This document shows positions 1 to 64,000 of a stretch of 64,000 nt of DNA, one piece after another. A program made the translations under genes and the position numbers. Location of the stretch: assembly GCF_000426465.1 (NCBI RefSeq), contig NZ_AUFK01000009.1:682001-746000 (forward strand), written 5' to 3'. The DNA comes from Epilithonimonas caeni DSM 17710. GTDB lineage: Bacteria; Bacteroidota; Bacteroidia; Flavobacteriales; Weeksellaceae. Under the pieces are notes generated by a model. The model saw nothing but the letters and a program-made list of their open reading frames with translations. It had not been told where the DNA came from and did no database searches. The first letter of the stretch is position 1. Each line of letters starts with the position of its first letter.

Positions 1-1
1 A

Positions 2-964
2 TCTTCTGCAAAGGATGAGATAGAACAGTTCCGACTAAAATTCAATGGAAAGAAAGGGATCATGAACGATTTCTATGAATCCTTGAAACAAATTCCCAAT
101 GAGCAGAAGAAAGATTTTGGACAGAAGATCAACATCTTAAGAAACTCTGTAAATGAGAAACTGGAAGAACTGAGATCTTCTTCGGAAAGTAAAATGACCC
201 TTGAAAAAGAAGACCTTACAAGACCTGCTTTTCCTTTGGAATTAGGTTCTCGTCATCCAATCAACCTTGTTAAAAATAAAATCATTGACATCTTCAAATC
301 CATCGGTTTTGCTGTTGCAGACGGACCTGAGATTGAGGATGACTGGCATAACTTCACCGCACTTAACCTTCCGGAATATCATCCGGCGAGGGATATGCAG
401 GATACGTTCTTCATCGAGCAAGATCCTGATGTTTTACTGAGAACGCACACTTCTTCTGTACAGATCAGACATATGGAAAACAACGAACCGCCAATGAGAA
501 TCTTGTCTCCAGGACGTGTTTTCCGTAATGAAGCGGTCTCTTCCCGTTCTCATTGTATTTTCCATCAAATTGAAGGTTTGTACATCGATGAGAATGTGAG
601 CTTCGCAGACCTTAAACAAACCATTCAGTTTTTCACAACTGAGCTTTTCGGAAAATCGAAGATCAGAATGAGGCCTTCATATTTCCCTTTCACAGAGCCA
701 AGCGCAGAAGTTGATGTTTATTGGGGACTGAATTCTGAGACCGATTACAGGATCACGAAAGGAACTGGATGGCTGGAAATCATGGGTTGTGGAATGGTTG
801 ACCCTGCAGTTCTTAGAAATGTAAACATTGATCCTGACAAATTCTCAGGATACGCTTTTGGAATGGGAATCGAGAGAATCGTAATGCTTCTTTACCAAAT
901 GAGTGACATCAGAATGTTCTTTGAGAATGATATAAGAATGCTGGAGCAGTTCAAAACAATGTAA
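2..964 (+). CDS. pheS: Phenylalanyl-tRNA synthetase alpha subunit (5' end outside window)
   Basis: Charges tRNA-Phe as the catalytic subunit of the cytoplasmic alpha2-beta2 PheRS. The reading frame is open from base 2, and the residues before the first internal ATG (base 62) continue the PheS N-terminal coiled-coil arm ([10 protein letters not shown]), so base 62 is not the true start and the gene is cut by the window edge. Class II motifs are visible: motif 2 around [14 protein letters not shown] and motif 3 [10 protein letters not shown] near the C-terminus, ending ...FKTM. It is followed at once by a hairpin terminator, so it is probably the last gene of its transcript. Very confident. Confidence 0.96.
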
Positions 965-990
965 TAAATTATATATTGCATAATAAAATC

Positions 991-1024
991 AAATCCTGTA
1001 AATTAATTTTTATAGGATTTTTTA
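991..1024 (+). terminator. Rho-independent terminator after pheS
   Basis: An 11-bp stem, AATCCTGTAAA paired with TTTATAGGATT across a TTAATT loop, is followed by a T run. It closely resembles the terminator at 4628-4662 (AATCCTGTGAA/TTCACAGGATT, same loop), a likeness treated in the findings. Confidence 0.8.
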
Positions 1025-1173
1025 ATAATTTTATATAGTAGTGTTTTATATTATTTAATTTTTAGAAAAAGAAAATTTATAAAGTGGTATTTTTATAATA
1101 TTGTTTAATTTTACAAATTATGGTTGTCATTTTTATAAAATGAAAATCAATAAAAAACATAAATAGCACAAAT

Positions 1174-2907
1174 ATGAAATCAAAGAACAATCATTTACGC
1201 CCGTTGAGTTTCAAATCGAGAAAGATTGTCCATTATTTTCTTATTATCTGCATTCTTCTGATACAAGTCATTATAGGCAGTTTTTTTTACAATGAGTTCA
1301 GGAATAAAAAAAATCTGAAGTTTATAGAAAATCAATTGAATGAAATCCATTCCATCGAAAACCTGACAGATGATTCCAAGAAAGAATTGGTAAATTCCCA
1401 GGACTACTTCCAAAAATACCTTATTACCAATGACCGGAAATATTTGGAGTATTATTTCCAATCTGTTGATAAACTCACTAAAAACCTGGACAGCATCAAC
1501 AGCTATAAAAATCCAGGATTAGAAAATGTTGTCCTTCCTCAGAAACAAGATTCTTCTGAATTCAGGAAATTAAAACTTCTGGCGGATTCGACCTATCAAT
1601 TTTCTTCCAGATCAAGTTTTAAAATCCGGGAAAACAATGCTCCGACCCTTAAAAAATTTGATCTCAACAATTATAATTATGAGAAATTCAATATAGAGAC
1701 AAAGACCGTTTCTGACAGCGTGAAAAAGAAGGGGCTGTTCGGCAGGATCGGTGATGCAATAGCCGGAAAAGTTGACGTACAGAAAGAAAACACCATCATT
1801 ACAATTAAAAACGGGGGACAGACCACCGGCGAAAGGATAAAGTCTGATATGGACAGTATCATGAGGACGATCAATAACCACTACTCCAAAGAGGTCCAAA
1901 GGATACAGGTCAACATTACCAATAATAAAAACCATAATGAAAAATTTTTCAAGACCTTCAACAATCTTCTAATATACAGTAATGACCTGATGAACATCTA
2001 TGGGATGGCCATCAAAGATTCTAAGTCGGAACTTGAAAAGGAATATGAAAAACAAACTTCCAAAAGCAATCATATCAGAAACTATCTGGTTCTGGGAGCT
2101 ATGATCCTGATGTTCATTGTCTCTATATTGATCATGTTCCTGACAAGAATTGCTTTCATATATGAAAAACGGTTGAAAGTCGCTAATGACCAGATCAAAG
2201 AAAACCTTAATTTCAAAAATAGAATTTTGGGCATGCTAAGTCATGAACTCAGGTCCCCACTCAAGATCATTGGAATTTTTATCAACAGAATTAATAAAAA
2301 AACCACAGACGAAAGTATAAAAGAATATCTAAAATCGATAAGCTTTACAAATAATACCCTATTGATGCAGGCTAATCAAATTTTGGAATATACAAAAAAC
2401 CAACAAGTTGAAAACAAACTAATCCCGACAGTTTTTAATATTAGCGATGAAATAGATTCTATCCTCACCTCCATAGAGCCTTATATCGAAACCAGAAATA
2501 ATAAATTTGTCATTAACAAAAATATTGACCCCAGTATCGTCGTTTATTCTGATAATACAAAGATCAATCAGGTTTTTATGAATATCCTTGGAAATGCCAA
2601 CAAGTTTACCGAGAACGGACAGATAACCGTAGATACCAAAACAGAATCTATAGATGAAAATACAATTTCGCTAGTTACAAAAATAACAGACACAGGGGCG
2701 GGAATCTCAGAATCTGACCTTGAGAAAATATTTGAACCCTACTATCAAGGTGTACTGTCTGAAAATGTAGAAAATCTGGGAGCAGGCCTAGGACTAAGTC
2801 TTTGTAAGGAAATTATAGAATTGTACTCTGGAAAAATATCTGTAGATAGCAAACTGAATCACGGGACAACAGTAAGCTTTTCTGTTAATTTGAAAATCAA
2901 TAAATGA
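1174..2907 (+). CDS. Membrane sensor histidine kinase
   Basis: Hybrid-free sensor kinase of 577 residues. TM1 lies at about residues 17-39, a mostly helical extracytoplasmic region of about 260 residues follows, and TM2 is at about 303-328. Then come HisKA with the phospho-acceptor H357 in MLSHELRSPLK, the N box around NILGNANKF (about 468-476), G1 DTGAGIS and G2 GAGLGLSL. The extracytoplasmic region is not a domain I can name; it is long and coiled-coil-like (CHASE3-like at best). The stop overlaps the next gene by 4 bp (ATGA), so kinase and regulator are translationally coupled and are probably cognate. The start ATG is preceded by AGCACAAAT, the same leader type as in the mini-ORF array at 3.7-4.1 kb. 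Confidence 0.9.
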   Translation: MKSKNNHLRPLSFKSRKIVHYFLIICILLIQVIIGSFFYNEFRNKKNLKFIENQLNEIHSIENLTDDSKKELVNSQDYFQKYLITNDRKYLEYYFQSVDKLTKNLDSINSYKNPGLENVVLPQKQDSSEFRKLKLLADSTYQFSSRSSFKIRENNAPTLKKFDLNNYNYEKFNIETKTVSDSVKKKGLFGRIGDAIAGKVDVQKENTIITIKNGGQTTGERIKSDMDSIMRTINNHYSKEVQRIQVNITNNKNHNEKFFKTFNNLLIYSNDLMNIYGMAIKDSKSELEKEYEKQTSKSNHIRNYLVLGAMILMFIVSILIMFLTRIAFIYEKRLKVANDQIKENLNFKNRILGMLSHELRSPLKIIGIFINRINKKTTDESIKEYLKSISFTNNTLLMQANQILEYTKNQQVENKLIPTVFNISDEIDSILTSIEPYIETRNNKFVINKNIDPSIVVYSDNTKINQVFMNILGNANKFTENGQITVDTKTESIDENTISLVTKITDTGAGISESDLEKIFEPYYQGVLSENVENLGAGLGLSLCKEIIELYSGKISVDSKLNHGTTVSFSVNLKINK

Positions 2908-3545
2908 ATCAATTAGATAGACCTATCAATTTCTTACTTGCAGATGATCACAGCCTGATAAGGCAAGGTATCGTTTTTCTTTTGGAAGAAATGGAACTGG
3001 ATTGTGGGATTTTCCATGCTTCCACATTGCAAAAGATATTGGAATCTATACAATCCAACCCTATCGACATTGCTATTATAGATGCTCACTTTCCCGATGG
3101 AAACAGTCTCAGCATATTATCTGACATCAAAAATATAAGACCCGAGGTCAAAATACTGATATTCTCCGGAATAGATGAAAATACACAATCCTTAAAATTC
3201 ATCAATGCCGGGGCAAACGGATTCCTTAGTAAGCTGAGCGAAGAAGAAGATGTAAAATACGCCATATCAAAAATGATAAAGACCGGAGAATACATCTCTC
3301 CTGTCACACAGGCCCTATTAATGAATTCTATACGGAATAGAAATTTGATCAATCCGTTATTTTCTTTGACCGACAGAGAACTACAGATCGCAGAGATGTA
3401 CGCAGAAGGCTATGGTAACCTGGAAATCGCCAACAAACTGGATATCAAACAAAATACTGTAAGCACAATAAAGAAAAGGATCTTCGAAAAGCTAGACATA
3501 GAAAATATTGTAGAACTTATAGAGTTGATCAAAAATCATTATTAG
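2904..3545 (+). CDS. NarL/LuxR-family response regulator
   Basis: DNA-binding response regulator of 213 residues. The receiver domain (about 8-130) carries the predicted phospho-acceptor D60 (AIIDAHFPDG) and the conserved lysine in GFLSKLSEE. A LuxR-type HTH follows at about 148-208 (LTDRELQIAEMYAEGY...). It overlaps the upstream kinase by 4 bp, so it is very likely its partner. A terminator follows directly, then a 20-bp palindrome that could be an operator (inference). Its targets are unknown; the gene-poor stretch and small membrane protein downstream are the closest candidates. Confidence 0.92.
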   Translation: MNQLDRPINFLLADDHSLIRQGIVFLLEEMELDCGIFHASTLQKILESIQSNPIDIAIIDAHFPDGNSLSILSDIKNIRPEVKILIFSGIDENTQSLKFINAGANGFLSKLSEEEDVKYAISKMIKTGEYISPVTQALLMNSIRNRNLINPLFSLTDRELQIAEMYAEGYGNLEIANKLDIKQNTVSTIKKRIFEKLDIENIVELIELIKNHY

Positions 3546-3578
3546 ATTTTTAGACGCTTAACTACTTATATAAAAAAC

Positions 3579-3608
3579 AAAGGTTGATCATGAAGGTCAA
3601 CCTTTTTT
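3579..3608 (+). terminator. Terminator after the kinase/regulator operon
   Basis: AAAGGTTGA pairs with TCAACCTTT across a 9-nt loop and is followed by a T run. It abuts the palindrome at 3607. Confidence 0.8.
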
Positions 3609-3626
3609 GTAGATAAATATCTACAA
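3607..3626. promoter_or_regulatory. 20-bp palindrome TTGTAGATA-aa-TATCTACAA (operator candidate)
   Basis: A perfect 9-bp inverted repeat around two central bases. The same 20-bp architecture, TTGTAGAT-aaaa-ATCTACAA, recurs at 27709-27728, each time just beyond a terminator and upstream of the next transcription unit. It lies about 55 bp upstream of a TAAATTTG promoter element. The role as a transcription factor site, possibly for the adjacent NarL regulator, is inference. Confidence 0.5.
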
Positions 3627-3679
3627 GTTTAGCGATATATATCTAACACTTTTATAGTTACCCTAATTCTGTATGTTAG

Positions 3680-3687
3680 TAAATTTG
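3680..3687 (+). promoter_or_regulatory. Candidate TAnnTTTG promoter element
   Basis: TAAATTTG matches the Bacteroidetes -7 consensus. No clear TTG -33 box is seen at the usual spacing. If used, it would give a transcript from about 3692 with more than 400 nt before the first sizeable gene at 4128, covering the mini-ORF array and both hairpins. Confidence 0.4.
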
Positions 3688-3932
3688 TACCAACAAAAAG
3701 AGCTAATTATAATTGTTAAAAAAAATCGAAAATAGGGTTCTAAAAGCACAAATGATGAATTACTAATATCGAAAATAAAAACACAAATGATGAAATTTTG
3801 AGTAATTATTACAATTAAAAAAGCACAAAGATTCTAGAAACACAGGTGATGAAATCTTAAGTATAAGTTATATGATCGAAAGGTTTTATAATTTTTACTA
3901 AAAACACAAAAACACATTCATAAACACTATTG

Positions 3933-4040
3933 ATGAAAATCAAGTATCCTTTAACAGAGCCTTTTGGCTCTGTAAGGGATATAAAAACACAATTTGAAGG
4001 AAAAATCTCAAAAACACAAATGATGAATTTCCAAAAATAA
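3933..4040 (+). CDS. Possible 35-residue peptide, unknown
   Basis: The longest plus-strand frame in the array starts at ATG 3933 (MKIKYPLTEPFGSVRD...) and ends with TAA at 4040, running in frame through the later MMNFQK start. A diverged copy downstream, from about 4070, reads KYQITESFDSVND in the aligned frame but is separated from its ATG by a net one-base shift. About 8 of 15 aligned residues match. The conserved part coincides with a hairpin whose pairing is kept by changes that alter the amino acids, so coding is uncertain. No signal peptide or known motif. Confidence 0.25.
   Translation: MKIKYPLTEPFGSVRDIKTQFEGKISKTQMMNFQK
3944..3982 (+). other. Hairpin A (ACAGAGCC-TTTT-GGCTCTGT core)
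   Basis: An 8-bp perfect core with a TTTT loop, extended outward by about 9 more pairs (with G-T wobbles) after one bulged A; GTATCC pairs with GGGATAT. There is no T run after it, so it is not an ordinary terminator. It is related to hairpin B at 4072-4110. Confidence 0.55.
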
Positions 4041-4071
4041 AGATTCTTAAAACACAATTATGAAATCAAAA

Positions 4072-4110
4072 GTATCAGATTACAGAGTCTTTTGACTCTG
4101 TAAATGATAC
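4072..4110 (+). other. Hairpin B (ACAGAGTC-TTTT-GACTCTGT core)
   Basis: Same design as hairpin A: an 8-bp core with a TTTT loop plus an outer GTATCA/TGATAC stem across a small internal loop. Compared with A, one core C-G pair is T-A, so pairing is kept. It ends 17 bp before the ATG of the membrane-protein gene at 4128, where it could influence that gene's translation (inference). Confidence 0.5.
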
Positions 4111-4127
4111 TGATAACAAATTGAAAA

Positions 4128-4583
4128 ATGAAAATAGATAACCGAAAATCAATCGCTATGGCGATGTATGGCTTTCTTTTTATTATTCTATTGGATATTG
4201 TATTTCTGTTGTTTGGGAAAAAAATTTTCGCCATTGATAATATCGTTTTGTATAGTTTTAGCATAGCTATCTTCATATTATGCATTTGGAGAATAACAAC
4301 ACTTAAGAGTTTTTCTTTGGATGTTTCTGAACAGATCATTTCTGTAAAATACAGTCACCCGCTTTCTAGGGTTCGCAGACCTGTTTTAGAAGTATCCCTA
4401 TACAAGGTTGTTTCTATGAATACAGAAAAGGCTATTCTACACCATATAATGGTCATAGGAATCCTCACTAAAAAGGGAATAAGGAATTTTTATTATAGAA
4501 TAGGGAATCTTCCTTCAAATGAAGCAGAAAAACTAAAAAGAATTAAAGACCTGATCACAACTTATAATAAGGTCAAATCATAA
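4128..4583 (+). CDS. Small two-TM membrane protein, unknown
   Basis: Protein of 151 residues with two N-terminal hydrophobic segments (about 9-30 and 38-56) and a soluble, probably cytoplasmic, basic C-terminal domain of about 95 residues. The layout resembles small membrane proteins with a PH-like (bPH) domain, but no diagnostic motif is visible, so that is only a guess. The ATG at 4128 lies in an A-rich leader (AAATTGAAAA). It follows the mini-ORF/hairpin stretch and may be on the same transcript. A strong terminator follows. Confidence 0.65.
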   Translation: MKIDNRKSIAMAMYGFLFIILLDIVFLLFGKKIFAIDNIVLYSFSIAIFILCIWRITTLKSFSLDVSEQIISVKYSHPLSRVRRPVLEVSLYKVVSMNTEKAILHHIMVIGILTKKGIRNFYYRIGNLPSNEAEKLKRIKDLITTYNKVKS

Positions 4584-4627
4584 GAAACACCAAAAAACAG
4601 ATAATTATTTAATTTTTAACCTTGATG

Positions 4628-4662
4628 AAATCCTGTGAATTAATTTTCACAGGATTTTTTTT
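4628..4662 (+). terminator. Terminator after the small membrane-protein gene
   Basis: AATCCTGTGAA pairs with TTCACAGGATT (11 bp) across a TTAATT loop and is followed by eight T. It is nearly a copy of the pheS terminator. Confidence 0.85.
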
Positions 4663-4764
4663 ATTCAAAATCAATTCTTCACGAAAATATCCTACATCAA
4701 TTTACAGCATTTTTAGTTTCTATAATTTTGAATCAAATAATTACTAACTTTAAAGAAATAAAAT

Positions 4765-5082
4765 ATGAAAACAGAATTTGAAGCCATTCCTTTAGTAAAA
4801 AATGAAACCAAAAAACGTTTCGAAATAGAAATCGATGGACATTTTGCCTTTATCAATTATGGTGAAAGAGAACATCAGATCGCATTGGTTCACACAGAAG
4901 CAGAGCCGGAATTGGCAGGAACCGGTGCCGCCACTGCAGTGGTAGAAAAGACTTTGGAATACATCAAAGAAAGCGGAAAAAAACTTTTGCCATTTTGCCC
5001 TTATGTTTTTGCATACATCAAAAAGCATCCGGAATGGAAAGCTATTGTTGACGAAAAATTCGGTGGATACGGGCAACTTTAA
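4765..5082 (+). CDS. YjdJ-type GNAT N-acetyltransferase
   Basis: Small protein of 105 residues of the COG2388/YjdJ group of GCN5-related acyltransferases. The shortened GNAT core shows the beta-strand plus acetyl-CoA loop region HTEAEPELAGTGAATAVVE and the family's C-terminal LPFCPYVFAYIKKHPEW. The substrate is not known for this group. It starts a tight five-gene cluster with an FMN reductase, a YjdI-type Fe-S protein, an OsmC protein and a second YjdJ paralogue (6245-6526). Family call confident, function not. Confidence 0.85.
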   Translation: MKTEFEAIPLVKNETKKRFEIEIDGHFAFINYGEREHQIALVHTEAEPELAGTGAATAVVEKTLEYIKESGKKLLPFCPYVFAYIKKHPEWKAIVDEKFGGYGQL

Positions 5083-5100
5083 TTATTTAAAATTCAAACT

Positions 5101-5628
5101 ATGAAAATATTCGCATTTGCAGGAAGCAATTCTTCAACATCTATCAATAAACAATTGGTAAGATTTGTCCTTAAGAGTTTTCCCAATGAGGAAATTAATC
5201 TAATCGACCTTAATGATTTTCTGATGCCTGTTTTTTCAGTAGATCTGGAGAAAAACGGATTCCCGGAAGAAGCACACAGATTTCTGAAAAATATAGGAGA
5301 TTCTGATGTCATCATATGTTCTTTGGCAGAAAACAACCGTTCCTATAGTGCGGCTTTCAAGAATATATTTGATTGGGCCTCCAGAATCAACGTGAAAGTT
5401 TTTCAGGATAAACCAATGTTCCTGATGACAACTTCACCCGGAGGTTTTGGAGGTGGGAATGTAATGGCAGAAGCTTCCAAGTTTTTCCCTCAATTTGGAG
5501 CGGACATCAAAGAGACATTTTCTCTTCCCAAATTCTATGAGAATTTTGATTCGGACAATGGCGTTATCGAACCAAAATTGCTGAGTGAACTTAATACTAA
5601 AATCAAAAACTTTAAAGATCAGGTCTAA
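5101..5628 (+). CDS. NAD(P)H-dependent FMN reductase-like flavoprotein
   Basis: Protein of 175 residues with a flavodoxin-like fold of the NADPH-dependent FMN reductase family. The FMN phosphate-binding loop after strand 1 reads FAGSNSSTSINKQLV (residues 5-19). The family's second cofactor loop is visible as SLAENNRSYSAAFKNIFDW, and GGFGGGNVMAEA follows at about 117-128. It probably passes electrons from NAD(P)H to FMN or a quinone-like acceptor. Its stop overlaps the next start by 1 bp (TAATG), giving tight coupling to the Fe-S protein, which might be its redox partner (inference). Confidence 0.88.
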   Translation: MKIFAFAGSNSSTSINKQLVRFVLKSFPNEEINLIDLNDFLMPVFSVDLEKNGFPEEAHRFLKNIGDSDVIICSLAENNRSYSAAFKNIFDWASRINVKVFQDKPMFLMTTSPGGFGGGNVMAEASKFFPQFGADIKETFSLPKFYENFDSDNGVIEPKLLSELNTKIKNFKDQV

Positions 5629-5840
5629 TGGAAACCCACGAATATAATACAGGAGAAATAACGATCCTTTGGAAGCCAAAAGTTTGTATTCATGCTGCTG
5701 TTTGTGTAAAAATGCTTCCGAAAGTTTATAATCCGAAGGACAGACCTTGGATAAAACCAGAAAATGCAACCACAGAAGAGTTGAAAGACCAACTATCAAA
5801 ATGTCCTTCTGGCGCATTGAGCTATAAACTAAATTCTTAA
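5628..5840 (+). CDS. YjdI-type divergent 4Fe-4S mono-cluster protein
   Basis: A 70-residue protein of the COG3592/YjdI family. The sequence shows Cys residues at CIHAAVC and in KCPSGAL near the C-terminus, the latter typical of this divergent ferredoxin-like domain, plus the conserved RPWIKP segment. It likely carries one [4Fe-4S] cluster for electron transfer in the cytoplasm. It overlaps both neighbours by 1 bp. In E. coli, yjdI is next to yjdJ, as in this cluster. Confidence 0.88.
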   Translation: METHEYNTGEITILWKPKVCIHAAVCVKMLPKVYNPKDRPWIKPENATTEELKDQLSKCPSGALSYKLNS

Positions 5841-6241
5841 TGATGGGAGTAAAAGTAAAAGCCAGTCTGGGGACAGAAAAATATTATACTGAAGTAATTG
5901 CCGGAGAAAATACTCTGATCACAGATGAGCCAGTTGATAAAGGTGGCGGAAACAAAGGCTTCAACCCCTTTGAGATTCTTGCAACATCTTTGGCAAGCTG
6001 TACCGCAGCAACACTAAGAATGTACATTGACAGAAAAGGCTGGGAAATCCCAATGATCAATGTGGAAGTAGACCTGGAGAATTATCCGCAGACCAAAACA
6101 GCTCAATTTTGCAGGATCATAGATTTTGGGGAAACGGAAGTAAGCGAGGATATCAGAGACAGGCTTTTTAAGATCGCCGACGCTTGTCCTATCCATAAAA
6201 TATTGACCAATGATATAGAAATATTAACAAAACTCAAATAA
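5840..6241 (+). CDS. OsmC family peroxiredoxin-like protein
   Basis: Protein of 133 residues with the OsmC/Ohr fold. The helix bearing the first reactive Cys reads ATSLASCTAATLRMYIDRKG (about 52-71) and the second is in ADACPIHKILTND near residue 117. Members reduce organic hydroperoxides, with electrons from dithiols. It starts by 1-bp overlap with the YjdI gene. Two ATGs lie in a row at the start (MM). The context suggests a thiol/hydroperoxide redox cluster. Confidence 0.9.
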   Translation: MMGVKVKASLGTEKYYTEVIAGENTLITDEPVDKGGGNKGFNPFEILATSLASCTAATLRMYIDRKGWEIPMINVEVDLENYPQTKTAQFCRIIDFGETEVSEDIRDRLFKIADACPIHKILTNDIEILTKLK

Positions 6242-6244
6242 AAA

Positions 6245-6526
6245 ATGCTGGAAGTAATACAAAACAACGGAGAAAAACATGGTGAATTTGTCGCACTGTT
6301 TGACGGTAAACAGGCTGGACTAATGACCTACACTTGGGCTGGACCCGATAAATTCATAATCGATCATACAGAGGTAGAACCTGCTTACAATGGAAAAGGC
6401 GTAGGAAAAGAAATGGTGTATCAGGCCGTGGAATTTGCGCGGGAAAACAATTTAAAGATCATCCCGCTTTGTCCTTTTGCCAAAGCTACTTTTCAGAAGA
6501 ATGAGGATATCAGAGACGTTCTATAA
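6245..6526 (+). CDS. Second YjdJ-type GNAT N-acetyltransferase
   Basis: A 93-residue paralogue of the protein at 4765-5082. The acetyl-CoA region reads VEPAYNGKGVGKEMVYQAVE and the C-terminal signature IIPLCPFAKATFQKN. The canonical Q/RxxGxG/A-like turn (NGKGVG) is better preserved here than in the first copy. It lies 3 bp after the OsmC stop and ends the operon. That two copies bracket one redox cassette suggests non-redundant substrates (inference). Confidence 0.87.
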   Translation: MLEVIQNNGEKHGEFVALFDGKQAGLMTYTWAGPDKFIIDHTEVEPAYNGKGVGKEMVYQAVEFARENNLKIIPLCPFAKATFQKNEDIRDVL

Positions 6527-6547
6527 TTATTAATGATGAATGATATA

Positions 6548-6578
6548 AAAACTCCATTTCAATATTGAAATGGAGTTT
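6548..6578. terminator. Bidirectional terminator between convergent genes
   Basis: A perfect 28-bp palindrome (AACTCCATTTCAAT and its complement) with flanking A and T runs. It serves the plus-strand redox operon and the minus-strand gene ending at 6609. Confidence 0.8.
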
Positions 6579-6608
6579 GTCTTTTATCTTGTATCTTGAT
6601 TCTAAATC

Positions 6609-9023
6609 TTAAAACCAACTCTTCATGCGGTTATAATCTAAGAAATAAGTAACCCTAAGTGAAAAATTGTTGATCATCGGTGCGTTGAAGAGTTCATCAA
6701 AATTATTTTTGAATTTCATTCTGGAAACTTCCAAATAATTGCTTGTCGCATTTCTGTAAAGCAAAGTCAACTGGCTACCCGGCGCAAACCACCAGGAATA
6801 ACGCAGATCAACATTCCAGGAATTGTACGTTCCGTTCAGGTTCGGCTGGTAAGCTGTGTTAGCATTTAAGCTTCCGTCATGATCTAGAATATAAAACTGC
6901 TTGTAGGTCACATCGGAGAAATAATGTCTGAAAGCCAGTGCCAAAGTCATTTTCTCATTGAACGTATATTGTCCTGTGATGGCATTCTCATAAGTATTTC
7001 TCTGTCTTCTTCCCATATAGATGTTATCAGAATCTTTCCCAGAATATCCAACTTCATTATTACTGAAAACAGGATTGAACTGCCAGATCAAATTCAGTTT
7101 ATCCGAAGCTCTGTAACGCAGATATAATGACGGAACCACATAATTTCTGCCTTTCTGGTCATAGGCATAATAATCAACCGTAATGTTATACTGAAGTTTT
7201 TTTCGACTGTCGCTCTCGAACCAAAGCCAGCTGTCAAAGTAACCGGGAACTTTCAAATATCTCCCGAATGTCCTTGGTTCATAGATATCTTTTTCGCCAT
7301 AAGGTGTGAACTCTACCCCGCCGCCAAAACTCTGAAACTTCTTATTTGTAAATGAGTTATTATGATTGAAAACCAGTTTTTGATTCAGGAAGGATTCCAG
7401 CCTGTGATAATAATTCAAATTGAAATTCAGATACATATTATTGAGTTTTCCGGTCGGCTGAAGAATTCTGTACCCGTACCAGACGTTATGATTTCCATAA
7501 TTGGTTTTTGTGGAGAATCCCAGATCGTTGATATCCCAATCTTTGCTCACATAATTGGCATTAGCCTCAAATCTGTTCTTCCCAGAAAATTTTCCAATCC
7601 CCACGGTCCCTCTATTGCCAAATTTGGTATCGCCGTCCATTACCCAGCTTCCCTTGAAATTCCCGTAATAATTGTAAGTATTCTTTTTGTTGGCGATATT
7701 CCACAAAATCCCTGTCGCATTCGCATCTCGAAAATCTCCTGTTCTCGTAGTATTCGTGTTGACCAAAGTTATCGATGAATTACCTCCAAACCGCTGATCG
7801 AAAACCAAAACATTGTAATTGGTCCAGGGTTCTACAACTTCTTTTCTTATGGCTCCGGTCTGATCATCTTGGATCGTTGCTTCCATTTTCTCGGTAACGC
7901 CATTGAAAATTCCAATTCCCAGGCCTTTCTTTGTACGCCCGGAAATTTTAAAAGCATTGAATAATTTGACTTTTGAAGGATATTCAGTAACCGTTTCATT
8001 TTCTGTTGTATCAGGATATCTTGACGGACTTCCTCCCACTCTTCTGGAATAGAACATATCTCCCTTGCTAAAAAGTTCTGTTCCTTCCATAAAAAATGAA
8101 CGTTGCTCTGCAAATTGTTGTTCAAATGGTGTTAAATTAAGAATCGAATTATCAAAGTTAGCTTGTCCAAAATCAGGAATCAATGTCATGTCAAATGTGA
8201 AAGCATCATTGATTCCGTATTTCAAATCCATTCCACCGTTCACATTCATTTCCGTTTTACCGTCAAAACTATTGACATATGTTGAAAAATAAGGCGTGAA
8301 AGAGAGCCTTGTTGGTGTTTTGATTTCAGCAACACCATTTAGGACGCCATCGTATAAAGTATAATTTCCTTTCTGATTGTCAACGTGATTCCAATCATAC
8401 ATCGTATTGGTTCTCTTGATCTTCCGAATCATATTAAGGCCAAATTCCTGTATATCTTTTTTAGGAAAACGCAGCTCGAAAAAAGGGATCTTCATTTCAA
8501 CAGCCCAGCCTTTTTCATTGATCTTTACGGCACTGTACCAGACTGCATTCCAAGACATATCTTCGTTCTCGGTGGTCAATTTGCCATCAACCTGAACTCC
8601 TGCTGCAGTAACTATGAATTCCAAACTTTGCTGATGGTCATTATACCCGTTGATAATTATCCCGAAAAAATCATCGTTGGCAATGTTGTCTCTTTCCGTT
8701 AATTCTTTTAAAATTTTGAGAGGTTCCGGGTCATACATCTGAGCCGCAATATATAAACCTGTGTCGTCGTACAGGAATTTGACCTCAGTTTTCAAACTGT
8801 CCGCCTGTGGTCTTCCGTTGTTGGGCTGACGTTCTACAAAGTTGGTGGCAACAGGTATATTTCTCCAGATCTCATCATCCAGGATACCGTCTATTTTTAC
8901 GGTCTGATCTTTTTTTATTGCCTGTAATTTTTTCCTCGAAATACTATCCGATGCGACAGTTTTCTGCGCAGATAACTGCACACAGAAAAAGATCAATAGA
9001 AGAATCCCAAATTTAGTTTTCAT
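6609..9023 (-). CDS. DUF5916 outer-membrane protein with CBM9-like N-terminal domain
   Basis: Exported protein of 804 residues. A Sec signal peptide (MKTKFGILLLIFFCVQLSAQ) is followed by a carbohydrate-binding family 9-like beta-sandwich (about 35-230, with KIDGILDDEIWRNI) and a long C-terminal region of alternating aromatic strands typical of DUF5916, ending in aromatic residues (YNRMKSWF) like an outer-membrane barrel. The biological role of DUF5916 proteins is not established. It stands alone between a palindromic terminator and glnS. Confidence 0.85.
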   Translation of the reverse strand: MKTKFGILLLIFFCVQLSAQKTVASDSISRKKLQAIKKDQTVKIDGILDDEIWRNIPVATNFVERQPNNGRPQADSLKTEVKFLYDDTGLYIAAQMYDPEPLKILKELTERDNIANDDFFGIIINGYNDHQQSLEFIVTAAGVQVDGKLTTENEDMSWNAVWYSAVKINEKGWAVEMKIPFFELRFPKKDIQEFGLNMIRKIKRTNTMYDWNHVDNQKGNYTLYDGVLNGVAEIKTPTRLSFTPYFSTYVNSFDGKTEMNVNGGMDLKYGINDAFTFDMTLIPDFGQANFDNSILNLTPFEQQFAEQRSFFMEGTELFSKGDMFYSRRVGGSPSRYPDTTENETVTEYPSKVKLFNAFKISGRTKKGLGIGIFNGVTEKMEATIQDDQTGAIRKEVVEPWTNYNVLVFDQRFGGNSSITLVNTNTTRTGDFRDANATGILWNIANKKNTYNYYGNFKGSWVMDGDTKFGNRGTVGIGKFSGKNRFEANANYVSKDWDINDLGFSTKTNYGNHNVWYGYRILQPTGKLNNMYLNFNLNYYHRLESFLNQKLVFNHNNSFTNKKFQSFGGGVEFTPYGEKDIYEPRTFGRYLKVPGYFDSWLWFESDSRKKLQYNITVDYYAYDQKGRNYVVPSLYLRYRASDKLNLIWQFNPVFSNNEVGYSGKDSDNIYMGRRQRNTYENAITGQYTFNEKMTLALAFRHYFSDVTYKQFYILDHDGSLNANTAYQPNLNGTYNSWNVDLRYSWWFAPGSQLTLLYRNATSNYLEVSRMKFKNNFDELFNAPMINNFSLRVTYFLDYNRMKSWF

Positions 9024-9080
9024 AGTTTTATCTTACTTGGAGATAAGACAATAGCAGAATAATTTTCATTACATCGAAAC

Positions 9081-9108
9081 AAAAAAAATCAGCCAAACGA
9101 CTGATTTT
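9081..9108 (-). terminator. Terminator after glnS
   Basis: Read on the minus strand, AAAATCAG pairs with CTGATTTT across an 8-nt loop and is followed by a T run. It sits 28 bp past the glnS stop and upstream of the DUF5916 gene. Confidence 0.7.
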
Positions 9109-9135
9109 CAATTTAATATTTTATTCCTAACTTAA

Positions 9136-10809
9136 TTAAGGTTTGTATCCATCCTTAAGTGTAACTGTTCTGTTAAAGACCAATTTTTCATCAGAAGAAT
9201 CTCTATCTTTTATATAATATCCGATTCTTTGGAACTGATAATGGTCTTCCAGGGTTGCATCTTTTAAACTTGGTTCCGCAAAACCATAAGTAATTCTTAG
9301 CGATTGAGGATTAATGAAATCCATAAAATCTACTTCTTTCTCAGCATCAGGTTGTTCGGTAGTGAATAATCTTTCGTAAGTTCTGATCTCGATTGGTAAA
9401 GCATGTTTTGCAGAAACCCAGTGAAGTGTTCCTTTCACTTTTCTAAGACTTGCCTCAGTTCCGCTTCCCGATTTTGAATCTTCATCATAGGTCGCATAGA
9501 TTGTTGTGATCTCGCCGTTGGCATCTTTCTCAACTCTCTCAGCCTTGATGATGTAACCCGCTTTCAATCGGACCTCTCCACCCAATTTCAATCGGAAAAA
9601 TTTCTTATCGGCTTCTTCTTTGAAATCTTCTCTTTCAATATAGATTTCTTTTGAGAAAGGAACTTCTCTTGTTCCTGCATTTTCATCCTCAGGATTGTTT
9701 TCAGTCTCCAGCCATTCTTCCTTATCCTCAGGATAATTCTCGATGATCAATTTAACAGGATTTACAACCGCCATTACCCTGGTCGCCACTTTATTAAGGT
9801 CTTCTCTTACAGAGAATTCCAAAAGTTGGATATCGATAAGATTTTCTCTTTTCGCAACACCCACTCTTTCAATAAAGTTCTTGATCGACGTAGGAGTATA
9901 ACCCTTTCTTCGAAGTCCCGAAATTGTAGGCATCCTTGGATCATCCCAGCCAGTCGTTACTCCTTCTGTAACCAATCTTTGAAGTTTTCTTTTGGATGTT
10001 ACCATATAGGAAACATTCATCCTTGCAAATTCTCTCTGTTTTGGTGCAACACTTTTATTATCATACACCTGATCCAGATACCATTCGTAAAGTGGACGGT
10101 GATTTTCAAATTCAAGTGAACATAATGAATGTGAAATTTGCTCGATATAATCAGACTCTCCGTGCGCCCAATCGTACATCGGATAGATCTTCCATTTTTC
10201 GCCGGTTCTGTGATGCGGTTTTTTCAGGATTCTGTACATCACGGGATCACGCATGTTCATGTTCGGAGAAGCCATATCGATCTTTGCACGCAAACTCATT
10301 GCGCCTTCTTCGAATTCCCCGTTCTTCATTTTCTCAAAAAGCTCAAGGCTTTCTTCTATCGGACGATTCCTAAAAGGAGAATCTATTCCTGGTTCGAAAG
10401 GGCTTTTCCTCTGAGCAGTAATATCTTCGGAAGATTGCTCATCTACATAGGCCTTCCCTTCTTTGATCATCTCAACAGCCCAAACATATAATTGCTCAAA
10501 ATAATCTGAAGTGTATAATTCCTGATCATATTTGAAACCCAACCAATCAATATCAGCTTTGATCGAATCCACAAACTCCTGTTCTTCTTTTGCAGGATTG
10601 GTATCATCGAAACGAAGATTGACGGGTGCATTATATTTTTGCCCCAGCCCAAAGTTGATACAGATGGCCTTTGTATGACCAATATGAAGATAACCATTGG
10701 GTTCCGGTGGGAATCTGAAACGCAGCTTAGATGAGTCTAAACCGTTTTCCAGATCGTCTTCTATAATTTGCTCAATAAAATTGAGTGATTTTTTTTCTTC
10801 TTCTTCCAT
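9136..10809 (-). CDS. glnS: Glutaminyl-tRNA synthetase
   Basis: Class I aminoacyl-tRNA synthetase of 557 residues charging tRNA-Gln in the cytoplasm. The HIGH motif is at residues 42-45 (PNGYLHIGHTK) and the KMSKS-type loop reads VTSKRKLQRL. The GlnRS rather than GluRS identity rests on FRFPPEPNGYLHIGH, the long two-barrel C-terminal anticodon-binding region (about 340-557) and the total length. Direct glutaminylation makes an amidotransferase route for Gln less necessary. The A-rich region upstream separates it from the divergent PhoB-like regulator. Confidence 0.96.
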   Translation of the reverse strand: MEEEEKKSLNFIEQIIEDDLENGLDSSKLRFRFPPEPNGYLHIGHTKAICINFGLGQKYNAPVNLRFDDTNPAKEEQEFVDSIKADIDWLGFKYDQELYTSDYFEQLYVWAVEMIKEGKAYVDEQSSEDITAQRKSPFEPGIDSPFRNRPIEESLELFEKMKNGEFEEGAMSLRAKIDMASPNMNMRDPVMYRILKKPHHRTGEKWKIYPMYDWAHGESDYIEQISHSLCSLEFENHRPLYEWYLDQVYDNKSVAPKQREFARMNVSYMVTSKRKLQRLVTEGVTTGWDDPRMPTISGLRRKGYTPTSIKNFIERVGVAKRENLIDIQLLEFSVREDLNKVATRVMAVVNPVKLIIENYPEDKEEWLETENNPEDENAGTREVPFSKEIYIEREDFKEEADKKFFRLKLGGEVRLKAGYIIKAERVEKDANGEITTIYATYDEDSKSGSGTEASLRKVKGTLHWVSAKHALPIEIRTYERLFTTEQPDAEKEVDFMDFINPQSLRITYGFAEPSLKDATLEDHYQFQRIGYYIKDRDSSDEKLVFNRTVTLKDGYKP

Positions 10810-10936
10810 AATCTGAACATGAAGTGCAAATTTAACTTAATTTCCTCAAAAAATAAAACGATTTCATCTTATAAAAATAGATAAATATTGATGTCAAAAA
10901 TTCTTTTAAAACATAACTTTTTTATTTTGTAAATGT

Positions 10937-10944
10937 TAAATTTG
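10937..10944 (+). promoter_or_regulatory. Candidate TAnnTTTG promoter for the PhoB/PhoR-like pair
   Basis: TAAATTTG lies 70 bp upstream of the regulator ATG at 11014. No TTG is seen at 19-20 bp upstream, so the -33 box is weak. Confidence 0.4.
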
Positions 10945-11013
10945 TGTGAACTTTAAACATTTAGTGATACAGAGTTCATTTTTTTTTAATTTTGGGATAA
11001 TTAATAAATCGAA

Positions 11014-11691
11014 ATGAATCGTAAAAAAATCCTTTTAATTGATGATGAGCAGGACATTCTGGAAATCATCTCTTATAATTTGGAAAAAGAAGGTTATCAA
11101 GTCTTTACCGCCGGAAACGGGAACGAAGGTATAGAAAAGGCAAAAGAGATCTTACCAGACCTTATTCTTCTTGATGTGATGATGCCGGAAAAAGACGGGA
11201 TCGAAACTTGTCAGGACCTTCGCAAGATCAAAGAATTACAAAGGACCCTGATCGTATTTTTATCAGCAAGAAGTGAGGAGTTCTCTCAATTAGCAGGCTA
11301 TCAGGCTGGTGCCAATGATTATATTGTAAAACTGATCAAACCAAAAGTTTTGGTTTCCAAAGTGGCTGCTTTATTACAGATGGGTGCTAATTCGCAGGAA
11401 AATTCAAATTATATAGAACTCGGTGACCTGATCATTGATAAAGATAATTTCAAAGTGTCGAAAGGGAAGGAAGAGTTTTTGCTACCAAAGAAAGAGTTCG
11501 ATTTGCTTTATCTTTTAGCTTCCAACACAGAGAAAGTTTTCAAAAGAGAAGAGATCTTGGAAAAAGTTTGGGGAAATGATGTGATCGTGGGAGAAAGGAC
11601 AATCGATGTCCACATCAGAAGACTAAGAGAAAAACTCGGCATCAATACAATACAGACCCTCAAAGGAATAGGTTATAAATTAGTAGTTTAA
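11014..11691 (+). CDS. OmpR/PhoB-family response regulator
   Basis: Regulator of 225 residues. The receiver domain (about 5-118) has phospho-acceptor D54 (LILLDVMMPEKDG) and the conserved Lys in DYIVKLIKPKVL; a winged-helix domain occupies about 130-225 (RTIDVHIRRLREKLG ... TLKGIGYKLV). It is followed by a kinase of the PhoR layout, so phosphate control is plausible but not shown, since no pst or phoU gene is in the window. A terminator-like hairpin begins at its stop codon and lies before the kinase. Confidence 0.92.
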   Translation: MNRKKILLIDDEQDILEIISYNLEKEGYQVFTAGNGNEGIEKAKEILPDLILLDVMMPEKDGIETCQDLRKIKELQRTLIVFLSARSEEFSQLAGYQAGANDYIVKLIKPKVLVSKVAALLQMGANSQENSNYIELGDLIIDKDNFKVSKGKEEFLLPKKEFDLLYLLASNTEKVFKREEILEKVWGNDVIVGERTIDVHIRRLREKLGINTIQTLKGIGYKLVV

Positions 11692-11719
11692 GATTTTCTT
11701 TCTAGAAAATCTTTTTTTT
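11691..11719 (+). terminator. Terminator-like hairpin inside the regulator/kinase operon
   Basis: AGATTTTCT pairs with AGAAAATCT (9 bp) across a TTCT tetraloop, followed by eight T in all. It starts at the last base of the regulator stop and ends 3 bp before the kinase ATG. It probably lowers kinase expression relative to the regulator (inference). Confidence 0.7.
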
Positions 11720-11722
11720 GAA

Positions 11723-12832
11723 ATGAGATTTAGGAATTCTTTAAAAATCAATTGGTTATCTGTTACTGCATCACTCTTATTGGTAGGTGTTGTAGGCGGA
11801 GTTGTCTTACTTTTCGAGTTTTATACGGATGATGTTTATTTCAAAACCAAGGACTTCAATTATTTCCTGATATTTACTTTATGGTTTGTATTCATTCTCA
11901 ACTATTTTGTCTTAGAGTTTCTGTTCAGCTTTTATAGCAAAAATCAGATCAGGAGGATCACAAATATTCTTCCCGAAGATATTATCCATGATTTTGATAC
12001 AGACATTGGATTCAAGGAACTTGGGGAAAAAGTTCACGAGATGAATCAGAAAAATGCCGAGATCGATATGATGAAAGAGATGGAAGACTATCGGAAAGAA
12101 TATATCGGAAATGTTTCCCATGAACTGAAAACTCCATTATTTTCGATTCAAGGTTATATAGAAACATTGCGGGAAGGCGGTGTGGAAGACCTTAATATAA
12201 GAGACAAATATCTTGAAAGAATTGATAAGTCTGTTGAGCGACTCCTTAATATCGTAAAGGACCTGGATATGATCAATCGTTTTGAAGCCGGACAAATCGA
12301 GCTCAAATATTCTACCTTTGATATTAATTATTTGATTCAGGAAGTTTTCGACCTTCTGGAAATGGATGCCGAAAAACATTCTATGACAATGCAGCTACAG
12401 ACCACCCAATCTCAACTTTTTGTTTTTGCAGACAAGCAAAGGATCTCCCAGGTCTTGATCAACCTAATTTCTAATGCCGTGAAATATGCCAATCGAGAAG
12501 AGGCGCAGATCATTGTTTCAACACGGGAAGGAATGAAAAGCATACACATCTCTGTGGAAGACAATGGAATGGGAATCAAGCCAGAAAATCTGCCGAGAAT
12601 CTTTGAACGCTTCTATCGTGTAGAATCCAGTAGAAACAGGAAAGAAGGCGGTTCAGGTCTTGGTCTCGCTATAGTGAAACATATTATGGAGGCCCATAAA
12701 CAGAGTATTTCTGTAGAAAGTGTTTATCTTTCCGGAACAAAATTCAAATTCAAATTATCGAAACCTTTCCTGGAAAAATCAAAAAAAACAAACTCTCTTT
12801 TATACATCGATAGACATCAACCGATGCGCTGA
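11723..12832 (+). CDS. PhoR-like membrane histidine kinase
   Basis: Kinase of 369 residues. Two N-terminal TM segments (about 10-30 and 45-68) are joined by only a short loop, so there is no extracytoplasmic sensor domain. A cytoplasmic linker leads to HisKA with H133 (YIGNVSHELKTPLFS), the N box LINLISNAVKYA, G1 EDNGMGIKPE and G2 GGSGLGLAIVKH. It is the likely partner of the PhoB-like regulator just upstream. PhoR-type kinases without a periplasmic domain sense through accessory proteins in other bacteria; whether that holds here is unknown. Confidence 0.92.
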   Translation: MRFRNSLKINWLSVTASLLLVGVVGGVVLLFEFYTDDVYFKTKDFNYFLIFTLWFVFILNYFVLEFLFSFYSKNQIRRITNILPEDIIHDFDTDIGFKELGEKVHEMNQKNAEIDMMKEMEDYRKEYIGNVSHELKTPLFSIQGYIETLREGGVEDLNIRDKYLERIDKSVERLLNIVKDLDMINRFEAGQIELKYSTFDINYLIQEVFDLLEMDAEKHSMTMQLQTTQSQLFVFADKQRISQVLINLISNAVKYANREEAQIIVSTREGMKSIHISVEDNGMGIKPENLPRIFERFYRVESSRNRKEGGSGLGLAIVKHIMEAHKQSISVESVYLSGTKFKFKLSKPFLEKSKKTNSLLYIDRHQPMR

Positions 12833-12894
12833 ATTTAAAAAAAACTTTTTTGAAAAAAAATTTCCAAGAAACTTTTATGGAATTTCATTTGTTT

Positions 12895-12902
12895 TATATT
12901 TG
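12895..12902 (+). promoter_or_regulatory. Candidate TAnnTTTG promoter for the pRiA4b-like gene
   Basis: TATATTTG lies 43 bp upstream of the ATG at 12945; the -33 TTG is not evident. Confidence 0.4.
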
Positions 12903-12944
12903 CAACATTAATCAAGGTAATATAAAGTTTAAAGTAAAACGAAA

Positions 12945-13529
12945 ATGGTTTATAAGGTAAGAGTAATTCTAGACGCCAAAGAGACAATCTTCCGAGACAT
13001 CGAGGTCAAAGAAAAACAAACACTTTGGAATCTGCATCTGGGTATAAAAAGTGCCTTCAATCTGCCGGGTGAGGAGTTGTCTTCTTTTTATTTTTCTGAT
13101 GATGAATGGAATGAAGGAAACGCTATTCCTTTGGAAGATATGAGTGATGACGGCGATGGCGAAATAATGTCAGACATCTATTTGCCGGAAGGTTTCCCCG
13201 CTGTTGGGAGCAAAATGAGATTCCAGTATGGGTTTATAGAACTTTGGGAATTTTTCTGCGAATTATTGGAGATCGTAGATGAAAAGACTGCCGTTAATTA
13301 TCCACTTACAGTTTACAGATTCGGGAATGTGCCATTGAAAGCACCAAGCAAAAACGGAAGTGATAATGGCAAATCATCCAAAAGATCTGCCATATTTATG
13401 GATGATGATTTTGGAGATTTCGATGCAGAATTCAAAGAAGCAAGCTTCGAAGATGAAGATGACGATTATAATGATGACGAAGAAGACGAAGGATACAACG
13501 ATATCTTCGAAGAAGATGATGAAGATTGA
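12945..13529 (+). CDS. pRiA4b ORF-3-like domain protein with acidic tail
   Basis: Protein of 194 residues with a pRiA4b ORF-3/IS1096 TnpR-like domain (about 1-130): KVRVILDAKETIFRDIEVKE, then LHLGIKSAFNL and the DDEWNEG segment typical of the family. The domain is common as a single chromosomal protein in Bacteroidetes, and nothing here suggests a transposon. From about residue 150 it becomes a low-complexity Asp/Glu tail (DDDFGDFDAEFKEASF..., ending EEDDED), which could mimic nucleic acid or bind basic partners (inference). Function unknown. Confidence 0.8.
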   Translation: MVYKVRVILDAKETIFRDIEVKEKQTLWNLHLGIKSAFNLPGEELSSFYFSDDEWNEGNAIPLEDMSDDGDGEIMSDIYLPEGFPAVGSKMRFQYGFIELWEFFCELLEIVDEKTAVNYPLTVYRFGNVPLKAPSKNGSDNGKSSKRSAIFMDDDFGDFDAEFKEASFEDEDDDYNDDEEDEGYNDIFEEDDED

Positions 13530-13554
13530 TCCTGGTTTTATAAAATATTAACAG

Positions 13555-13577
13555 GCCCGAATTTTTCGGGCTTTTTT
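13555..13577 (+). terminator. Terminator after the pRiA4b-like gene
   Basis: GCCCGA pairs with TCGGGC across a 5-nt loop and is followed by six T. Confidence 0.8.
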
Positions 13578-13617
13578 ATTTTCATTACATTTACAAAATA
13601 GACTTTAAAATTTAGCA

Positions 13618-14961
13618 ATGAAAAAGCTGATTCTTCTTCCGGCAATCGCCGCTTTATTATTATCCTGTAAAACCCAGAATCATACAATGGAACTACCACA
13701 AGAATGGAAACGCACCACCAACATCTATGAAGTTAACGTAAGACAATACACGCAAGAAGGAACTTTTGCCGCTTTTGAAAAAGAACTTCCAAGACTTAAG
13801 AAAATGGGCGTGGAAACACTTTGGTTTATGCCGATCACACCAATTGCCCAGCTCAACAAAAAAGGAAGCTTGGGAAGCCAATATGCTGCTTACGATTACA
13901 CGAGCATCAATCCGGAATTCGGGACTTTGGAAAACTTCAAACATTTGGTAAACGAAGCTCACAAAATGGGATTCAAAGTGATCATCGACTGGGTTGCCAA
14001 TCACACAGGTTGGGACCATGTTTGGACAAAATCCCATCCAGAATGGTACCTGAAAGATGCGGACGGAAGTTTCCACAAAGCCAGCGGGATGGACGATATC
14101 ATAGAACTGGATTATTCTAATAAAGAAATGCGTCTGGCAATGATAGATGCCATGAAATATTGGGTAAAAGAAACCAATATAGACGGATTCCGATGTGACC
14201 TTGCAAGCTGGGTAGAAGTGGATTTTTGGCAACAGGCAAGGCCAGAAGTCGAAAAACTGAAGCCGCTTTTCTTTTTAGGAGAATTCGATGAGCTGGAAAA
14301 TCCGGATTACGGAAAAGTTTTCGATGCCAGTTACAGCTGGAAATGGATGCATCTTTCTGAAGATTTTTACAAGAAAAACCTTCCGCTTTCTGAACTCAAA
14401 AATCTTTTGGAACAATATTCCAAGATTGGAGATAATTCTATGAGAGCTTGGTTCACAAGCAATCATGATGAAAACTCATGGAACGGAACAGAATATGAGA
14501 AATATGGAGATTTCGCACCAGCATTAGCCGTTTTTTCAGCTACCTGGAATGGTGTTCCTCTACTCTACAACGGTCAGGAATTACCTATGAAAACCAAACG
14601 TCTGGAATTCTTCGAGAAAGACCCTATTCCTTGGAACGGAAAATATGAATTGGAAAATTTCTATAAAACTCTATTTACTTTGAAATCTGAAAATCCGGCA
14701 TTACGTGGCGGTGATCCGGCTGTTACGACCTTTTGGATCAATACCACTGCTAATGATAAGATCTTAGCTTATCTTAGAAAAAATGGAGAGCGCGAGGTTC
14801 TGGTTATTATTAATACAACCAAAGATTCTGTTAATTTCAAACTGGAAGATGACAATTCGACAGGAGGATATAAAAATGTATTTACAAATAGCAAAGCTGA
14901 GTTCATAAAGGGCTCGGATGTAAGTCTTCCTGCTTATGGCTATTTGGTTTATGAAAAATAG
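13618..14961 (+). CDS. GH13 alpha-amylase-family lipoprotein
   Basis: Glycoside hydrolase of 447 residues acting on alpha-glucans, probably in the periplasm or on the surface. A lipoprotein signal (MKKLILLPAIAALLLSCKTQ, lipobox Cys about 17) is followed by a (beta/alpha)8 barrel with all GH13 conserved regions: region I VIDWVANHTG, region II GFRCDLASW with nucleophile D194, region III FFLGEFDE with acid/base E222, and region IV FTSNHDEN with D284. The C-terminal beta domain covers about 350-447. No susC/susD pair is adjacent, so it is not in a visible polysaccharide utilisation locus. Confidence 0.93.
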   Translation: MKKLILLPAIAALLLSCKTQNHTMELPQEWKRTTNIYEVNVRQYTQEGTFAAFEKELPRLKKMGVETLWFMPITPIAQLNKKGSLGSQYAAYDYTSINPEFGTLENFKHLVNEAHKMGFKVIIDWVANHTGWDHVWTKSHPEWYLKDADGSFHKASGMDDIIELDYSNKEMRLAMIDAMKYWVKETNIDGFRCDLASWVEVDFWQQARPEVEKLKPLFFLGEFDELENPDYGKVFDASYSWKWMHLSEDFYKKNLPLSELKNLLEQYSKIGDNSMRAWFTSNHDENSWNGTEYEKYGDFAPALAVFSATWNGVPLLYNGQELPMKTKRLEFFEKDPIPWNGKYELENFYKTLFTLKSENPALRGGDPAVTTFWINTTANDKILAYLRKNGEREVLVIINTTKDSVNFKLEDDNSTGGYKNVFTNSKAEFIKGSDVSLPAYGYLVYEK

Positions 14962-15004
14962 ATTCTAGATATTAGACATCAGACTTTAGATTAAAAAACA
15001 TAAA

Positions 15005-15032
15005 AAACCCTTTCAAAATTTTGAAAGGGTTT
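15005..15032. terminator. Bidirectional terminator
   Basis: Perfect 28-bp palindrome, AAACCCTTTCAAAA and its complement, between the GH13 gene and the convergent NAD(P)-binding gene. Confidence 0.8.
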
Positions 15033-15055
15033 CGCTTACATATAAAAATCGAGTT

Positions 15056-15709
15056 TTAATAAGCTGCCGTAAAACGTTGTTTAACGAATTTGTTTTGTTC
15101 CAATTCGTCCACCAAAGCCACAGCAACATCTTCCACAGAAAGAATGCTTCTTCCCTCTTCGTTGAAGACCGGATTTTCCAAAGCCGTTCTGTAAGTTCCT
15201 TTTCTCACACCAGCTGTTCCAGGATGCATCTCGATTGCGGGAGAAAAGAAAGTCCAGTCCAAAGTCTCATTCTTTCTGATTTCGTTCAGATAGTCTCTGG
15301 CAGCTGTTGCTCCAGGCTTGATATCTGCCGGAAAATCGGGGCCATCTACCAATTGTTTTTCATCGATGAACAAACTTCCTGCGCCACCAACTGTGATGAA
15401 TCTTTTAACACTTGATTTTTCAACTGCTTTTTCGATGTTTCTGGAACCGTTCAAAAAGTCATCATAAAGATTCGGGTTTGTCCAACCTGCATTGAATGTG
15501 TTGATTACAGCATCGCTTCCTTCAAGTACTTTTGCTAATTCATCTACATTGTTCACATCTGCGCTTGTTGCAATTACGTTATCTTTCGTTTCCACTTTTG
15601 AGCTGTCTCTTGCAATGGCGTTCACAGTATAACCTCTGTTCGCCAATTCATTCACAACTTGTTTTCCTACGAAGCCTGTTGCTCCGATTACTGCTACTTT
15701 TTTGTTCAT
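15056..15709 (-). CDS. NAD(P)-binding oxidoreductase, YwnB-like
   Basis: Atypical short-chain dehydrogenase of 217 residues of the NmrA/BVR-B-like COG2910 group. The N-terminal Rossmann motif is GATGFVGKQV (residues 9-18). The pieces DAVINTFNAGW and RFITVGGAGSLF are typical of the group. The substrate is unknown; relatives act as flavin or biliverdin reductases or redox-sensing NADPH binders. The next gene upstream on the same strand is an Rrf2 regulator, the same pairing as B. subtilis ywnA/ywnB. A TGTAA-N9-TTACA palindrome sits 21 bp upstream of its start and recurs before the regulator. Confidence 0.85.
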   Translation of the reverse strand: MNKKVAVIGATGFVGKQVVNELANRGYTVNAIARDSSKVETKDNVIATSADVNNVDELAKVLEGSDAVINTFNAGWTNPNLYDDFLNGSRNIEKAVEKSSVKRFITVGGAGSLFIDEKQLVDGPDFPADIKPGATAARDYLNEIRKNETLDWTFFSPAIEMHPGTAGVRKGTYRTALENPVFNEEGRSILSVEDVAVALVDELEQNKFVKQRFTAAY

Positions 15710-15729
15710 AATAATAACTCTTAATTAAT

Positions 15730-15748
15730 TGTAATATATTTTGTTACA
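15730..15748. promoter_or_regulatory. Candidate Rrf2 operator at the oxidoreductase gene
   Basis: TGTAA, nine bases, TTACA. It matches the spaced palindrome at 16205-16223 upstream of the Rrf2 gene, which makes it the best candidate site for that regulator. Confidence 0.5.
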
Positions 15749-15767
15749 TTTTGTATTAAAAAAATTT

Positions 15768-16178
15768 TTATCTGAATTGATCACTAAAATCCGAGAGCTT
15801 CTTCTTTTTCAAAAACTGGAGAACCAGATCATCCGTATCATTGAATAAAAGGCTCAGATTTTTGTTAATATCTTTCCCAACACTACAAAGCGGATTGGGA
15901 TTTTGATTCTTCTTCCCTAGAACTTCTGTATTTTTTACTGATTCATAAATTTCAGAAATACTGATTTGTTCAGGGTTTTTGGCAATTCTTACCCCACCTT
16001 CTTTTCCTTGCCGGCTTTCCACCAAACCGGATTTTTTCAAATTGATCAATTCTTTGCGGACAATCACAGGATTTACGTTTACACTTCCGGCAATCCAGTC
16101 GGAAGTTAACCATTCTTGCCCGTTTTGTGCAAGAAGTGTTAAAATATGGATAGCGGTTGCAAATCTTGTGTTGTTCAT
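15768..16178 (-). CDS. Rrf2-family transcriptional regulator, YwnA-like
   Basis: Regulator of 136 residues with an N-terminal winged helix (NTRFATAIHILTLLAQN ... VIVRKELINLKKSGLVES) and the Rrf2 wing QGKEGGVRIAK. Only one Cys is present (PLCSVG, about residue 98), so it lacks the three-Cys Fe-S cluster site of IscR/NsrR. It is rather of the thiol-sensing YwnA/CymR-like type (inference). It lies upstream of the oxidoreductase on the same strand, and similar palindromes precede both genes, suggesting autoregulation and control of the partner. Confidence 0.9.
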   Translation of the reverse strand: MNNTRFATAIHILTLLAQNGQEWLTSDWIAGSVNVNPVIVRKELINLKKSGLVESRQGKEGGVRIAKNPEQISISEIYESVKNTEVLGKKNQNPNPLCSVGKDINKNLSLLFNDTDDLVLQFLKKKKLSDFSDQFR

Positions 16179-16204
16179 TGTGCAAATTTAGAATAAATTT
16201 TAAT

Positions 16205-16223
16205 TGTAACAAAAATAATTACA
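16205..16223. promoter_or_regulatory. Candidate Rrf2 autoregulatory operator
   Basis: TGTAA, nine bases, TTACA, 27 bp upstream of the Rrf2 start. It overlaps a second, longer inverted repeat: AATAATTACAGT at 16214-16225 with ACTGTAATTATT at 16238-16249 (12 bp, perfect). Confidence 0.5.
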
Positions 16224-16279
16224 GTTAAAATTTATTGACTGTAATTATTTTATCCATTTATAGGCTTCAAAAAGTCAGT

Positions 16280-17746
16280 TTACCTGGTTTCAATTTCAAT
16301 GATTTTTTCACCTTTATCTCCAAGATATTTTTTAAGAATCGGACCATAAATTTTATAACCGTCATTCACGTTGGTGAAAATGATGAGGCCTTGTTTGGTT
16401 TTTGGTAAAAGAAAAACAATTGTATTCACACCTTTGTCGGAACCGCCGTGTGACAAAGCAGTTTCACCATTTCCTAAATCATAGATTTCAAAACCAAGTC
16501 CGAAAAATTTATCCTTTTTGGTGTCAATTTGTTTGGTTTTCATCGCTTCAAAAATTGGATTGGAAAGCAATTCATTATTCATCACAGCCATCAAAAAATT
16601 CCCATAGTCTTCTACGGTCGTAGTCAAATCATCTGCTGCATTAGCCGTTTTGTTTTTTACAATATCATAAGGTTTTAAATTTTCATCAAAACCGATAACA
16701 ATTCTGTGAGCATCCTTTTTCTCATTCCAGATGTAACTCGTATCGCTCATCCCAAGTGGTTGGAAAATGAGTTCCTTGCCCAATTCTTCAAGGCTTTTAT
16801 GAAATTTATTTTCGATGGCCTTTCTCAGATATTCAAAACCTTCTCCTGAATATTGGTATTTCGTTCCCGGTTCAAATTCGAAGGTCAATTTATTGTCTTT
16901 ATTCATCCACCTCCAATTTGGGAAACCTGTCTGATGGCTTAATATTAATCTCGTTGTCAGTTTTTTGTGTCTTACGTCTTTTGCGATATCCGGGTCTGTC
17001 CAATATTTATAAAGTGGTTCATCAAGATTCCATTTACCAAGACTTACCAAGCGCAAAACCATTATCGCCGTTACAGGTTTGGTTAAAGATGCTACATTGA
17101 AAAGGTTATTATAAGCCGCGGGGTTTTTGCCGTCTTGAGTTCCATAAACATTTATTTGTTTTAATTTCCCATCTTCAATTACACCCAAGCCTAAAGTAGG
17201 AATATGATTATCTTTCAACAATTGTTCGATGCTGTTATCGGTTCCATTTAACTTAGCTTCACCGTGGTCATAGCTTAGAACATCGCTCATTACCCAATTC
17301 TCGTTTTTCTTTGTCCAGACCGAAGTGAATTTTGCCTGACCGCCCAAAACGTCTTCTTTATGTTTTTCACGAATATAAAAACGATGTTCCCCGGTTTGAA
17401 TGGCACCGTATAATTCTCCATTGTTGTACAATGGGAAAACTTCCAGGCTGTTTTCAATAACTTTCCGGATCGGTTTTTGGTTGGGATTTCCACAAATATT
17501 TTGTTTTGTTCTTTCCAAGAATAATTTTTTATCCTGAAAGCCACCGTTATCGTGATAGAATTTCAGGTTATCATCCACCGATTTTTCCAAGTAAGCGATA
17601 TCACAACCGTTAAATCCTCGTTCGAAGAAAATGCTGTCCTGTTTTTTGAGTTCCAAAAATAAAGGTGAACTTTTATCGATTTGGGCATTAAGATTTCCGA
17701 TAGAGAATAGTAGAATTAGAAAGATGATCCCGAGTTGTTTTGTCAT
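16280..17746 (-). CDS. Exported serine hydrolase (beta-lactamase class C fold) with NTF2-like domain
   Basis: Protein of 488 residues. The start at 17746 (MTKQLGIIFLILLFSIGNLNAQ) is chosen because it gives a clean Sec signal; the frame opens at 17824 but the extra 26 residues do not fit. An N-terminal SnoaL/DUF4440 NTF2-like domain spans about 25-165. The class C beta-lactamase/DD-peptidase domain has the SxxK nucleophile S220 (NVASLTKPV), a YSG triad in YQYSGEGFEYL and ALSHGGSDKG near the KTG/HxG position. It probably hydrolyses peptides or esters in the periplasm. It follows a membrane XRE regulator on the same strand. Confidence 0.88.
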   Translation of the reverse strand: MTKQLGIIFLILLFSIGNLNAQIDKSSPLFLELKKQDSIFFERGFNGCDIAYLEKSVDDNLKFYHDNGGFQDKKLFLERTKQNICGNPNQKPIRKVIENSLEVFPLYNNGELYGAIQTGEHRFYIREKHKEDVLGGQAKFTSVWTKKNENWVMSDVLSYDHGEAKLNGTDNSIEQLLKDNHIPTLGLGVIEDGKLKQINVYGTQDGKNPAAYNNLFNVASLTKPVTAIMVLRLVSLGKWNLDEPLYKYWTDPDIAKDVRHKKLTTRLILSHQTGFPNWRWMNKDNKLTFEFEPGTKYQYSGEGFEYLRKAIENKFHKSLEELGKELIFQPLGMSDTSYIWNEKKDAHRIVIGFDENLKPYDIVKNKTANAADDLTTTVEDYGNFLMAVMNNELLSNPIFEAMKTKQIDTKKDKFFGLGFEIYDLGNGETALSHGGSDKGVNTIVFLLPKTKQGLIIFTNVNDGYKIYGPILKKYLGDKGEKIIEIETR

Positions 17747-17833
17747 TGTTTTAATTTTTGACAAAGGTTCAGAATTAATTGATCTTAATTCAAAAAAACA
17801 GCCCGACAAAAACCCGACAATCACCTGTCGGCT

Positions 17834-18421
17834 TCATATCATACTGAAATTCAGCTTATAATAAAGACTTTGCTTTTTATCTAATTCGTAAGCGTTTCTC
17901 AGGATAATATAGACATTTGCTAAGGTCAATGAAATCATCGTCACCATTACAGACCCACTTCCAAGCTTTAAAAAAGCAACCAGAAAAAAGATAATCGGAG
18001 CAATAATCGCCAGAATGATCTGAAGCGAAATGATTTGTCGGATGATTGGAGATCTCTGTTTTGAAATTAGCATTATCAACAGAGGTGGGAGAAAATTGGC
18101 AATCGGAAACCAACATAACGGAAGCGAAGAAAGATTGATTATTTTAATTAAACCGAGATTTTCAATTGGTTCATTTTCTATTATTGAAATTGATTGTTCA
18201 ACAATTGATATATCTGCAACAGATCCTTCTACCGGATCATCTGGAGTTAATAGATCACTTTCTGAAACATCAAGACTGGAGGCCAAAGTTTTCAAGGTAT
18301 AACCTTTTGGTTCTGTTCCAGCTTCGATTCTTTGGATTGTTCTCACGGAAAGCCCCGATTTTTCGGCTAATTCTTCCTGAGTTAGATTTTGTTTTTCCCT
18401 GATTTTTTTTAATTCCGACAT
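17834..18421 (-). CDS. XRE-family regulator with C-terminal four-TM domain
   Basis: Protein of 195 residues. An N-terminal XRE HTH (about 3-58: LTQEELAEKSGLSVRTIQRIEAG) is followed by a linker and a C-terminal hydrophobic region (about 95-185) with roughly four TM segments, so the DNA-binding domain is tethered to the inner membrane. It is a paralogue of 51524-52063 with the same layout. The serine-hydrolase gene follows 87 bp downstream on the same strand. A 21-bp palindrome upstream suggests autoregulation. Membrane input to DNA binding is inference. Confidence 0.87.
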   Translation of the reverse strand: MSELKKIREKQNLTQEELAEKSGLSVRTIQRIEAGTEPKGYTLKTLASSLDVSESDLLTPDDPVEGSVADISIVEQSISIIENEPIENLGLIKIINLSSLPLCWFPIANFLPPLLIMLISKQRSPIIRQIISLQIILAIIAPIIFFLVAFLKLGSGSVMVTMISLTLANVYIILRNAYELDKKQSLYYKLNFSMI

Positions 18422-18449
18422 TTTCTAAAATAATCAAAACAAATTTAAA

Positions 18450-18470
18450 AATTCAAAATTGTTTTGAATT
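18450..18470. promoter_or_regulatory. Palindrome upstream of the XRE-TM gene (operator candidate)
   Basis: AATTCAAAA and TTTTGAATT flank three bases. On the minus strand a TAAATTTG promoter element lies at 18447-18440, between the palindrome and the gene, so a bound protein would sit in the -20 to -35 zone. Confidence 0.45.
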
Positions 18471-18477
18471 ATAATTC

Positions 18478-18507
18478 ACAAAAAAACCTTTCTTTTTAGA
18501 AAGGTTT
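18478..18507 (-). terminator. Terminator after the 121-residue membrane-protein gene
   Basis: On the minus strand AAACCTTTCT pairs with AGAAAGGTTT (10 bp) across an AAAA loop and is followed by a T run. Confidence 0.8.
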
Positions 18508-18512
18508 AAGTT

Positions 18513-18878
18513 TTATTTCATATTAAGAACTTTGTCGACAACATAAACGGTGTTCCCGCGCGAAGGCAAAGTCCCGTGATATTCTTTGTAGTGGAGGTCA
18601 AAATATTTCCCGCTATTCATTTCCAATTGTTTGAAAACAGCTTCGTTTTCAATAGAAAATTCGAATTGGTTACTGCCAATCGGTGCACCAGGTTTTGCAG
18701 CTCCAAAGCCTTCCTGGATCAATTTTCCTTCGTAAGTCTTGAAGATGTTGCCTTTGTTCACAGCATAATTGAGATATCCTGACTTAATGCCTTCTCCGAA
18801 AACAAAGTAATATTTCCACCAGACGAAGACGCCCAGGAATAAGAAAATTACAGCTAAGGTCATCCAAAGATATTTCAT
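18513..18878 (-). CDS. Small membrane-anchored protein, unknown
   Basis: Protein of 121 residues with one N-terminal TM segment (MKYLWMTLAVIFLFLGVFVWW) and a soluble domain, likely extracytoplasmic, containing GEGIKSGYLNYAVNKGNIFKTYEG and a C-terminal LHYKEYHGTLPSRG. Homologues in Bacteroidetes genomes are, as I recall, often mislabelled 6-phosphogluconate dehydrogenase. The length and the lack of a Rossmann motif exclude that enzyme. It is 31 bp downstream of the acyl-CoA dehydrogenase on the same strand and may be co-transcribed. Confidence 0.7.
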   Translation of the reverse strand: MKYLWMTLAVIFLFLGVFVWWKYYFVFGEGIKSGYLNYAVNKGNIFKTYEGKLIQEGFGAAKPGAPIGSNQFEFSIENEAVFKQLEMNSGKYFDLHYKEYHGTLPSRGNTVYVVDKVLNMK

Positions 18879-18909
18879 ACTCTGTGTTTTTAATGTTGAC
18901 CAAAGTTAG

Positions 18910-20052
18910 TTATTTTTTTGATATAGCTCTGGAAATCACAATTTTTTGAATTTCGGAAGTTCCTTCATAAATCTGAGTGATTTTCGCATCACGCATCATT
19001 CTTTCCACGTGGTACTCTTTTACATAGCCATAGCCACCGTGAATCTGAACTGCTTCGATCGTTGTATCCATCGCAACCTGAGATGCGTACAATTTTGCCA
19101 TTGCACCGCTTTCCGAGATATCCTTACCTTCATCTTTTTCAGCGGCTGCTTTGTAGATCAGCATTCTTGCAGCTATAATGCTTGTATGCATATCAGCCAA
19201 TTTGAAAGCGATTGCCTGATGATTGATGATCTCTGTCCCAAAAGATTTTCTTTCTTTAGCATATTTCAAAGACAGTTCATAAGCTCCGGAAGCTATTCCT
19301 AAAGCCTGAGAAGCAATCCCTATTCTACCACCGTTAAGAACTGCCATCGCAAAATTGAATCCAAAACCATCGTCCCCGATTCTGTTTTCTTTTGGAACTT
19401 TAACATCTGTAAACATTAGAGAATGTGTATCGCTGCCACGGATTCCCAGTTTATCCTCTTTCTTTCCTACAACAAAGCCTTCCCAACCTTTTTCCACAAT
19501 AAAAGCATTGATTCCCTTATGTTTTTTCTCTGGATTGGTTTGTGCAATTACAATATAATAAGTGGCGTTTCCACCATTTGTAATCCAATTTTTGGTTCCG
19601 TTCAAAAGATAATGATCACCTTTATCTTCTGCCGTTGTGGACTGAGAAGTCGCATCAGAACCAGCTTCCGGCTCAGACAAGGCGAAAGCGCCGATCACCT
19701 CACCGCTTGCAAGTGGTTTCAGATATTTCATTTTTTGCTCTTCATTACAGAATTTTTCCAAACCTGCGCAAACCAAAGAATTATTAACGGACATTACTAC
19801 TGCAGCAGATGCATCAACTTTAGCAATCTCTTCCATTGCCAGAACATAGGAAACACTATCCAGACCGGCACCGCCGTATTTTGGGTCAACCATCATCCCG
19901 AGGAATCCCATTTCGCCCATTTTTTTTACGGCATCATAAGGAAATTTTTGTTCATTGTCTCTTTCGATAACGCCTTCCAAAAGCTCTGCTTGTGCAAAAT
20001 CCCTTGCGGCCTGCTGAATCATCTTTTGCTCTTCTGTAAGATTGAAATCCAT
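18910..20052 (-). CDS. Acyl-CoA dehydrogenase
   Basis: FAD enzyme of 380 residues catalysing alpha,beta-dehydrogenation of acyl-CoA, the first oxidation of beta-oxidation. The N-terminal helical domain starts MDFNLTEEQKMIQQAARDFA. The FAD/substrate signatures FALSEPEAGSDATS and GGYGYVKEYHVERMMRDAKI are intact, and the catalytic Glu lies in QIYEGTSEIQK near residue 363, the position typical of short/medium-chain enzymes. It is divergent from two acyl-CoA synthetases, which would supply its substrate. Confidence 0.94.
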   Translation of the reverse strand: MDFNLTEEQKMIQQAARDFAQAELLEGVIERDNEQKFPYDAVKKMGEMGFLGMMVDPKYGGAGLDSVSYVLAMEEIAKVDASAAVVMSVNNSLVCAGLEKFCNEEQKMKYLKPLASGEVIGAFALSEPEAGSDATSQSTTAEDKGDHYLLNGTKNWITNGGNATYYIVIAQTNPEKKHKGINAFIVEKGWEGFVVGKKEDKLGIRGSDTHSLMFTDVKVPKENRIGDDGFGFNFAMAVLNGGRIGIASQALGIASGAYELSLKYAKERKSFGTEIINHQAIAFKLADMHTSIIAARMLIYKAAAEKDEGKDISESGAMAKLYASQVAMDTTIEAVQIHGGYGYVKEYHVERMMRDAKITQIYEGTSEIQKIVISRAISKK

Positions 20053-20199
20053 AAGTTTTTTATTATATTTTTCGTTCGTAAATATAAACTTTTTGGCAAA
20101 AAATCAAAGAAGATTGTCGCATTTTGTTGTTTGAGAAAAAAAAATTATATTTACGATAATGTAAACTCAATTTTAATAATATATTAACAAAGATATTTT

Positions 20200-21969
20200 A
20201 TGAACGTTAAAAGAATATTCGACTTCTCTGCTCTTGCTTTCGAAAAATTTCCGAAAGAAGATTGTCTTGTCACGAAGAAAAACGGAAATTGGATCAAAAC
20301 ATCTACTCTTGAGTTTATCAATCAAGGGAACAAAATTTCTAGAGGTCTTTTGAAGCTTGGTATAAAACCAGGCGACAAAATTGGTCTGATATCTTCTAAC
20401 AACAGAACAGAATGGGCCGTGATGGATCTGGGAATTTCCCAGATCGGCGTGGTTACAGTTCCGGTTTACCCTACCATTTCCGAAGAAGATTATGTTTATA
20501 TCTTCAATAATTCTGAAATCAAATACTGCTTTGTTTCCGATGCAGACCTTTATAAAAAAATCACAAATGCAAAACCTAACATCCCATCATTAGTAGGAGT
20601 TTTCACATTTGATGATATTGATGGTGCGCCCAACTGGAACGAGATCCTTGACCTTGGGGAAAATGATGCAACTCAAATTGAAGTGGATGATCTGGCAAAA
20701 TCTATCAATCCGGAAGATCTTGCTACAATCATTTATACTTCCGGAACGACAGGAAAACCAAAAGGTGTTCAACTGACCCACAACAATCTGGTTTCGAATG
20801 TCACTGCAAGTACGCCAAGAATCCCGAAAGATAAAAGTCTTGATTATAAGGATATGAAAGCGCTTAGTTTTCTTCCGATTTGCCACGTTTTCGAAAGGAT
20901 GATCTTCTATCTATATCTAAGTAATGGAATTTCTATCTATTTCGCTGAAAGCATCGAAAAAATTGGAGAAAATGTGAAGGAAGTGAAGCCTCAATACATG
21001 ACGGTTGTTCCAAGATTGGTGGAAAAAGTTTACGACTCTATTTATAACAAAGGAACAGCTGCAGGTGGATTGAAGTCTAAGATTTTCCTTTGGTCTTTAG
21101 GAATTGCTGAGAAATACGAATTAGGAAAGCCAAAAACATTTATGCACACCATTGCGGACAAATTGGTTTTCAAAAAATGGAGAGAAGGTTTAGGTGGAAA
21201 TCTGATCACGTTGGTTTCCGGTTCTGCTGCCCTATCAAAACGTTTGAACACAATGTTCCACGCTGCCGGAATTCCAATTTTGGAAGGTTATGGCTTGACG
21301 GAAACTTCGCCTGTTATTTCGGTCAACAGCTTTGGTAAAGTGAAAGTTGGCTCTGTGGGAATTCCCCTTGAAAATGTAAAAGTTAGAATAGAATCTGATG
21401 GCGAAATCGTTGTAAAGGGACCTTCTGTTTTCGATGGCTATTACCGGGACGAGGAAAAAACGAAAGAAGCTTTCACCGATGATGGTTATTTCAGAACCGG
21501 TGATATCGGACATCTTGATGAAGATAATTTCCTTTTTATTACAGATAGAAAAAAAGAAATGTTCAAAACCTCGGGAGGAAAATTTGTTGCGCCTCAGGTG
21601 ATAGAGAACTTGGCAAAAGCTTCCAAATTCATTGAACAGATCATGGTTGTCGGTGACGGTGAAAAAATGCCTTGTGCATTGGTCCAGCCGGATTTTGCTT
21701 ATGCAAAAAATTGGGCAGAACTGCATAATGTAAAAATCATTGATTCTCATAAAGAAATTGCAGCGAACCCAGCCGTAAAATCTAGAATCGAAAAGGAAAT
21801 CGAGAAAATCAATGAGCATCTCGGGAAATGGGAGCAGATCAAAAAAATTGAATTGACCCCAAAAGTCTGGACGATCGACGACGGACTTCTGACGCCAACC
21901 CTTAAACTGAAAAGAAAGGCTATAAAAGCTGAATTTCAAGATCTATACGACAGAATGTACAAAGAATAA
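20200..21969 (+). CDS. Long-chain acyl-CoA synthetase, copy 1
   Basis: AMP-forming ligase of 589 residues (FadD/FACS group, COG1022) that activates fatty acids to acyl-CoA. The ATP/AMP motif is IIYTSGTTGKPKGV, the A5 region EGYGLTETSP and the hinge ITDRKKEMFKTSGGK. The C-terminal Lys-bearing segment GLLTPTLKLKRKA holds the catalytic lysine region. It is about 70 % identical by eye to the next gene (22061-23821) and has its own terminator, so the two are separately expressed paralogues. Confidence 0.94.
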   Translation: MNVKRIFDFSALAFEKFPKEDCLVTKKNGNWIKTSTLEFINQGNKISRGLLKLGIKPGDKIGLISSNNRTEWAVMDLGISQIGVVTVPVYPTISEEDYVYIFNNSEIKYCFVSDADLYKKITNAKPNIPSLVGVFTFDDIDGAPNWNEILDLGENDATQIEVDDLAKSINPEDLATIIYTSGTTGKPKGVQLTHNNLVSNVTASTPRIPKDKSLDYKDMKALSFLPICHVFERMIFYLYLSNGISIYFAESIEKIGENVKEVKPQYMTVVPRLVEKVYDSIYNKGTAAGGLKSKIFLWSLGIAEKYELGKPKTFMHTIADKLVFKKWREGLGGNLITLVSGSAALSKRLNTMFHAAGIPILEGYGLTETSPVISVNSFGKVKVGSVGIPLENVKVRIESDGEIVVKGPSVFDGYYRDEEKTKEAFTDDGYFRTGDIGHLDEDNFLFITDRKKEMFKTSGGKFVAPQVIENLAKASKFIEQIMVVGDGEKMPCALVQPDFAYAKNWAELHNVKIIDSHKEIAANPAVKSRIEKEIEKINEHLGKWEQIKKIELTPKVWTIDDGLLTPTLKLKRKAIKAEFQDLYDRMYKE

Positions 21970-21974
21970 TGACA

Positions 21975-21999
21975 AGCTATCCAATGGATAGCTTTTTTT
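21975..21999 (+). terminator. Terminator between the acyl-CoA synthetase paralogues
   Basis: AGCTATCC pairs with GGATAGCT across an AAT loop and is followed by a T run. Confidence 0.85.
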
Positions 22000-22021
22000 C
22001 TGAGGGTTTTCCATATTTATT

Positions 22022-22029
22022 TATATTTG
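22022..22029 (+). promoter_or_regulatory. Candidate TAnnTTTG promoter for copy 2
   Basis: TATATTTG lies 32 bp upstream of the ATG at 22061 and just after a terminator, so an independent start is expected. No good TTG -33 box is visible. Confidence 0.45.
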
Positions 22030-22060
22030 CGTTAAACGATAGTTTAAAACATATCACAAA

Positions 22061-23821
22061 ATGGAAGTAAAAAGAATCTTCGACATTCCTTATTATTCGA
22101 AAGAACATTTCGAAAAAGATGATTTTATCTGTGACAAGAGAAACGGGAAATGGGAGAAAATCTCAACGGATGACTATATCAAAATCACAAACCAGCTATC
22201 CAGAGCTTTATTGAAATACGGTCTCAAAAAGGGAGATAAAATTGCCATCACTTCTTCCAACAACCGGGTCGAGTGGTGTTTTTTTGACCAAGCGGCTTTA
22301 CAGATCGGCATCGTGACCGTTCCGGTCTATCCTTCCATTTCGGCTGAAGACTGTGTTTATAATCTGGAAAATTCGGATTCTAAGATCTGTATTGTTTCTG
22401 ATGCAAAATTATATGACAAGATCAATTCGGTTAAAAATCAATTACCGGATTTGCAGGAGATCTTTACATTTGACAATGTTGAAAATGCTAAAAACTGGAA
22501 AGAACTATTTGATTTAGGAAAAGAAAATGATAATCAGCAAGAAGTTGATTCGATTAAAGATTCGATTTCTGAAGATGATCTGGCTTCGATTATTTATACT
22601 TCCGGCACGACAGGGAAACCAAAAGGCGTAATGCTGACACATAAAAACATTGTTTCCGATGTGATTGGCTGTGAAGACAGAATCCCGCACAAGGATTCCA
22701 AAAACAGAGCATTGAGTTTTCTTCCACTTTGTCACGTTTACGAAAGAATGATTCTGTATCTTTTCACAACCAACGGGATTTCTATGTATTTTGCTGAAAG
22801 TAATGAAAAACTCAGTGAAAATCTAAAGGAAGTAAAACCGCAATATATGACGGTTGTACCGAGAATGGTGGAAAAGGTCTATGATGCGATCTATAAAAAA
22901 GGAACCGAGTCCGGCGGAATCAAAGCCAAAATCTTCCTCTGGTCCCTGAAAGTTGCTGAAAATTACAAATTGGGAAGTTCAAAATCTTTGGCTCACATCA
23001 TTGCGGATAAAATCGTTTTCAGCAAATGGAGGGAAGGTTTGGGCGGAAATCTCATCACATTGGTTTCCGGTTCCGCCGCTTTATCAAAACGTCTGAATAC
23101 CATGTTTCATGCTGCCGGAATTCCGATTTTGGAAGGTTACGGATTGACGGAAACTTCGCCTGTAATTGCAGTTAACAGTTTTGAATTTACAAAAATCGGT
23201 TCGGTTGGCAGACCAATCAAAAATATCGATGTGAAAATCCAGGAAGATGGGGAAATCACGGTGAAAGGTCCAACTGTAACGCAGGGTTACTACAAAGATG
23301 AGGAACAGACAAAACAGATCTTCACAGAAGATGGTTACTTCAAAACCGGTGATATTGGAATTTTGGATGAGGATAATTTCCTTTTCATTACGGACAGAAA
23401 AAAAGAAATGTTCAAAACTTCCGGCGGGAAATATGTTGCACCTCAGGTGATCGAAAATCTTGCAAAAGCCTCTCAATTCATCGAACAGATCATGGTCGTT
23501 GGTGACGGTGAAAAAATGCCTACAGCATTAATTCAACCTGATTTTGAACATGCTAAAACCTGGGCTTCAAAAAATAATATAAATGTAGGGACTTCTCTTG
23601 AAGACATTGCCAGTTCTAAAGAATTAAAATCTGAAATCGAAAAGGAAATCGAGAAGATCAATCAACATCTTGGAAAATGGGAACAAGTCAAAAAAATTGA
23701 ATTAACACCTGAGATCTGGACCGAAGACAACGGACTGCTCACGCCTACTCTAAAACTGAAAAGAAAAGCCGTAAAAGAGCATTTTATTAAGTTGTATGAG
23801 AAGCTATATGATAGAAATTAG
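22061..23821 (+). CDS. Long-chain acyl-CoA synthetase, copy 2
   Basis: Paralogue of 586 residues of the preceding gene with the same motifs: IIYTSGTTGKPKGV, EGYGLTETSP, ITDRKKEMFKTSGGK and GLLTPTLKLKRKA. Divergence is greatest in the N-terminal 60 residues and in the segment after about residue 480, while the catalytic core is nearly unchanged. This tandem duplication may separate chain-length preference or growth-condition use (inference). A palindromic repeat element lies right after the stop. Confidence 0.93.
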   Translation: MEVKRIFDIPYYSKEHFEKDDFICDKRNGKWEKISTDDYIKITNQLSRALLKYGLKKGDKIAITSSNNRVEWCFFDQAALQIGIVTVPVYPSISAEDCVYNLENSDSKICIVSDAKLYDKINSVKNQLPDLQEIFTFDNVENAKNWKELFDLGKENDNQQEVDSIKDSISEDDLASIIYTSGTTGKPKGVMLTHKNIVSDVIGCEDRIPHKDSKNRALSFLPLCHVYERMILYLFTTNGISMYFAESNEKLSENLKEVKPQYMTVVPRMVEKVYDAIYKKGTESGGIKAKIFLWSLKVAENYKLGSSKSLAHIIADKIVFSKWREGLGGNLITLVSGSAALSKRLNTMFHAAGIPILEGYGLTETSPVIAVNSFEFTKIGSVGRPIKNIDVKIQEDGEITVKGPTVTQGYYKDEEQTKQIFTEDGYFKTGDIGILDEDNFLFITDRKKEMFKTSGGKYVAPQVIENLAKASQFIEQIMVVGDGEKMPTALIQPDFEHAKTWASKNNINVGTSLEDIASSKELKSEIEKEIEKINQHLGKWEQVKKIELTPEIWTEDNGLLTPTLKLKRKAVKEHFIKLYEKLYDRN

Positions 23822-23838
23822 GAACATTCGAATTACTC

Positions 23839-23942
23839 GCAGCCCGACTTGAGCGGAAATCCTTTTTTGCGTGGACAGTAAGTTCTATCTAAATTGAAAT
23901 CTTCTGCAAAAAAGATTGGGAGCGGAAGGCGGATTAAGCTGC
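23839..23942. repeat. REP-like foldable element
   Basis: Outer arms GCAGC (23839) and GCTGC (23938) enclose an inner inverted repeat, AATCCTTTTTTGC with GCAAAAAAGATT (one bulge), and a unique loop of about 35 bases. The GCCCGACTTGAGCGGAAA and GGGAGCGGAAGGCGG segments are GC-rich against an AT-rich background. The style recalls dispersed repeats I associate with Flavobacteriia intergenic regions; copy number cannot be judged here. It has no ORF. It resembles the element at 42651-42822 in design and in the CGGGCTG/CAGCCCG box. Confidence 0.5.
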
Positions 23943-24003
23943 CCTAAAAATAATTTTCAAAATCTAAAAGTTTATCTTTGTCATCGTTATTTGAAAACCA
24001 AAT

Positions 24004-24243
24004 ATGATCATAACCCGATTAGAATTGATAAAGATCTGTGAAAGATTCCTCTCTGATGAAGTCAGCAAAGAAGAATTGATTCATTTTGCAACTTCTGTAA
24101 TGTTTGATGATGAAGATAAGTATGAATGTGAAGATGAAGTTGTGGAAGAGATTTTGTCGCAATGGGATAATGCGCAAACTCAATCTAAAATCAATAAGAC
24201 AAGTATTCAGTTTTTGAAAAATGCACTTCAAGATTTGAATTAG
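24004..24243 (+). CDS. Small acidic protein, unknown
   Basis: Protein of 79 residues, strongly acidic in the middle (MFDDEDKYECEDEVVEEIL) and predicted helical throughout. No signal peptide or TM. ATG start in a plausible context, followed closely by a good terminator. The pattern (short helical, acidic, ending ...FLKNALQDLN) is like small immunity-type or regulatory partner proteins, but no toxin-like neighbour is present, so I make no functional call. Confidence 0.65.
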   Translation: MIITRLELIKICERFLSDEVSKEELIHFATSVMFDDEDKYECEDEVVEEILSQWDNAQTQSKINKTSIQFLKNALQDLN

Positions 24244-24246
24244 TAC

Positions 24247-24280
24247 AAAAAAACGCTTCAGAGACCTGAAGCGTTTTTTT
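24247..24280. terminator. Bidirectional terminator
   Basis: AAACGCTTCAG pairs with CTGAAGCGTTT (11 bp) across an AGAC loop, with flanking A and T runs; it lies between convergent genes. Confidence 0.85.
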
Positions 24281-24281
24281 A

Positions 24282-24476
24282 TTATTTTCTCTCTACCAAC
24301 TTACTCCAAGTATGCAGAATATAAACTACTATAATTCCTAAAATCCCTGATGAAATAGAGAATATGAATTTGGTATTTTCATCATCAAAAAATCCTGAAC
24401 GCCAATCGATAGCGTAAACATTGATACCGATAAAAATGATAAAAAGAATTAAGAATACTTTATAAAATGTCTTCAT
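24282..24476 (-). CDS. Small two-TM membrane protein, unknown
   Basis: Protein of 64 residues with hydrophobic segments at about 5-23 and 40-58 and a short polar loop (DWRSGFFDDENTK) between. It lies 12 bp downstream of the marC-family gene on the same strand, so is likely co-transcribed with it. No family recognised. Confidence 0.6.
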   Translation of the reverse strand: MKTFYKVFLILFIIFIGINVYAIDWRSGFFDDENTKFIFSISSGILGIIVVYILHTWSKLVERK

Positions 24477-24488
24477 TTTCTAATAATA

Positions 24489-25091
24489 TTAAAAGTGAAT
24501 GTAATTCTGAAACAGCTGTGCAAAGTTAGCAGTAAATAATTTAATGGAGATGGCCAAAAGCACAATTCCGAAAACTTTTTGTAAAACCTGCAAAGAACCC
24601 TCTCCCATTTTTCTCTCAATCCACGGTGCTAATCTCAAAACGATGTAAACCAATATTGTATTAAGGACAATCCCGCAAATGATATTGATATCGTGGTATT
24701 CTGCCCTTAATGACAAAGTCGTTGTCAAAGTTCCGGCTCCCGCAATCAAAGGGAATGCAATCGGGACAATAGATGCAGCTTGTGGTTGGTTTGTCTTATG
24801 GATTTCTATTCCTAAAATCATTTCTATGGCAATGATGAAAATCACGAAAGCTCCTGCAATCGCAAAAGAATTGACATCTACGCCAATGAACTTCAAAATA
24901 TTATTTCCTATAAAGAGAAAAGCAATCATCAATAATCCAGCAACAATTGCAGCTTTTTCAGACTCAATTTTGCCAAATTTCTGACGAAGCGAAACAATAA
25001 TCGGGACCGAACCCAAAATGTCTATTACAGCAAACAAAACCATAAAAGCGGTCATTGTTTCTTTGATTGAAAACTCTTCTAAAAATCCCAT
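24489..25091 (-). CDS. MarC (UPF0056) family membrane protein
   Basis: Integral membrane protein of 200 residues with about six TM helices. Family features include FAVIDILGSVPIIVSLRQK near the N-terminus and PIAFPLIAGAGTLTTTLSL in the middle. Despite the name, MarC of E. coli was shown not to act in multiple antibiotic resistance; the family role is unknown. It heads a two-gene unit with the small membrane protein downstream. Confidence 0.9.
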   Translation of the reverse strand: MGFLEEFSIKETMTAFMVLFAVIDILGSVPIIVSLRQKFGKIESEKAAIVAGLLMIAFLFIGNNILKFIGVDVNSFAIAGAFVIFIIAIEMILGIEIHKTNQPQAASIVPIAFPLIAGAGTLTTTLSLRAEYHDINIICGIVLNTILVYIVLRLAPWIERKMGEGSLQVLQKVFGIVLLAISIKLFTANFAQLFQNYIHF

Positions 25092-25142
25092 AAATTATAT
25101 TTTAAAGATTTCGCAAAAATATAAAATATTTTTGATAATTCC

Positions 25143-26882
25143 CTAAAGCATTTTATAGATATCCTCTATTTCGTTCAAAATTTCAATTTGCTTATCTACA
25201 GATGAATAAGGAGAATATTTCTCAATATTGATTTTGGTGATCAATTGATTATATTTCTCAAATTGACCCGATCCGAAATTATTTCGGAGATGATCTGAAA
25301 AACTCGAAGAATAATGTTCTTTGCAATATTGGTCAGCATCAACTTTCAATTCCTCAAACGCCTCAAAAAAACCTGAAGGCTGACTTTCACTTATTTTTTT
25401 ATTCAAATAATTGAAATAGGAATCTACTTCAAATTTCTTTTTATTTCTCAAAAGAGCTTCAGTTTCTTCGATATTGATAATCGGTTGGACAGGCATATTT
25501 TTCTTTTCTAGAAGAAGTTTCCTTTTGTCTTTAATTTTCTTATTAAAATAAAGAAACAGCAATGCCCCAATCCCCACAATGAAAAGATTTCCAAAAATCA
25601 CATACCAGCGGATCCCCTTATGTTCCTTTACTTTCAGTTTCTCAGTGCTAATAACCGGAGAATCAACTTTTTCCAGAACATTGTTGGTATATTCGTTTAC
25701 TTTTTGCAAGGTAGTTTTTGCATTAGCAATGTCTTGGGCATTAACTGCGTTCAGGGCCAAAAACTTAGAGCCCACCTCAACATATCTTTCTTCCTTTGGA
25801 TCAAAATACGAAAATCTTTCTGTAGCAATTTTCAAATCTCCCCTTTTCTTTGGAATGATAATATATTGTGCTTCTATATCACCTTCAATTCCTTTGACGG
25901 TTGGAACAGAATTGTTGATGATTTTTGGTTCAAAGACCTCATAGTCAGGAGAAGATAAAATTTTTGGTACGATAGATGGGGAAAGATTACCACAACCTGA
26001 TACTTTTACCGAAATATTAAAAGCCTTGTTGATTTCAAAATTTTCTTTTCCTTTATCGTTCATTTCGATCTTCACATCATATTTCCCAACCGCATTCTTA
26101 AAATTTTCGGGAGCACCTTCCGGCAATTTTTTAACGTTAATTTTTACCTTATTGGAAATGAGAGCTGTTTTATGATTGGCAAAAGGCACTTCCATAGGAG
26201 GAACATCCATTATACCAGCTACTTTTGGGACAACTACAAACATCCCAATAACCTGTGAAGAATAATTATTCTCCGAGTCTTCTATTGATTCATCAAAGTT
26301 AGCGATAGAACGGATCGCAAGGTTCCTGGCAGGCTCAAATCTTGCAGGTTCCAGATGTCGGAAATTCGAAATGTTCCTGGAAAATGCTTTCAAAACGACT
26401 ATAGCAGGCTCATCCTTGTAAACTTCCCGCTCTTCCACCTGCATGCTCAGATACATATTTTTTGCAGTGTTATTAGCAATGGCAAGGGGTTTTTTCTCAG
26501 CTTCTTTTACAATGATATCAATAGGCTCAGTTTTGTACATCTTCCCATTGATCTTTACAAGAGCCGAACCAATTTTAAAATTTCCGGCTTGTTTGGGATC
26601 AAGAGCAAATTGATAAACCATTTGATTGATCCTGATTTTTTTTACGGGATCGATAAATGTATTTTGTTCAGATGCATATTCGTAATTGAATTTTGAGAAA
26701 TCGGGAAGCTTAATGGGGGTTTCCATATTCAGATCCTCCCCAAAGATCTCTAAAACAACAGTAAAAACAAAAGGAGAATTCACCCTACTCTCTTTTGTGT
26801 TGATTTCTGAGTAAAGATTAACCTGAGCAAACGAAAAAACCGATGCTAATGTGAATAATATGTATAAATTTTTTCTTATCAT
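25143..26882 (-). CDS. batD: BatD oxygen-tolerance-type protein
   Basis: Protein of 579 residues with a Sec signal (MIRKNLYILFTLASVFSFAQ), a large extracytoplasmic region of beta-rich repeats (about 20-425) including the BatD signature PFVFTVVLEI and YKDEPAIVVLKAFSR, one TM helix (about 430-450) and a cytoplasmic helical tail of about 125 residues. In Bacteroidetes, Bat proteins are linked to aerotolerance and envelope stress, and work with MoxR ATPases and VWA proteins. Its ATG follows immediately after the batC stop. No batA, batB or moxR is in the window. Confidence 0.88.
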   Translation of the reverse strand: MIRKNLYILFTLASVFSFAQVNLYSEINTKESRVNSPFVFTVVLEIFGEDLNMETPIKLPDFSKFNYEYASEQNTFIDPVKKIRINQMVYQFALDPKQAGNFKIGSALVKINGKMYKTEPIDIIVKEAEKKPLAIANNTAKNMYLSMQVEEREVYKDEPAIVVLKAFSRNISNFRHLEPARFEPARNLAIRSIANFDESIEDSENNYSSQVIGMFVVVPKVAGIMDVPPMEVPFANHKTALISNKVKINVKKLPEGAPENFKNAVGKYDVKIEMNDKGKENFEINKAFNISVKVSGCGNLSPSIVPKILSSPDYEVFEPKIINNSVPTVKGIEGDIEAQYIIIPKKRGDLKIATERFSYFDPKEERYVEVGSKFLALNAVNAQDIANAKTTLQKVNEYTNNVLEKVDSPVISTEKLKVKEHKGIRWYVIFGNLFIVGIGALLFLYFNKKIKDKRKLLLEKKNMPVQPIINIEETEALLRNKKKFEVDSYFNYLNKKISESQPSGFFEAFEELKVDADQYCKEHYSSSFSDHLRNNFGSGQFEKYNQLITKINIEKYSPYSSVDKQIEILNEIEDIYKML

Positions 26883-27623
26883 TTACCAATCCTTTTCGTT
26901 GCTTTGCGGCATCGAATTGGCTTTTTTGTTTAAAATTCTTCTTGCAGTCTCTCTCTCGCGATTTTCAATATCACGCAAAATCATCTTTTCTGCTTCTTCA
27001 GGGATTTTGTTTTCCTGCTTTTTAGGCTGATCAGGTTTTCCTTGATTTTCTCCTTTTTGCTTATCACCTTGTCCGTTTTGTTGATCTTTTTTCTGATTTC
27101 CTTTATCGGACTGGTCTTTATTTTTCTGGTCTTTGCCGTCTCCTTTTCCTTTGTTCGGATCCTGTTTTTGTTTTTGCTTGTCTTTTTTTTCTTTGTCTTT
27201 TAACATTGCAATCTCATAGTTTTTACGAATTGCTTCGTTATAAGGATCCTGCTTCAGGGCTTGTCTATAAAGTTCAGCTGCTTTTTCCGGATTGTTGGAC
27301 TGCATCTGTACATTTCCTTGGTTATAAATTGCTGCAGCCTTTTCATACTTACTTTTAGTCAACTTTGCCGCTTTTTGATATTCAGCAGCAGCTTCTTCAT
27401 ATTTTTTGCTTTTGTACAAGGCATTTCCAAGATTATAATGGGCTGTATAGCTTCCCTCTTTTTCAGCAATTGCCTCCAGATATTTGCTGGAAGAAGCTTC
27501 ATATTCCTTGGCATCAAATTTTTTGTTTCCTTCATAGACCAAAGCATTATAACTCTTCTGTGCTTTTACAATCTGAGAAGAAAATACAATACAAAATACA
27601 GCTATGATTAATCTAAAATCCAT
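26883..27623 (-). CDS. batC: BatC/BatE-like TPR protein
   Basis: Protein of 246 residues. Signal peptide (MDFRLIIAVFCIVFSSQIVKAQ), then three to four TPR units (about 24-140: AHYNLGNALYKSKKYEEAAAEY and AAIYNQGNVQMQSNNPEKAAELY in pieces), then a low-complexity Lys/Gln/Gly/Asp stretch (about 145-210) and a short conserved tail (EAEKMILRDIENRERETARR) typical of BatC. The TPR probably mediates Bat complex assembly. It is the first gene of the batC-batD unit, with a predicted promoter only 6 bp before the ATG. Confidence 0.85.
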   Translation of the reverse strand: MDFRLIIAVFCIVFSSQIVKAQKSYNALVYEGNKKFDAKEYEASSSKYLEAIAEKEGSYTAHYNLGNALYKSKKYEEAAAEYQKAAKLTKSKYEKAAAIYNQGNVQMQSNNPEKAAELYRQALKQDPYNEAIRKNYEIAMLKDKEKKDKQKQKQDPNKGKGDGKDQKNKDQSDKGNQKKDQQNGQGDKQKGENQGKPDQPKKQENKIPEEAEKMILRDIENRERETARRILNKKANSMPQSNEKDW

Positions 27624-27628
27624 TGCTA

Positions 27629-27658
27629 CAAAATTATCCGTTTTATTGTTAAAACCAA
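27629..27658 (-). promoter_or_regulatory. Predicted batC promoter (TTG-N19-TAATTTTG)
   Basis: On the minus strand TTG (27658-27656) and TAATTTTG (27636-27629) are 19 bases apart, an exact fit to the Bacteroidetes -33/-7 consensus. The -7 box ends 5 bases before the ATG, so transcription would begin at or next to the start codon, giving a leaderless or nearly leaderless mRNA. Confidence 0.6.
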
Positions 27659-27708
27659 CACTTTAAAAGTTAAAATTGGGTTAAAAAAGCCTTTAAAATA
27701 AGGAAATT

Positions 27709-27728
27709 TTGTAGATAAAAATCTACAA
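27709..27728. promoter_or_regulatory. 20-bp palindrome TTGTAGAT-aaaa-ATCTACAA
   Basis: Second copy of the palindrome at 3607-3626. On the minus strand it sits about 85 bp upstream of batC and just after a terminator, a position typical of an activator site above a promoter (inference). Confidence 0.5.
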
Positions 27729-27732
27729 GAAA

Positions 27733-27765
27733 ATAAAAAAACCACCAAAATTGGTTTTGATGGTT
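27733..27765 (-). terminator. Terminator after the ABC exporter operon
   Basis: On the minus strand AACCATCAAAA pairs with TTTTGGTGGTT (11 bp, one wobble) and is followed by a T run. It lies about 105 bp past the permease stop. Confidence 0.75.
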
Positions 27766-27872
27766 GTATCATATTTTAATCTCAGTTATAAATATAATTA
27801 TATTTAACTTTAATTAAGAAATATTAAACTATTGATATATTTATCTTTACAATATCTCATTTAAAGTAATTA

Positions 27873-28718
27873 TTACCAGTCTTTTTTCTTAAGTATCCAA
27901 TAGCTTCCCAATATAAAAATTGTTGACCAGACAATACAAGCAATTACACTGTACCAAGGATATTCAAATTTGAACCGCATCCCTAACAATTGTGCCATAT
28001 TAGTTCTTATCAATGGATTAGGAATCAAATTCGACATGCTTTCCAAAGGCAAATAATCTGTATAGAAAGTGGTTGTACTCAAAACTTTAGCTTTTTCCAA
28101 TTCAGTAATATTTTGTTGAGCTCTAAAAGTCTCAATACCGATTAAAATTTTCTCTACAAACCAAAACATAAAAAATCCAAGAAACACAAAAATCGATTTT
28201 CTGAAAAGAATGGATAGAAACATTAGAAACGAAAAGAAGCTAAATAACTTCAAAAAGTAATTGAAGATGAAATATATTTCTTTAGTGACCAGATCACCCT
28301 CTTGTGTTACCGAATAACTCTTTCCTAGCATAAAAGCGATCACAAAAACCAATAATGTTGAAAAAGCAGTGAAAGTCAAGATGGTCAAAAGTTTTGAAAA
28401 AACAAACTCTTCCCGACTCAATCCATCAATTATATTCTGCTTGAACATCCTATTGCTAAACTCCTGACATATAGAGAAAACAATAATACAACCAAGGAAA
28501 ATCTTCAGCAATCCTACAATATAAGTCGTGAAATTCCAAACACCTGGAAAGTTATACATCCCCTGCTCTTTAAGATTGATTTTCATCCCTAAAATATCAA
28601 AATCTACCAAACCAATAAACAGCAGAACAATAAGAACAACAAAATACAAACCTGAAAAAATCTTTAAAGGTCTGTAATTCAGATTCTTGAGATATTCTAA
28701 TTTTAATAATCGTATCAT
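27873..28718 (-). CDS. ABC-2 type transporter permease
   Basis: Integral membrane protein of 281 residues with about six TM helices (for example 21-41, 62-85, 110-130, 150-190, 255-275), the layout of ABC-2 permeases. The N-terminus MIRLLKLEYLKNLNYRPLKI is typical of exporter permeases of Bacteroidetes. It overlaps the ATPase stop by 4 bp (ATGA), so the two form one transporter. The substrate is not evident. Confidence 0.85.
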   Translation of the reverse strand: MIRLLKLEYLKNLNYRPLKIFSGLYFVVLIVLLFIGLVDFDILGMKINLKEQGMYNFPGVWNFTTYIVGLLKIFLGCIIVFSICQEFSNRMFKQNIIDGLSREEFVFSKLLTILTFTAFSTLLVFVIAFMLGKSYSVTQEGDLVTKEIYFIFNYFLKLFSFFSFLMFLSILFRKSIFVFLGFFMFWFVEKILIGIETFRAQQNITELEKAKVLSTTTFYTDYLPLESMSNLIPNPLIRTNMAQLLGMRFKFEYPWYSVIACIVWSTIFILGSYWILKKKDW

Positions 28719-29614
28719 GAGTTGGATTGTTTTACAAGTTCGAGGAATTGGGTTTCAAGGCTTTCTTTTTTCTTCTGGAGATGAGAAAGAGAAATTCCTT
28801 TTTCGAATAATTTTTTATTGAGTTCCGATGCAGAAATATCGCTAGAAATCTGGGCAATTATAAGGTTATCCTGTTCTTTTACAGAAGAGAAAATCCCGAA
28901 AGATCCAAGAACAGAAACAAGCTCAGAAATATTATCCGCTTTCAGTTCAAAGAAACCTTTTGTATTGCTCATGGCATCCACAGAACCGGAATAGATCGCA
29001 TTTCCTTGTTTCAGAACGATAACGTGGGAACAGATTTTCTCTATCTCGTCCAAAAGATGGCTTGCAACAATGATCGTAGTTCCCGATTTTGCAATTGAAT
29101 TAATAATATCTCTGATCTGAATAATTCCTTCCGGATCAAGTCCGTTTGTAGGCTCATCCAAAATTAAAACTTCAGGATCTGCAAGCAAAGCAGAAGCAAT
29201 CGCCAAACGTTGCTTCATTCCCAAAGAATAGGTTTTAAATGCATCTTTTTTTCTCGTCAAAAGGTTGACCACTTCCAATACCTCATCAATTCTTGAATAC
29301 GGAATCTCTTTGATCGTTGCTACAATTTCAAGATTCTTTTCCGCACTTAGATAGGGATAGAAATTTGGCTGCTCTATAATTGCTCCGATTTTTTTGAGCG
29401 TATGAGTATCCGTTCCTTCTTTTCCAAACCATTTCCAGCTGCCGGAAGTTGGATTGATCGTAGAAAGCAGCATCCCGAAAGTGGTTGACTTCCCACTTCC
29501 ATTAGGTCCTAAAAGACCATAGACATTACCTTTTTCTACATCGAAGGAAATATTGTTGACCGCAATATGTTTGAACTTTTTGGTCAAGTTTTTTACTTCC
29601 AAAATTTTTTCCAT
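28715..29614 (-). CDS. ABC transporter ATP-binding protein
   Basis: ATPase of 299 residues. Walker A GLLGPNGSGKSTTFG (about 33-47), Q loop, signature YSLGMKQRLAIA, Walker B EVLILDEPTNGLDPEG, switch His in VASHLLDE, and a C-terminal extension of about 80 residues as in CcmA/BcrA-type ATPases. It powers the permease encoded just downstream. BcrA-like pairs export peptides or lipids; that role is only a possibility here. Confidence 0.93.
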   Translation of the reverse strand: MEKILEVKNLTKKFKHIAVNNISFDVEKGNVYGLLGPNGSGKSTTFGMLLSTINPTSGSWKWFGKEGTDTHTLKKIGAIIEQPNFYPYLSAEKNLEIVATIKEIPYSRIDEVLEVVNLLTRKKDAFKTYSLGMKQRLAIASALLADPEVLILDEPTNGLDPEGIIQIRDIINSIAKSGTTIIVASHLLDEIEKICSHVIVLKQGNAIYSGSVDAMSNTKGFFELKADNISELVSVLGSFGIFSSVKEQDNLIIAQISSDISASELNKKLFEKGISLSHLQKKKESLETQFLELVKQSNS

Positions 29615-29704
29615 AGAAATATTTTATATACAAGTCTGATTCTTGACAACATTGTTACTTTGATTTGTACGGTTTTTGTTTAAATTCATAAAAACATTTT
29701 AAAA

Positions 29705-31051
29705 ATGATTCAAAATATCTCCGAATTTTCTAAAAAGCTGGACGTTTCCGAAGAAAGCATCAAACAATTTATCCAGGATTTTGACCTTGAGATCTCTGAT
29801 TGTCTTTCTCCGAATCTCAATATTACCCAAAATTTTGAAAGATTTGCCATAGAAAATCAGGAATTTCTAAAAAAATATGATGAAGACCTGAATAAGGAAA
29901 AAACTGCAGATGATATTTCGAAAAGAATCCATCAACCGAAAGAAAAAATAGAACAGATCATTCAAGATCAATTCCCTAATATTTATGATAACGGGATCTA
30001 CAAATCATCAATATCAACATTCGGGATAGATAATCAGCTTGGTGGGAATTATCAGTTCATTTACAATTATTTTGGAGATAAAACTGAGCTCAAACAAAGA
30101 GATTTCATTGGTTACAGAGATCTATTCTTTTATATTTCAGACATGCTGGAACCTTTCCTTAATCCGGAACAATCTGAAAATTGGGGAATCCAGAAAGCTG
30201 CTGGTATTATTGTTTATGGGCCTCCGGGAAGCGGAAAGATCTTCTGGGCCAAAAAAATTGCAGAGATGATCGATTTTGATTTTTTCGAAATCCGAAAATC
30301 TCAATTAAAATCGATTCTGGTCAATGATAAAAAAACAAGCTTTGATGAATACCTTTCTCAAATACTCAAAAAGGACAAGGTCATTTTGTTCCTCGAAAAC
30401 TTTGACGAGATAATGATGCAAAGGCAGGAAAGGCAGATCATCAATTCTGATCATGAAGATGTAAAAGAAAGTACACTCCACAACATCGAAAAATTCGAAA
30501 AAGAAAACATTGTGATGATCGGTTCTGCAAAAGAACTGATCGGAATAGAACCAGAGATCCTTGCGCCGGGAAGATTTGATGTTTTGATTCCGGTTTTCCC
30601 GCCAAACAAACAGGAAAGAGCTGAGATGCTGCTTTTCAACATGACAAAGAATCTGAACGAAAATGCAACTTTGCTTAAAATATTAAAAAACAACAAAGCT
30701 GATCAAATCCCGTTTTGGAAAGAGACTGCTGAGAAAATGAAAGTATTTTCCAACACAATGCTTGTGGATTTCACACAGAGTCTCAAAAAACGGATCCGAA
30801 GTCTTTATATGAAAAACAAAACTGAAGGCATACAGATCAGCCAAGTAATTCTAGATGCTTCTCTGAAAGAATCAGCTTCTAAACTGACTGGTGAATACCT
30901 CAATAATGTTCAACAATTTTTATCCGAAGCCGAAGATAATTCTTATGACCGCTTTGCTGCCAGGATCGAAGACCTGAAACAAGAACTCGAAACCTACAAA
31001 GCGAAAGACGAACCAATCAGAACCATCGGATTCCATATAAACGAAGAATAA
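29705..31051 (+). CDS. AAA+ ATPase-fold protein with altered Walker motifs
   Basis: Protein of 448 residues. N-terminal helical region (about 1-110), AAA domain (about 135-320), C-terminal helical/coiled-coil region (to 448). The P loop reads GPPGSGKI (172-179): Ile replaces the usual Thr/Ser that holds Mg2+. The Walker B strand reads VILFLENFDEI (226-236) where most AAA proteins have an hhhhDE ending, so the usual Asp-Glu is Glu-Asn (231-232). The sensor/arginine-finger zone PGRFD is kept. It may bind nucleotide without normal hydrolysis. It stands alone between an ABC exporter and an SPFH gene. Function unknown. Confidence 0.8.
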   Translation: MIQNISEFSKKLDVSEESIKQFIQDFDLEISDCLSPNLNITQNFERFAIENQEFLKKYDEDLNKEKTADDISKRIHQPKEKIEQIIQDQFPNIYDNGIYKSSISTFGIDNQLGGNYQFIYNYFGDKTELKQRDFIGYRDLFFYISDMLEPFLNPEQSENWGIQKAAGIIVYGPPGSGKIFWAKKIAEMIDFDFFEIRKSQLKSILVNDKKTSFDEYLSQILKKDKVILFLENFDEIMMQRQERQIINSDHEDVKESTLHNIEKFEKENIVMIGSAKELIGIEPEILAPGRFDVLIPVFPPNKQERAEMLLFNMTKNLNENATLLKILKNNKADQIPFWKETAEKMKVFSNTMLVDFTQSLKKRIRSLYMKNKTEGIQISQVILDASLKESASKLTGEYLNNVQQFLSEAEDNSYDRFAARIEDLKQELETYKAKDEPIRTIGFHINEE

Positions 31052-31080
31052 AAAAAGCCTGAATATTCAGGCTTTTTTTT
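31051..31080. terminator. Bidirectional terminator
   Basis: AAAGCCTGAATATTCAGGCTTT palindrome with flanking A and T runs. It overlaps the stop codon of the convergent SPFH gene by two bases. Confidence 0.8.
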
Positions 31081-32008
31081 ATAAAAATTTCGGATTCTGT
31101 CGATTTGGTTTCGGTGTCTCATCATCTTCAATTTTTTTGGAAACAGCCATTGCCGCCACCAGATCATTCAACATAGAGCTGGCAGCAGTTGGTGTGTTTG
31201 GCAGAAGAACAAGGTTTGAACGGTTGTTTGCGCCAATAGATTGTAGTGTATCATAATGCTGCGTCACAACGATAAGAGCTGAAGCTTCGTGAGGTTCGAT
31301 ATTAACGTTGTTCAAAACTTTTACAGACTCTTCCAGACCTTTTGCAATTTCTCTCCTTTGGTCTGCAATACCTTGTCCTTGCAATTTTTTGGATTCGGCT
31401 TCCGCTTTTGCAACTGCTACAATTCTGATCCTTTGTGCCTCAGATTCATATTCCGCTGCAGTTTTTTCTCTCTCTGCCGCATTGATCCTGTTCATGGCAT
31501 GTTTTACCTGTTCATCCGGATCGATATCCGTCACCAAAGCTTTGATAATATCATAACCATAACTTTGCATTGATTCCTGAAGTTCCGCCTTGACAGCGAC
31601 AGCGATATCATCTTTCTTAAGGAAAACATCATCTAATTTCAACTTTGGCACTTCCGCCCTTACCACATCGAAAACATAAGATGTGATCTGATCATGTGGG
31701 CTCTCCAATCGATAAAAAGCATCAGCAACCTGGGTCCTGATCACTTGAAACTGTACTGAAATTTTCATTCTTACAAAAACATTATCAAGTGTTTTGGTGT
31801 CGATCATTACATCCAATTGCTGGATACGAAGATTCATCCGTTTCGATATCTGATCGATGAATGGTATCTTCAAGTGTAAGCCGGCATGTCTTGCCGAATG
31901 GAATTTTCCCAAGCGTTCCACAAGTGCCGCCGTTTCTTGTTTTACTGTGAAGAATGAGGCAAATAACGTGATAAGCGCGAAAAATACTATAAATCCAATG
32001 TATATCAT
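31079..32008 (-). CDS. SPFH/band 7 (prohibitin-like, slipin) membrane protein
   Basis: Protein of 309 residues: one N-terminal TM (about 2-20), then an SPFH domain (about 25-190: ALVERLGKFHSARHAGLHLK, FQVIRTQVADAFYRLESP) and an Ala/Glu-rich coiled coil (EREKTAAEYESEAQRIRIVA...), ending in a flexible tail. It is of the YbbK/QmcA type, which forms membrane-associated oligomers and affects protein quality control. The usual partner NfeD/YbbL-like gene is not next to it. Confidence 0.92.
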   Translation of the reverse strand: MIYIGFIVFFALITLFASFFTVKQETAALVERLGKFHSARHAGLHLKIPFIDQISKRMNLRIQQLDVMIDTKTLDNVFVRMKISVQFQVIRTQVADAFYRLESPHDQITSYVFDVVRAEVPKLKLDDVFLKKDDIAVAVKAELQESMQSYGYDIIKALVTDIDPDEQVKHAMNRINAAEREKTAAEYESEAQRIRIVAVAKAEAESKKLQGQGIADQRREIAKGLEESVKVLNNVNIEPHEASALIVVTQHYDTLQSIGANNRSNLVLLPNTPTAASSMLNDLVAAMAVSKKIEDDETPKPNRQNPKFL

Positions 32009-32174
32009 AATTTGTTTTTTCTCTAAAGATAACTTTTTCCAAGGAGAATCACAAGTTTAAGTTCCGTTTCAAGTATTGGAAACTTAGATTATTGAAATCT
32101 TAACATAATCGATAAAAACAAAAATTAAATTCATAAAAACAATCATCAAAAAACCTTTATTCGTAAAGATTTTA

Positions 32175-32182
32175 TAAATTTG
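32175..32182 (+). promoter_or_regulatory. Candidate TAnnTTTG promoter for the PNGase F-like gene
   Basis: TAAATTTG lies 19 bp upstream of the ATG at 32201. Confidence 0.45.
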
Positions 32183-32200
32183 TTGTAATAATAATCTAAT

Positions 32201-33850
32201 ATGAAGAAAAAATTACTTTTTGTTTTTGCAGGACTTGCATTAGCACCTTTTTTTAAATCTCAAAATGTATCGGTTTTCAATGATGTTCCTTTTTACAGTA
32301 TGTACCATTATCTGGGAGAAGGAGAAACCATGCCGGCTGAAGCTTATTCTCAAATTCCTGCTGGGGCAATCCGTTTACATGCCTATGAGCAGGACATTAT
32401 TTCCAGGAAATTGACAGATTCCGAAATTGCATCCATTGGAAGCAATGTGAAGATGAATATCGTTCTAACAGCAGCATGCGACAATTATGACAGACTTGCT
32501 GGTGTCAATCTTGTCCTTGTACCAAAAGGAGCAACAACTTATACTTATAACCAAAGTGACATCAAGCGTATCGAGATTGGACGTTTTATCACGCCTTTTA
32601 TGAACAAAAACATTTCGCCAACTCAGGTTCCATACAGTTTCCAGGTGGATAATATTTCCAACATATTGCATGATACAGCTCTATCTGCTACGTATGATTT
32701 TTGGATCGAGTTCCGAGCTGATGGTTACTCTGCCGCAGCCAATACTCAGGTTGCTGGATGTGCGAACAGAACAGATGTTTTCCGTGGGAATCTGGAATTT
32801 GTAACAAGTGGAGCCGTAACACCTTCTCAAAACTTCTTTTTACCACTTTCTTATCGTCAAAACCTAAATAATTATAATGCTACAGATGTTCCGGGACAAA
32901 CAACAAGATTAGTAACTTTTACACTTGAACAGCCTGTTCCGAATGCTATTCTACATCTTAGCACCTCTAACCATGGATCAAATTCCGGAGGTGAAGAATA
33001 TGTAAAAAGAGTACATAACGTCTATCTAGATGACCAGTTGGTAAGTCAATATATGCCAGGTGGAAAAAACTGTGAAGATTACAGACAATACAACACGCAA
33101 GGGAACGGGATATATGGAACTACTGCAAAAACCTTAAGAGGCTGGATATCTTGGAACAACTGGTGTCCAGGTGACGTGATCCCGAATCGTGAAGTCAGTT
33201 TAGGAAATCTTTCTGCAGGAACCCATACCATCAAAATAGATGTCCCTACCGCCGTCTTTACTGGCCAACAAGGTTATTTCCCAATTTCCATGTATATCCA
33301 AAATCAGAAAAACGGAGATGTCATTTGCCCTGCTCCCTATGATTTAAAAATCGCCAGCCAAATAGATACCACCGTAAGCACGGAATGGAAAGAAGCCGGA
33401 ACCTCCAACCAATGGCAAACGCTTTGGGGAAGAAGAAATGTCTTCACAACTGCCGGTGCTGAAGTTTACCGTGATATAGAGAACGAACCAAAAGATACAA
33501 GAACGGACCTGACCGTTAACTGGATCTATGAAACTTATGTAAAATCAAAATGTTCGAATGACCAAAGCAGTGTTTGGTACGGACCTGTTTACTCTACTCA
33601 AATCAAACTCGGAACAGAAGATATCGACACAAAGAAAATATCAATCTATCCAAATCCCGTTAAGGATTTCATCAACATCAATTCAACCGCAAAAGTGAAA
33701 AAAGTGTCTGTTTATAATGTTGATGGTAAAATATTGCTGGAAGATAATTCCACAAAGATCAATCTTTCTAAATTGCAATCAGGCATTTATCTAATGAAAA
33801 TAGACTTTGCAGATGGCAGATCCCAAACCCAGAAGGTCATCAAACAATAA
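32201..33850 (+). CDS. PNGase F-like secreted protein with T9SS type A sorting domain
   Basis: Protein of 549 residues: Sec signal (ends FFKSQ), two eight-stranded beta-sandwich regions homologous to Elizabethkingia PNGase F (about 60-380), a C-terminal fibronectin-like stretch, and a T9SS type A sorting domain (about 475-549: SIYPNPVKDFI ... YLMKIDFADG). Shared pieces include EIGRFITPF and NWCPGDVIPNR. Positions matching PNGase F catalytic D60, E118 and E206 appear kept as D97 (NYDRL), E170 (WIEF) and E265 or E266 (GGEEYVKR), while some PNGase F disulfide cysteines are not. It likely cleaves N-glycans from glycoproteins outside the cell; this is inferred. Confidence 0.85.
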   Translation: MKKKLLFVFAGLALAPFFKSQNVSVFNDVPFYSMYHYLGEGETMPAEAYSQIPAGAIRLHAYEQDIISRKLTDSEIASIGSNVKMNIVLTAACDNYDRLAGVNLVLVPKGATTYTYNQSDIKRIEIGRFITPFMNKNISPTQVPYSFQVDNISNILHDTALSATYDFWIEFRADGYSAAANTQVAGCANRTDVFRGNLEFVTSGAVTPSQNFFLPLSYRQNLNNYNATDVPGQTTRLVTFTLEQPVPNAILHLSTSNHGSNSGGEEYVKRVHNVYLDDQLVSQYMPGGKNCEDYRQYNTQGNGIYGTTAKTLRGWISWNNWCPGDVIPNREVSLGNLSAGTHTIKIDVPTAVFTGQQGYFPISMYIQNQKNGDVICPAPYDLKIASQIDTTVSTEWKEAGTSNQWQTLWGRRNVFTTAGAEVYRDIENEPKDTRTDLTVNWIYETYVKSKCSNDQSSVWYGPVYSTQIKLGTEDIDTKKISIYPNPVKDFININSTAKVKKVSVYNVDGKILLEDNSTKINLSKLQSGIYLMKIDFADGRSQTQKVIKQ

Positions 33851-33861
33851 ATTATACTTTG

Positions 33862-33892
33862 AAATTCCTGCCCAATGGGCAGGAATTTTTTA
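33862..33892 (+). terminator. Terminator after the PNGase F-like gene
   Basis: AAATTCCTGCCC pairs with GGGCAGGAATTT (12 bp) across an AAT loop, followed by T. Confidence 0.85.
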
Positions 33893-33936
33893 TTTAATTC
33901 AAAAAATATTTAAGCTTGAAAAAACGTTCTTATTTA

Positions 33937-34794
33937 ATGAGATATTTCCTCTTTCTTATTCTATTGTCCATTGTTTCCTGTAAAGCATACCATTCTAAAG
34001 CAGAGTTTTCAACCTATTCCAACAGAAATCAAATCGAAATAAAAAAGATTAATAATTTCCGTTATTTAGGAGGAATTAAAAATTCTGAAGGTAAGTCTTT
34101 AAAGGATAGTTTGATCTACCGAAGCGGAAATCTTCACAAACTTAGGAACTCTTCTTTCGATGAAATCGAATCATTGAAAATCAATAAAATCATCGACCTG
34201 AGAACGCATCAGGAAATAACGAAAGAACCAGACCATTTTCCAAAGACTATTTCTTATCAAAATTACCCCGCCTTCCAAGATGAAAACGGAGAGCTGAAGG
34301 ATGCCAAAAAGCAAGTTCTAAAAGGTCAATTTAATAAAGTAGACGCAGATAAAAGAATGATACAATTCTATAAGGATTATGTTTCAGAAAATCCACAGGT
34401 GATAAAGAAAATAATTACTGAGATTCTAGATTCGGAGCAGCCTATTCTTTATCATTGCACTGCCGGAAAAGACAGAACCGGAATGATAACAGCATTGATT
34501 TTGAAGATTTTGAAATTCGATGATTCTGTGACTTTTGAAGAATATCTACAATCCAATGACCTCCGTCAATCTATCATTCAAAAAAGATTGAATCTTGCCA
34601 ATAACTTACACTTTATCTATCCCAAATTAGATATTGGAGTATTAGAAAAAACAGGTTGGATAGAAAGAAATTATTTACAGTCTGCTTTTGATGAGATTGA
34701 TAAAAAATATGGTTCTATGGATAACTATATCCATGAAGCTTTAGGAATTTCTGAAGCTCAGAGAGAAACTTATATCCAGAAGTTTTTACAATAA
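33937..34794 (+). CDS. Tyrosine-phosphatase-like lipoprotein
   Basis: Protein of 285 residues from the ATG at 33937 (a TTG at 33916 in frame would add seven residues, MKKRSYL). Lipoprotein signal MRYFLFLILLSIVSCK with lipobox Cys. The CX5R active site YHCTAGKDRTG, the Y_phosphatase3 family marker NFRYLGGI...YRSGNLHKL and KIIDLRTHQE are present. It is a protein-tyrosine or phosphoinositide phosphatase of the PF13350 type, facing the periplasm. Its substrate is unknown. Confidence 0.9.
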   Translation: MRYFLFLILLSIVSCKAYHSKAEFSTYSNRNQIEIKKINNFRYLGGIKNSEGKSLKDSLIYRSGNLHKLRNSSFDEIESLKINKIIDLRTHQEITKEPDHFPKTISYQNYPAFQDENGELKDAKKQVLKGQFNKVDADKRMIQFYKDYVSENPQVIKKIITEILDSEQPILYHCTAGKDRTGMITALILKILKFDDSVTFEEYLQSNDLRQSIIQKRLNLANNLHFIYPKLDIGVLEKTGWIERNYLQSAFDEIDKKYGSMDNYIHEALGISEAQRETYIQKFLQ

Positions 34795-34827
34795 TAAAGC
34801 ATCCAAAATTTGACGGCTTTATTTTTT
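34793..34827. terminator. Weak terminator between convergent genes
   Basis: AATAAAGC pairs with GCTTTATT across a 15-nt loop with following T residues; the long loop lowers confidence. Confidence 0.45.
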
Positions 34828-34995
34828 ATCTGTTGATTTGTTATCTGTTTTATTCTTTTTCCTTCCCGAATTAATTAGACTTTGATTGATAATATATTCC
34901 AATTGTCCATTCACACTTCTGAATTCATCAGCCGCCCATTTCTCTAGCAATTTATACATCTCATCATCCAATCGTAAAACAAAACTCTTCTTCAT
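34819..34995 (-). CDS. Arc-like ribbon-helix-helix DNA-binding protein
   Basis: The start at 34995 (MKKSFVLRLDDEMYKLLEKW) is preferred over the upstream ATG at 35037, because the beta-strand of the ribbon-helix-helix fold begins here, as in Arc-family proteins. This gives 58 residues: strand KSFVLRLD, helix 1 DEMYKLLEKWAADE, turn FRSVNGQ, helix 2 LEYIINQSLINS, then a basic tail (GRKKNKTDNKSTDKK). It would act as a dimer on DNA. No toxin gene is adjacent, so a global or housekeeping role is more likely than a TA antitoxin (inference). Confidence 0.8.
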   Translation of the reverse strand: MKKSFVLRLDDEMYKLLEKWAADEFRSVNGQLEYIINQSLINSGRKKNKTDNKSTDKK

Positions 34996-35093
34996 CAATA
35001 CTTGATTTTTCGGATTAATTATAAAGCGTTCCTTCATTCAGAATCGGCTGAGCAGCTTTTTCACCGCATAATACAACCATTAGATTGCTCAAA

Positions 35094-35131
35094 AATAAAA
35101 AAGCCGAACTTATTAAAAGTCCGGCTTTTTT
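35094..35131 (-). terminator. Terminator after ccsBA
   Basis: On the minus strand AAGCCG...CGGCTT with an inner ACTT/AAGT pair and a T run. Confidence 0.75.
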
Positions 35132-35147
35132 ATTTATTTCACAAAAT

Positions 35148-38100
35148 TTAAGGTTCTACTTGCGTTCTTTTCTCTTGTTTTTCATTCAGTTTTTTGTATT
35201 TGAACCAAGCAGCTATAGACAATGCCAGCATATACCCTAAACTGATGTAAACCCAAGTCGGTAATGGAATAGGGTCTCCTTTTGCGTAAGAGTGCAAGCC
35301 TGACAAATAATAATTCACTCCAAAATAGGTCATTACCATAGAGCAGAAAGCAAACATTGTCACCACGTGGAAGGTGTATCTACCTCTCAATCCCGGAACC
35401 AGTCTCATATGGATCACAAATGCATAGATCATGATCGAGATGAAAGCCCATGTTTCTTTCGGGTCCCAGCTCCAGTAACGTCCCCAAGATTCGTTGGCCC
35501 AGATTCCTCCCAAGAAGTTTCCGATAGTTAGCGCTAATAATCCAATATTAAGAGACATTTCACTTACGATTGCCAATTCTTTCAGCGTTGTATCATTATG
35601 TTTTTTGAATGTCTCTTTGTTGGAAATCACATAGAAGATCAAAGAGATCATTGCAATCAACATCGATAAAGAGAAGAAGCCGTAACTTGAAGTGATAATT
35701 GCAACGTGAACCACTAACCAATAAGATTTCAGAACAGGAACTAGTGGTGTGATCTGCGGGTCTAGTGCGGAACCACCGTGTGCAAAGCCCATCATAATCA
35801 CTGCTACTAAAAACCCTGCTGCAGGAATCAAAGCATTTGAGTTTCTATAAAGTGCATAACCGGCAGTAATCCCCACCCAAGAGATGAAGATAATCGCTTC
35901 ATAACCATTACTCCACGGGGCATGTCCGGAAATGTACCATCTTGCAACCAATCCTAAGAAATGGAAAATGTAACCAATCGCACCGATATAAATGATTGCT
36001 TTTATAACATTATGAAGGATTTTATTGGATTTAAATAATTCTATAAAACCTAAAACCAAAAGCAAACCTCCAATGATGGTATAGAAAATCAACAATTTGA
36101 AGTTGATATCCAATGTATTCATCAAAACTTCAAGCTTAACTTTGGTTTCAGAAGGCACTACATTTTTACCCCATTTTTGTTGGTATTCCTCCACTTTTTT
36201 CAGTTCAGCATCAGCTTTTGCCCAGCTTCCACCTTGTGTTGCTAAAAGTACACTTGATAAGTATGGTCCTAAAACCGCCTGTGCATTTTCATCCGGTTCA
36301 AAAGTCGGTGTCATTACAGAATTCCAAGTGTGGTTAGGGTCGTTCTTGACAGGAACTGTTCGGAAATATTGGTAAGACATAATCCCGTTCAATACTTGAA
36401 CTTTGTCATTTAATTTAATAACCGCTTCATCATATCTTGTTCTTTCAGAGGCTTTTTTTCTAAACGCATCATTATAATCATCTTCCAACACAAAACGAAG
36501 ATTTCCGTTTTTGTCCGCCGGAAATAATTTAATCAAACTAGTAAATCCTTCGTCCGTCGCTTTTGTTTTTGCTCTCAGGTATTTTCCAACTTTACCCGCA
36601 GTTTCAATTTTGATGATATTCACCTGAGCCCAAAACATCGGGTCAATCGTAGCAGCCAAGAACCATTGGTTAGCATCCAGATCCTGGAATTTGGAACGTG
36701 AAGTTAATTTGTGTAAAATATCAAGTGCCTGCGTATTGGCAGGAACAATGCGACCTTCGTAATTCTGAACCAATAGAGAACCAAACTTGTCTGCGTGTTC
36801 TTTGTTGATTGTAATATTTTTCACCATCTCATCCGCATCCAAAACCATTGGATTTTTACCTGCAGAAGCTGGTTTTGCTTCGGTTGAATGGGAATGAGCT
36901 TCGTGACTTCCGTCTGTTCCGTGCATGTCGATTTCCTGAGCATGAAGTCCGAAACTTAATAAAATCAGAAGAACAGCAGTTGTTTTTTTCTTGCTGATTG
37001 TTTTCAGCATTTGATTTAGACTCCAGAATCTAGAACCTTTCCAGAACATGGTCACAAACATCCCTAAAAATAAGAATGCATAACCGATATAACTGATCAA
37101 AGTTCCCCAAAAATCGTGGTTTACAGAAAGAACCGTCCCTTTTCTGTCCGGGTCAAAACTCGCTTGGAAGAAGCGGTAACCTTTATAGTTAAGAACGTGG
37201 TTCATATAGATGTTGTAAGGCGTTTCTTTGCCTTCGTCCACAATTTTAACATGGGATTCATAAGCTGACGGCGAAGAACTTCCCGGATAAGTTTCCATTA
37301 CAAATTTTTCCAACTTAAGTGCAAAAGGCTGTGTGAAATAAATCTTTGGCCCGAATCCTAACATGATGTCCAAACCATCCAGATGAATCTGCTTGTAATT
37401 ATTCGGATTTCCTTTTTCTACAACAAGATCAACAATCTGTTTAGTTTTTGGCCCGGCTACTTCTACTTTCAGCATATCCGGAACATCTTTGTCTTTTTGT
37501 TTGTCGCCTTCGTAAGCCACCAATTTTCCACGTTTTGTTCCTTCTGGAATTACTAATTTCAATTGGTCAATCGTATAGAGACTTCTCAAAACCAGCGGTT
37601 GGAATTCATCTTTCTTAGTCGTTCCAGTTGCCTGAGTTGCCATTGTCATATAAGAAGCATCGCTTGGCGTTTTGATATAAAGCTGTCCGTCTTTTTTCTG
37701 GAATTCCACAGCACCTTCTATTGCCGTTCTGTTATAACTTACCAAAGTTCCATTGATATTCTGAACTTCGCCTTCTGCCAAATAAATATTCTGACGACCG
37801 CCCATATCGCCGGTTGAAACTAAATGAAGAAATTCTTTTCCATTACTATCGACAGCCAAACTGTCTTTCTTTCTCTGGATGTATTCCAAAGCTTTCACAA
37901 CAATCTTTTCTTTTCCAAGGAAATCATAAGTCGCTTGGAAATCGTGATGAAGAGGCGACATCAGGTAAGGGACGTCGTGATAATTTTGCTGTTCACCTTT
38001 TTCCTCGATTTTGATTTTGAAGAAATGTTTGTCGGTTACAATCTCATTATTGGTTTCTCCTTCGCGGATATGCATCGTTCCTTCGAAACTGATGTAACGA

Positions 38101-38384
38101 GTGATTGCTCCACCAATGAAAATCAAGATAAAAGCCAAGTGGAAAACCAAAACCGGCCACTTTTCTCTTTTCCAAAGTCTATATCTTCCGATGTTTCCAA
38201 TGAAGTTCAGAATCAATAAAAACATAATGGCTTCAAACCATTTTGCTTCATAAATCAAGGCTTTTGCAGTTGGCGTTCCGTAATCATTTTCAACAAAAGT
38301 AGCAACTGCCATAGAAATTGCGAAAGCCAGAAGTAAAACCGCCATCGTTCGCGTAGAAATGAGAATATCCTGAATCTTTTTCAT
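35148..38384 (-). CDS. ccsBA: CcsBA cytochrome c synthase (ResB-CcsA fusion)
   Basis: Inner-membrane system II cytochrome c heme ligase of 1078 residues. The N-terminal ResB/CcsB part (about 1-470: four TM segments and a large periplasmic region with FEGTMHIREGETN) is fused to CcsA (about 780-1065) with six or more TM helices and the WWD heme-handling motif WGRYWSWDPKETWAF. A His-rich stretch (MHGTDGSHEAHSHSTE, about residue 490) in the central region may bind metal or heme. It exports heme and attaches it to apocytochrome CxxCH. The fusion is usual in Bacteroidetes and epsilon-proteobacteria. Confidence 0.94.
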   Translation of the reverse strand: MKKIQDILISTRTMAVLLLAFAISMAVATFVENDYGTPTAKALIYEAKWFEAIMFLLILNFIGNIGRYRLWKREKWPVLVFHLAFILIFIGGAITRYISFEGTMHIREGETNNEIVTDKHFFKIKIEEKGEQQNYHDVPYLMSPLHHDFQATYDFLGKEKIVVKALEYIQRKKDSLAVDSNGKEFLHLVSTGDMGGRQNIYLAEGEVQNINGTLVSYNRTAIEGAVEFQKKDGQLYIKTPSDASYMTMATQATGTTKKDEFQPLVLRSLYTIDQLKLVIPEGTKRGKLVAYEGDKQKDKDVPDMLKVEVAGPKTKQIVDLVVEKGNPNNYKQIHLDGLDIMLGFGPKIYFTQPFALKLEKFVMETYPGSSSPSAYESHVKIVDEGKETPYNIYMNHVLNYKGYRFFQASFDPDRKGTVLSVNHDFWGTLISYIGYAFLFLGMFVTMFWKGSRFWSLNQMLKTISKKKTTAVLLILLSFGLHAQEIDMHGTDGSHEAHSHSTEAKPASAGKNPMVLDADEMVKNITINKEHADKFGSLLVQNYEGRIVPANTQALDILHKLTSRSKFQDLDANQWFLAATIDPMFWAQVNIIKIETAGKVGKYLRAKTKATDEGFTSLIKLFPADKNGNLRFVLEDDYNDAFRKKASERTRYDEAVIKLNDKVQVLNGIMSYQYFRTVPVKNDPNHTWNSVMTPTFEPDENAQAVLGPYLSSVLLATQGGSWAKADAELKKVEEYQQKWGKNVVPSETKVKLEVLMNTLDINFKLLIFYTIIGGLLLVLGFIELFKSNKILHNVIKAIIYIGAIGYIFHFLGLVARWYISGHAPWSNGYEAIIFISWVGITAGYALYRNSNALIPAAGFLVAVIMMGFAHGGSALDPQITPLVPVLKSYWLVVHVAIITSSYGFFSLSMLIAMISLIFYVISNKETFKKHNDTTLKELAIVSEMSLNIGLLALTIGNFLGGIWANESWGRYWSWDPKETWAFISIMIYAFVIHMRLVPGLRGRYTFHVVTMFAFCSMVMTYFGVNYYLSGLHSYAKGDPIPLPTWVYISLGYMLALSIAAWFKYKKLNEKQEKRTQVEP

Positions 38385-38704
38385 AAGTTAGATATCTAAT
38401 ATTTTATTTGTCAGATTTCATCGATTGGGCCTAATTCACGGGCTTTGTAAATGGCGATTTTAATCTGAAAATTTAGAATCCACAAAAATAAGGATGATAA
38501 ATCACAAAGGCATCAAAAAAAACTGTTTTTTGTCATTTTGAAAAGCCAAATCGTTATTTTGAAACATTCTTAATAAGCCTTTTCAAACTGATAATTAGAG
38601 TGCTAAAAATTCATATAATTTTAAGAAAAATTAAAAATAACTCTCAACAATATATATGACTAATAAAAAACATTAAATTTGCATCTATTGACCTTTTTTT
38701 GAAA
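38385..38704. promoter_or_regulatory. Divergent promoter region between ccsBA and ftsK
   Basis: AT-rich, no ORF. It contains a TAAATTTG element facing ftsK (38674-38681) and, on the minus strand, TATTTTTG (38490-38483) facing ccsBA. A 12-bp palindrome TTAGATATCTAA lies next to the ccsBA start. Nothing else noted. Confidence 0.4.
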
Positions 38705-41185
38705 ATGAACAACGAACAAAATACGACCTCCAACTCAAGTAAAATCATCTCAAAGCCAAGGATAATTTCGGGCGTTACGCTCATCATATTATCAGTTGTT
38801 TTGACACTTTCTTTCGTCTCTTATCTGATGAACTGGAAAGCCGACCAGAGCCAAGCAGGCACAATGTCTGACAAAACAGTACAATCTTCCAATCTATTTG
38901 GGAAAATCGGTGATTGGCTGGGAAATCTTTTCATTTTTGAAAGTATTGGTGTAGCGGCCTTTGTTGTCGCATTCTTATGCTTTGTTTTTGGCACATTGAT
39001 TTTCAAGAAGAATTATTTCAAACCTTGGAAAACCATTTCCCACAGTTTATTTTTCATTTGCTGGACTCCGATTTTCTTTGGTGCAGTGACCAATGGCGAA
39101 GGCGTTTTAGGCGGTGTTTATGGTTATCAGATCATGGATTATCTGAAATCTTATATTGGTTCTGTGGGACTTTGGCTAGTTCTTTTGGTAAGTTTCGCTT
39201 TGTATTTTGTCCTGGAATTCAATCTAAGGCCGAGTTCTATCAAAAATAAACTGAATGACATCAATGACAATACATTCGGAAGACTTAAAAATCTAATGCC
39301 AGATTCTGATGAAGAATTTGAAGCGGATGAAGAACTGGAAAAAGAATTTATCCCTGAAAAGTTTACAGGAAAAGAAAAGCCAATAAAAACGGATAACGAT
39401 TTCAGTAATATTAAGGTCACTCAGGATTTTGAACCAATAAAAACCCCGAATCAAACTTCTTTCAAGGAAGATATCAGAGAACCAATTAAACAATCTGCTC
39501 CTGAACCAATTGTATTATCTTCTACTCCATCGGAACCTCAAAAAACGATTGTATCGACTCCGGCTGTAAAAGCTGAAGATGATTTTGCCTTCAATGTAGA
39601 AATAAAGAAAGATGAAGATTTCCCGGTAACAGCAGAACAGCAGAAATCTGATGATCTAGTTAGCAAACATGGTTTGTATGACCATAAATTGGATCTGGCA
39701 AAATTCCAGATGCCTTCTGTTGAATTACTGAAAGATTACGGAAACGAAGAAATCACAATCAATAAAGACGAACTCGAAGAAAATAAAAACAGAATTGTTG
39801 GTTTATTGAAAACCTTCAACGTAGGAATCTCTGAAATCAAAGCGACGATTGGTCCAACCGTTACACTTTACGAAATCGTACCGGAAGCAGGAATCCGAGT
39901 TGCAGCAATTAAAAAACTACAGGACGATATTGCTCTGAATCTTTCAGCTCTTGGAATCAGAATCATCGCACCGATGCCAGGAAAAGGAACCATTGGAATC
40001 GAGGTTCCAAGAAAAAATCCAACAATGGTTTCGATGCGTTCGGTTGTAGCATCGCCTAAATTTCAATCTGCTGATATGGATCTGCCAATCGTTTTTGGTA
40101 GAACTATTTCCAATGAGGTTTTCGTGGCCGACCTTGCAAAAATGCCTCACCTTTTGATGGCCGGAGCAACAGGGCAAGGTAAATCTGTTGGTATTAATGC
40201 GATTTTAACTTCATTGATTTATAAAAAGCACCCAAGCGAACTGAAATTCGTAATGGTTGACCCGAAAAAAGTGGAATTATCACTTTATTCAAAGATTGAA
40301 AGACATTATCTGGCGAAATTACCCGATACAGAAGATGCGATCATCACAGATAATGCAAAAGTGATCAACACATTGAACTCACTTTGTATCGAGATGGACG
40401 ACCGTTACGAATTGCTTAAAAATGCGTTCTGTAAAAACATCAAAGAATACAACGCCAAATTCGCCCAAAGAAAACTGAATCCTGAAAATGGGCACAGATA
40501 TCTGCCATACATTGTTTTGGTCGTAGATGAATTTGCGGACCTGATCATGACAGCTGGAAAAGAAGTGGAACATCCGATTGCAAGATTGGCTCAGTTAGCG
40601 AGAGCGATCGGAATTCATTTAATTGTTGCGACGCAAAGACCTTCTGTCAATGTAATCACAGGTATGATCAAAGCGAATTTCCCTGCGAGAGTTGCTTTCC
40701 GAGTAATTTCCGGAGTGGATTCTAAAACGATCTTGGATTCGCCAGGAGCGGAACAATTGGTTGGGAAAGGAGACATGCTTTATTTCAACGGAAATGATCT
40801 GACTCGTCTTCAATGTGCATTTGTAGATACACCGGAAGTGGAAAGAATTGCGGAATTCGTTGGAGAGCAAAAAGGATATTCTGACGCTTATCTTCTTCCT
40901 GAATATTCCGGAGAAGATGCCGCTTCAACTGTTGGGGCATTTGACCCGAATGAAAAAGATGCATTGTTTGAAGAAGGTGCGAGAATAGTGGTTTCTACAC
41001 AGCAAGGTTCAACATCTATGTTACAAAGACAACTGAAATTAGGATATAACAGAGCCGGAAGAATCATGGACCAATTGGAGGCTGCTGGCGTTGTGGGCGG
41101 TTTCAATGGTGCGAAAGCGAGAGAGGTTTTGATTTCTGACCTCAATTCCTTAGAAAGACTTTTAGATGAACTTAAAGGAAGATAG
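38705..41185 (+). CDS. ftsK: FtsK/SpoIIIE DNA translocase
   Basis: Septal DNA pump of 826 residues from the ATG at 38705 (a TTG two codons earlier is not needed). Four TM helices lie in the first 180 residues, followed by an acidic/proline linker (about 200-330), then the alpha/beta motor: HLLMAGATGQGKSVGINAI (Walker A) and PYIVLVVDEFADLIM (Walker B), and the C-terminal gamma winged helix (STSMLQRQLKLGYNRAGRIMDQLEAAG) that reads KOPS-like sequences. It moves the chromosome terminus during division and activates XerCD at dif. Confidence 0.96.
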   Translation: MNNEQNTTSNSSKIISKPRIISGVTLIILSVVLTLSFVSYLMNWKADQSQAGTMSDKTVQSSNLFGKIGDWLGNLFIFESIGVAAFVVAFLCFVFGTLIFKKNYFKPWKTISHSLFFICWTPIFFGAVTNGEGVLGGVYGYQIMDYLKSYIGSVGLWLVLLVSFALYFVLEFNLRPSSIKNKLNDINDNTFGRLKNLMPDSDEEFEADEELEKEFIPEKFTGKEKPIKTDNDFSNIKVTQDFEPIKTPNQTSFKEDIREPIKQSAPEPIVLSSTPSEPQKTIVSTPAVKAEDDFAFNVEIKKDEDFPVTAEQQKSDDLVSKHGLYDHKLDLAKFQMPSVELLKDYGNEEITINKDELEENKNRIVGLLKTFNVGISEIKATIGPTVTLYEIVPEAGIRVAAIKKLQDDIALNLSALGIRIIAPMPGKGTIGIEVPRKNPTMVSMRSVVASPKFQSADMDLPIVFGRTISNEVFVADLAKMPHLLMAGATGQGKSVGINAILTSLIYKKHPSELKFVMVDPKKVELSLYSKIERHYLAKLPDTEDAIITDNAKVINTLNSLCIEMDDRYELLKNAFCKNIKEYNAKFAQRKLNPENGHRYLPYIVLVVDEFADLIMTAGKEVEHPIARLAQLARAIGIHLIVATQRPSVNVITGMIKANFPARVAFRVISGVDSKTILDSPGAEQLVGKGDMLYFNGNDLTRLQCAFVDTPEVERIAEFVGEQKGYSDAYLLPEYSGEDAASTVGAFDPNEKDALFEEGARIVVSTQQGSTSMLQRQLKLGYNRAGRIMDQLEAAGVVGGFNGAKAREVLISDLNSLERLLDELKGR

Positions 41186-41207
41186 TACTAAAAACTATAT
41201 TTTTAAT

Positions 41208-41239
41208 AAAATCTTAACATAATTAGTTAAGGTTTTTTT
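41208..41239 (+). terminator. Terminator after ftsK
   Basis: ATCTTAAC pairs with GTTAAGGT across a 7-nt loop, then a T run. Confidence 0.7.
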
Positions 41240-41262
41240 ATTTTCAATTTAAAATTTAATCA

Positions 41263-41322
41263 ATGAAAAAAGTAGTTTTGATATTGCTTTCTATACTTTC
41301 AGTATTTACATTTGTTCAATAA
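41263..41322 (+). pseudogene. 19-residue signal-peptide-like stump
   Basis: ATG at 41263 opens MKKVVLILLSILSVFTFVQ and stops at 41322. It has the n-region and hydrophobic core of a Sec signal peptide but ends at the position where a mature protein would begin. It is followed 15 bp later by the HD-domain gene. It is either the remnant of a deleted secreted protein (whose body was replaced by the HD gene) or a very small membrane peptide or leader. Confidence 0.45.
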
Positions 41323-41337
41323 AAACAAAAAAAATAA

Positions 41338-41784
41338 ATGTCGACGCACGAACTACTCTACAAAGCCATAAAAATTGCTACCAAAGCCCATAAAAAACAA
41401 ACTGACAAATATGATGCACCATACTTAGGACATGTTTTCCGAGTGATGAATGCCGGCAAAACCATTGATGAAAAGATTGTAGGTATTCTCCACGATGTTG
41501 TGGAAGACAATCCTGACTTTCCAATAGAATATTTGCGTGAAAAAGGATTCCCAGAATATATCCTTGAGGCTATCGAATGTCTTACAAAACGAGAAGAAGA
41601 ACACCTGGATTACGATGCATTCGTTGCAAGGATAGAAACAAGTCCACTTGCTATTGCTGTAAAACTGAATGACCTAAGGGACAATATGGATCTGACCAGA
41701 TGTACAGAGTTACTACAGGAAAAAGATTTGAAACGCTTTAACAAATATCTGAAAGCTTACCTCTATCTTTCTGAAAAGTATTAG
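41338..41784 (+). CDS. Small HD-domain hydrolase, RelA/SpoT-hydrolase-like
   Basis: Protein of 148 residues comprising little more than one HD domain. Metal and catalytic residues follow the SpoT/MESH1 order: H in YLGHVFRV, HD-ED in GILHDVVEDN, and ND in VKLNDLRDN. This resembles the ppGpp hydrolase domain without a synthetase or regulatory region, so a small alarmone hydrolase is likely (inference), though a generic phosphohydrolase is possible. The start at ATG 41338 is well placed after AAAAAAATAA. Confidence 0.85.
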   Translation: MSTHELLYKAIKIATKAHKKQTDKYDAPYLGHVFRVMNAGKTIDEKIVGILHDVVEDNPDFPIEYLREKGFPEYILEAIECLTKREEEHLDYDAFVARIETSPLAIAVKLNDLRDNMDLTRCTELLQEKDLKRFNKYLKAYLYLSEKY

Positions 41785-41832
41785 AATTTAAAACCACATA
41801 GACACATAGACTCTATGTATTTCTTTAAAAAT

Positions 41833-41873
41833 AAAAAAGGTCAGATAGATGAAATTTTTATTTGACCTTTTTT
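41833..41873 (+). terminator. Terminator after the HD gene
   Basis: AAAAAAGGTCA pairs with TGACCTTTTTT (11 bp) across a 19-nt loop. The loop is long but the stem is strong, and it is symmetrical, so it may also serve the convergent DUF2490 gene. Confidence 0.6.
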
Positions 41874-41898
41874 ATTTGCTATGTGCGTATGTGGTAAA

Positions 41899-42606
41899 TT
41901 AATCCACCATAGGAATTACAATATCCTTCTCGTCATCGCTAGAATCGAACGTGAAGTTCAGAGAAAAGTAAAGAAAATGGAAATTATCATTACCTTTTGT
42001 AGAAAACTCCCGCTGGAACATATAACCCGTAGTTGCAGACAACGTATGATTGAACTGGTAACCAAAGCCTGCAAAAGTTCGGTTTCTTTTGAAGTTCGGT
42101 TCTCTCGAGCCAAAGAATAACTCCTCAAAAGCATTTACAAAGAATGTCTCTTCCTGCACTTTATCTTTATTGATAGGCAAAGTTCCACTCAATCTGTACC
42201 GGAAACGGTTTGCTTCCGTATGTTCTCCGGTTTGGCTGGCATAGAAAAAACGATGTTCCGCTCTGCCTCTGTGGTCCAGCTTCAGTCGCCCAAATCTCTG
42301 TGTGAAAGTATATTGCAGCCAAAGCCTGAATTCCTCTTGAGAGATCTTCATTTTCTCATAAGTCCCATATCTTCCAAGTCCTACAAAAGCCTGATTGTTT
42401 TTGGTAATATTATAACCGATTCCACCTTTTGTCTCGTAATAATCAATTACTGTATAATCACGTCTGGCTCTCGTCTGCAGTTCCATATAAGCCATCCATT
42501 TCGGGGTTGCTTTATAAGTAAAAGACATCATATTAAAACCAGAAAGATGGTCTTGCCCAAAAGCAAAAACCGCAGAAAATAGAAATAAAAACCCAAGATT
42601 TTTCAC
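41899..42606 (-). CDS. DUF2490 outer-membrane-type protein
   Basis: Exported protein of about 235 residues from a GTG at 42606 (VKNLGFLFLFSAVFAFGQ is a good signal peptide; an ATG eight codons upstream would spoil it). The body alternates aromatic strands as in DUF2490 beta-barrels: MAYMELQTRARRDYTVIDYY and LWLQYTFTQRFGRLKLDHRG, ending in FHFLYFSLNFTF. A TATATTTG element lies 4 bases upstream of the GTG, suggesting a near-leaderless transcript. Role unknown. Confidence 0.8.
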   Translation of the reverse strand: MKNLGFLFLFSAVFAFGQDHLSGFNMMSFTYKATPKWMAYMELQTRARRDYTVIDYYETKGGIGYNITKNNQAFVGLGRYGTYEKMKISQEEFRLWLQYTFTQRFGRLKLDHRGRAEHRFFYASQTGEHTEANRFRYRLSGTLPINKDKVQEETFFVNAFEELFFGSREPNFKRNRTFAGFGYQFNHTLSATTGYMFQREFSTKGNDNFHFLYFSLNFTFDSSDDEKDIVIPMVD

Positions 42607-42650
42607 GGCACAAATATAATCAAATCCCAAATTGAAATGATAATTATTTG

Positions 42651-42822
42651 GGCGTAACCCTTTGTTTTTGCTCAGATATTTCTACCTTCTCATAAAATTT
42701 TGTCATCAGGCAAAAACAAGCGGGTCGGGCTGTCCGTTCATATCTTTTTGTCTTAGAAACTTTCTCCAGCGAAAGATGCTTTCAAAAAAGACAAAAAGGA
42801 TAACCACTTCCATCCCTTACGC
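42651..42822. repeat. Cruciform-forming repeat element
   Basis: Outer arms GCGTAA (42652) and TTACGC (42817-42822) enclose two internal hairpin arms: TTGTTTTTGC with GCAAAAACAA (10 bp, 42662-42720), and TATCTTTTTGTCTT with AAGACAAAAAGGATA (14 pairs, one bulge, 42741-42802). The GGGTCGGGCTGTCCG core is GC-rich. The whole would fold into a three-way junction. It has no ORF. Its design and CGGGCTG box are shared with 23839-23942, so it is probably a member of a dispersed family (inference). Confidence 0.55.
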
Positions 42823-42848
42823 AGATCCAACATCAAAACCACCTTGAC

Positions 42849-43042
42849 AGAATTTGTTTTTCTTTAAAACAGATTGTTTAAACCAAATACAAGTTGTGTT
42901 TTTCTCTAAACAAATTGTTTGAACATTATACAAGTTGTGTTTTTCTCTAAACAGATTGTTTAAACCAAATACAATTTGTGTTTCTCTTTAAACAAATCGT
43001 TTGAACCAAATCCAAGTTGTGTTTTTCTCTAAACAGATTGTT
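42849..43042. repeat. 41-bp tandem repeat, about 4.7 copies
   Basis: Units start at 42849 (diverged, 40 bp), 42889, 42930, 42971 and 43012 (partial). The consensus has two parts: ACAAGTTGTG TTTTTCTCTA, then AACAGATTGT TTAAACCAAA T. Each unit includes an imperfect 13-bp palindrome AAACAAATTGTTT and an ACAAGTTGT near-palindrome. Identity between units is about 80-95 %, with differences alternating (CAAATTGTTTGA in units 2 and 4 against CAGATTGTTTAA in 1 and 3). No ORF, no spacer variation, hence not CRISPR. It lies between the cruciform element and the pdhC terminator. Confidence 0.8.
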
Positions 43043-43051
43043 CTAGGTATC

Positions 43052-43082
43052 AAAAAAACCTTCCAACAAGTTGAAAGGTTTT
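43052..43082 (-). terminator. Terminator after pdhC
   Basis: On the minus strand AAAACCTT(T)CAAC pairs with GTTG(G)AAGGTTTT, followed by T residues; it ends 25 bp after the stop. Confidence 0.8.
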
Positions 43083-43107
43083 ATAAATAATATTTCGAAT
43101 AAGTTTT

Positions 43108-44727
43108 CTATCCTAGCAAAAGCGTCAATGGGCTTTCCAGATAAGTTCTCAATGTTTGTAAGAACTGAGCGCCTGTTGCACCGTCGATAACTCTATGGTC
43201 ACAAGCCAGAGACAACTTCATTGTATTTCCAACAACGATCTGCCCGTTCTTCACGATTGGTTTCTCGATAATTGCTCCTACAGATAAAATTGCGGAATTC
43301 GGTTGATTGATAATTGATGTAAATGTCTCAATTCCGAACATTCCAAGATTAGAAACAGAGAAAGTAGAACCTTCCATTTCATTAGCCTTAAGCGCTTTGG
43401 TCTTTGCTCTTCCGGCCATATCTTTTACAGCTGCAGAAATCTCGTTATAGTTCATATAATCTGTATTTTTCAATACAGGAACTACCAATCCGTCCGGAAC
43501 TGCAACCGCTACACCAATGTTGATATTACCGTGGTGAACGATTTTATCGCTTGCCCATGAAGAATTAACTTGCGGATGTTTTCTAAGCGCTACAGCAACA
43601 GCCTTGATCACCATATCATTGAAAGATACTTTCGTATCCGGCAAGCTGTTGATCTCTTTTCTAGCTTCGATGGCTTTGTCCATATTGATTTCCACCGTCA
43701 GGTAATAATGTGGCGCAGTGAACTTACTTTCTGCCAATCTCTTCGCGATGATGTTTCTCATCTGAGAGTTAGGCGTTTCAGAATCTTCACCCGGCGTGAA
43801 TGCAACACTTGGCTGTGCAGGAGCCGCTTTTGACGCGGACGCAGCAGCAGGTTGTGCAGATGGCTGATAATTTTCAACATCTTTTTTCACAATTCTACCG
43901 TTCTCTCCAGAACCTTTTATTCCAGAGAAATCGATTCCTTTATCCTGAGCAATTTTCTTAGCCAACGGAGATATTGCTACTCTTTCGCCTGTAGAAGATG
44001 CCGCAACTGGTGCCGCTTCTTTTTTATCTTCAGTTTTGTTTTCAGATTTAGCTTCAGCTTTTGGAGCTGCCGTTTTTTTGCCACCGCCGGAAACAACCGC
44101 AGAAACATCAGTTCCCGCAGGTCCGATGATTGCCAAAATCTTATCCACTTCAGCCGCTTCACCTTCTCCAACACCTTGATATAATAAAGTTCCGTTGAAT
44201 TCGGATTCAAAATCCTGAACCGCTTTATCCGTCTCGATCTCTGCAAGGATATCGCCTTCTTTTACAGCATCACCAACATTCTTGTGCCATTTAGCCACTT
44301 TACCTTCCGTCATTGTATCAGAAAGACGTGGCATTGTGATCACTTCTACGCCATCAGGAATATCAGCAGAAGCAGAACCTTCGTCAGCAGTTTCTACAGA
44401 TGTAGATTCGCCCTGAGTTTTGGATTCTTCTTCAGATTTCTTTTCTTCAGTTTTTGCACCGCCACCGATAAGAGCAGAAACATCTTCTCCTTCTTTACCG
44501 ATAATTGCCAAAACAGAATCTACAGGCGCTTGTCCTCCTTCTTCTACTCCGACATATAATAGTGTACCATTCAGTTCTGATTCAAAATCCTGAACAGCTT
44601 TATCAGTTTCGATCTCTGCGAGGATGTCGCCTTCTTTTACGGCGTCGCCCACCTTTTTGTGCCATTTTGAAACTTTACCTTCCGTCATCGTATCCGACAA
44701 ACGGGGCATAGTAATTACTTCTGCCAT
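43108..44727 (-). CDS. pdhC: Pyruvate dehydrogenase E2, dihydrolipoamide acetyltransferase
   Basis: Core enzyme of the pyruvate dehydrogenase complex, 539 residues. Two N-terminal lipoyl domains are near-identical (each with ETDKAVQDFES holding the lipoyl-lysine, about residues 43 and 170) and are joined by Ala/Glu/Lys-rich linkers. Next come a peripheral subunit-binding domain (SPLAKKIAQDKGIDFSGIKG, about 250-285) and the catalytic domain with SNLGMFGIETFTSIIN and the active-site DHRVIDGATGAQFL. It transfers acetyl from lipoyl to CoA. Downstream of pdhA on the same strand. The E1-beta gene is not here. Confidence 0.95.
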   Translation of the reverse strand: MAEVITMPRLSDTMTEGKVSKWHKKVGDAVKEGDILAEIETDKAVQDFESELNGTLLYVGVEEGGQAPVDSVLAIIGKEGEDVSALIGGGAKTEEKKSEEESKTQGESTSVETADEGSASADIPDGVEVITMPRLSDTMTEGKVAKWHKNVGDAVKEGDILAEIETDKAVQDFESEFNGTLLYQGVGEGEAAEVDKILAIIGPAGTDVSAVVSGGGKKTAAPKAEAKSENKTEDKKEAAPVAASSTGERVAISPLAKKIAQDKGIDFSGIKGSGENGRIVKKDVENYQPSAQPAAASASKAAPAQPSVAFTPGEDSETPNSQMRNIIAKRLAESKFTAPHYYLTVEINMDKAIEARKEINSLPDTKVSFNDMVIKAVAVALRKHPQVNSSWASDKIVHHGNINIGVAVAVPDGLVVPVLKNTDYMNYNEISAAVKDMAGRAKTKALKANEMEGSTFSVSNLGMFGIETFTSIINQPNSAILSVGAIIEKPIVKNGQIVVGNTMKLSLACDHRVIDGATGAQFLQTLRTYLESPLTLLLG

Positions 44728-44817
44728 AATTTTTTATATGTTAATTTGATAATGAGATGATGCGGTGAGATAATTATTAAAATAAACTTAATCGATCTTC
44801 ACATCATCAAATCGTTA

Positions 44818-45822
44818 TTAATTATTTTCTAATTTGTTGATGAATGGATAATCCGGAGTTGAATATACATAATCGTAAAGAAGATTTGCATCTGGATATG
44901 GAGAGTTTTCCATAAAATCGATACATTCTTCTACGAATTCCCTTGATTTCTCATCGATAGCTTCCAGCTCTTGTTCAGTAGCCCAAGAATTTTCCAATAT
45001 TCTGTGTTTTACGATCTCGATAGGATCTTCCAATTTGTATTGAGCAACTTCTTCTTTCGTTCTGTAAGGTTCAGCATCTGACATAGAGTGACCTCTGTAA
45101 CGGTAAGTTCTTGCTTCTATGAAAGTTGGCCCATCTCCTCTTCTAGCTCTTTCGATGGCCTCGTAAGCTGCCTCGGCAACTTTTTCCGGATCCATTGCAT
45201 CTACAGGAAGACAAGGCATTTCGTAACCTAATCCTAATTTATAGATATCCTCGTGATTGGCCGTTCTTTTAACAGAAGTTCCCATTGCGTAACCGTTGTT
45301 CTCACAAACGAATACCACAGGAAGTTTCCAGTTCATTGCCATGTTGAAAGTCTCGTGAAGTGAACCCTGGCGAACCGCTCCATCTCCCATAAAACAGATG
45401 TTGACCGCTTTTCTGTCAAAATATTTGTCAGCGAAAGCAATCCCAGCCCCCAAAGGAATCTGTCCGCCTACGATACCGTGACCTCCGTAGAAACGGTGTT
45501 CTTTGCTGAAAATGTGCATAGACCCGCCCATACCTTGAGAAGTACCGGTTGCTTTTCCGCAAAGTTCTGCCATAATTCTTTTAGGATCTACTCCCATTGC
45601 CATTGGATGGATGTGGCATCTGTAAGCCGTGATCATACTGTCCTTGGACATGTCCATTGCGTGGGTAAAACCTGCAGGAATCGCTTCCTGACCGTTATAT
45701 AGATGTAAAAAACCTCTGATCTTTTGTTTTAAGTAAAGAGAACGGCATTTGTCTTCAAACCTTCTCCACATCGTCATTTCTTCGTACCATTTAAGGTACA
45801 CTTCTTTAGAAAATTCTTTCAT
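44818..45822 (-). CDS. pdhA: Pyruvate dehydrogenase E1 component alpha subunit
   Basis: Thiamine diphosphate subunit of 334 residues, decarboxylating pyruvate. The TPP-binding motif runs from GDGAVRQGSLHETFNMA to VVFVCENNGYAMGT. The start MKEFSKEVYLKWYEEM, RGFLHLYNGQEAIPAG and the phosphorylation-loop-like YRYRGHSMSDAEPYR segment are all E1-alpha hallmarks. pdhC follows after 90 bp, and the two likely form an operon. The beta subunit must be encoded outside the window. Confidence 0.95.
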   Translation of the reverse strand: MKEFSKEVYLKWYEEMTMWRRFEDKCRSLYLKQKIRGFLHLYNGQEAIPAGFTHAMDMSKDSMITAYRCHIHPMAMGVDPKRIMAELCGKATGTSQGMGGSMHIFSKEHRFYGGHGIVGGQIPLGAGIAFADKYFDRKAVNICFMGDGAVRQGSLHETFNMAMNWKLPVVFVCENNGYAMGTSVKRTANHEDIYKLGLGYEMPCLPVDAMDPEKVAEAAYEAIERARRGDGPTFIEARTYRYRGHSMSDAEPYRTKEEVAQYKLEDPIEIVKHRILENSWATEQELEAIDEKSREFVEECIDFMENSPYPDANLLYDYVYSTPDYPFINKLENN

Positions 45823-45842
45823 TGTAATTTCGAAATATGTAG

Positions 45843-45850
45843 CAAAAATA
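45843..45850 (-). promoter_or_regulatory. Candidate TAnnTTTG promoter for pdhA-pdhC
   Basis: On the minus strand TATTTTTG lies 20 bp upstream of the pdhA ATG. The -33 region is weak. Confidence 0.4.
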
Positions 45851-46019
45851 AGAAAAAAAATCTTTCTTTATTGTATGCATATTATCATATTTTTTGATGA
45901 ATAAAATCATCAGCTCAAAAAGCTTCAGACTTAATGCAATCGATTGTGCCGGCAGTAGATAAATTCAGAAATATAGAATTTAAAACGATATTTTGTATAT
46001 TGAACCGAAATTTTTCTGA

Positions 46020-46619
46020 ATGCAACCCAAAAACGCTTTTATCTTAAATATATCAAAATTCATTTCCAATTTCTTCAATCCATTGGTTTCGCTCGTCATC
46101 TACTTTTTTTATTACAGTTATAAGAATTATACTTGGGAAGAAGCTTCAAAGAAATTCTTGCCAATTCTTTTCCTGCTTATCATCCCAACCGCACTTTGGA
46201 TCTATAGAAATGTAAAAAGGGGCAATTACACCAACATGGATGTGTCCAACAGAAAGCAAAGACATTCCTTATATATATTCATTATCATTTCGACAATTGT
46301 TTTTCTAGCTGTCGATTACTTTCTTCATAAGGAAATTGACTGGACGGTCCTGATGCTTTGTATATTATTGATATTAATGCAAATTAGTAATTTCTATATC
46401 AAAAGCTCGATGCATACAAGTCTCAATATTTATGTATCGGCCTTGTTTTTTGCGATCGATCCAACAATAGGAATTTTCTGGTTTCTATTAGCCGTTTTAA
46501 TAGGAATTACCAGAGTCATTCTGAAAAGGCATACTGTAAAAGAAGTTCTTTCTGGTGGTGGGATCGCAATTTTTGTATCTTTGATTTACCTGATAATGGT
46601 GAAAGCTATTATTTTCTAA
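46020..46619 (+). CDS. PAP2-like membrane protein with degenerate motifs
   Basis: Integral membrane protein of 199 residues with about six TM helices. It resembles the PAP2 lipid phosphatase superfamily: a basic first motif region (DVSNRKQRH), a SMHTS segment where PAP2 proteins have PSGH, and TRVILKRHTVKEVLSGG where they have SRxxxxxHxxxD (Arg and His kept, Asp replaced by Glu). It may dephosphorylate undecaprenyl or other lipid phosphates, or may have lost activity. The BlaI-like regulator gene starts 9 bp after its stop. Confidence 0.7.
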   Translation: MQPKNAFILNISKFISNFFNPLVSLVIYFFYYSYKNYTWEEASKKFLPILFLLIIPTALWIYRNVKRGNYTNMDVSNRKQRHSLYIFIIISTIVFLAVDYFLHKEIDWTVLMLCILLILMQISNFYIKSSMHTSLNIYVSALFFAIDPTIGIFWFLLAVLIGITRVILKRHTVKEVLSGGGIAIFVSLIYLIMVKAIIF

Positions 46620-46628
46620 TTGATTTTT

Positions 46629-47111
46629 ATGTTAATACAACCTTTGACATCTTCAGAAGAAGAAATAATGAAACTCGTCTGGGAAAAAGAAGCAATCTAT
46701 TTCCGTGAACTGATGGATATTTTCCCAGAACCAAAACCCCATCAAAATACAGTTTCTACATTTCTAAAAATATTGGTAGAAAAGAATTATCTCAAAACCG
46801 AAAAACAAGGAAGGATCTATCTTTACAAGCCTGCCATTGGGTTTATGGAATATCGAAAATTTGTATTAAAAAGATTCCTGGACAATTATTTCCACAATTC
46901 CGGAAGCGAGCTATTAAAAGTTCTGATAGATGAAAAACTTGTTAAACCAAATGACCTCAGTCAGTTTTTTGAAGTAAAAACGAAGGTTGTCCCTTTGCTG
47001 GAAAATGTGGAGAAGGATAATCCGATCCAGGACTTCATCAAAGAAATCACATCTGAAAAAAAAATGAAAAAGAAAAACAAAGACAAAAAGAAGAAAAAGA
47101 AAAAATCATAA
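46629..47111 (+). CDS. BlaI/MecI/CopY-family regulator
   Basis: Transcription factor of 160 residues from the ATG at 46629 (MLIQPLTSSEEEIMKLVWEK). The winged-helix domain (about 5-80) has PHQNTVSTFLKILVEKNYL and the wing KQGRIYLYKPAI, matching BlaI/MecI. The C-terminal dimer region follows, then a Lys-rich tail (KKKNKDKKKKKKKS). No BlaR1/MecR1 sensor protease gene is adjacent; it pairs instead with a PAP2-like gene, so its signal is unknown. No Cys cluster of CopY type. Confidence 0.85.
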   Translation: MLIQPLTSSEEEIMKLVWEKEAIYFRELMDIFPEPKPHQNTVSTFLKILVEKNYLKTEKQGRIYLYKPAIGFMEYRKFVLKRFLDNYFHNSGSELLKVLIDEKLVKPNDLSQFFEVKTKVVPLLENVEKDNPIQDFIKEITSEKKMKKKNKDKKKKKKKS

Positions 47112-47141
47112 AAAAAAGCAACTCAAATCGAGTTGCTTTTA
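47112..47141. terminator. Terminator after the BlaI-like gene
   Basis: AAAGCAACTC pairs with GAGTTGCTTT across AAATC; near-symmetrical A and T flanks, so it may work both ways for the convergent RRM gene. Confidence 0.75.
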
Positions 47142-47162
47142 AATTTTATCAGTAAGCTAATA

Positions 47163-47519
47163 TTACCAACGACTTCCGCCGCCTCTGTTTCCACCACCGT
47201 TTCCGTAGTTTCCACCGCCTCTGTTTCCACCGCCGTAACCTCCGCCACGGTTGTTATCGAAAGAACGTCTTGGTTTTTCTTCTTTTGGTCTTGCTTCTGT
47301 TACGTTTAGAGCTTTCCCATTGAATTCTTTTTGGTTAAGCGCTTCAATAGCCTGTTGCCCTTCAGCGTCTCCCATTTCTACGAAACCAAATCCCTTTGAT
47401 CTCCCAGTTTCTCTGTCAGTAATGATCTTAAGAGAAGAAACTTCTCCAAAACCTTCGAATAATTCTTGCAATTGATCTTCTCTAGTTGCGTAATTGATGT
47501 TTGAAACAAAAATGTTCAT
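47163..47519 (-). CDS. RRM RNA-binding protein with Gly-rich tail
   Basis: Protein of 118 residues: one RNA recognition motif (about 1-80) with RNP2 IFVSNI and RNP1 KGFGFVEM, then an RGG-like tail (GGGYGGGNRGGGNYGNGGG) of about 30 residues. This is the bacterial Rbp type, abundant in Bacteroidetes and cyanobacteria and thought to act as an RNA chaperone or post-transcriptional regulator. Bacteroidetes lack Hfq in many lineages, so such RRM proteins are candidates for that role (established discussion, not shown here). Confidence 0.93.
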   Translation of the reverse strand: MNIFVSNINYATREDQLQELFEGFGEVSSLKIITDRETGRSKGFGFVEMGDAEGQQAIEALNQKEFNGKALNVTEARPKEEKPRRSFDNNRGGGYGGGNRGGGNYGNGGGNRGGGSRW

Positions 47520-47672
47520 TTTAAAAAAAAATTAAGTTATAAAAACGTTGTTTTAAAATTATAGATAAGGAAAAACAACAAAAAATGAAGATTATTGATT
47601 TCAAATATAATTTGGTGCAAGGTACAATTATTTTTGAATAATCGGCATTTTAATTTTAAAATTATTAAAATA

Positions 47673-48533
47673 TTAATCTACCTCTTTTCCCTTGACTGCT
47701 TCTAAGATTTTGAACCAATCTATTGTTTCCAAATCAATCATTGAAGCAGCGTTTAACTTCCGGATCGTTTCCGCTTTGGAAGTTCCAATAACGGGAATGA
47801 TCCTTGACGGATGTTTTAATATAAATGCCAATAAGACCTGGTTCTCGTCTACATTGTATTTATGACAAAGATTGTCGATTATGGATTTGATTCTGATATT
47901 CTGCTCCGATTGTTCTGAAAAATAAGTTCCCATCACAGACCAAGCGGTCGGACGAAGATTCTTCATCATCAGCTGGTCCAAAACACCATTATCAAAAGAT
48001 GAAATCTCGTTTACGGAAACCTCAATTTGATTTGTGATCAAGGGAAAATGTTGATCCATCAATTCAAACTGAGAAGCGGAAAAATTACTCACTCCGAAGT
48101 TTCTTACTTTTCCATTGTCTTTTAAAATTCGAAATGTTTTAGCAATTCCTTCCGGGTCCATCAACGGCGAAGGACGATGCAACAACAGAACATCAAGATA
48201 ATCGGTTTTAAGGTTTTGCAGGCTTTCATCCACACAATTCAGAATATGATCCGAATTATAATTGTAATATTTGAGAGCAGAAGGCTTCTTATCAGAATTC
48301 ATTACGATTCCACATTTGGAAATGAACTGGACCTTTTCTCTGTCAATATTCATTTCTTTCCACGCATCCCCAAAAAGTTCTTCGGTTGTATGGCCCCCGT
48401 AGATGTCGGCATGGTCAAAGGTGGTGATATCTTCCTCGAGACAAACCTCTATCAATTCCTGTACTTTTTTTGGAGAATGATCGGCTCCCCAAATCCCCCA
48501 ACGCATTGTTCCTGCTATGATTTCTGAAAACAT
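47673..48533 (-). CDS. Aldo/keto reductase
   Basis: NADPH-dependent oxidoreductase of 286 residues. The start at 48533 (MFSEIIAGTMRWG) is chosen because it begins at strand 1 of the barrel; the six-residue extension upstream is poor. The catalytic tetrad is in place: D and Y in TFDHADIYGGH, K in FISKCGI, H in LLLHRPSP. Closest in layout to E. coli YdhF-type reductases. Substrate unknown. No operon partner. Confidence 0.92.
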   Translation of the reverse strand: MFSEIIAGTMRWGIWGADHSPKKVQELIEVCLEEDITTFDHADIYGGHTTEELFGDAWKEMNIDREKVQFISKCGIVMNSDKKPSALKYYNYNSDHILNCVDESLQNLKTDYLDVLLLHRPSPLMDPEGIAKTFRILKDNGKVRNFGVSNFSASQFELMDQHFPLITNQIEVSVNEISSFDNGVLDQLMMKNLRPTAWSVMGTYFSEQSEQNIRIKSIIDNLCHKYNVDENQVLLAFILKHPSRIIPVIGTSKAETIRKLNAASMIDLETIDWFKILEAVKGKEVD

Positions 48534-48611
48534 AATTAAAAATTTTAACAAAGATATTATGTTAAAAATAAAAATACATTAATACATTTGATAATAGAAA
48601 ATTTTATGCTT

Positions 48612-50069
48612 ATGAAAAAAATGACACTTTTTTTTGTGGCTTGCAGTGCTTTTTTGAGTGCTCAATTCACAAGTCCGGGAAACGGCACCAGCTACACATT
48701 GACAAGTTTATCGGCTGCTGCTCCAACAGTTTTGGTTAAAAATGGTACAGATTACACTTTGACAGCTGACCTTACACTTTCCGCAACGGACAAACTTCTT
48801 ATTGATGAAAATACGACATTGAAAGTTAATTCAGGAGTTGCAATTTTCGTCTATGGAGAATACAAAACCACAGCAACTAATTTTACAATCACAGCGAGCG
48901 ATATCACTGCACCTTACCGAGGAATCCGTTTTGAGGAAGGCTCTGTTGCTGAAATGAAAAACACCCGAGTTGAATATGGTGGTGGTGTTCGTGTATTGAC
49001 TGCAACAGGATTCCTTATGGACAATTGTATTCTTTATAGAAATAATAATTCTCTTAGCGGTTCCACCGGCAGCCTTGCAAGTAGTGCAGCATTAGCATTG
49101 TTTCAAGGAGGAGGTCATGTGGTAAAAAACTCGCAATTCTTGGAAAACTCTAGAGCAGGAATCAATTCCGGAGCTTCTGGAAGTGTTTCTATAGATATTA
49201 TTAACAATTATTTCTACGGAAATAACACCGACAATGGAAACTATCCTCAAATCAATATGGGCCCGGCGGGAGTTGATTCTACAAGGGTGATCAATAACGA
49301 AATTATTGGAAACCGAGCGATCACGAAATCTGGAGGTATTTCCGTCTCTGGTTTATTGGGAGGAACAAACAGATTTCGAGTAGAAGGAAATACTGTTAAA
49401 GATAATCGTTATGGTATTACTCACCAAGGTGCAGGAAGTTCTGGAATCATCCTCAATAATATTATTGAAAATAATAATACTGAAAACAATCCTAATCTAG
49501 GCGGTAGTGGAATTTCCTTAACAGGAACACAAAAAGTTATTGTAAGAGATAATCAAATCCGAGGAAACTTGTGGGGAATTACAGTTTTAAGTAATGCTAT
49601 CATAGACCTTGGAACAGACGAAGACCACGGAAACAACATCTTCAAAAACAATGGTAATAATGGAACCACAACCGCTTTCTTCAACAACACTTCTAATACT
49701 GTAAACGCTATTGGAAACTGCTGGAGAGAAGATGAACTTTCCACAGATGCAATGGTAGAAGCTGTTTTGGGAAGTCAAACGGCTAATACAATTGTTTATA
49801 AACCTTACAACTGTGCCGAAATATTAGCCGTGTCTGATGTTGCCAGATCAAAACTAAGCGTTTATCCCAACCCAAGCAAAAACCATTTCTTCCTGGAAAC
49901 TGAAAACAATGGAAATATCGTGATCCAAGACCTTACCGGAAAAGTAGTTTTCTCTTCTATTGTCAATAAGGGAAAGAATGAAATCAATACTAATTTACAA
50001 GCCGGAGTTTACATAATAACTCAACAATCTGAAGGTAAAAAATCAAATACCAAATTGATTATTAAATAA
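48612..50069 (+). CDS. T9SS-exported right-handed beta-helix protein
   Basis: Protein of about 485 residues. The ATG at 48612 gives a compact signal peptide (MKKMTLFFVACSAFLSAQF); ATG 48606 or TTG 48588 are possible earlier starts. The middle (about 90-390) is made of Asn/Gly-rich parallel beta-helix repeats such as IINNYFYGNN, VINNEIIGN and VEGNTVKDN. A T9SS type A sorting domain occupies about 410-485 (LSVYPNPSKNHFFLE ... YIITQQSEGK). Possible polysaccharide lyase-like fold, but no catalytic signature is visible. Confidence 0.85.
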   Translation: MKKMTLFFVACSAFLSAQFTSPGNGTSYTLTSLSAAAPTVLVKNGTDYTLTADLTLSATDKLLIDENTTLKVNSGVAIFVYGEYKTTATNFTITASDITAPYRGIRFEEGSVAEMKNTRVEYGGGVRVLTATGFLMDNCILYRNNNSLSGSTGSLASSAALALFQGGGHVVKNSQFLENSRAGINSGASGSVSIDIINNYFYGNNTDNGNYPQINMGPAGVDSTRVINNEIIGNRAITKSGGISVSGLLGGTNRFRVEGNTVKDNRYGITHQGAGSSGIILNNIIENNNTENNPNLGGSGISLTGTQKVIVRDNQIRGNLWGITVLSNAIIDLGTDEDHGNNIFKNNGNNGTTTAFFNNTSNTVNAIGNCWREDELSTDAMVEAVLGSQTANTIVYKPYNCAEILAVSDVARSKLSVYPNPSKNHFFLETENNGNIVIQDLTGKVVFSSIVNKGKNEINTNLQAGVYIITQQSEGKKSNTKLIIK

Positions 50070-50090
50070 TTAATCAAACATAATTCTTTG

Positions 50091-50119
50091 AAAGCATCAC
50101 AAATCGTGGTGCTTTTTTT
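50091..50119 (+). terminator. Terminator after the beta-helix gene
   Basis: AAAGCATCAC pairs with GTGGTGCTTT (10 bp, one wobble) across an AAATC loop, followed by T. Confidence 0.8.
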
Positions 50120-50145
50120 GATTAAAATTTCCTTAAATTCGTGAG

Positions 50146-50706
50146 ATGAAAATCTCTATTAAAAATATGGTTTGCAACCGCTGCATTTCGGCGGTGGAAT
50201 CGATATTGGAGGATTTGAAAATTGAGATCGATCAAATTTTATTAGGCGAAGTTGAAACCAAAAACGAGATTTCCAATCAAGAGCTCGAAACGTTGAACTT
50301 GAAACTAAAATCAACCGGATTTGAAATCTTAGAAGATTCTTCTAAAAAGCAAATCGAGAAAATCAAAACCTTGATAATTCAGAAAATTTCTGAGGAAGAT
50401 TTGGGCGATGATTTTATTTTGTCAGAATTCCTGAGTTCCGAATTACACAGAGATTACAGTTCTATTTCCAAACTTTTTTCTCAAAACGAAGCTGTGACCT
50501 TAGAACAATATTTCATTCTTCAAAAGATTGAAAAAGTGAAAGAACTGTTGCTTTACAAAGAATTGAATTTGACAGAGATTTCGCAAAAATTAGGTTACAA
50601 AAGTGTTCAGCATCTTTCTAATCAGTTCAAGAAAATCACAGGCTTCTCTCCTACTCAGTTTCTGAATTCTAAAGAGAAAAAGAGGATTGCGCTGGATAAG
50701 GTTTGA
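50146..50706 (+). CDS. AraC-family regulator with HMA-like N-terminus
   Basis: Protein of 186 residues. The N-terminal 60 residues form an HMA-like ferredoxin fold opening with MKISIKNMVCNRC; C10 and C13 make a CxxC metal-binding pair as in copper chaperones. After a helical linker, an AraC HTH domain (about 95-186) reads LTEISQKLGYKSVQHLSNQFKK and GFSPTQFL. This architecture is common in Bacteroidetes next to copper-transport genes, and suggests direct metal sensing (inference). The obvious target, the P-type ATPase at 56732, lies 6 kb downstream rather than adjacent. Confidence 0.88.
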   Translation: MKISIKNMVCNRCISAVESILEDLKIEIDQILLGEVETKNEISNQELETLNLKLKSTGFEILEDSSKKQIEKIKTLIIQKISEEDLGDDFILSEFLSSELHRDYSSISKLFSQNEAVTLEQYFILQKIEKVKELLLYKELNLTEISQKLGYKSVQHLSNQFKKITGFSPTQFLNSKEKKRIALDKV

Positions 50707-50738
50707 ATTACATAAATAAATTTATAAAAACTAAAACA

Positions 50739-51524
50739 ATGATAGAAAATTCAATATTGGACTTTAATATAATTTATTCAAGATACGAAACTTTATTTGA
50801 TGAGGTTAAAAACAAAATATTTAATGCAAATGAAGATGATGAAATAATAAGTTTGATAAGATTACAAGATAGTTTCGTGAAATTTGATGCTAAGCTTCGT
50901 TTAGGAATGGCAATACAAGAAATTTCTTTAAATGAAAATTTTGTAAATAGAAAATATGATGAATTAAAACTTTGCCATCTTTTATTATACAAACTTTCTG
51001 ATATTTGGTTTGCTTATGAAGCCTATTTTATTTTACACAAAAAAGCATTAAATTCTGATATAACAAATTTAAAAATACAATGGTTAGACAAATCAACAAA
51101 TAGTGATTATTTTAATGATGAAAAAATTAAAAACTCACTTTATGAAGCTAACAATAATTTACAGTCTAATTTCAATTCTATACATAAGATAAATAGTCTT
51201 AAAGATTATCTAATTTATTGTCGAGATTTAGCAAAAGGAGGTCAAAAAAATAGATTAGATTCAATAATAACTAAATTAAATAATAGAAATAATCTTCCAA
51301 ACTTCACTCATCTTGAACTATTAACTATTACATATTCGATAAGAAATAATTTTGTTCATAATGGAGAGATTACCATCTACCCTGAAAATTTCAATTACAT
51401 ATATAAAAAAGAGCTTTTATTATCTTTATATAAATATATTGTTATTATAACTATTCAGATTGCTGTTATAACAATAGAAAAAAGTTTACTTTCTCCTAAT
51501 TTAGATGAAACTGACGAATCATAA
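50739..51524 (+). CDS. HEPN-like protein, unknown, strongly AT-rich
   Basis: Protein of 261 residues from the ATG at 50739. It is predicted all-helical and has RNNFVH (R202 to H207), the RNxxxH motif of HEPN ribonucleases, in SIRNNFVHNGE, a context usual for Apea/AbiV-like HEPN proteins. The gene is visibly more AT-rich than its neighbours (long A/T runs, many ATA/TTA/AAT codons), a sign of transfer. It overlaps the XRE-TM regulator gene by 1 bp (TAATG). RNase or toxin-like activity is inference; alternative: a non-toxic helical protein. Confidence 0.65.
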   Translation: MIENSILDFNIIYSRYETLFDEVKNKIFNANEDDEIISLIRLQDSFVKFDAKLRLGMAIQEISLNENFVNRKYDELKLCHLLLYKLSDIWFAYEAYFILHKKALNSDITNLKIQWLDKSTNSDYFNDEKIKNSLYEANNNLQSNFNSIHKINSLKDYLIYCRDLAKGGQKNRLDSIITKLNNRNNLPNFTHLELLTITYSIRNNFVHNGEITIYPENFNYIYKKELLLSLYKYIVIITIQIAVITIEKSLLSPNLDETDES

Positions 51525-52063
51525 TGCAATCCAAAGTCAAAACCCTTCGCGAAGCCAAAAATCTGACTCAAAATGAGTTAGCAGAAAAATCCGGACTTTC
51601 GTTAAGAACCATTCAAAGGATTGAGTCCGGAAATATCCCAAAAGGTTTTACTTTGAAAGCCATTGCAAAGACTTTGGAAATTGAACCGGAAAATCTATTT
51701 TCAAAGGAAGAAAACATCCAAATTGACAGAGCAAAACTCATCAATCTGTCTGCCTTATCCGGATTGATCATTCCGTTTGGTGGAATTATTTTTCCTGCGA
51801 TTTTGACTTATAAAACTCAAGATTCTACTAATCGAGAATTGGGAAAAAGCATTATTTGTGTTCAGATTATTTTGGCATTTTTTGTTTCGGTTTCGTTGAT
51901 ATTAAGTCCGTTTATTCAGTATTGGTTTTCTATCCGATTTCCATTGTTTTTAATTCCTTTGATTGCTTTTATCATCATCAAACTTTGGGTTGTCATCAGA
52001 AACGGTATCAGTCTCAACCAAAACAATACACTTTCTATAAAACTGAAAAACAACTTCTTATAA
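51524..52063 (+). CDS. XRE-family regulator with C-terminal four-TM domain, second copy
   Basis: Protein of 179 residues, paralogue of 17834-18421. The XRE HTH (about 5-58: LTQNELAEKSGLSLRTIQRIESG) is followed by membrane segments from about residue 70 to 165. Motif-level identity in the HTH is very high between the copies, with low identity in the TM part. It is translationally coupled to the HEPN-like gene upstream and is followed after 88 bp by an exported aspartyl protease gene, paralleling the serine hydrolase after the first copy. The nature of the membrane signal is unknown. Confidence 0.87.
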   Translation: MQSKVKTLREAKNLTQNELAEKSGLSLRTIQRIESGNIPKGFTLKAIAKTLEIEPENLFSKEENIQIDRAKLINLSALSGLIIPFGGIIFPAILTYKTQDSTNRELGKSIICVQIILAFFVSVSLILSPFIQYWFSIRFPLFLIPLIAFIIIKLWVVIRNGISLNQNNTLSIKLKNNFL

Positions 52064-52151
52064 ATCAAGTCATAAAACTGACGTAAAATTGTCATATCAT
52101 TTCTACGACAAATTCGGCTTCAAAAACCGAATCTTGCAGAAAAATTGGACA

Positions 52152-53066
52152 ATGAAACTTTTTAAGAAATTAGCTTTAGGATTTTTAGCCCTATTGGTTT
52201 TGATATTGGTTGGCGGATATATTTATTTCGACCGGAAATTTACGCCGGAAGACAATTATTTAACTATCAAAAACGAAAGCGGAAATATCCCGATCACTTG
52301 GTTGGGAAATGACAAAAACGTTTTGCTTCTTCCCATTCATTTTTCCGGAAACCCAGAGACTTATTATCTGCAATTTGACACAGGTTCACCTTACACAGTA
52401 TTTTATTCCAATTCGATAAAAAACATTAGAGAAATTTCTATTAACAATGATAAGGCGAAAACTTCTTTCATTGTTGGAAATACGGAAATCTCTTCGAATC
52501 AATTCAAAATCTTTAAAACTAAAAAAACTGATAAAAAAGATTCAATCCAAATCATAGGAACTATTGGCGCAGATATTCTGGAAAATCGAAAAACATTGAT
52601 TAACTTCAAAGAGAACAAAGTCGCTTTCAATCTGAATCAAGTTCCATGGGAATTCAGAAATCAACTTTTCGATTTTAAATTCAAGAAGAGAAAAATTATT
52701 ATTAATGGAATTTTGAAAGGCGAAGAACGAAAATTTCTCTACGATTCCGGAACAAGCGCTTACGAACTCCTAACTTATAAAGAAGAATGGCAAAAACTGA
52801 AATCGCCCTATTCAAAAATCGATATTGAAAAAGAACAGTCCTGGAATGATGTTCTGACAACCTACACAGCGGATTGCAACGAGAGAATCTATTTCAAAAA
52901 CCAGTCTGTTTCGGTAAAACAAATCACTTATGTCGAAGGGTTTTCTAATGCTCAGTTTTCTATGATGAAGTTTTCCGGAATGACGGGAATGCTGGGAAAC
53001 AAAATCTTCCTAAACAATAGTATTCTCATTGATTGTGCTGAAAATAAAATTGGAATTATAGATTGA
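52152..53066 (+). CDS. Membrane-anchored aspartyl protease-like protein
   Basis: Protein of 304 residues from the ATG at 52152 (upstream in-frame codons would add an unlikely 21-residue leader). One N-terminal TM (about 7-27) is followed by an extracytoplasmic domain with two aspartic protease half-sites, LQFDTGSPYT (D76) and FLYDSGTSAYE (D198), plus the hydrophobic GTIGADIL and GMLGNKIF segments that follow each in retropepsin/pepsin folds. It is a two-lobed single-chain protease candidate. It lies just after the membrane XRE regulator gene. Confidence 0.78.
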   Translation: MKLFKKLALGFLALLVLILVGGYIYFDRKFTPEDNYLTIKNESGNIPITWLGNDKNVLLLPIHFSGNPETYYLQFDTGSPYTVFYSNSIKNIREISINNDKAKTSFIVGNTEISSNQFKIFKTKKTDKKDSIQIIGTIGADILENRKTLINFKENKVAFNLNQVPWEFRNQLFDFKFKKRKIIINGILKGEERKFLYDSGTSAYELLTYKEEWQKLKSPYSKIDIEKEQSWNDVLTTYTADCNERIYFKNQSVSVKQITYVEGFSNAQFSMMKFSGMTGMLGNKIFLNNSILIDCAENKIGIID

Positions 53067-53108
53067 GAAAATCAATGGATTTGTAGAAAAGTTCAGGTAA
53101 AAGTTGTC

Positions 53109-53116
53109 TACTTTTG
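53109..53116 (+). promoter_or_regulatory. Candidate TAnnTTTG promoter for the EamA gene
   Basis: TACTTTTG lies 36 bp upstream of the preferred TTG start at 53153, which supports that start over the TTG at 53114 that overlaps this element. Confidence 0.45.
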
Positions 53117-53152
53117 CACAGCAATTTTATTGATTCAAAAAGAAACAACGTC

Positions 53153-54049
53153 TTGAACAATCTCAAACATTATCTGGCTGCTATTTTAGCATTTTCTCTT
53201 TGGGGGACTTTCAGTCTGGTGCTGAAACCGCTACATTCTTACACATCTCTGGACATTCTTTTTTACAGGGTTTTCAGCTGTGCGCTGATCATGTCTTTGG
53301 TTTCTATCCTTTTCAAAAGAGAAAAACTGAAACAGAACCTGAATTATTTCAAATCGATTTCCCAAAAGGAGAAAAGAAAAACGATTATTGTTAATATCGG
53401 AAGCAGCGTTTTGTTGACCGCCAACTGGTTTTCGTTTATCTATGTGATGAATCACGTGAGCGTTCGTGCAACTTCAGTGGCGTATCTCGTTTGTCCGATT
53501 ATCACAACAATTTTGGCGTATTTTATACTGAAAGATAAACTGAGTAAACTCCAATGGTTGTCGGTTTTTCTAAGTTTGACCGGTTGTGTTTTGTTGTCTT
53601 ACACCAATATTCTGGATATGTTTTACAGCAGTTTGATTGGATTCACTTACGCCGCTTATCTGATTTGTCAAAGTCAAAATAAACAATTTGATAAATTTTT
53701 GATTCTTAATTTCCACATTGTCATCTCAGCTTTGATATTATTACCATTTTTCCCTGCATATTCAGGACCGGTTCCTACAGAGTTTAAGTTCTATTTCTTT
53801 GTAGAAATCATTGCAGTAATGTACACCATTGTTCCATTATTGCTGAATTTGTTTGCATTGACAGGAATCGCTTCTTCCAAAGTCGGAATGATTCTGAACA
53901 TCAATCCAATCATTGCTTTTATCTTAGCCAGCACAGTTTACAATGAACCACTGAACCTGATTCAAATCTGTGCTTATTCATTGATATTTGTGGCTGTGAT
54001 CGTTTTCAATGCGAAGGAGATTTTTAAAATGAAATTAGAAAAAATGTAA
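53153..54049 (+). CDS. EamA/DMT-family transporter
   Basis: Ten-TM transporter of about 299 residues with two EamA repeats (about 5-135 and 150-295). The N-terminal signature is AAILAFSLWGTFSLVLK, and SVAYLVCPIITTILAYFILKD ends the first repeat in pieces. The RarD-like N-terminal half suggests metabolite or drug export; substrate unknown. A TTG at 53153 is taken as start because no ATG precedes the first TM helix and a promoter element ends at 53116. Confidence 0.85.
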   Translation: MNNLKHYLAAILAFSLWGTFSLVLKPLHSYTSLDILFYRVFSCALIMSLVSILFKREKLKQNLNYFKSISQKEKRKTIIVNIGSSVLLTANWFSFIYVMNHVSVRATSVAYLVCPIITTILAYFILKDKLSKLQWLSVFLSLTGCVLLSYTNILDMFYSSLIGFTYAAYLICQSQNKQFDKFLILNFHIVISALILLPFFPAYSGPVPTEFKFYFFVEIIAVMYTIVPLLLNLFALTGIASSKVGMILNINPIIAFILASTVYNEPLNLIQICAYSLIFVAVIVFNAKEIFKMKLEKM

Positions 54050-54146
54050 TTTTAAAAATCAAGATAATATTATTTAGATTCATTAAAAATAAACTTTGCA
54101 ACACAAGCTTTTTTAACTATTTTTACATCATAATAAATAATTAAAA

Positions 54147-54632
54147 ATGAGAAAACTAATATTCGGAGGAATTTTGACTGTTGGAGGACTTTTCACCATC
54201 AATGCACAATGCAAAACTGTAACTGCAATTAACGAAAATTTTGATTCTTGGAAAGACATAGACAAATGCTGGACAGTTCAGAAAGGGAAAGCAATGCTTT
54301 ACGCTAGCGAGAAAAAAGTCATTTTCTACTCCATGACCGACCCAAAGGAAAATATGTATCTCATTACACCAAAAGTAAAAGCCGGAAATTATACATTAAG
54401 TCTTGACATCACGGACAACGGTGGAGAAACTTCATTGGAAATTTTCTCAGTTGGAAAAGCATCTGACCCAAAATCTTTTGTTTCGATTGTTAAACCGCAA
54501 GAAATTACCAAAGAGAAAAAAGTCATCAACATGAGTCTGAAAAAAGACAGCCACATTGGTTTGAAAGTCTTATTGAATGGTGTTCATCAGGCTGTTTATG
54601 TGGATAATTTGTCTTTGAAACCGAGAAAATAA
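54147..54632 (+). CDS. Small secreted beta-sandwich protein, unknown
   Basis: Protein of 161 residues: Sec signal peptide (MRKLIFGGILTVGGLFTINAQ) and one beta-rich domain with NENFDSWKDIDKCWTVQKG, MYLITPKV and VYVDNLSL, the pattern of the choice-of-anchor/cleaved-adhesin-like domains seen in larger T9SS proteins. It lacks a T9SS sorting tail, so should stay in the periplasm or outer membrane. Binding role inferred. Confidence 0.75.
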   Translation: MRKLIFGGILTVGGLFTINAQCKTVTAINENFDSWKDIDKCWTVQKGKAMLYASEKKVIFYSMTDPKENMYLITPKVKAGNYTLSLDITDNGGETSLEIFSVGKASDPKSFVSIVKPQEITKEKKVINMSLKKDSHIGLKVLLNGVHQAVYVDNLSLKPRK

Positions 54633-54652
54633 TTAAAATCAATTCTTAATAT

Positions 54653-54684
54653 AAAAAAACCTTCAGAAATTCTGAAGGTTTTTC
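54653..54684 (+). terminator. Terminator after the small secreted-protein gene
   Basis: AAACCTTCAGAA pairs with TTCTGAAGGTTT across one base (opens to a loop of about 5), with following T. Confidence 0.8.
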
Positions 54685-54766
54685 TTTAAATAGGAAACTA
54701 TTTTATATCTATTTCTACTCTATTTTCGCCAAATTTGCTAAGAATTTTACAAACAGATAAGAATTA

Positions 54767-55720
54767 ATGGAAAAGAAAAATATAGCAATCATAGGATTGG
54801 GCGGTGTTGGTGGTTATTTTGGTTTTAAAATCAATAAGTTCAATGAATTGGAAAATCAGTTTGATATTACCTTTGTTGCAAGAAATCAGACTTATGATAT
54901 CGTCAAGGAAAATGGTTTAACACTACTCTCTCCCGAACATTCGAACAGCATTACAAAACCTAACCAAATTGTTCAAAATATATCAGAAATCCAGAATCCG
55001 GATTTAGTTTTGATTTGCGTGAAAGAATATGATCTGGAAAACGTTTGCACACAACTGATACAGATAATTTCTCCAAAAACAATTCTCCTTCCGCTAATGA
55101 ATGGAGTCGATATCTATGACAGAATCAGAAAAATAATTCCGGAGAATACGATTTTGCCAGCCTGCGTTTATGTCGCTTCTCACATCAAAGAAAAAGGAAT
55201 TGTTGAACACAAAGGAAAAGCAGGAAAACTGATTTTCGGAAAAGACCCGGCTAATTTCTCGCAAGATGTTGATTGGATTGTTCAGTTGATAAAAGACAGC
55301 GGAATTGATTTTGATTTCAAAGAAAATTCGTTTGTGGATATCTGGACCAAGTTCTTTTTTGTAGCCAGTTTCGGATTGGTAACTGCAAAATATAATTCGT
55401 CCATCGGAACAGTTTGTATTGACACTATTCAAAAGCAGGAAGCAACTCAAATAATGCAGGAAATAAAACTAATTGCCTATAAAAAACAAATCGGTCTACC
55501 TGATGATATTATCGAAAAGACTTTCGAAAAAGCTACAACTTTCCCATCGGAAACACCAACTTCTTTACAACTCGATATCAACTTCAAAAAACAAAACAAC
55601 GAACTCGAATTGTTTGCGGGCGCTATCATCCATTACGGAAAAGAACTAGATATAGAAACACCTTTTACTCAGAAAATCTATCAAGAATTGAAAGAGAAGA
55701 TTCTGGAATTAAGTATATAG
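54767..55720 (+). CDS. panE: 2-dehydropantoate 2-reductase (ApbA/PanE family)
   Basis: NADPH-dependent ketopantoate reductase-like protein of 317 residues. Rossmann motif GLGGVGGYFG (residues 11-20), LPLMNGVDI with the family's conserved Asn, and the catalytic Lys region in the C-terminal helical domain (DIWTKFFFVASFG). It makes pantoate for coenzyme A, or reduces another 2-keto acid: several paralogues per genome are common, so the symbol is tentative. Single-gene unit with its own terminator. Confidence 0.85.
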   Translation: MEKKNIAIIGLGGVGGYFGFKINKFNELENQFDITFVARNQTYDIVKENGLTLLSPEHSNSITKPNQIVQNISEIQNPDLVLICVKEYDLENVCTQLIQIISPKTILLPLMNGVDIYDRIRKIIPENTILPACVYVASHIKEKGIVEHKGKAGKLIFGKDPANFSQDVDWIVQLIKDSGIDFDFKENSFVDIWTKFFFVASFGLVTAKYNSSIGTVCIDTIQKQEATQIMQEIKLIAYKKQIGLPDDIIEKTFEKATTFPSETPTSLQLDINFKKQNNELELFAGAIIHYGKELDIETPFTQKIYQELKEKILELSI

Positions 55721-55736
55721 TTTTGTTAAATATATT

Positions 55737-55770
55737 AATGCCTTTAGTAAATTCTAAAGGCATTATTTTT
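55737..55770 (+). terminator. Terminator after the ApbA/PanE gene
   Basis: AATGCCTTTAG pairs with CTAAAGGCATT (11 bp) across TAAATT, followed by T. Confidence 0.8.
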
Positions 55771-55804
55771 GAATGTCAATCTGTTATTTCGAAAAACTAA
55801 AACA

Positions 55805-56563
55805 ATGAAAAAACTGCCTTTTTACTTAAGTACGATATTTTTTGTAATTGCTTGTAATTCCAAATCAGAAGAAAAAAACCAACCAATTTACAAACAAAAA
55901 GATACAATCTCTGACACAATTCAATCCAAAAAGATAGAATCAGCTGCAGAATTTCAAGATAATAGCTCCAGCTTTATACCGAAAGGCTATGTGATTTATA
56001 AAGAAGCCGGAACAGAAGATATAAAAGGAGATTTGAACAAAGATGGTTTGGAGGATTTGGTTCTCCTCATCAAAGGAACGGATAAAAGCAAAGTCATTCA
56101 GCACGAAACCCGTGGTCAGCTAGACCGAAACCGAAGAGGGATTATCGTTCTCTTCAACAAAGGCAACCACTATGAATTAGCCCTTAAAAATAACAGCTGC
56201 TTCTCATCTGAGAACGAAGAAGGCGGTGTTTATTACGCTCCCGAGTTGTTTATTTCTATAGAAAAAGGAAACCTGATTGTAAACTATGCACACGGAAGAT
56301 ATGGCTATTGGAATTACACATTCAGACATCAGAATCAGGATTTCGAATTGATTGGTTATGATGCAAGCTACAATCGTGGTCCTGTTCCACAAGAAGAAAC
56401 AAGCATCAACTTCTTAACAAGAAAAAAACTGACTAGAGATAACCTCAACAAAGATGACGATGGAGATGATAATATAAAATTCAAAGACACTTGGGAAAAA
56501 CTACCTGCAAGGAAACTCATCAAACTTTCTGAAATCAAAGATTTTGATGAATTAGAATTTTAA
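55805..56563 (+). CDS. Lipoprotein with FG-GAP/VCBS-like stretch, unknown
   Basis: Lipoprotein of 252 residues from the ATG at 55805 (MKKLPFYLSTIFFVIACNSK; lipobox Cys 17). After a Lys/Ser linker it has a VCBS-type Asp-rich turn (IKGDLNKDGLEDLVLLIKG) and an aromatic-rich beta domain (YGYWNYTFRHQNQDFELIGY). Similar lipoproteins are widespread in Bacteroidetes with no assigned function. About 170 bp of AT-rich sequence separates it from the P-type ATPase gene. Confidence 0.75.
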   Translation: MKKLPFYLSTIFFVIACNSKSEEKNQPIYKQKDTISDTIQSKKIESAAEFQDNSSSFIPKGYVIYKEAGTEDIKGDLNKDGLEDLVLLIKGTDKSKVIQHETRGQLDRNRRGIIVLFNKGNHYELALKNNSCFSSENEEGGVYYAPELFISIEKGNLIVNYAHGRYGYWNYTFRHQNQDFELIGYDASYNRGPVPQEETSINFLTRKKLTRDNLNKDDDGDDNIKFKDTWEKLPARKLIKLSEIKDFDELEF

Positions 56564-56731
56564 AAACAGGATATATAACATCTTTCCATTTATTTATAAC
56601 TGATTGGCATCTATTTTTCAGAAATTTGCATCAATAATAACAAATCGGGCGAAACCAGATAATCTTTATGAACTTAAATCATAGATTATTATAAAAAACA
56701 TTGTGCTCTCTGTGTCTGAAAATCAAAAAAA

Positions 56732-59383
56732 ATGGAAAATCACAATCATCATAATCACGAACACCCCAATCCCAATCAAAGGATTTCTCCAAGTTCCGTT
56801 TACTATTGCCCGATGGAATGCGAGGGTGAAAAACTGTATTTCAAACCCGGAAGATGCCCGGTCTGCAATATGTTCCTCGTTCCGATAGAAGAGCGCGATG
56901 ACCACAGGAACAAGCCCCAAACGTATTCTAAAACCAATCTGCCGGAAAGCTTCAAAGATAAAATCGGAGATTATTTTTGCCCGATGTTCTGTGAAGGCGA
57001 CAAAACTTACGAATCAGATTCAGGATGTCCGGTTTGTCATATGCACTTAGAGCAAATAACTCAGGAACTTGTGGACAACAGGGGAGTCGAAGGATCACAT
57101 CAACATTATTCCCACAACCATAGTAAACCAACAATCAATCAATCAAAAAATGCCGGAAAATATTATTGTCCAATGTTCTGCGAAGGCGATAAAGTCTACG
57201 ATTCCAATGTCGGTTGTCCGGTTTGTGGAATGGATCTGGTGAAAATTCCGGAAAAGAAAGCTGTTGAATACACTTGTCCAATGCATCCTGAAATTGTACA
57301 GAACGAACCCGGAAATTGCCCGATCTGTGGAATGGACCTCGTTCCAAAACCTTCAAAAGACAATGACCACGAAGATGAGACTTACAAATTATTAAAGACA
57401 AAATTCTGGACTGCTTTGGGATTTTCTATTCCTGTTTTTATTTTATCGATGGGCGGGATGATAGTTGACTGGCCCTTTTCCCATCAGATTCAGGGGATTT
57501 TGGAATTGATTCTGACTTTGCCGGTTCTGTTTTATGCCGGTTGGTTTCTGATGAAACGCGGCTGGGTTTCCTTCAAAACCTGGAATCTCAATATGTTCTC
57601 ATTGATTGCTTTGGGTGTTGCCGCAGCATTTATTTTTAGTTTGGTTGCCCTATTTTTTCCAAATATTCTTCCACACGAATTAGCTCACGGTGGAAATGTC
57701 CCACTCTACTTCGAATCCGTTTGCGTGATTTTGACCTTAGTAATTATGGGGCAAATGATGGAAGCAAGAGCCCATATGAAAACAGGGAAAGCCATAGAAG
57801 CCTTGATGAATCTTTCGCCGGACACAGCCAATCTGGTTGTTGACAGAAACGAGAAAAAAGTATCGTTGGCAGAAGTTAAAATCAATGATATATTAAGAGT
57901 GAAGCCTGGCGAAAAAATCCCGGTTGATGGAAAAATTATCGAAGGTAATTCCAACGTAGATGAATCAATGATTACCGGCGAACCAATCCCTGTAGAGAAA
58001 AAATCCAATGATAAAGTCACTTCCGGAACGATTAACGGCAATGGGACTTTCTTGATGAAAGCTGAAAAGGTAGGTGATGAAACTTTGCTTTCCCAAATCA
58101 TCAAAATGGTCAACGAAGCCAGCCGCAGCAAAGCACCTATCCAGAAATTAGCGGATAAAATCTCAAAGATATTCGTTCCGACAGTTATTGGAATTGCAGT
58201 TCTGACATTCATTTTATGGTATATTTTCGGTGGCGAGAATAAGTTGATTTATGCATTTGTGAATGCTGTTGCGGTTCTGATCGTAGCCTGTCCGTGCGCT
58301 CTTGGTTTGGCAACACCAATGAGTCTGATGGTCGGAATCGGAAAAGGTGCTCAAAACGGAATCTTGATCAAAAATGCAGAAGCTCTTGAAGAAATGCATA
58401 AAATCAATGTCCTGATTACCGATAAAACAGGAACTTTAACAGAAGGAAAACCAAGTCTGGATAACATCGAAACATTTGAAAATACAGATAAAAATGAAGT
58501 CTTAAAATTAGGCGGTTCATTGAATCAGAATTCTGAACATCCTTTGTCAAATGCGGTCTTAGAGGCTCTTCGACAAGCTCAGAGTGACAATCCTGACCTA
58601 CAATTTGAAAAAGTTCAGAGCTTTGAAAATATTTCAGGAAAAGGGGTTAAAGGAAAAATCAATAATGAAGAGATATTACTTGGAAATGAAGCTTTATTAA
58701 AACATTTCAATATCGAAATTCCTGAATCATTAAAACAAAACGTAATTCAAAGTCAAGACCAGGCAAAAACCATTTCCTACTTAGCAAAAGCTGGAAAAGT
58801 TCTCGGATTTTTAAGTTTTTCAGACCAAATCAAAGCAACTTCAAAACAAGCTATCAATTATCTCCATTCTCAAAATATCGAAGTCATAATGATGACCGGC
58901 GATAACGAACATACCGCAAAAGCCGTCGCAACAGAATTGGGAATCAAACATTACAAAGCCAATTGTCTCCCGGAAGATAAAATGAACGAAATCAAAAAAC
59001 TCCAAAACGAAGGCAAAATCGTAGCAATGACCGGAGACGGCATCAATGATGCGCCGGCCTTAGCCCAATCTAATATCGGAATTGCAATGGGAACAGGAAC
59101 CGATGCAGCGATTGAAAGTGCAGAAATAACTTTATTAAAAGGCGATATTCTCGGGGTAGCAAAATCAAAAATCCTGAGTGAAAAACTGCTGAAAAACATT
59201 AAGGAAAATCTATTCTTCGCTTTTATATATAACGTTTTGGGGATTCCTTTAGCTGCAGGCCTGCTCTACCCTTTCTTCGGAATTTTATTAAGTCCGATGA
59301 TTGCAGCGGCTGCAATGAGTTTCAGTTCTGTTTCTGTTATTCTGAATTCTTTGAGATTGAATAACGCTAAATTGGATGCATAA
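56732..59383 (+). CDS. copA: Copper-type P1B ATPase with four N-terminal heavy-metal-binding repeats
   Basis: Inner-membrane metal exporter of 883 residues. A His-rich start ([15 protein letters not shown]) is followed by four heavy-metal-binding domain repeats of the YxCPM...CPxCxM type beginning near residues 24, 81, 144 and 180 (fourth: YTCPMHPEI and [10 protein letters not shown]). Then come eight TM helices, the CPC motif C520-P-C522, phosphorylation site D564 (DKTGTLTEG) and the hinge [11 protein letters not shown] and the HMBD type fit Cu(I)/Ag(I) efflux. The likely regulator is the HMA-AraC protein at 50146. Confidence 0.94.
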
Positions 59384-59391
59384 GTATAGGT

Positions 59392-59464
59392 CTTCGAGAG
59401 CCTCAGACTGACAATATTGTACTTAAAAGTTAGTATTAGAAATGTCATGCTGAGGCTCTCGAAG
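59392..59464. repeat. Long inverted repeat with 15-bp perfect arms
   Basis: CTTCGAGAGCCTCAG at 59392-59406 and its complement at 59450-59464, with a second TGACA/TGTCA pair inside (59409-59413, 59443-59447) and a loop of about 29 bases. GC-rich arms in AT-rich context; there is no T run, so it is not a simple terminator. Could be a REP-type element or a small-RNA/attenuator stem after copA. Confidence 0.6.
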
Positions 59465-59480
59465 CATTCTTACAAAGATT

Positions 59481-59514
59481 CAAAAAAAACGACATCGGGA
59501 AAACTCCCGATGTC
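59481..59514 (-). terminator. Terminator after the TonB receptor gene
   Basis: On the minus strand GACATCGGGA pairs with TCCCGATGTC (10 bp) across GTTT and is followed by GTTTTTTTT. Confidence 0.85.
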
Positions 59515-59554
59515 ATTTCAAAACAAATATAAAAACCTTAAAAAAATAGTTTAA

Positions 59555-62335
59555 TTAAAAAGAAACCGTCAGCTTGCTGAACACATATCGTCCGTTTTGC
59601 CCAAACTGAGAAGTTGAACGTGAATAGATGAACTGGTCGTTATTCGTGGAAGCAGTAACGTTCTTGGTTGGATAAATGTCAAACAAGTTGTTTGTTCCAA
59701 TAGTTAAATTAAAATTCTTGTTGATATCATAACCAATTGACAAATCAGTAATGATTTTATCTGAGATCAATTGATGTTCATTTGGTAATAAAATTCCATC
59801 AAAGTTTGCATCAACTACATCAGATCCCCAAACTTTTCCGTAATAGGTATTTCTCAAATAGAAATTAAAATCGTTCCACTTTACATTATTAGATAAACTA
59901 GCTTTCACTTTCGGAACAGAATCTTCCAGATAGACTCTTGACCTTTCTCCAAAATAGGTATTTTCCAAGCCAGCATTTTTCAATAGGTCAGAAGCGTGGA
60001 TATCGCCGACTTTTTTGGTTCTGTTGAAATTGATGGCAAAATCGTTATTCAGCTTTATAGCACCTGTTCTGTAATTATGACTGATGACCACATCCAAACC
60101 TTTTGTTTCCGTATCAATAGAATTGGCAAAGAATTGCGCTGCATTCACATCCGCTTTGGTAAACTCGTCATTGACTGCTTGTTGAGCTTCGGTAGTCGGG
60201 TTGGCAAATCTGGTGAATTGGTCTGTCAATACAATTCTGTCATCAATTCTGATAAAATAAGCATCCGCAGTTATATTCAAATTAAGCGATGGAATCTTAT
60301 ACGTAAACCCTGTGCTTACAGATTTGGACGTTTCTTGTTTCAGCTTCGGGATTCCGAAACCTTCCGCAATCGGAGAATAATTGCTGAATGTCCCTACTTC
60401 TCTCAACTCGCCATTTGTAAATAATGTAGAAGTTGTATTATAATAGATTTGGTGAATCGATGGTGCTCTGAAACCCGTCGAACCGGCAAAACGGAAATTA
60501 AAATCATCTGTCAATTTGATCCTTGAAGCCAATTTGTAATTGAATGTCGAACCAAAATCCGAGTAATCCTCATAACGAACAGCCGCATCTACCAACAACC
60601 AATTGGTAAAATTGAATTCCAGATCCGCATACGCCGCATAAGCATTCCTATTTTTATTGGTCCTATTAGCTTCTCGGAAACCTGCAAAAACCTGAGAACT
60701 TCCTGCCAAAGCAGCTCCGAAAAAATCTGTTGGATTTATAGAAGTAGCTGTCTGTGGATTTCCATAAATATCATAAGCTGTATAAGATGCTTCTTCTCCT
60801 GGAGTAATTTTGAAATTCTCGTGACGTTGTTCTGCCCCGAAAGCGACATTCAGGCCTTCGAAAACATCAAATTGTTTGCTGAAATCTAAATTGATCGTGT
60901 TCTGCAAAAACTGCAATCCTCCTGCTTTGAAAGAACTCGGAGAATTGAATCTTAAACTCGTATTCCCTGTATTTTCAATGGTATAATCAAAACTATTTTG
61001 TCCGAATGTGTTACTGAAATCTACATTCCAGCCGTCCCATTTTCCTTTGATTCCGGCTGATAAAGAAACATCCTGTATCCTGGTGTGAATCTCCGGCAAA
61101 TAACCATCAGGATACAATCCCGTAAACGTCCTGGATTGGTTTGGTCTCCTGTAGAATCCTCCGGAAGCTCCATCTCTTATAGAATAACCTCCAAAAGTGT
61201 AAACTTTCCAATCATCATTCAATGGAACTTCTATGTTTGCAAATAACTGGTGATTATTCAATTTCGACTGTCCTACCTGCATATTGAAATCCTTTCTGGT
61301 CAGTCCTCTGTAAGCCAGTTCCTGGTCTGTATAATTAGCTCCTAATAAACCCTGCAAAGCTGTAATAGTGGAAGCGTTTTGAATATTTGACTGAAATCCG
61401 GAATCAAAGTAATTAACACCTTGTGCATATTGATGAATCAGATCTACAAAATCTTGCTCACCGGCTGTTCCTTTTAGATTGTTAATATTATTAAAATAAG
61501 ACGAAAGATTCACACCATTCTCAGCAGCTCTCTTTTCAATAGCGTTGTAAGCATTATATATATTTCCACTCTCTGTTCCGGCTCTTCTTGTCGGGTCACG
61601 GAACTGGGAAGACCAGGTAATATTATAGAAGCCGCCTTTTTGTCCAATCTTATTTCCATAATTCAGATCTACTTGAAATTGTTGTCCATCATAATTACCA
61701 GTATGATCATTGGCTGCTGAAGTCAAATAACCTCCATAATTGAACTGCCCGGTTAATTTTCCAGTATCTCTTTTCAGCTGGAGATTCATTACGCCAGCAA
61801 TGGCATCAGAACCATATTGAGCAGAAGCACCGTCTCTTAAAACCTCGATTCTGCTTAAAGCAAAAGCTGGAATGGCGTTCAAATCTGTTCCAACAGTTCC
61901 TCTTCCCGGCGCACCGTTCACATTGACAAGTGCCGACGTATGTCTTCTTTTCCCATTGATCAAAACCAAAGTCTGGTCTGGACCTAATCCTCTCAACTGA
62001 GCGGGGTCAAGGTGGTCAGAGCCATCAGCATTTGTTTGAATGGTTGAAGTAAAAGACGGTGCAATCGTATTTAGGATTTGATTGATATTGGTCTGTGGCA
62101 GAGACTGTTGAATATCTTTCAGATTGAAAACATCCACAGGAACCGGACTATCCGCTTTGGAACGTCCTCCACTTCTGGAACCTACCAAAACAACTTCTTC
62201 AATCTGTTTATCAGAAGTTGTGTCTTTAACAGGTTTGGTTTCCTGCGCCTGAGCTAAAGAAATTCCCGAAAAGAAAATCACAGCTGTCGATAAAGCAGCT
62301 ATTTTCCCGGAATTAAACATCGATTTTTGAATCAT
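59555..62335 (-). CDS. TonB-dependent outer-membrane receptor
   Basis: Receptor of 926 residues: signal peptide (about 1-30, ...GISLAQAQ), a short N-terminal stretch with the TonB-box-like EEVVLVGSRSGGRS, a plug domain (about 55-170: LRGLGPDQTLVLINGKRRHT, VLRDGASAQYGSDAIAGV) and a 22-strand barrel ending VFSKLTVSF. No CTD or carboxypeptidase-like N-terminal domain, so it is a nutrient-type rather than a SusC receptor. A SAM-I riboswitch in its leader ties expression to S-adenosylmethionine, implying uptake of methionine, a precursor or another sulfur compound (inference). Confidence 0.92.
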   Translation of the reverse strand: MIQKSMFNSGKIAALSTAVIFFSGISLAQAQETKPVKDTTSDKQIEEVVLVGSRSGGRSKADSPVPVDVFNLKDIQQSLPQTNINQILNTIAPSFTSTIQTNADGSDHLDPAQLRGLGPDQTLVLINGKRRHTSALVNVNGAPGRGTVGTDLNAIPAFALSRIEVLRDGASAQYGSDAIAGVMNLQLKRDTGKLTGQFNYGGYLTSAANDHTGNYDGQQFQVDLNYGNKIGQKGGFYNITWSSQFRDPTRRAGTESGNIYNAYNAIEKRAAENGVNLSSYFNNINNLKGTAGEQDFVDLIHQYAQGVNYFDSGFQSNIQNASTITALQGLLGANYTDQELAYRGLTRKDFNMQVGQSKLNNHQLFANIEVPLNDDWKVYTFGGYSIRDGASGGFYRRPNQSRTFTGLYPDGYLPEIHTRIQDVSLSAGIKGKWDGWNVDFSNTFGQNSFDYTIENTGNTSLRFNSPSSFKAGGLQFLQNTINLDFSKQFDVFEGLNVAFGAEQRHENFKITPGEEASYTAYDIYGNPQTATSINPTDFFGAALAGSSQVFAGFREANRTNKNRNAYAAYADLEFNFTNWLLVDAAVRYEDYSDFGSTFNYKLASRIKLTDDFNFRFAGSTGFRAPSIHQIYYNTTSTLFTNGELREVGTFSNYSPIAEGFGIPKLKQETSKSVSTGFTYKIPSLNLNITADAYFIRIDDRIVLTDQFTRFANPTTEAQQAVNDEFTKADVNAAQFFANSIDTETKGLDVVISHNYRTGAIKLNNDFAINFNRTKKVGDIHASDLLKNAGLENTYFGERSRVYLEDSVPKVKASLSNNVKWNDFNFYLRNTYYGKVWGSDVVDANFDGILLPNEHQLISDKIITDLSIGYDINKNFNLTIGTNNLFDIYPTKNVTASTNNDQFIYSRSTSQFGQNGRYVFSKLTVSF

Positions 62336-62360
62336 ATTTTTAAATTTTACGTTTTATATA

Positions 62361-62398
62361 AAAAAGAAAACTTCTCCCAGACAAGTCTGAAAGAAGTT
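62361..62398 (-). terminator. Riboswitch expression-platform terminator
   Basis: On the minus strand AACTTCTTTCAGA pairs with TCTGGGAGAAGTT (13 bp including two wobbles) across CTTG, followed by TTCTTTTTT. It lies between the SAM-I aptamer and the receptor ATG, the position expected of a transcription-OFF platform. Confidence 0.75.
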
Positions 62399-62437
62399 AT
62401 ATTGGAACGGTATCGCACCCGCAATTAAACATTTTCA

Positions 62438-62539
62438 ACTTATCTTTCCTTTTTTCAAAGGCTGAATGTAACACCTTACCAAAGCGGCAGGTTGTTAAGA
62501 CTTCAACGGGTCAGTTCCCTCGGTCTTTCTTAATAAGTA
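62438..62539 (-). ncRNA. SAM-I (S-box) riboswitch aptamer
   Basis: Read on the minus strand, the S-box landmarks appear in order: a P1 strand CTTATT, GACCGAGGGAACTGACCC (consensus GAGGGACTGGCCC), TTGAAGTC then ACAACC (consensus GCAACC), GGTAAGGTGTTA (consensus GGTGC-AA) and the closing AAAGATAAG that pairs with the first P1 strand. These positions include the kink-turn and the SAM pocket. A terminator follows at 62398-62361. Earlier impression of a cobalamin element was rejected because no B12 box is present. Confidence 0.85.
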
Positions 62540-62563
62540 TGACAGCAATTCATTATCACAGTA

Positions 62564-62594
62564 CAAAACTATTACAAGATTTTTTTTTAAGCAA
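62564..62594 (-). promoter_or_regulatory. Predicted promoter of the SAM-riboswitch transcript (TTG-N20-TAGTTTTG)
   Basis: On the minus strand TTG (62594-62592) and TAGTTTTG (62571-62564) are 20 bases apart, fitting the Bacteroidetes promoter. It lies 25 bp before the aptamer, so the transcript includes the entire riboswitch. Confidence 0.6.
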
Positions 62595-62688
62595 ATTTAA
62601 TTCATACTAATTCGATATGATAAATATCATACTGATTTTAATTTATTGATTCAATGCCAATTGGCATAAGATTTAATTATCAAATAAG

Positions 62689-63423
62689 ATGAAAGACTCC
62701 AAATTAAAATATCATATCGGTTGTTCCGGATTCTATAATACAGACTGGAAAGGCTCACTATATCCTGAGAATTCTCAGAACAAGGATTTTCTGAAACTAT
62801 ATTCTCAAACTTTTGACACAGTCGAAATCAATAGTACATTTTACAGAAAACCAACAGCAAAGACGCTTCAGAAATGGAATGATGAAACGCCTAAAGATTT
62901 TAAATTCTTTATTAAAATCCCAAAAACGATTTCTCATTCAGGCTATTCTGAAAGTAAGAAAGAAGAGTTTTCCGATTTCTGTAATTATATCAATGAAAAT
63001 ATTGGGAACAAATTGGCCGGGTTTCTCATTCAGTTTCCGGCTTCTTTTCATTGTACAGATGATAATATGAAATGGCTGATTGGAACATTAACTGATGATT
63101 TTTTAATTGCAGTAGAATTCCGACACACTTCTTGGTGGAATGAGGAAGTTTTTGATTTATTCAAAAAATACCAATGGATTTTTTGTGGTGTCAGTTTTCC
63201 CGGAAAAATTTCGGAAGATGTTATTGTTACTAATTCCGGAATCGGATATTATCGTCTACACGGGAAACCGATTCTTTATAAATCCCCTTATTCAGAAGAG
63301 TTTCTGGATAATCTGGTTAAAGAAATCAAGGCAACAAATCAGGAATTCTACATCTATTTCAATAATACCTGGGGAACTTCTGCAATAGAAAATTCATTAT
63401 ATTTAAAGAAAATTCTGGAATAA
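62689..63423 (+). CDS. DUF72 domain protein
   Basis: Protein of 244 residues of the DUF72/YecE family, a TIM-barrel fold of unknown activity. Family features: YHIGCSGFYNTDWKGSLYPE at the start, DTVEINSTFYRKP, and YRLHGKPILYKSPYS with YIYFNNTWGTSAIENSL at the end. The sirtuin gene begins one base after its stop, so the two are co-transcribed. An AT-rich leader precedes it, divergent from the riboswitch promoter. Confidence 0.92.
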   Translation: MKDSKLKYHIGCSGFYNTDWKGSLYPENSQNKDFLKLYSQTFDTVEINSTFYRKPTAKTLQKWNDETPKDFKFFIKIPKTISHSGYSESKKEEFSDFCNYINENIGNKLAGFLIQFPASFHCTDDNMKWLIGTLTDDFLIAVEFRHTSWWNEEVFDLFKKYQWIFCGVSFPGKISEDVIVTNSGIGYYRLHGKPILYKSPYSEEFLDNLVKEIKATNQEFYIYFNNTWGTSAIENSLYLKKILE

Positions 63424-63424
63424 A

Positions 63425-64000
63425 TTGAAAAAGTTAGTGGTATTGTCAGGCGCAGGGATTTCTGCGGAAAGTGGTATTAAAACATTTCGCGATTCTAATG
63501 GACTTTGGGAAAATCACCGGATTGAAGATGTTGCTTCACCCGAAGGTTTTGCAAGGAATCCACAATTGGTTTTGGACTTTTACAATGCAAGACGAAAACA
63601 GCTGAAAGAAGTTGAACCTAACTCGGCTCACAAATTGCTTGCAGAATTGGAGGATTTTTTCGACGTTCATATCATCACGCAAAATGTGGATGACTTGCAT
63701 GAGCGAGGCGGTTCTTCAAAGATCGTTCACCTTCACGGCGAACTCAGAAAAGCAAGGTCTTCTGCAAATGAAAACGAAATCCTTGATTGGGAAGAAGATA
63801 TCAAGATTGGCGATTTCCACTCCGATGGTTCACAGCTTCGTCCACATATTGTGTGGTTCGGAGAAATGGTTCCGGAGATGGACAATGCAATTGAAATTGC
63901 TTCTAAGGCAGATCTATTTTTGGTTATCGGAACAAGTATGCAGGTTTATCCGGCCGCTTCCGTTATTAGGTATGTTCCAAGTCATTGTGAAGTTTTCGTT
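63425..64000 (+). CDS. cobB: Sir2-family NAD-dependent protein deacylase (3' end outside window)
   Basis: 192 residues are visible from a TTG start at 63425 (MKKLVVLSGAGISAESGIKT); no ATG is available and translation is likely coupled to the DUF72 stop at 63423. NAD-binding GAGISAESGI, TFRDSNGLW, TQNVD and catalytic His in VHLHGE are intact. FYNARRKQ matches the YxxR motif of SIRT5-type class III sirtuins, which prefer succinyl/malonyl-lysine. The zinc-cysteine pairs are absent between residues 110 and 150, as in some class III members. Downstream part is cut by the window end. Confidence 0.9.
   Translation, partial: MKKLVVLSGAGISAESGIKTFRDSNGLWENHRIEDVASPEGFARNPQLVLDFYNARRKQLKEVEPNSAHKLLAELEDFFDVHIITQNVDDLHERGGSSKIVHLHGELRKARSSANENEILDWEEDIKIGDFHSDGSQLRPHIVWFGEMVPEMDNAIEIASKADLFLVIGTSMQVYPAASVIRYVPSHCEVFV

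Follow-up and report, generated by a model that had tools for sequence, protein, structure and literature searches.

In the GacS/GacA-RsmY/Z (CsrB/C) pathways, the output of a LuxR-type two-component system is a non-coding RNA with repeated motifs and hairpins, which titrates the protein CsrA. In Caulobacter crescentus, the RNA CrfA sequesters the sibling sRNAs SisA-D via a shared seed (PMC12559287). SisA-D repress mRNAs near the start codon, the action of CrfA is Hfq-mediated, and its transcriptional control was reported as undetermined (PMC12559287). QrrX/Qrr in Vibrio is cited in that paper as another sponge case (PMC12559287). Among the Bacteroidota, FopS/GibS of Bacteroides thetaiotaomicron are sibling sRNAs encoded in several copies that have one single-stranded seed in common ahead of the terminator, and FopS pairs with the translation initiation regions of surface-protein mRNAs with the involvement of an RRM protein (PMC11697453). 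Rfp18 of Flavobacterium psychrophilum is a conserved flavobacterial sRNA with secreted-protein mRNA targets (PMC9723704).

The locus described here lies in a 64,000-nucleotide stretch of the genome of Epilithonimonas caeni DSM 17710, which we analyzed as a whole and refer to as the window. We consider it likely that the window encodes a multi-site sponge RNA, driven by a two-component system, that titrates a group of sibling sRNAs. The sites, seeds, terminators, operator, promoter geometry, conservation and co-occurrence on which this reading draws were all taken directly from sequence. The features of the locus are as follows.

1174-2907, plus strand: sensor histidine kinase (HisKA and HATPase_c by Pfam, N-terminal sensor region), with a weak seed-complementary site at the start codon
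2904-3545, plus strand: LuxR/NarL-type response regulator (Response_reg and GerE by Pfam), with orthologues in named Weeksellaceae
3578-3610, plus strand: hairpin followed by a T run (inverted repeat in the sequence), the likely end of the kinase-regulator mRNA
3609-3648, no strand assigned: twin-palindrome operator, GTAGATAAATATCTAC then GCGATATATATCTA, putative binding site of the response regulator (single match in the own genome; conservation)
3680-3687, plus strand: TAAATTTG, Flavobacteriia-type -7 box (TAnnTTTG) situated 34 bp past the operator, predicted array promoter
3742-4110, plus strand: putative sponge array, seed-complementary sites alternating with hairpins (repeats, fold, duplex energies)
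3744-3760, plus strand: putative sRNA-binding site 1, AAGCACAAATGATGAAT, duplex -22.0 kcal/mol
3779-3795, plus strand: putative sRNA-binding site 2, AAACACAAATGATGAAA, duplex -22.9 kcal/mol
3838-3854, plus strand: putative sRNA-binding site 3, AAACACAGGTGATGAAA, with G-U wobbles, duplex -22.6 kcal/mol
3862-3898, plus strand: hairpin between sites, -6.8 kcal/mol
3922-3938, plus strand: putative sRNA-binding site 4, AAACACTATTGATGAAA, weaker, duplex -15.8 kcal/mol
3943-3981, plus strand: hairpin GTATCC..ACAGAGCC-TTTT-GGCTCTGT..GGGATA, -23.0 kcal/mol
3983-4006, plus strand: degenerate site AAAAACACAATTTGAAGG, duplex -15.5 kcal/mol
4012-4028, plus strand: putative sRNA-binding site 5, AAACACAAATGATGAAT, duplex -22.1 kcal/mol
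4047-4070, plus strand: degenerate site AAAACACAATTATGAAATC, duplex -12.1 kcal/mol
4072-4110, plus strand: hairpin GTATCAGATTACAGAGTC-TTTT-GACTCTGTAAATGATAC, -18.5 kcal/mol
4128-4583, plus strand: small membrane protein of 151 aa, no Pfam or NCBIfam match
4627-4658, plus strand: intrinsic terminator after the membrane-protein gene

The array lies in a gene-less stretch between the hairpin with the T run and the gene of the 151-aa membrane protein. The preliminary description had pointed to a repeated leader motif at this place, and the repeat is real: AAACACAAATGATGAAA, with 3 mismatches allowed, has five copies here (starts at 3744, 3779, 3838, 3922, and 4012) that span 3744-4028 in a single orientation, compared with a mean of 0.03 copies expected by chance in dinucleotide shuffles of the intergenic region. 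In this intergenic scan (≤3 mismatches) all five were on the plus strand and none was on the reverse strand. Duplex energies indicated further, weaker copies at 3818, 3983, and 4047. The repeated 17-nt site AAACACAAATGATGAAA does not contain the GGA motif of the CsrA/RsmA kind, an Rfam search of the array region gave no match beyond chance level, and a plasmid search for the repeat gave no match.

Elsewhere in the genome the motif led to a group of sRNA-like loci. The exact 17-mer AAAACACAAATGATGAA occurred 8 times in the 4.1-Mb genome (0 for a reversed control pattern), with 2 copies in the array, 1 at the start codon of a 198-aa protein, and 5 elsewhere. At five unlinked loci of this genome, the reverse complement TTTCATCATTTGTGTTTTT was found immediately 5' of an intrinsic terminator; the shared seed UUUCAUCAUUUGUGUUU of these loci, which is the reverse complement of the array motif, was unpaired in the predicted fold. 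By their sequence, the five terminator-ended loci look like sibling sRNAs. Because the reverse complement of the motif is the seed of sRNA-like loci, conserved in the family, we interpret the array as their putative multi-site pairing partner. Five orthologous sRNA families (A to E) were recognized across the genomes of the genus, with differing flanks and terminator sequences, and the terminator stems of families B-E carried compensated changes. Since the sRNA set was picked by the exact seed, the invariance of the seed in these alignments arises by construction. For families A and B, the predicted transcript is about 100 nt long and consists of a 5' hairpin, an unpaired U-rich seed, and the terminator. 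Among the fetched loci, a terminator followed the seed on its own strand in 67 of 99 exact instances, compared with 2 of 99 on the other side. A TAnnTTTG box was present within 110 bp in 25 of the 67 terminator-positive loci; in some loci it was located just upstream of the seed, at a distance of 4 bp in family C. An Rfam search with the five sRNA loci (E 0.5) returned only a tRNA and two chance-level hits, in a copy of Rfam that may lack FopS. A mobile or REP-like repeat was considered as the origin of the motif and rejected because the hairpins differ among the sRNA loci and the 17-mer alone is common to them.

The seed is widespread within the family and scarce outside it. With at most one mismatch, the 17-mer was found in all 24 genomes of the genus (the control gave 0 in nearly all), and exact copies were found in 248 of 297 family genomes and 22 of 33 genera (control 0). 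Beyond the family, 3 of about 247 genomes from the same order carried it. Several genera had the seed without an orthologous regulator, and the sRNAs would therefore have roles beyond the array locus. In other genera (L164-L171, L174), two seed-bearing sRNA genes were often arranged in tandem, and several of those in Chryseobacterium had GGCCTCC-type terminators. Family C (L042 and its orthologues) displayed a conserved CTTACCAAATGATAAG inverted repeat about 40 bp upstream of the seed and upstream of the sRNA promoter, which is likely a regulator site. A viral contig from a phage or prophage (IMGVR_UViG_2645727825_000001, L322; match at 11918-11935, minus strand) had the seed followed by a terminator and is a possible phage-borne member of the sRNA family.

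Two properties expected of a sponge, complementarity to a seed and a partner made up of sibling sRNAs, were found in the sequence: the array sites complement five sRNA loci, with duplexes down to -22.9 kcal/mol and none in shuffles, and the predicted partner comprises five orthologous, terminator-ended loci with a common 17-nt seed. Duplexes between seed and array reached -22 to -23 kcal/mol at four sites and -15 kcal/mol or lower at six. At a threshold of -20 kcal/mol, 4 array sites qualified, compared with 0 in shuffled arrays and 0 on the antisense strand. The folding energy of the array stretch was better than that of 100 of 100 shuffles (z = -7.3), far above chance because of the hairpins that separate the sites, and in the predicted fold the sites were 0.69 unpaired compared with 0.44 elsewhere. 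Hairpins 3943-3981 and 4072-4110 are diverged copies of one repeat (D2), and they differ by compensated C-G to T-A and C-G to A-T changes.

The preliminary description had instead taken the stretch for an array of mini-ORFs, left by a small gene that was duplicated repeatedly and then decayed, or translated as leader peptides. The short frames noted there do exist (lengths of 3-11 codons, plus a 35-codon frame at 3933), and the sites do set ATGs. However, over about 90 sites the frames that follow the ATG had medians of 7.5, 6, and 8 codons in the three reading frames, which are thus equal in length; the longest frames show no conserved peptide, and no coding signal was found in the mini-ORFs. 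Over 190 distinct sites, the conserved block was exactly 17 nt long and flanked by random sequence, and the site reappears as the reverse complement of an sRNA seed, which argues against both a decayed gene and translated leaders. We therefore regard both versions of this reading as very improbable.

Conservation of the array was assessed at orthologous loci gathered via the orthologues of the response regulator. Among the 79 regulator orthologues with downstream sequence, 68 had a same-strand site within 1 kb downstream and 39 had at least 2 sites, compared with 1 on the opposite strand and 0 in a control kilobase of the same loci; at the other 11 there was no site within 3 mismatches. The preliminary description had proposed to compare motif and spacing in relatives, and the motif proved to be conserved (68/79), whereas the spacing was not rigidly so. 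Array loci held from 1 to 13 or more sites, some arrays being single-site. Most genomes of the genus had 1-13 same-strand sites between the regulator and the homologue of the 4128 gene (about 0.05 in shuffles), and the array of Chryseobacterium sp. FH1 (G010) had 13 to 14. In genus g9 the regulator and the operator were present, and the array and the seed were both absent from the genomes searched, which we therefore read as co-loss rather than covariation. A compensatory pair of seed and site changes was looked for in other genera and none was found, the seed being nearly invariant. The substitution spectrum in the array sites does not clearly favor changes that preserve G-U pairing.

In most relatives the array was a free-standing putative ncRNA unit with a promoter of its own, located downstream of an orthologous LuxR-type response regulator, and, in those inspected, ended in its own terminator. 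Free-standing array units with their own promoter and terminator were found in Chryseobacterium, Elizabethkingia, and two further genera (L294, L298), and at one Chryseobacterium locus (L188) there was no plus-strand ORF of 60 aa between regulator and terminator. The array is conserved with the regulator and not with the downstream gene. This bears on a different reading, in which the array is a cis-regulatory 5' leader, bound by the sibling sRNAs to regulate the 4128 gene, and titration is incidental. Of the 24 genus genomes, 19 encode the 4128 protein, some of them with paralogues, and in most of the 19 its gene is just downstream of the array. In the window there is no terminator between array and gene; the gene is probably read through from the array RNA, and a cis effect on 4128 is therefore possible. 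At two loci (L003 and L008), the gene start itself bears a AAACACAAATG-like sequence, although at these same loci a T-rich, terminator-like hairpin closes the array ahead of the gene. In Chryseobacterium, Elizabethkingia, and other genera, by contrast, a terminator of its own closes the array, often with a convergent gene next to it, and no 4128 homologue was seen there. We consider it unlikely that regulation in cis is the main function of the array, and we retain the sponge as the preferred reading.

The best NCBIfam scores of the response regulator were to FimZ and UvrY/SirA/GacA, both below cut-off, and it is 97% identical to the regulator of E. hungarica. The twin palindrome upstream of arrays consists of GTAGATAAATATCTAC and, about 22 bp further on, GATATATATC. 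It was conserved before most arrays and had a single match in the own genome, at the array (control 0). In 15 genomes from eight genera, operator matches were located at arrays or, in g9, ahead of the glycosyltransferase-like gene that immediately follows the regulator. In all 33 loci with an exact TAnnTTTG box, the distance from the end of the operator to the box was 33 or 34 bp, and loci without one mostly had a TTACTTTG-like box at the same place. The operator is also kept by two arrays that are not next to the regulator (L175 in G033 and L172 in G274); behind its regulator, G274 possesses two more operator-array units in tandem. These comparisons are strong evidence for the predicted control of the array by the regulator, with the putative operator assigned by conservation. 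They also support the suggestion in the preliminary description that a structured RNA is transcribed from TAAATTTG at 3680 under the adjacent regulator, for which the conserved operator, its 33/34-bp spacing, and its retention at regulator-unlinked arrays all speak. Overall, that description is partly supported: control by the regulator is supported and the mini-ORF interpretation is wrong.

At three loci (L264 and L265 in g9, L299 in g4), a gene of glycosyltransferase type (GT2/HmsR-like by eye) comes immediately after the orthologous regulator and its operator-like palindromes. The g4 genome that was examined (L299) has this gene behind the regulator and likewise lacks an array there. The arrangement suggests surface polysaccharide as an ancestral or alternative output of the regulator.

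The seed is also predicted to pair with gene starts. The start codons of five genes outside the window (L036, L039, L046, L048, L049) pair with it at -20 to -27 kcal/mol by prediction, and some of the predicted target genes have signal-peptide-like starts. The predicted targets include signal-peptide surface proteins and a LytTR regulator. For the leucine-rich-repeat gene (L039), the same start site was present in two other species (L094, L124). As the preliminary description had noticed, the start of the kinase gene (1174) resembles the motif: its duplex with the seed has -13.5 kcal/mol, which ranks second among 50 window genes (median -7.5). This site is much weaker than the array sites or those of the best target genes (-20 to -27 kcal/mol); it would allow feedback and is not strong evidence for it. 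At another locus (L147, about 303-382, minus strand), a gene start displayed two near-perfect sites 63 bp apart with a third, degenerate one between them, and a signal-peptide protein was encoded downstream. In L102, L111, L112, L128, L142, and L173, a long coding frame holds a conserved pair of motif copies with a separation of about 630 bp; the gene looks like a mobilisation relaxase by sequence reading, and the pairs were treated as coincidental.

Hfq (PF17209) was absent from 35 genomes of the family, including that of the strain, and control profiles matched. A different RNA-binding protein is encoded in the window.

47163-47519, minus strand: RRM-domain protein of 118 aa with a glycine-rich tail (PF00076 match at genome C1:729307-729513)

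This protein is RbpB-like in kind and is a candidate RNA chaperone of the sRNA network. Presence of RRM and presence of the seed co-occur by genus (11/2/3/6, Fisher p = 0.026, not corrected for phylogeny). The co-occurrence and the presence of the gene in the window would also fit a reading in which the repeats are binding sites for a protein such as the RRM protein, or ribosome decoys, while the seeds act on mRNA starts only and not on the array; the sites moreover hold ATGATG in an A-rich context that resembles a Flavobacteriia translation start. Yet the strongest column of the conserved block is a C upstream of the ATG, the extent of the block is that of the seed, and the frame after the ATG is not conserved. 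Antisense complementarity to five sRNA families would be left unexplained. We find such a role of the repeats improbable, and the sponge again the better account.

Transcription, the direction of control, pairing in vivo, repression, and titration are what we infer in the following mechanism. The kinase and the LuxR-type regulator would activate the promoter at 3680 via the operator at 3609-3648. In the resulting array transcript, AAACACAAAUGAUGAAA would be present five times or more, for the most part single-stranded between hairpins, every copy being a perfect or near-perfect complement of the predicted single-stranded seed UUUCAUCAUUUGUGUUU of at least five sibling sRNAs. The sRNAs, laid out as a 5' part, a U-rich seed, and an intrinsic terminator, would repress mRNAs that have the site sequence at their start codon. 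Whenever the two-component system is active, the array would titrate the sRNAs and the target mRNAs would be released. In the present species, the array may double as the 5' leader of the small membrane-protein gene.

A broader proposition, to which we incline with less confidence than to the sponge itself, is that the family has a Gac/Rsm-like switch made from RNA alone and working without Hfq. The main genomic output of the two-component system would be a multi-site sponge that titrates family-wide, start-site-targeting sibling sRNAs. Tandem duplication would tune the number of sites (1 to 13 or more), and whole operator-array units would be copied to new loci. If this is true, the Weeksellaceae (Chryseobacterium, Elizabethkingia, Kaistella, Epilithonimonas, and relatives) run an undescribed post-transcriptional network, and, in most genomes searched, a multi-site sponge is driven by the only recognizable operator of the two-component system. 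It would supply a suggested output for a two-component system that, in many genera, has no evident protein-coding output gene alongside. Because loci naturally differ in how many sites they hold (1 to 13 or more), sponge dosage can be tested by comparison. The literature on sRNAs in Chryseobacterium, Elizabethkingia, and Riemerella, covered mostly outside subscription journals, did not yield the array-sRNA system. As far as we found, a system of array and sibling sRNAs that is present across a whole bacterial family is apparently undescribed.

Among the known systems, Rfp18 is a single sRNA from another genus that pairs via its third stem-loop and for which no array or sponge was reported (PMC9723704). 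FopS/GibS are sibling sRNAs of Bacteroidota with the seed 5' of the terminator, and the seed described here is likewise predicted to pair with translation initiation regions; however, no Rfam match was found for the sRNAs here, and a sponge array was not reported in the FopS/GibS paper (PMC11697453). With CrfA/SisA-D, the locus shares the principle of one RNA that acts on a family of sibling sRNAs via their shared seed, here as predicted from sequence. Unlike CrfA, the array has up to 13 or more tandem sites split by hairpins, is apparently under the direct control of an adjacent two-component system, and would operate without Hfq. In its predicted wiring the array resembles Gac/Rsm, in which a LuxR-type two-component system leads to a hairpin RNA with repeated motifs, here a putative one. 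The sites differ from those of Gac/Rsm in having no GGA, and the partner is a predicted RNA family instead of CsrA, so that the parallel, if true, would be one with RNA replacing CsrA in bacteria without Hfq.
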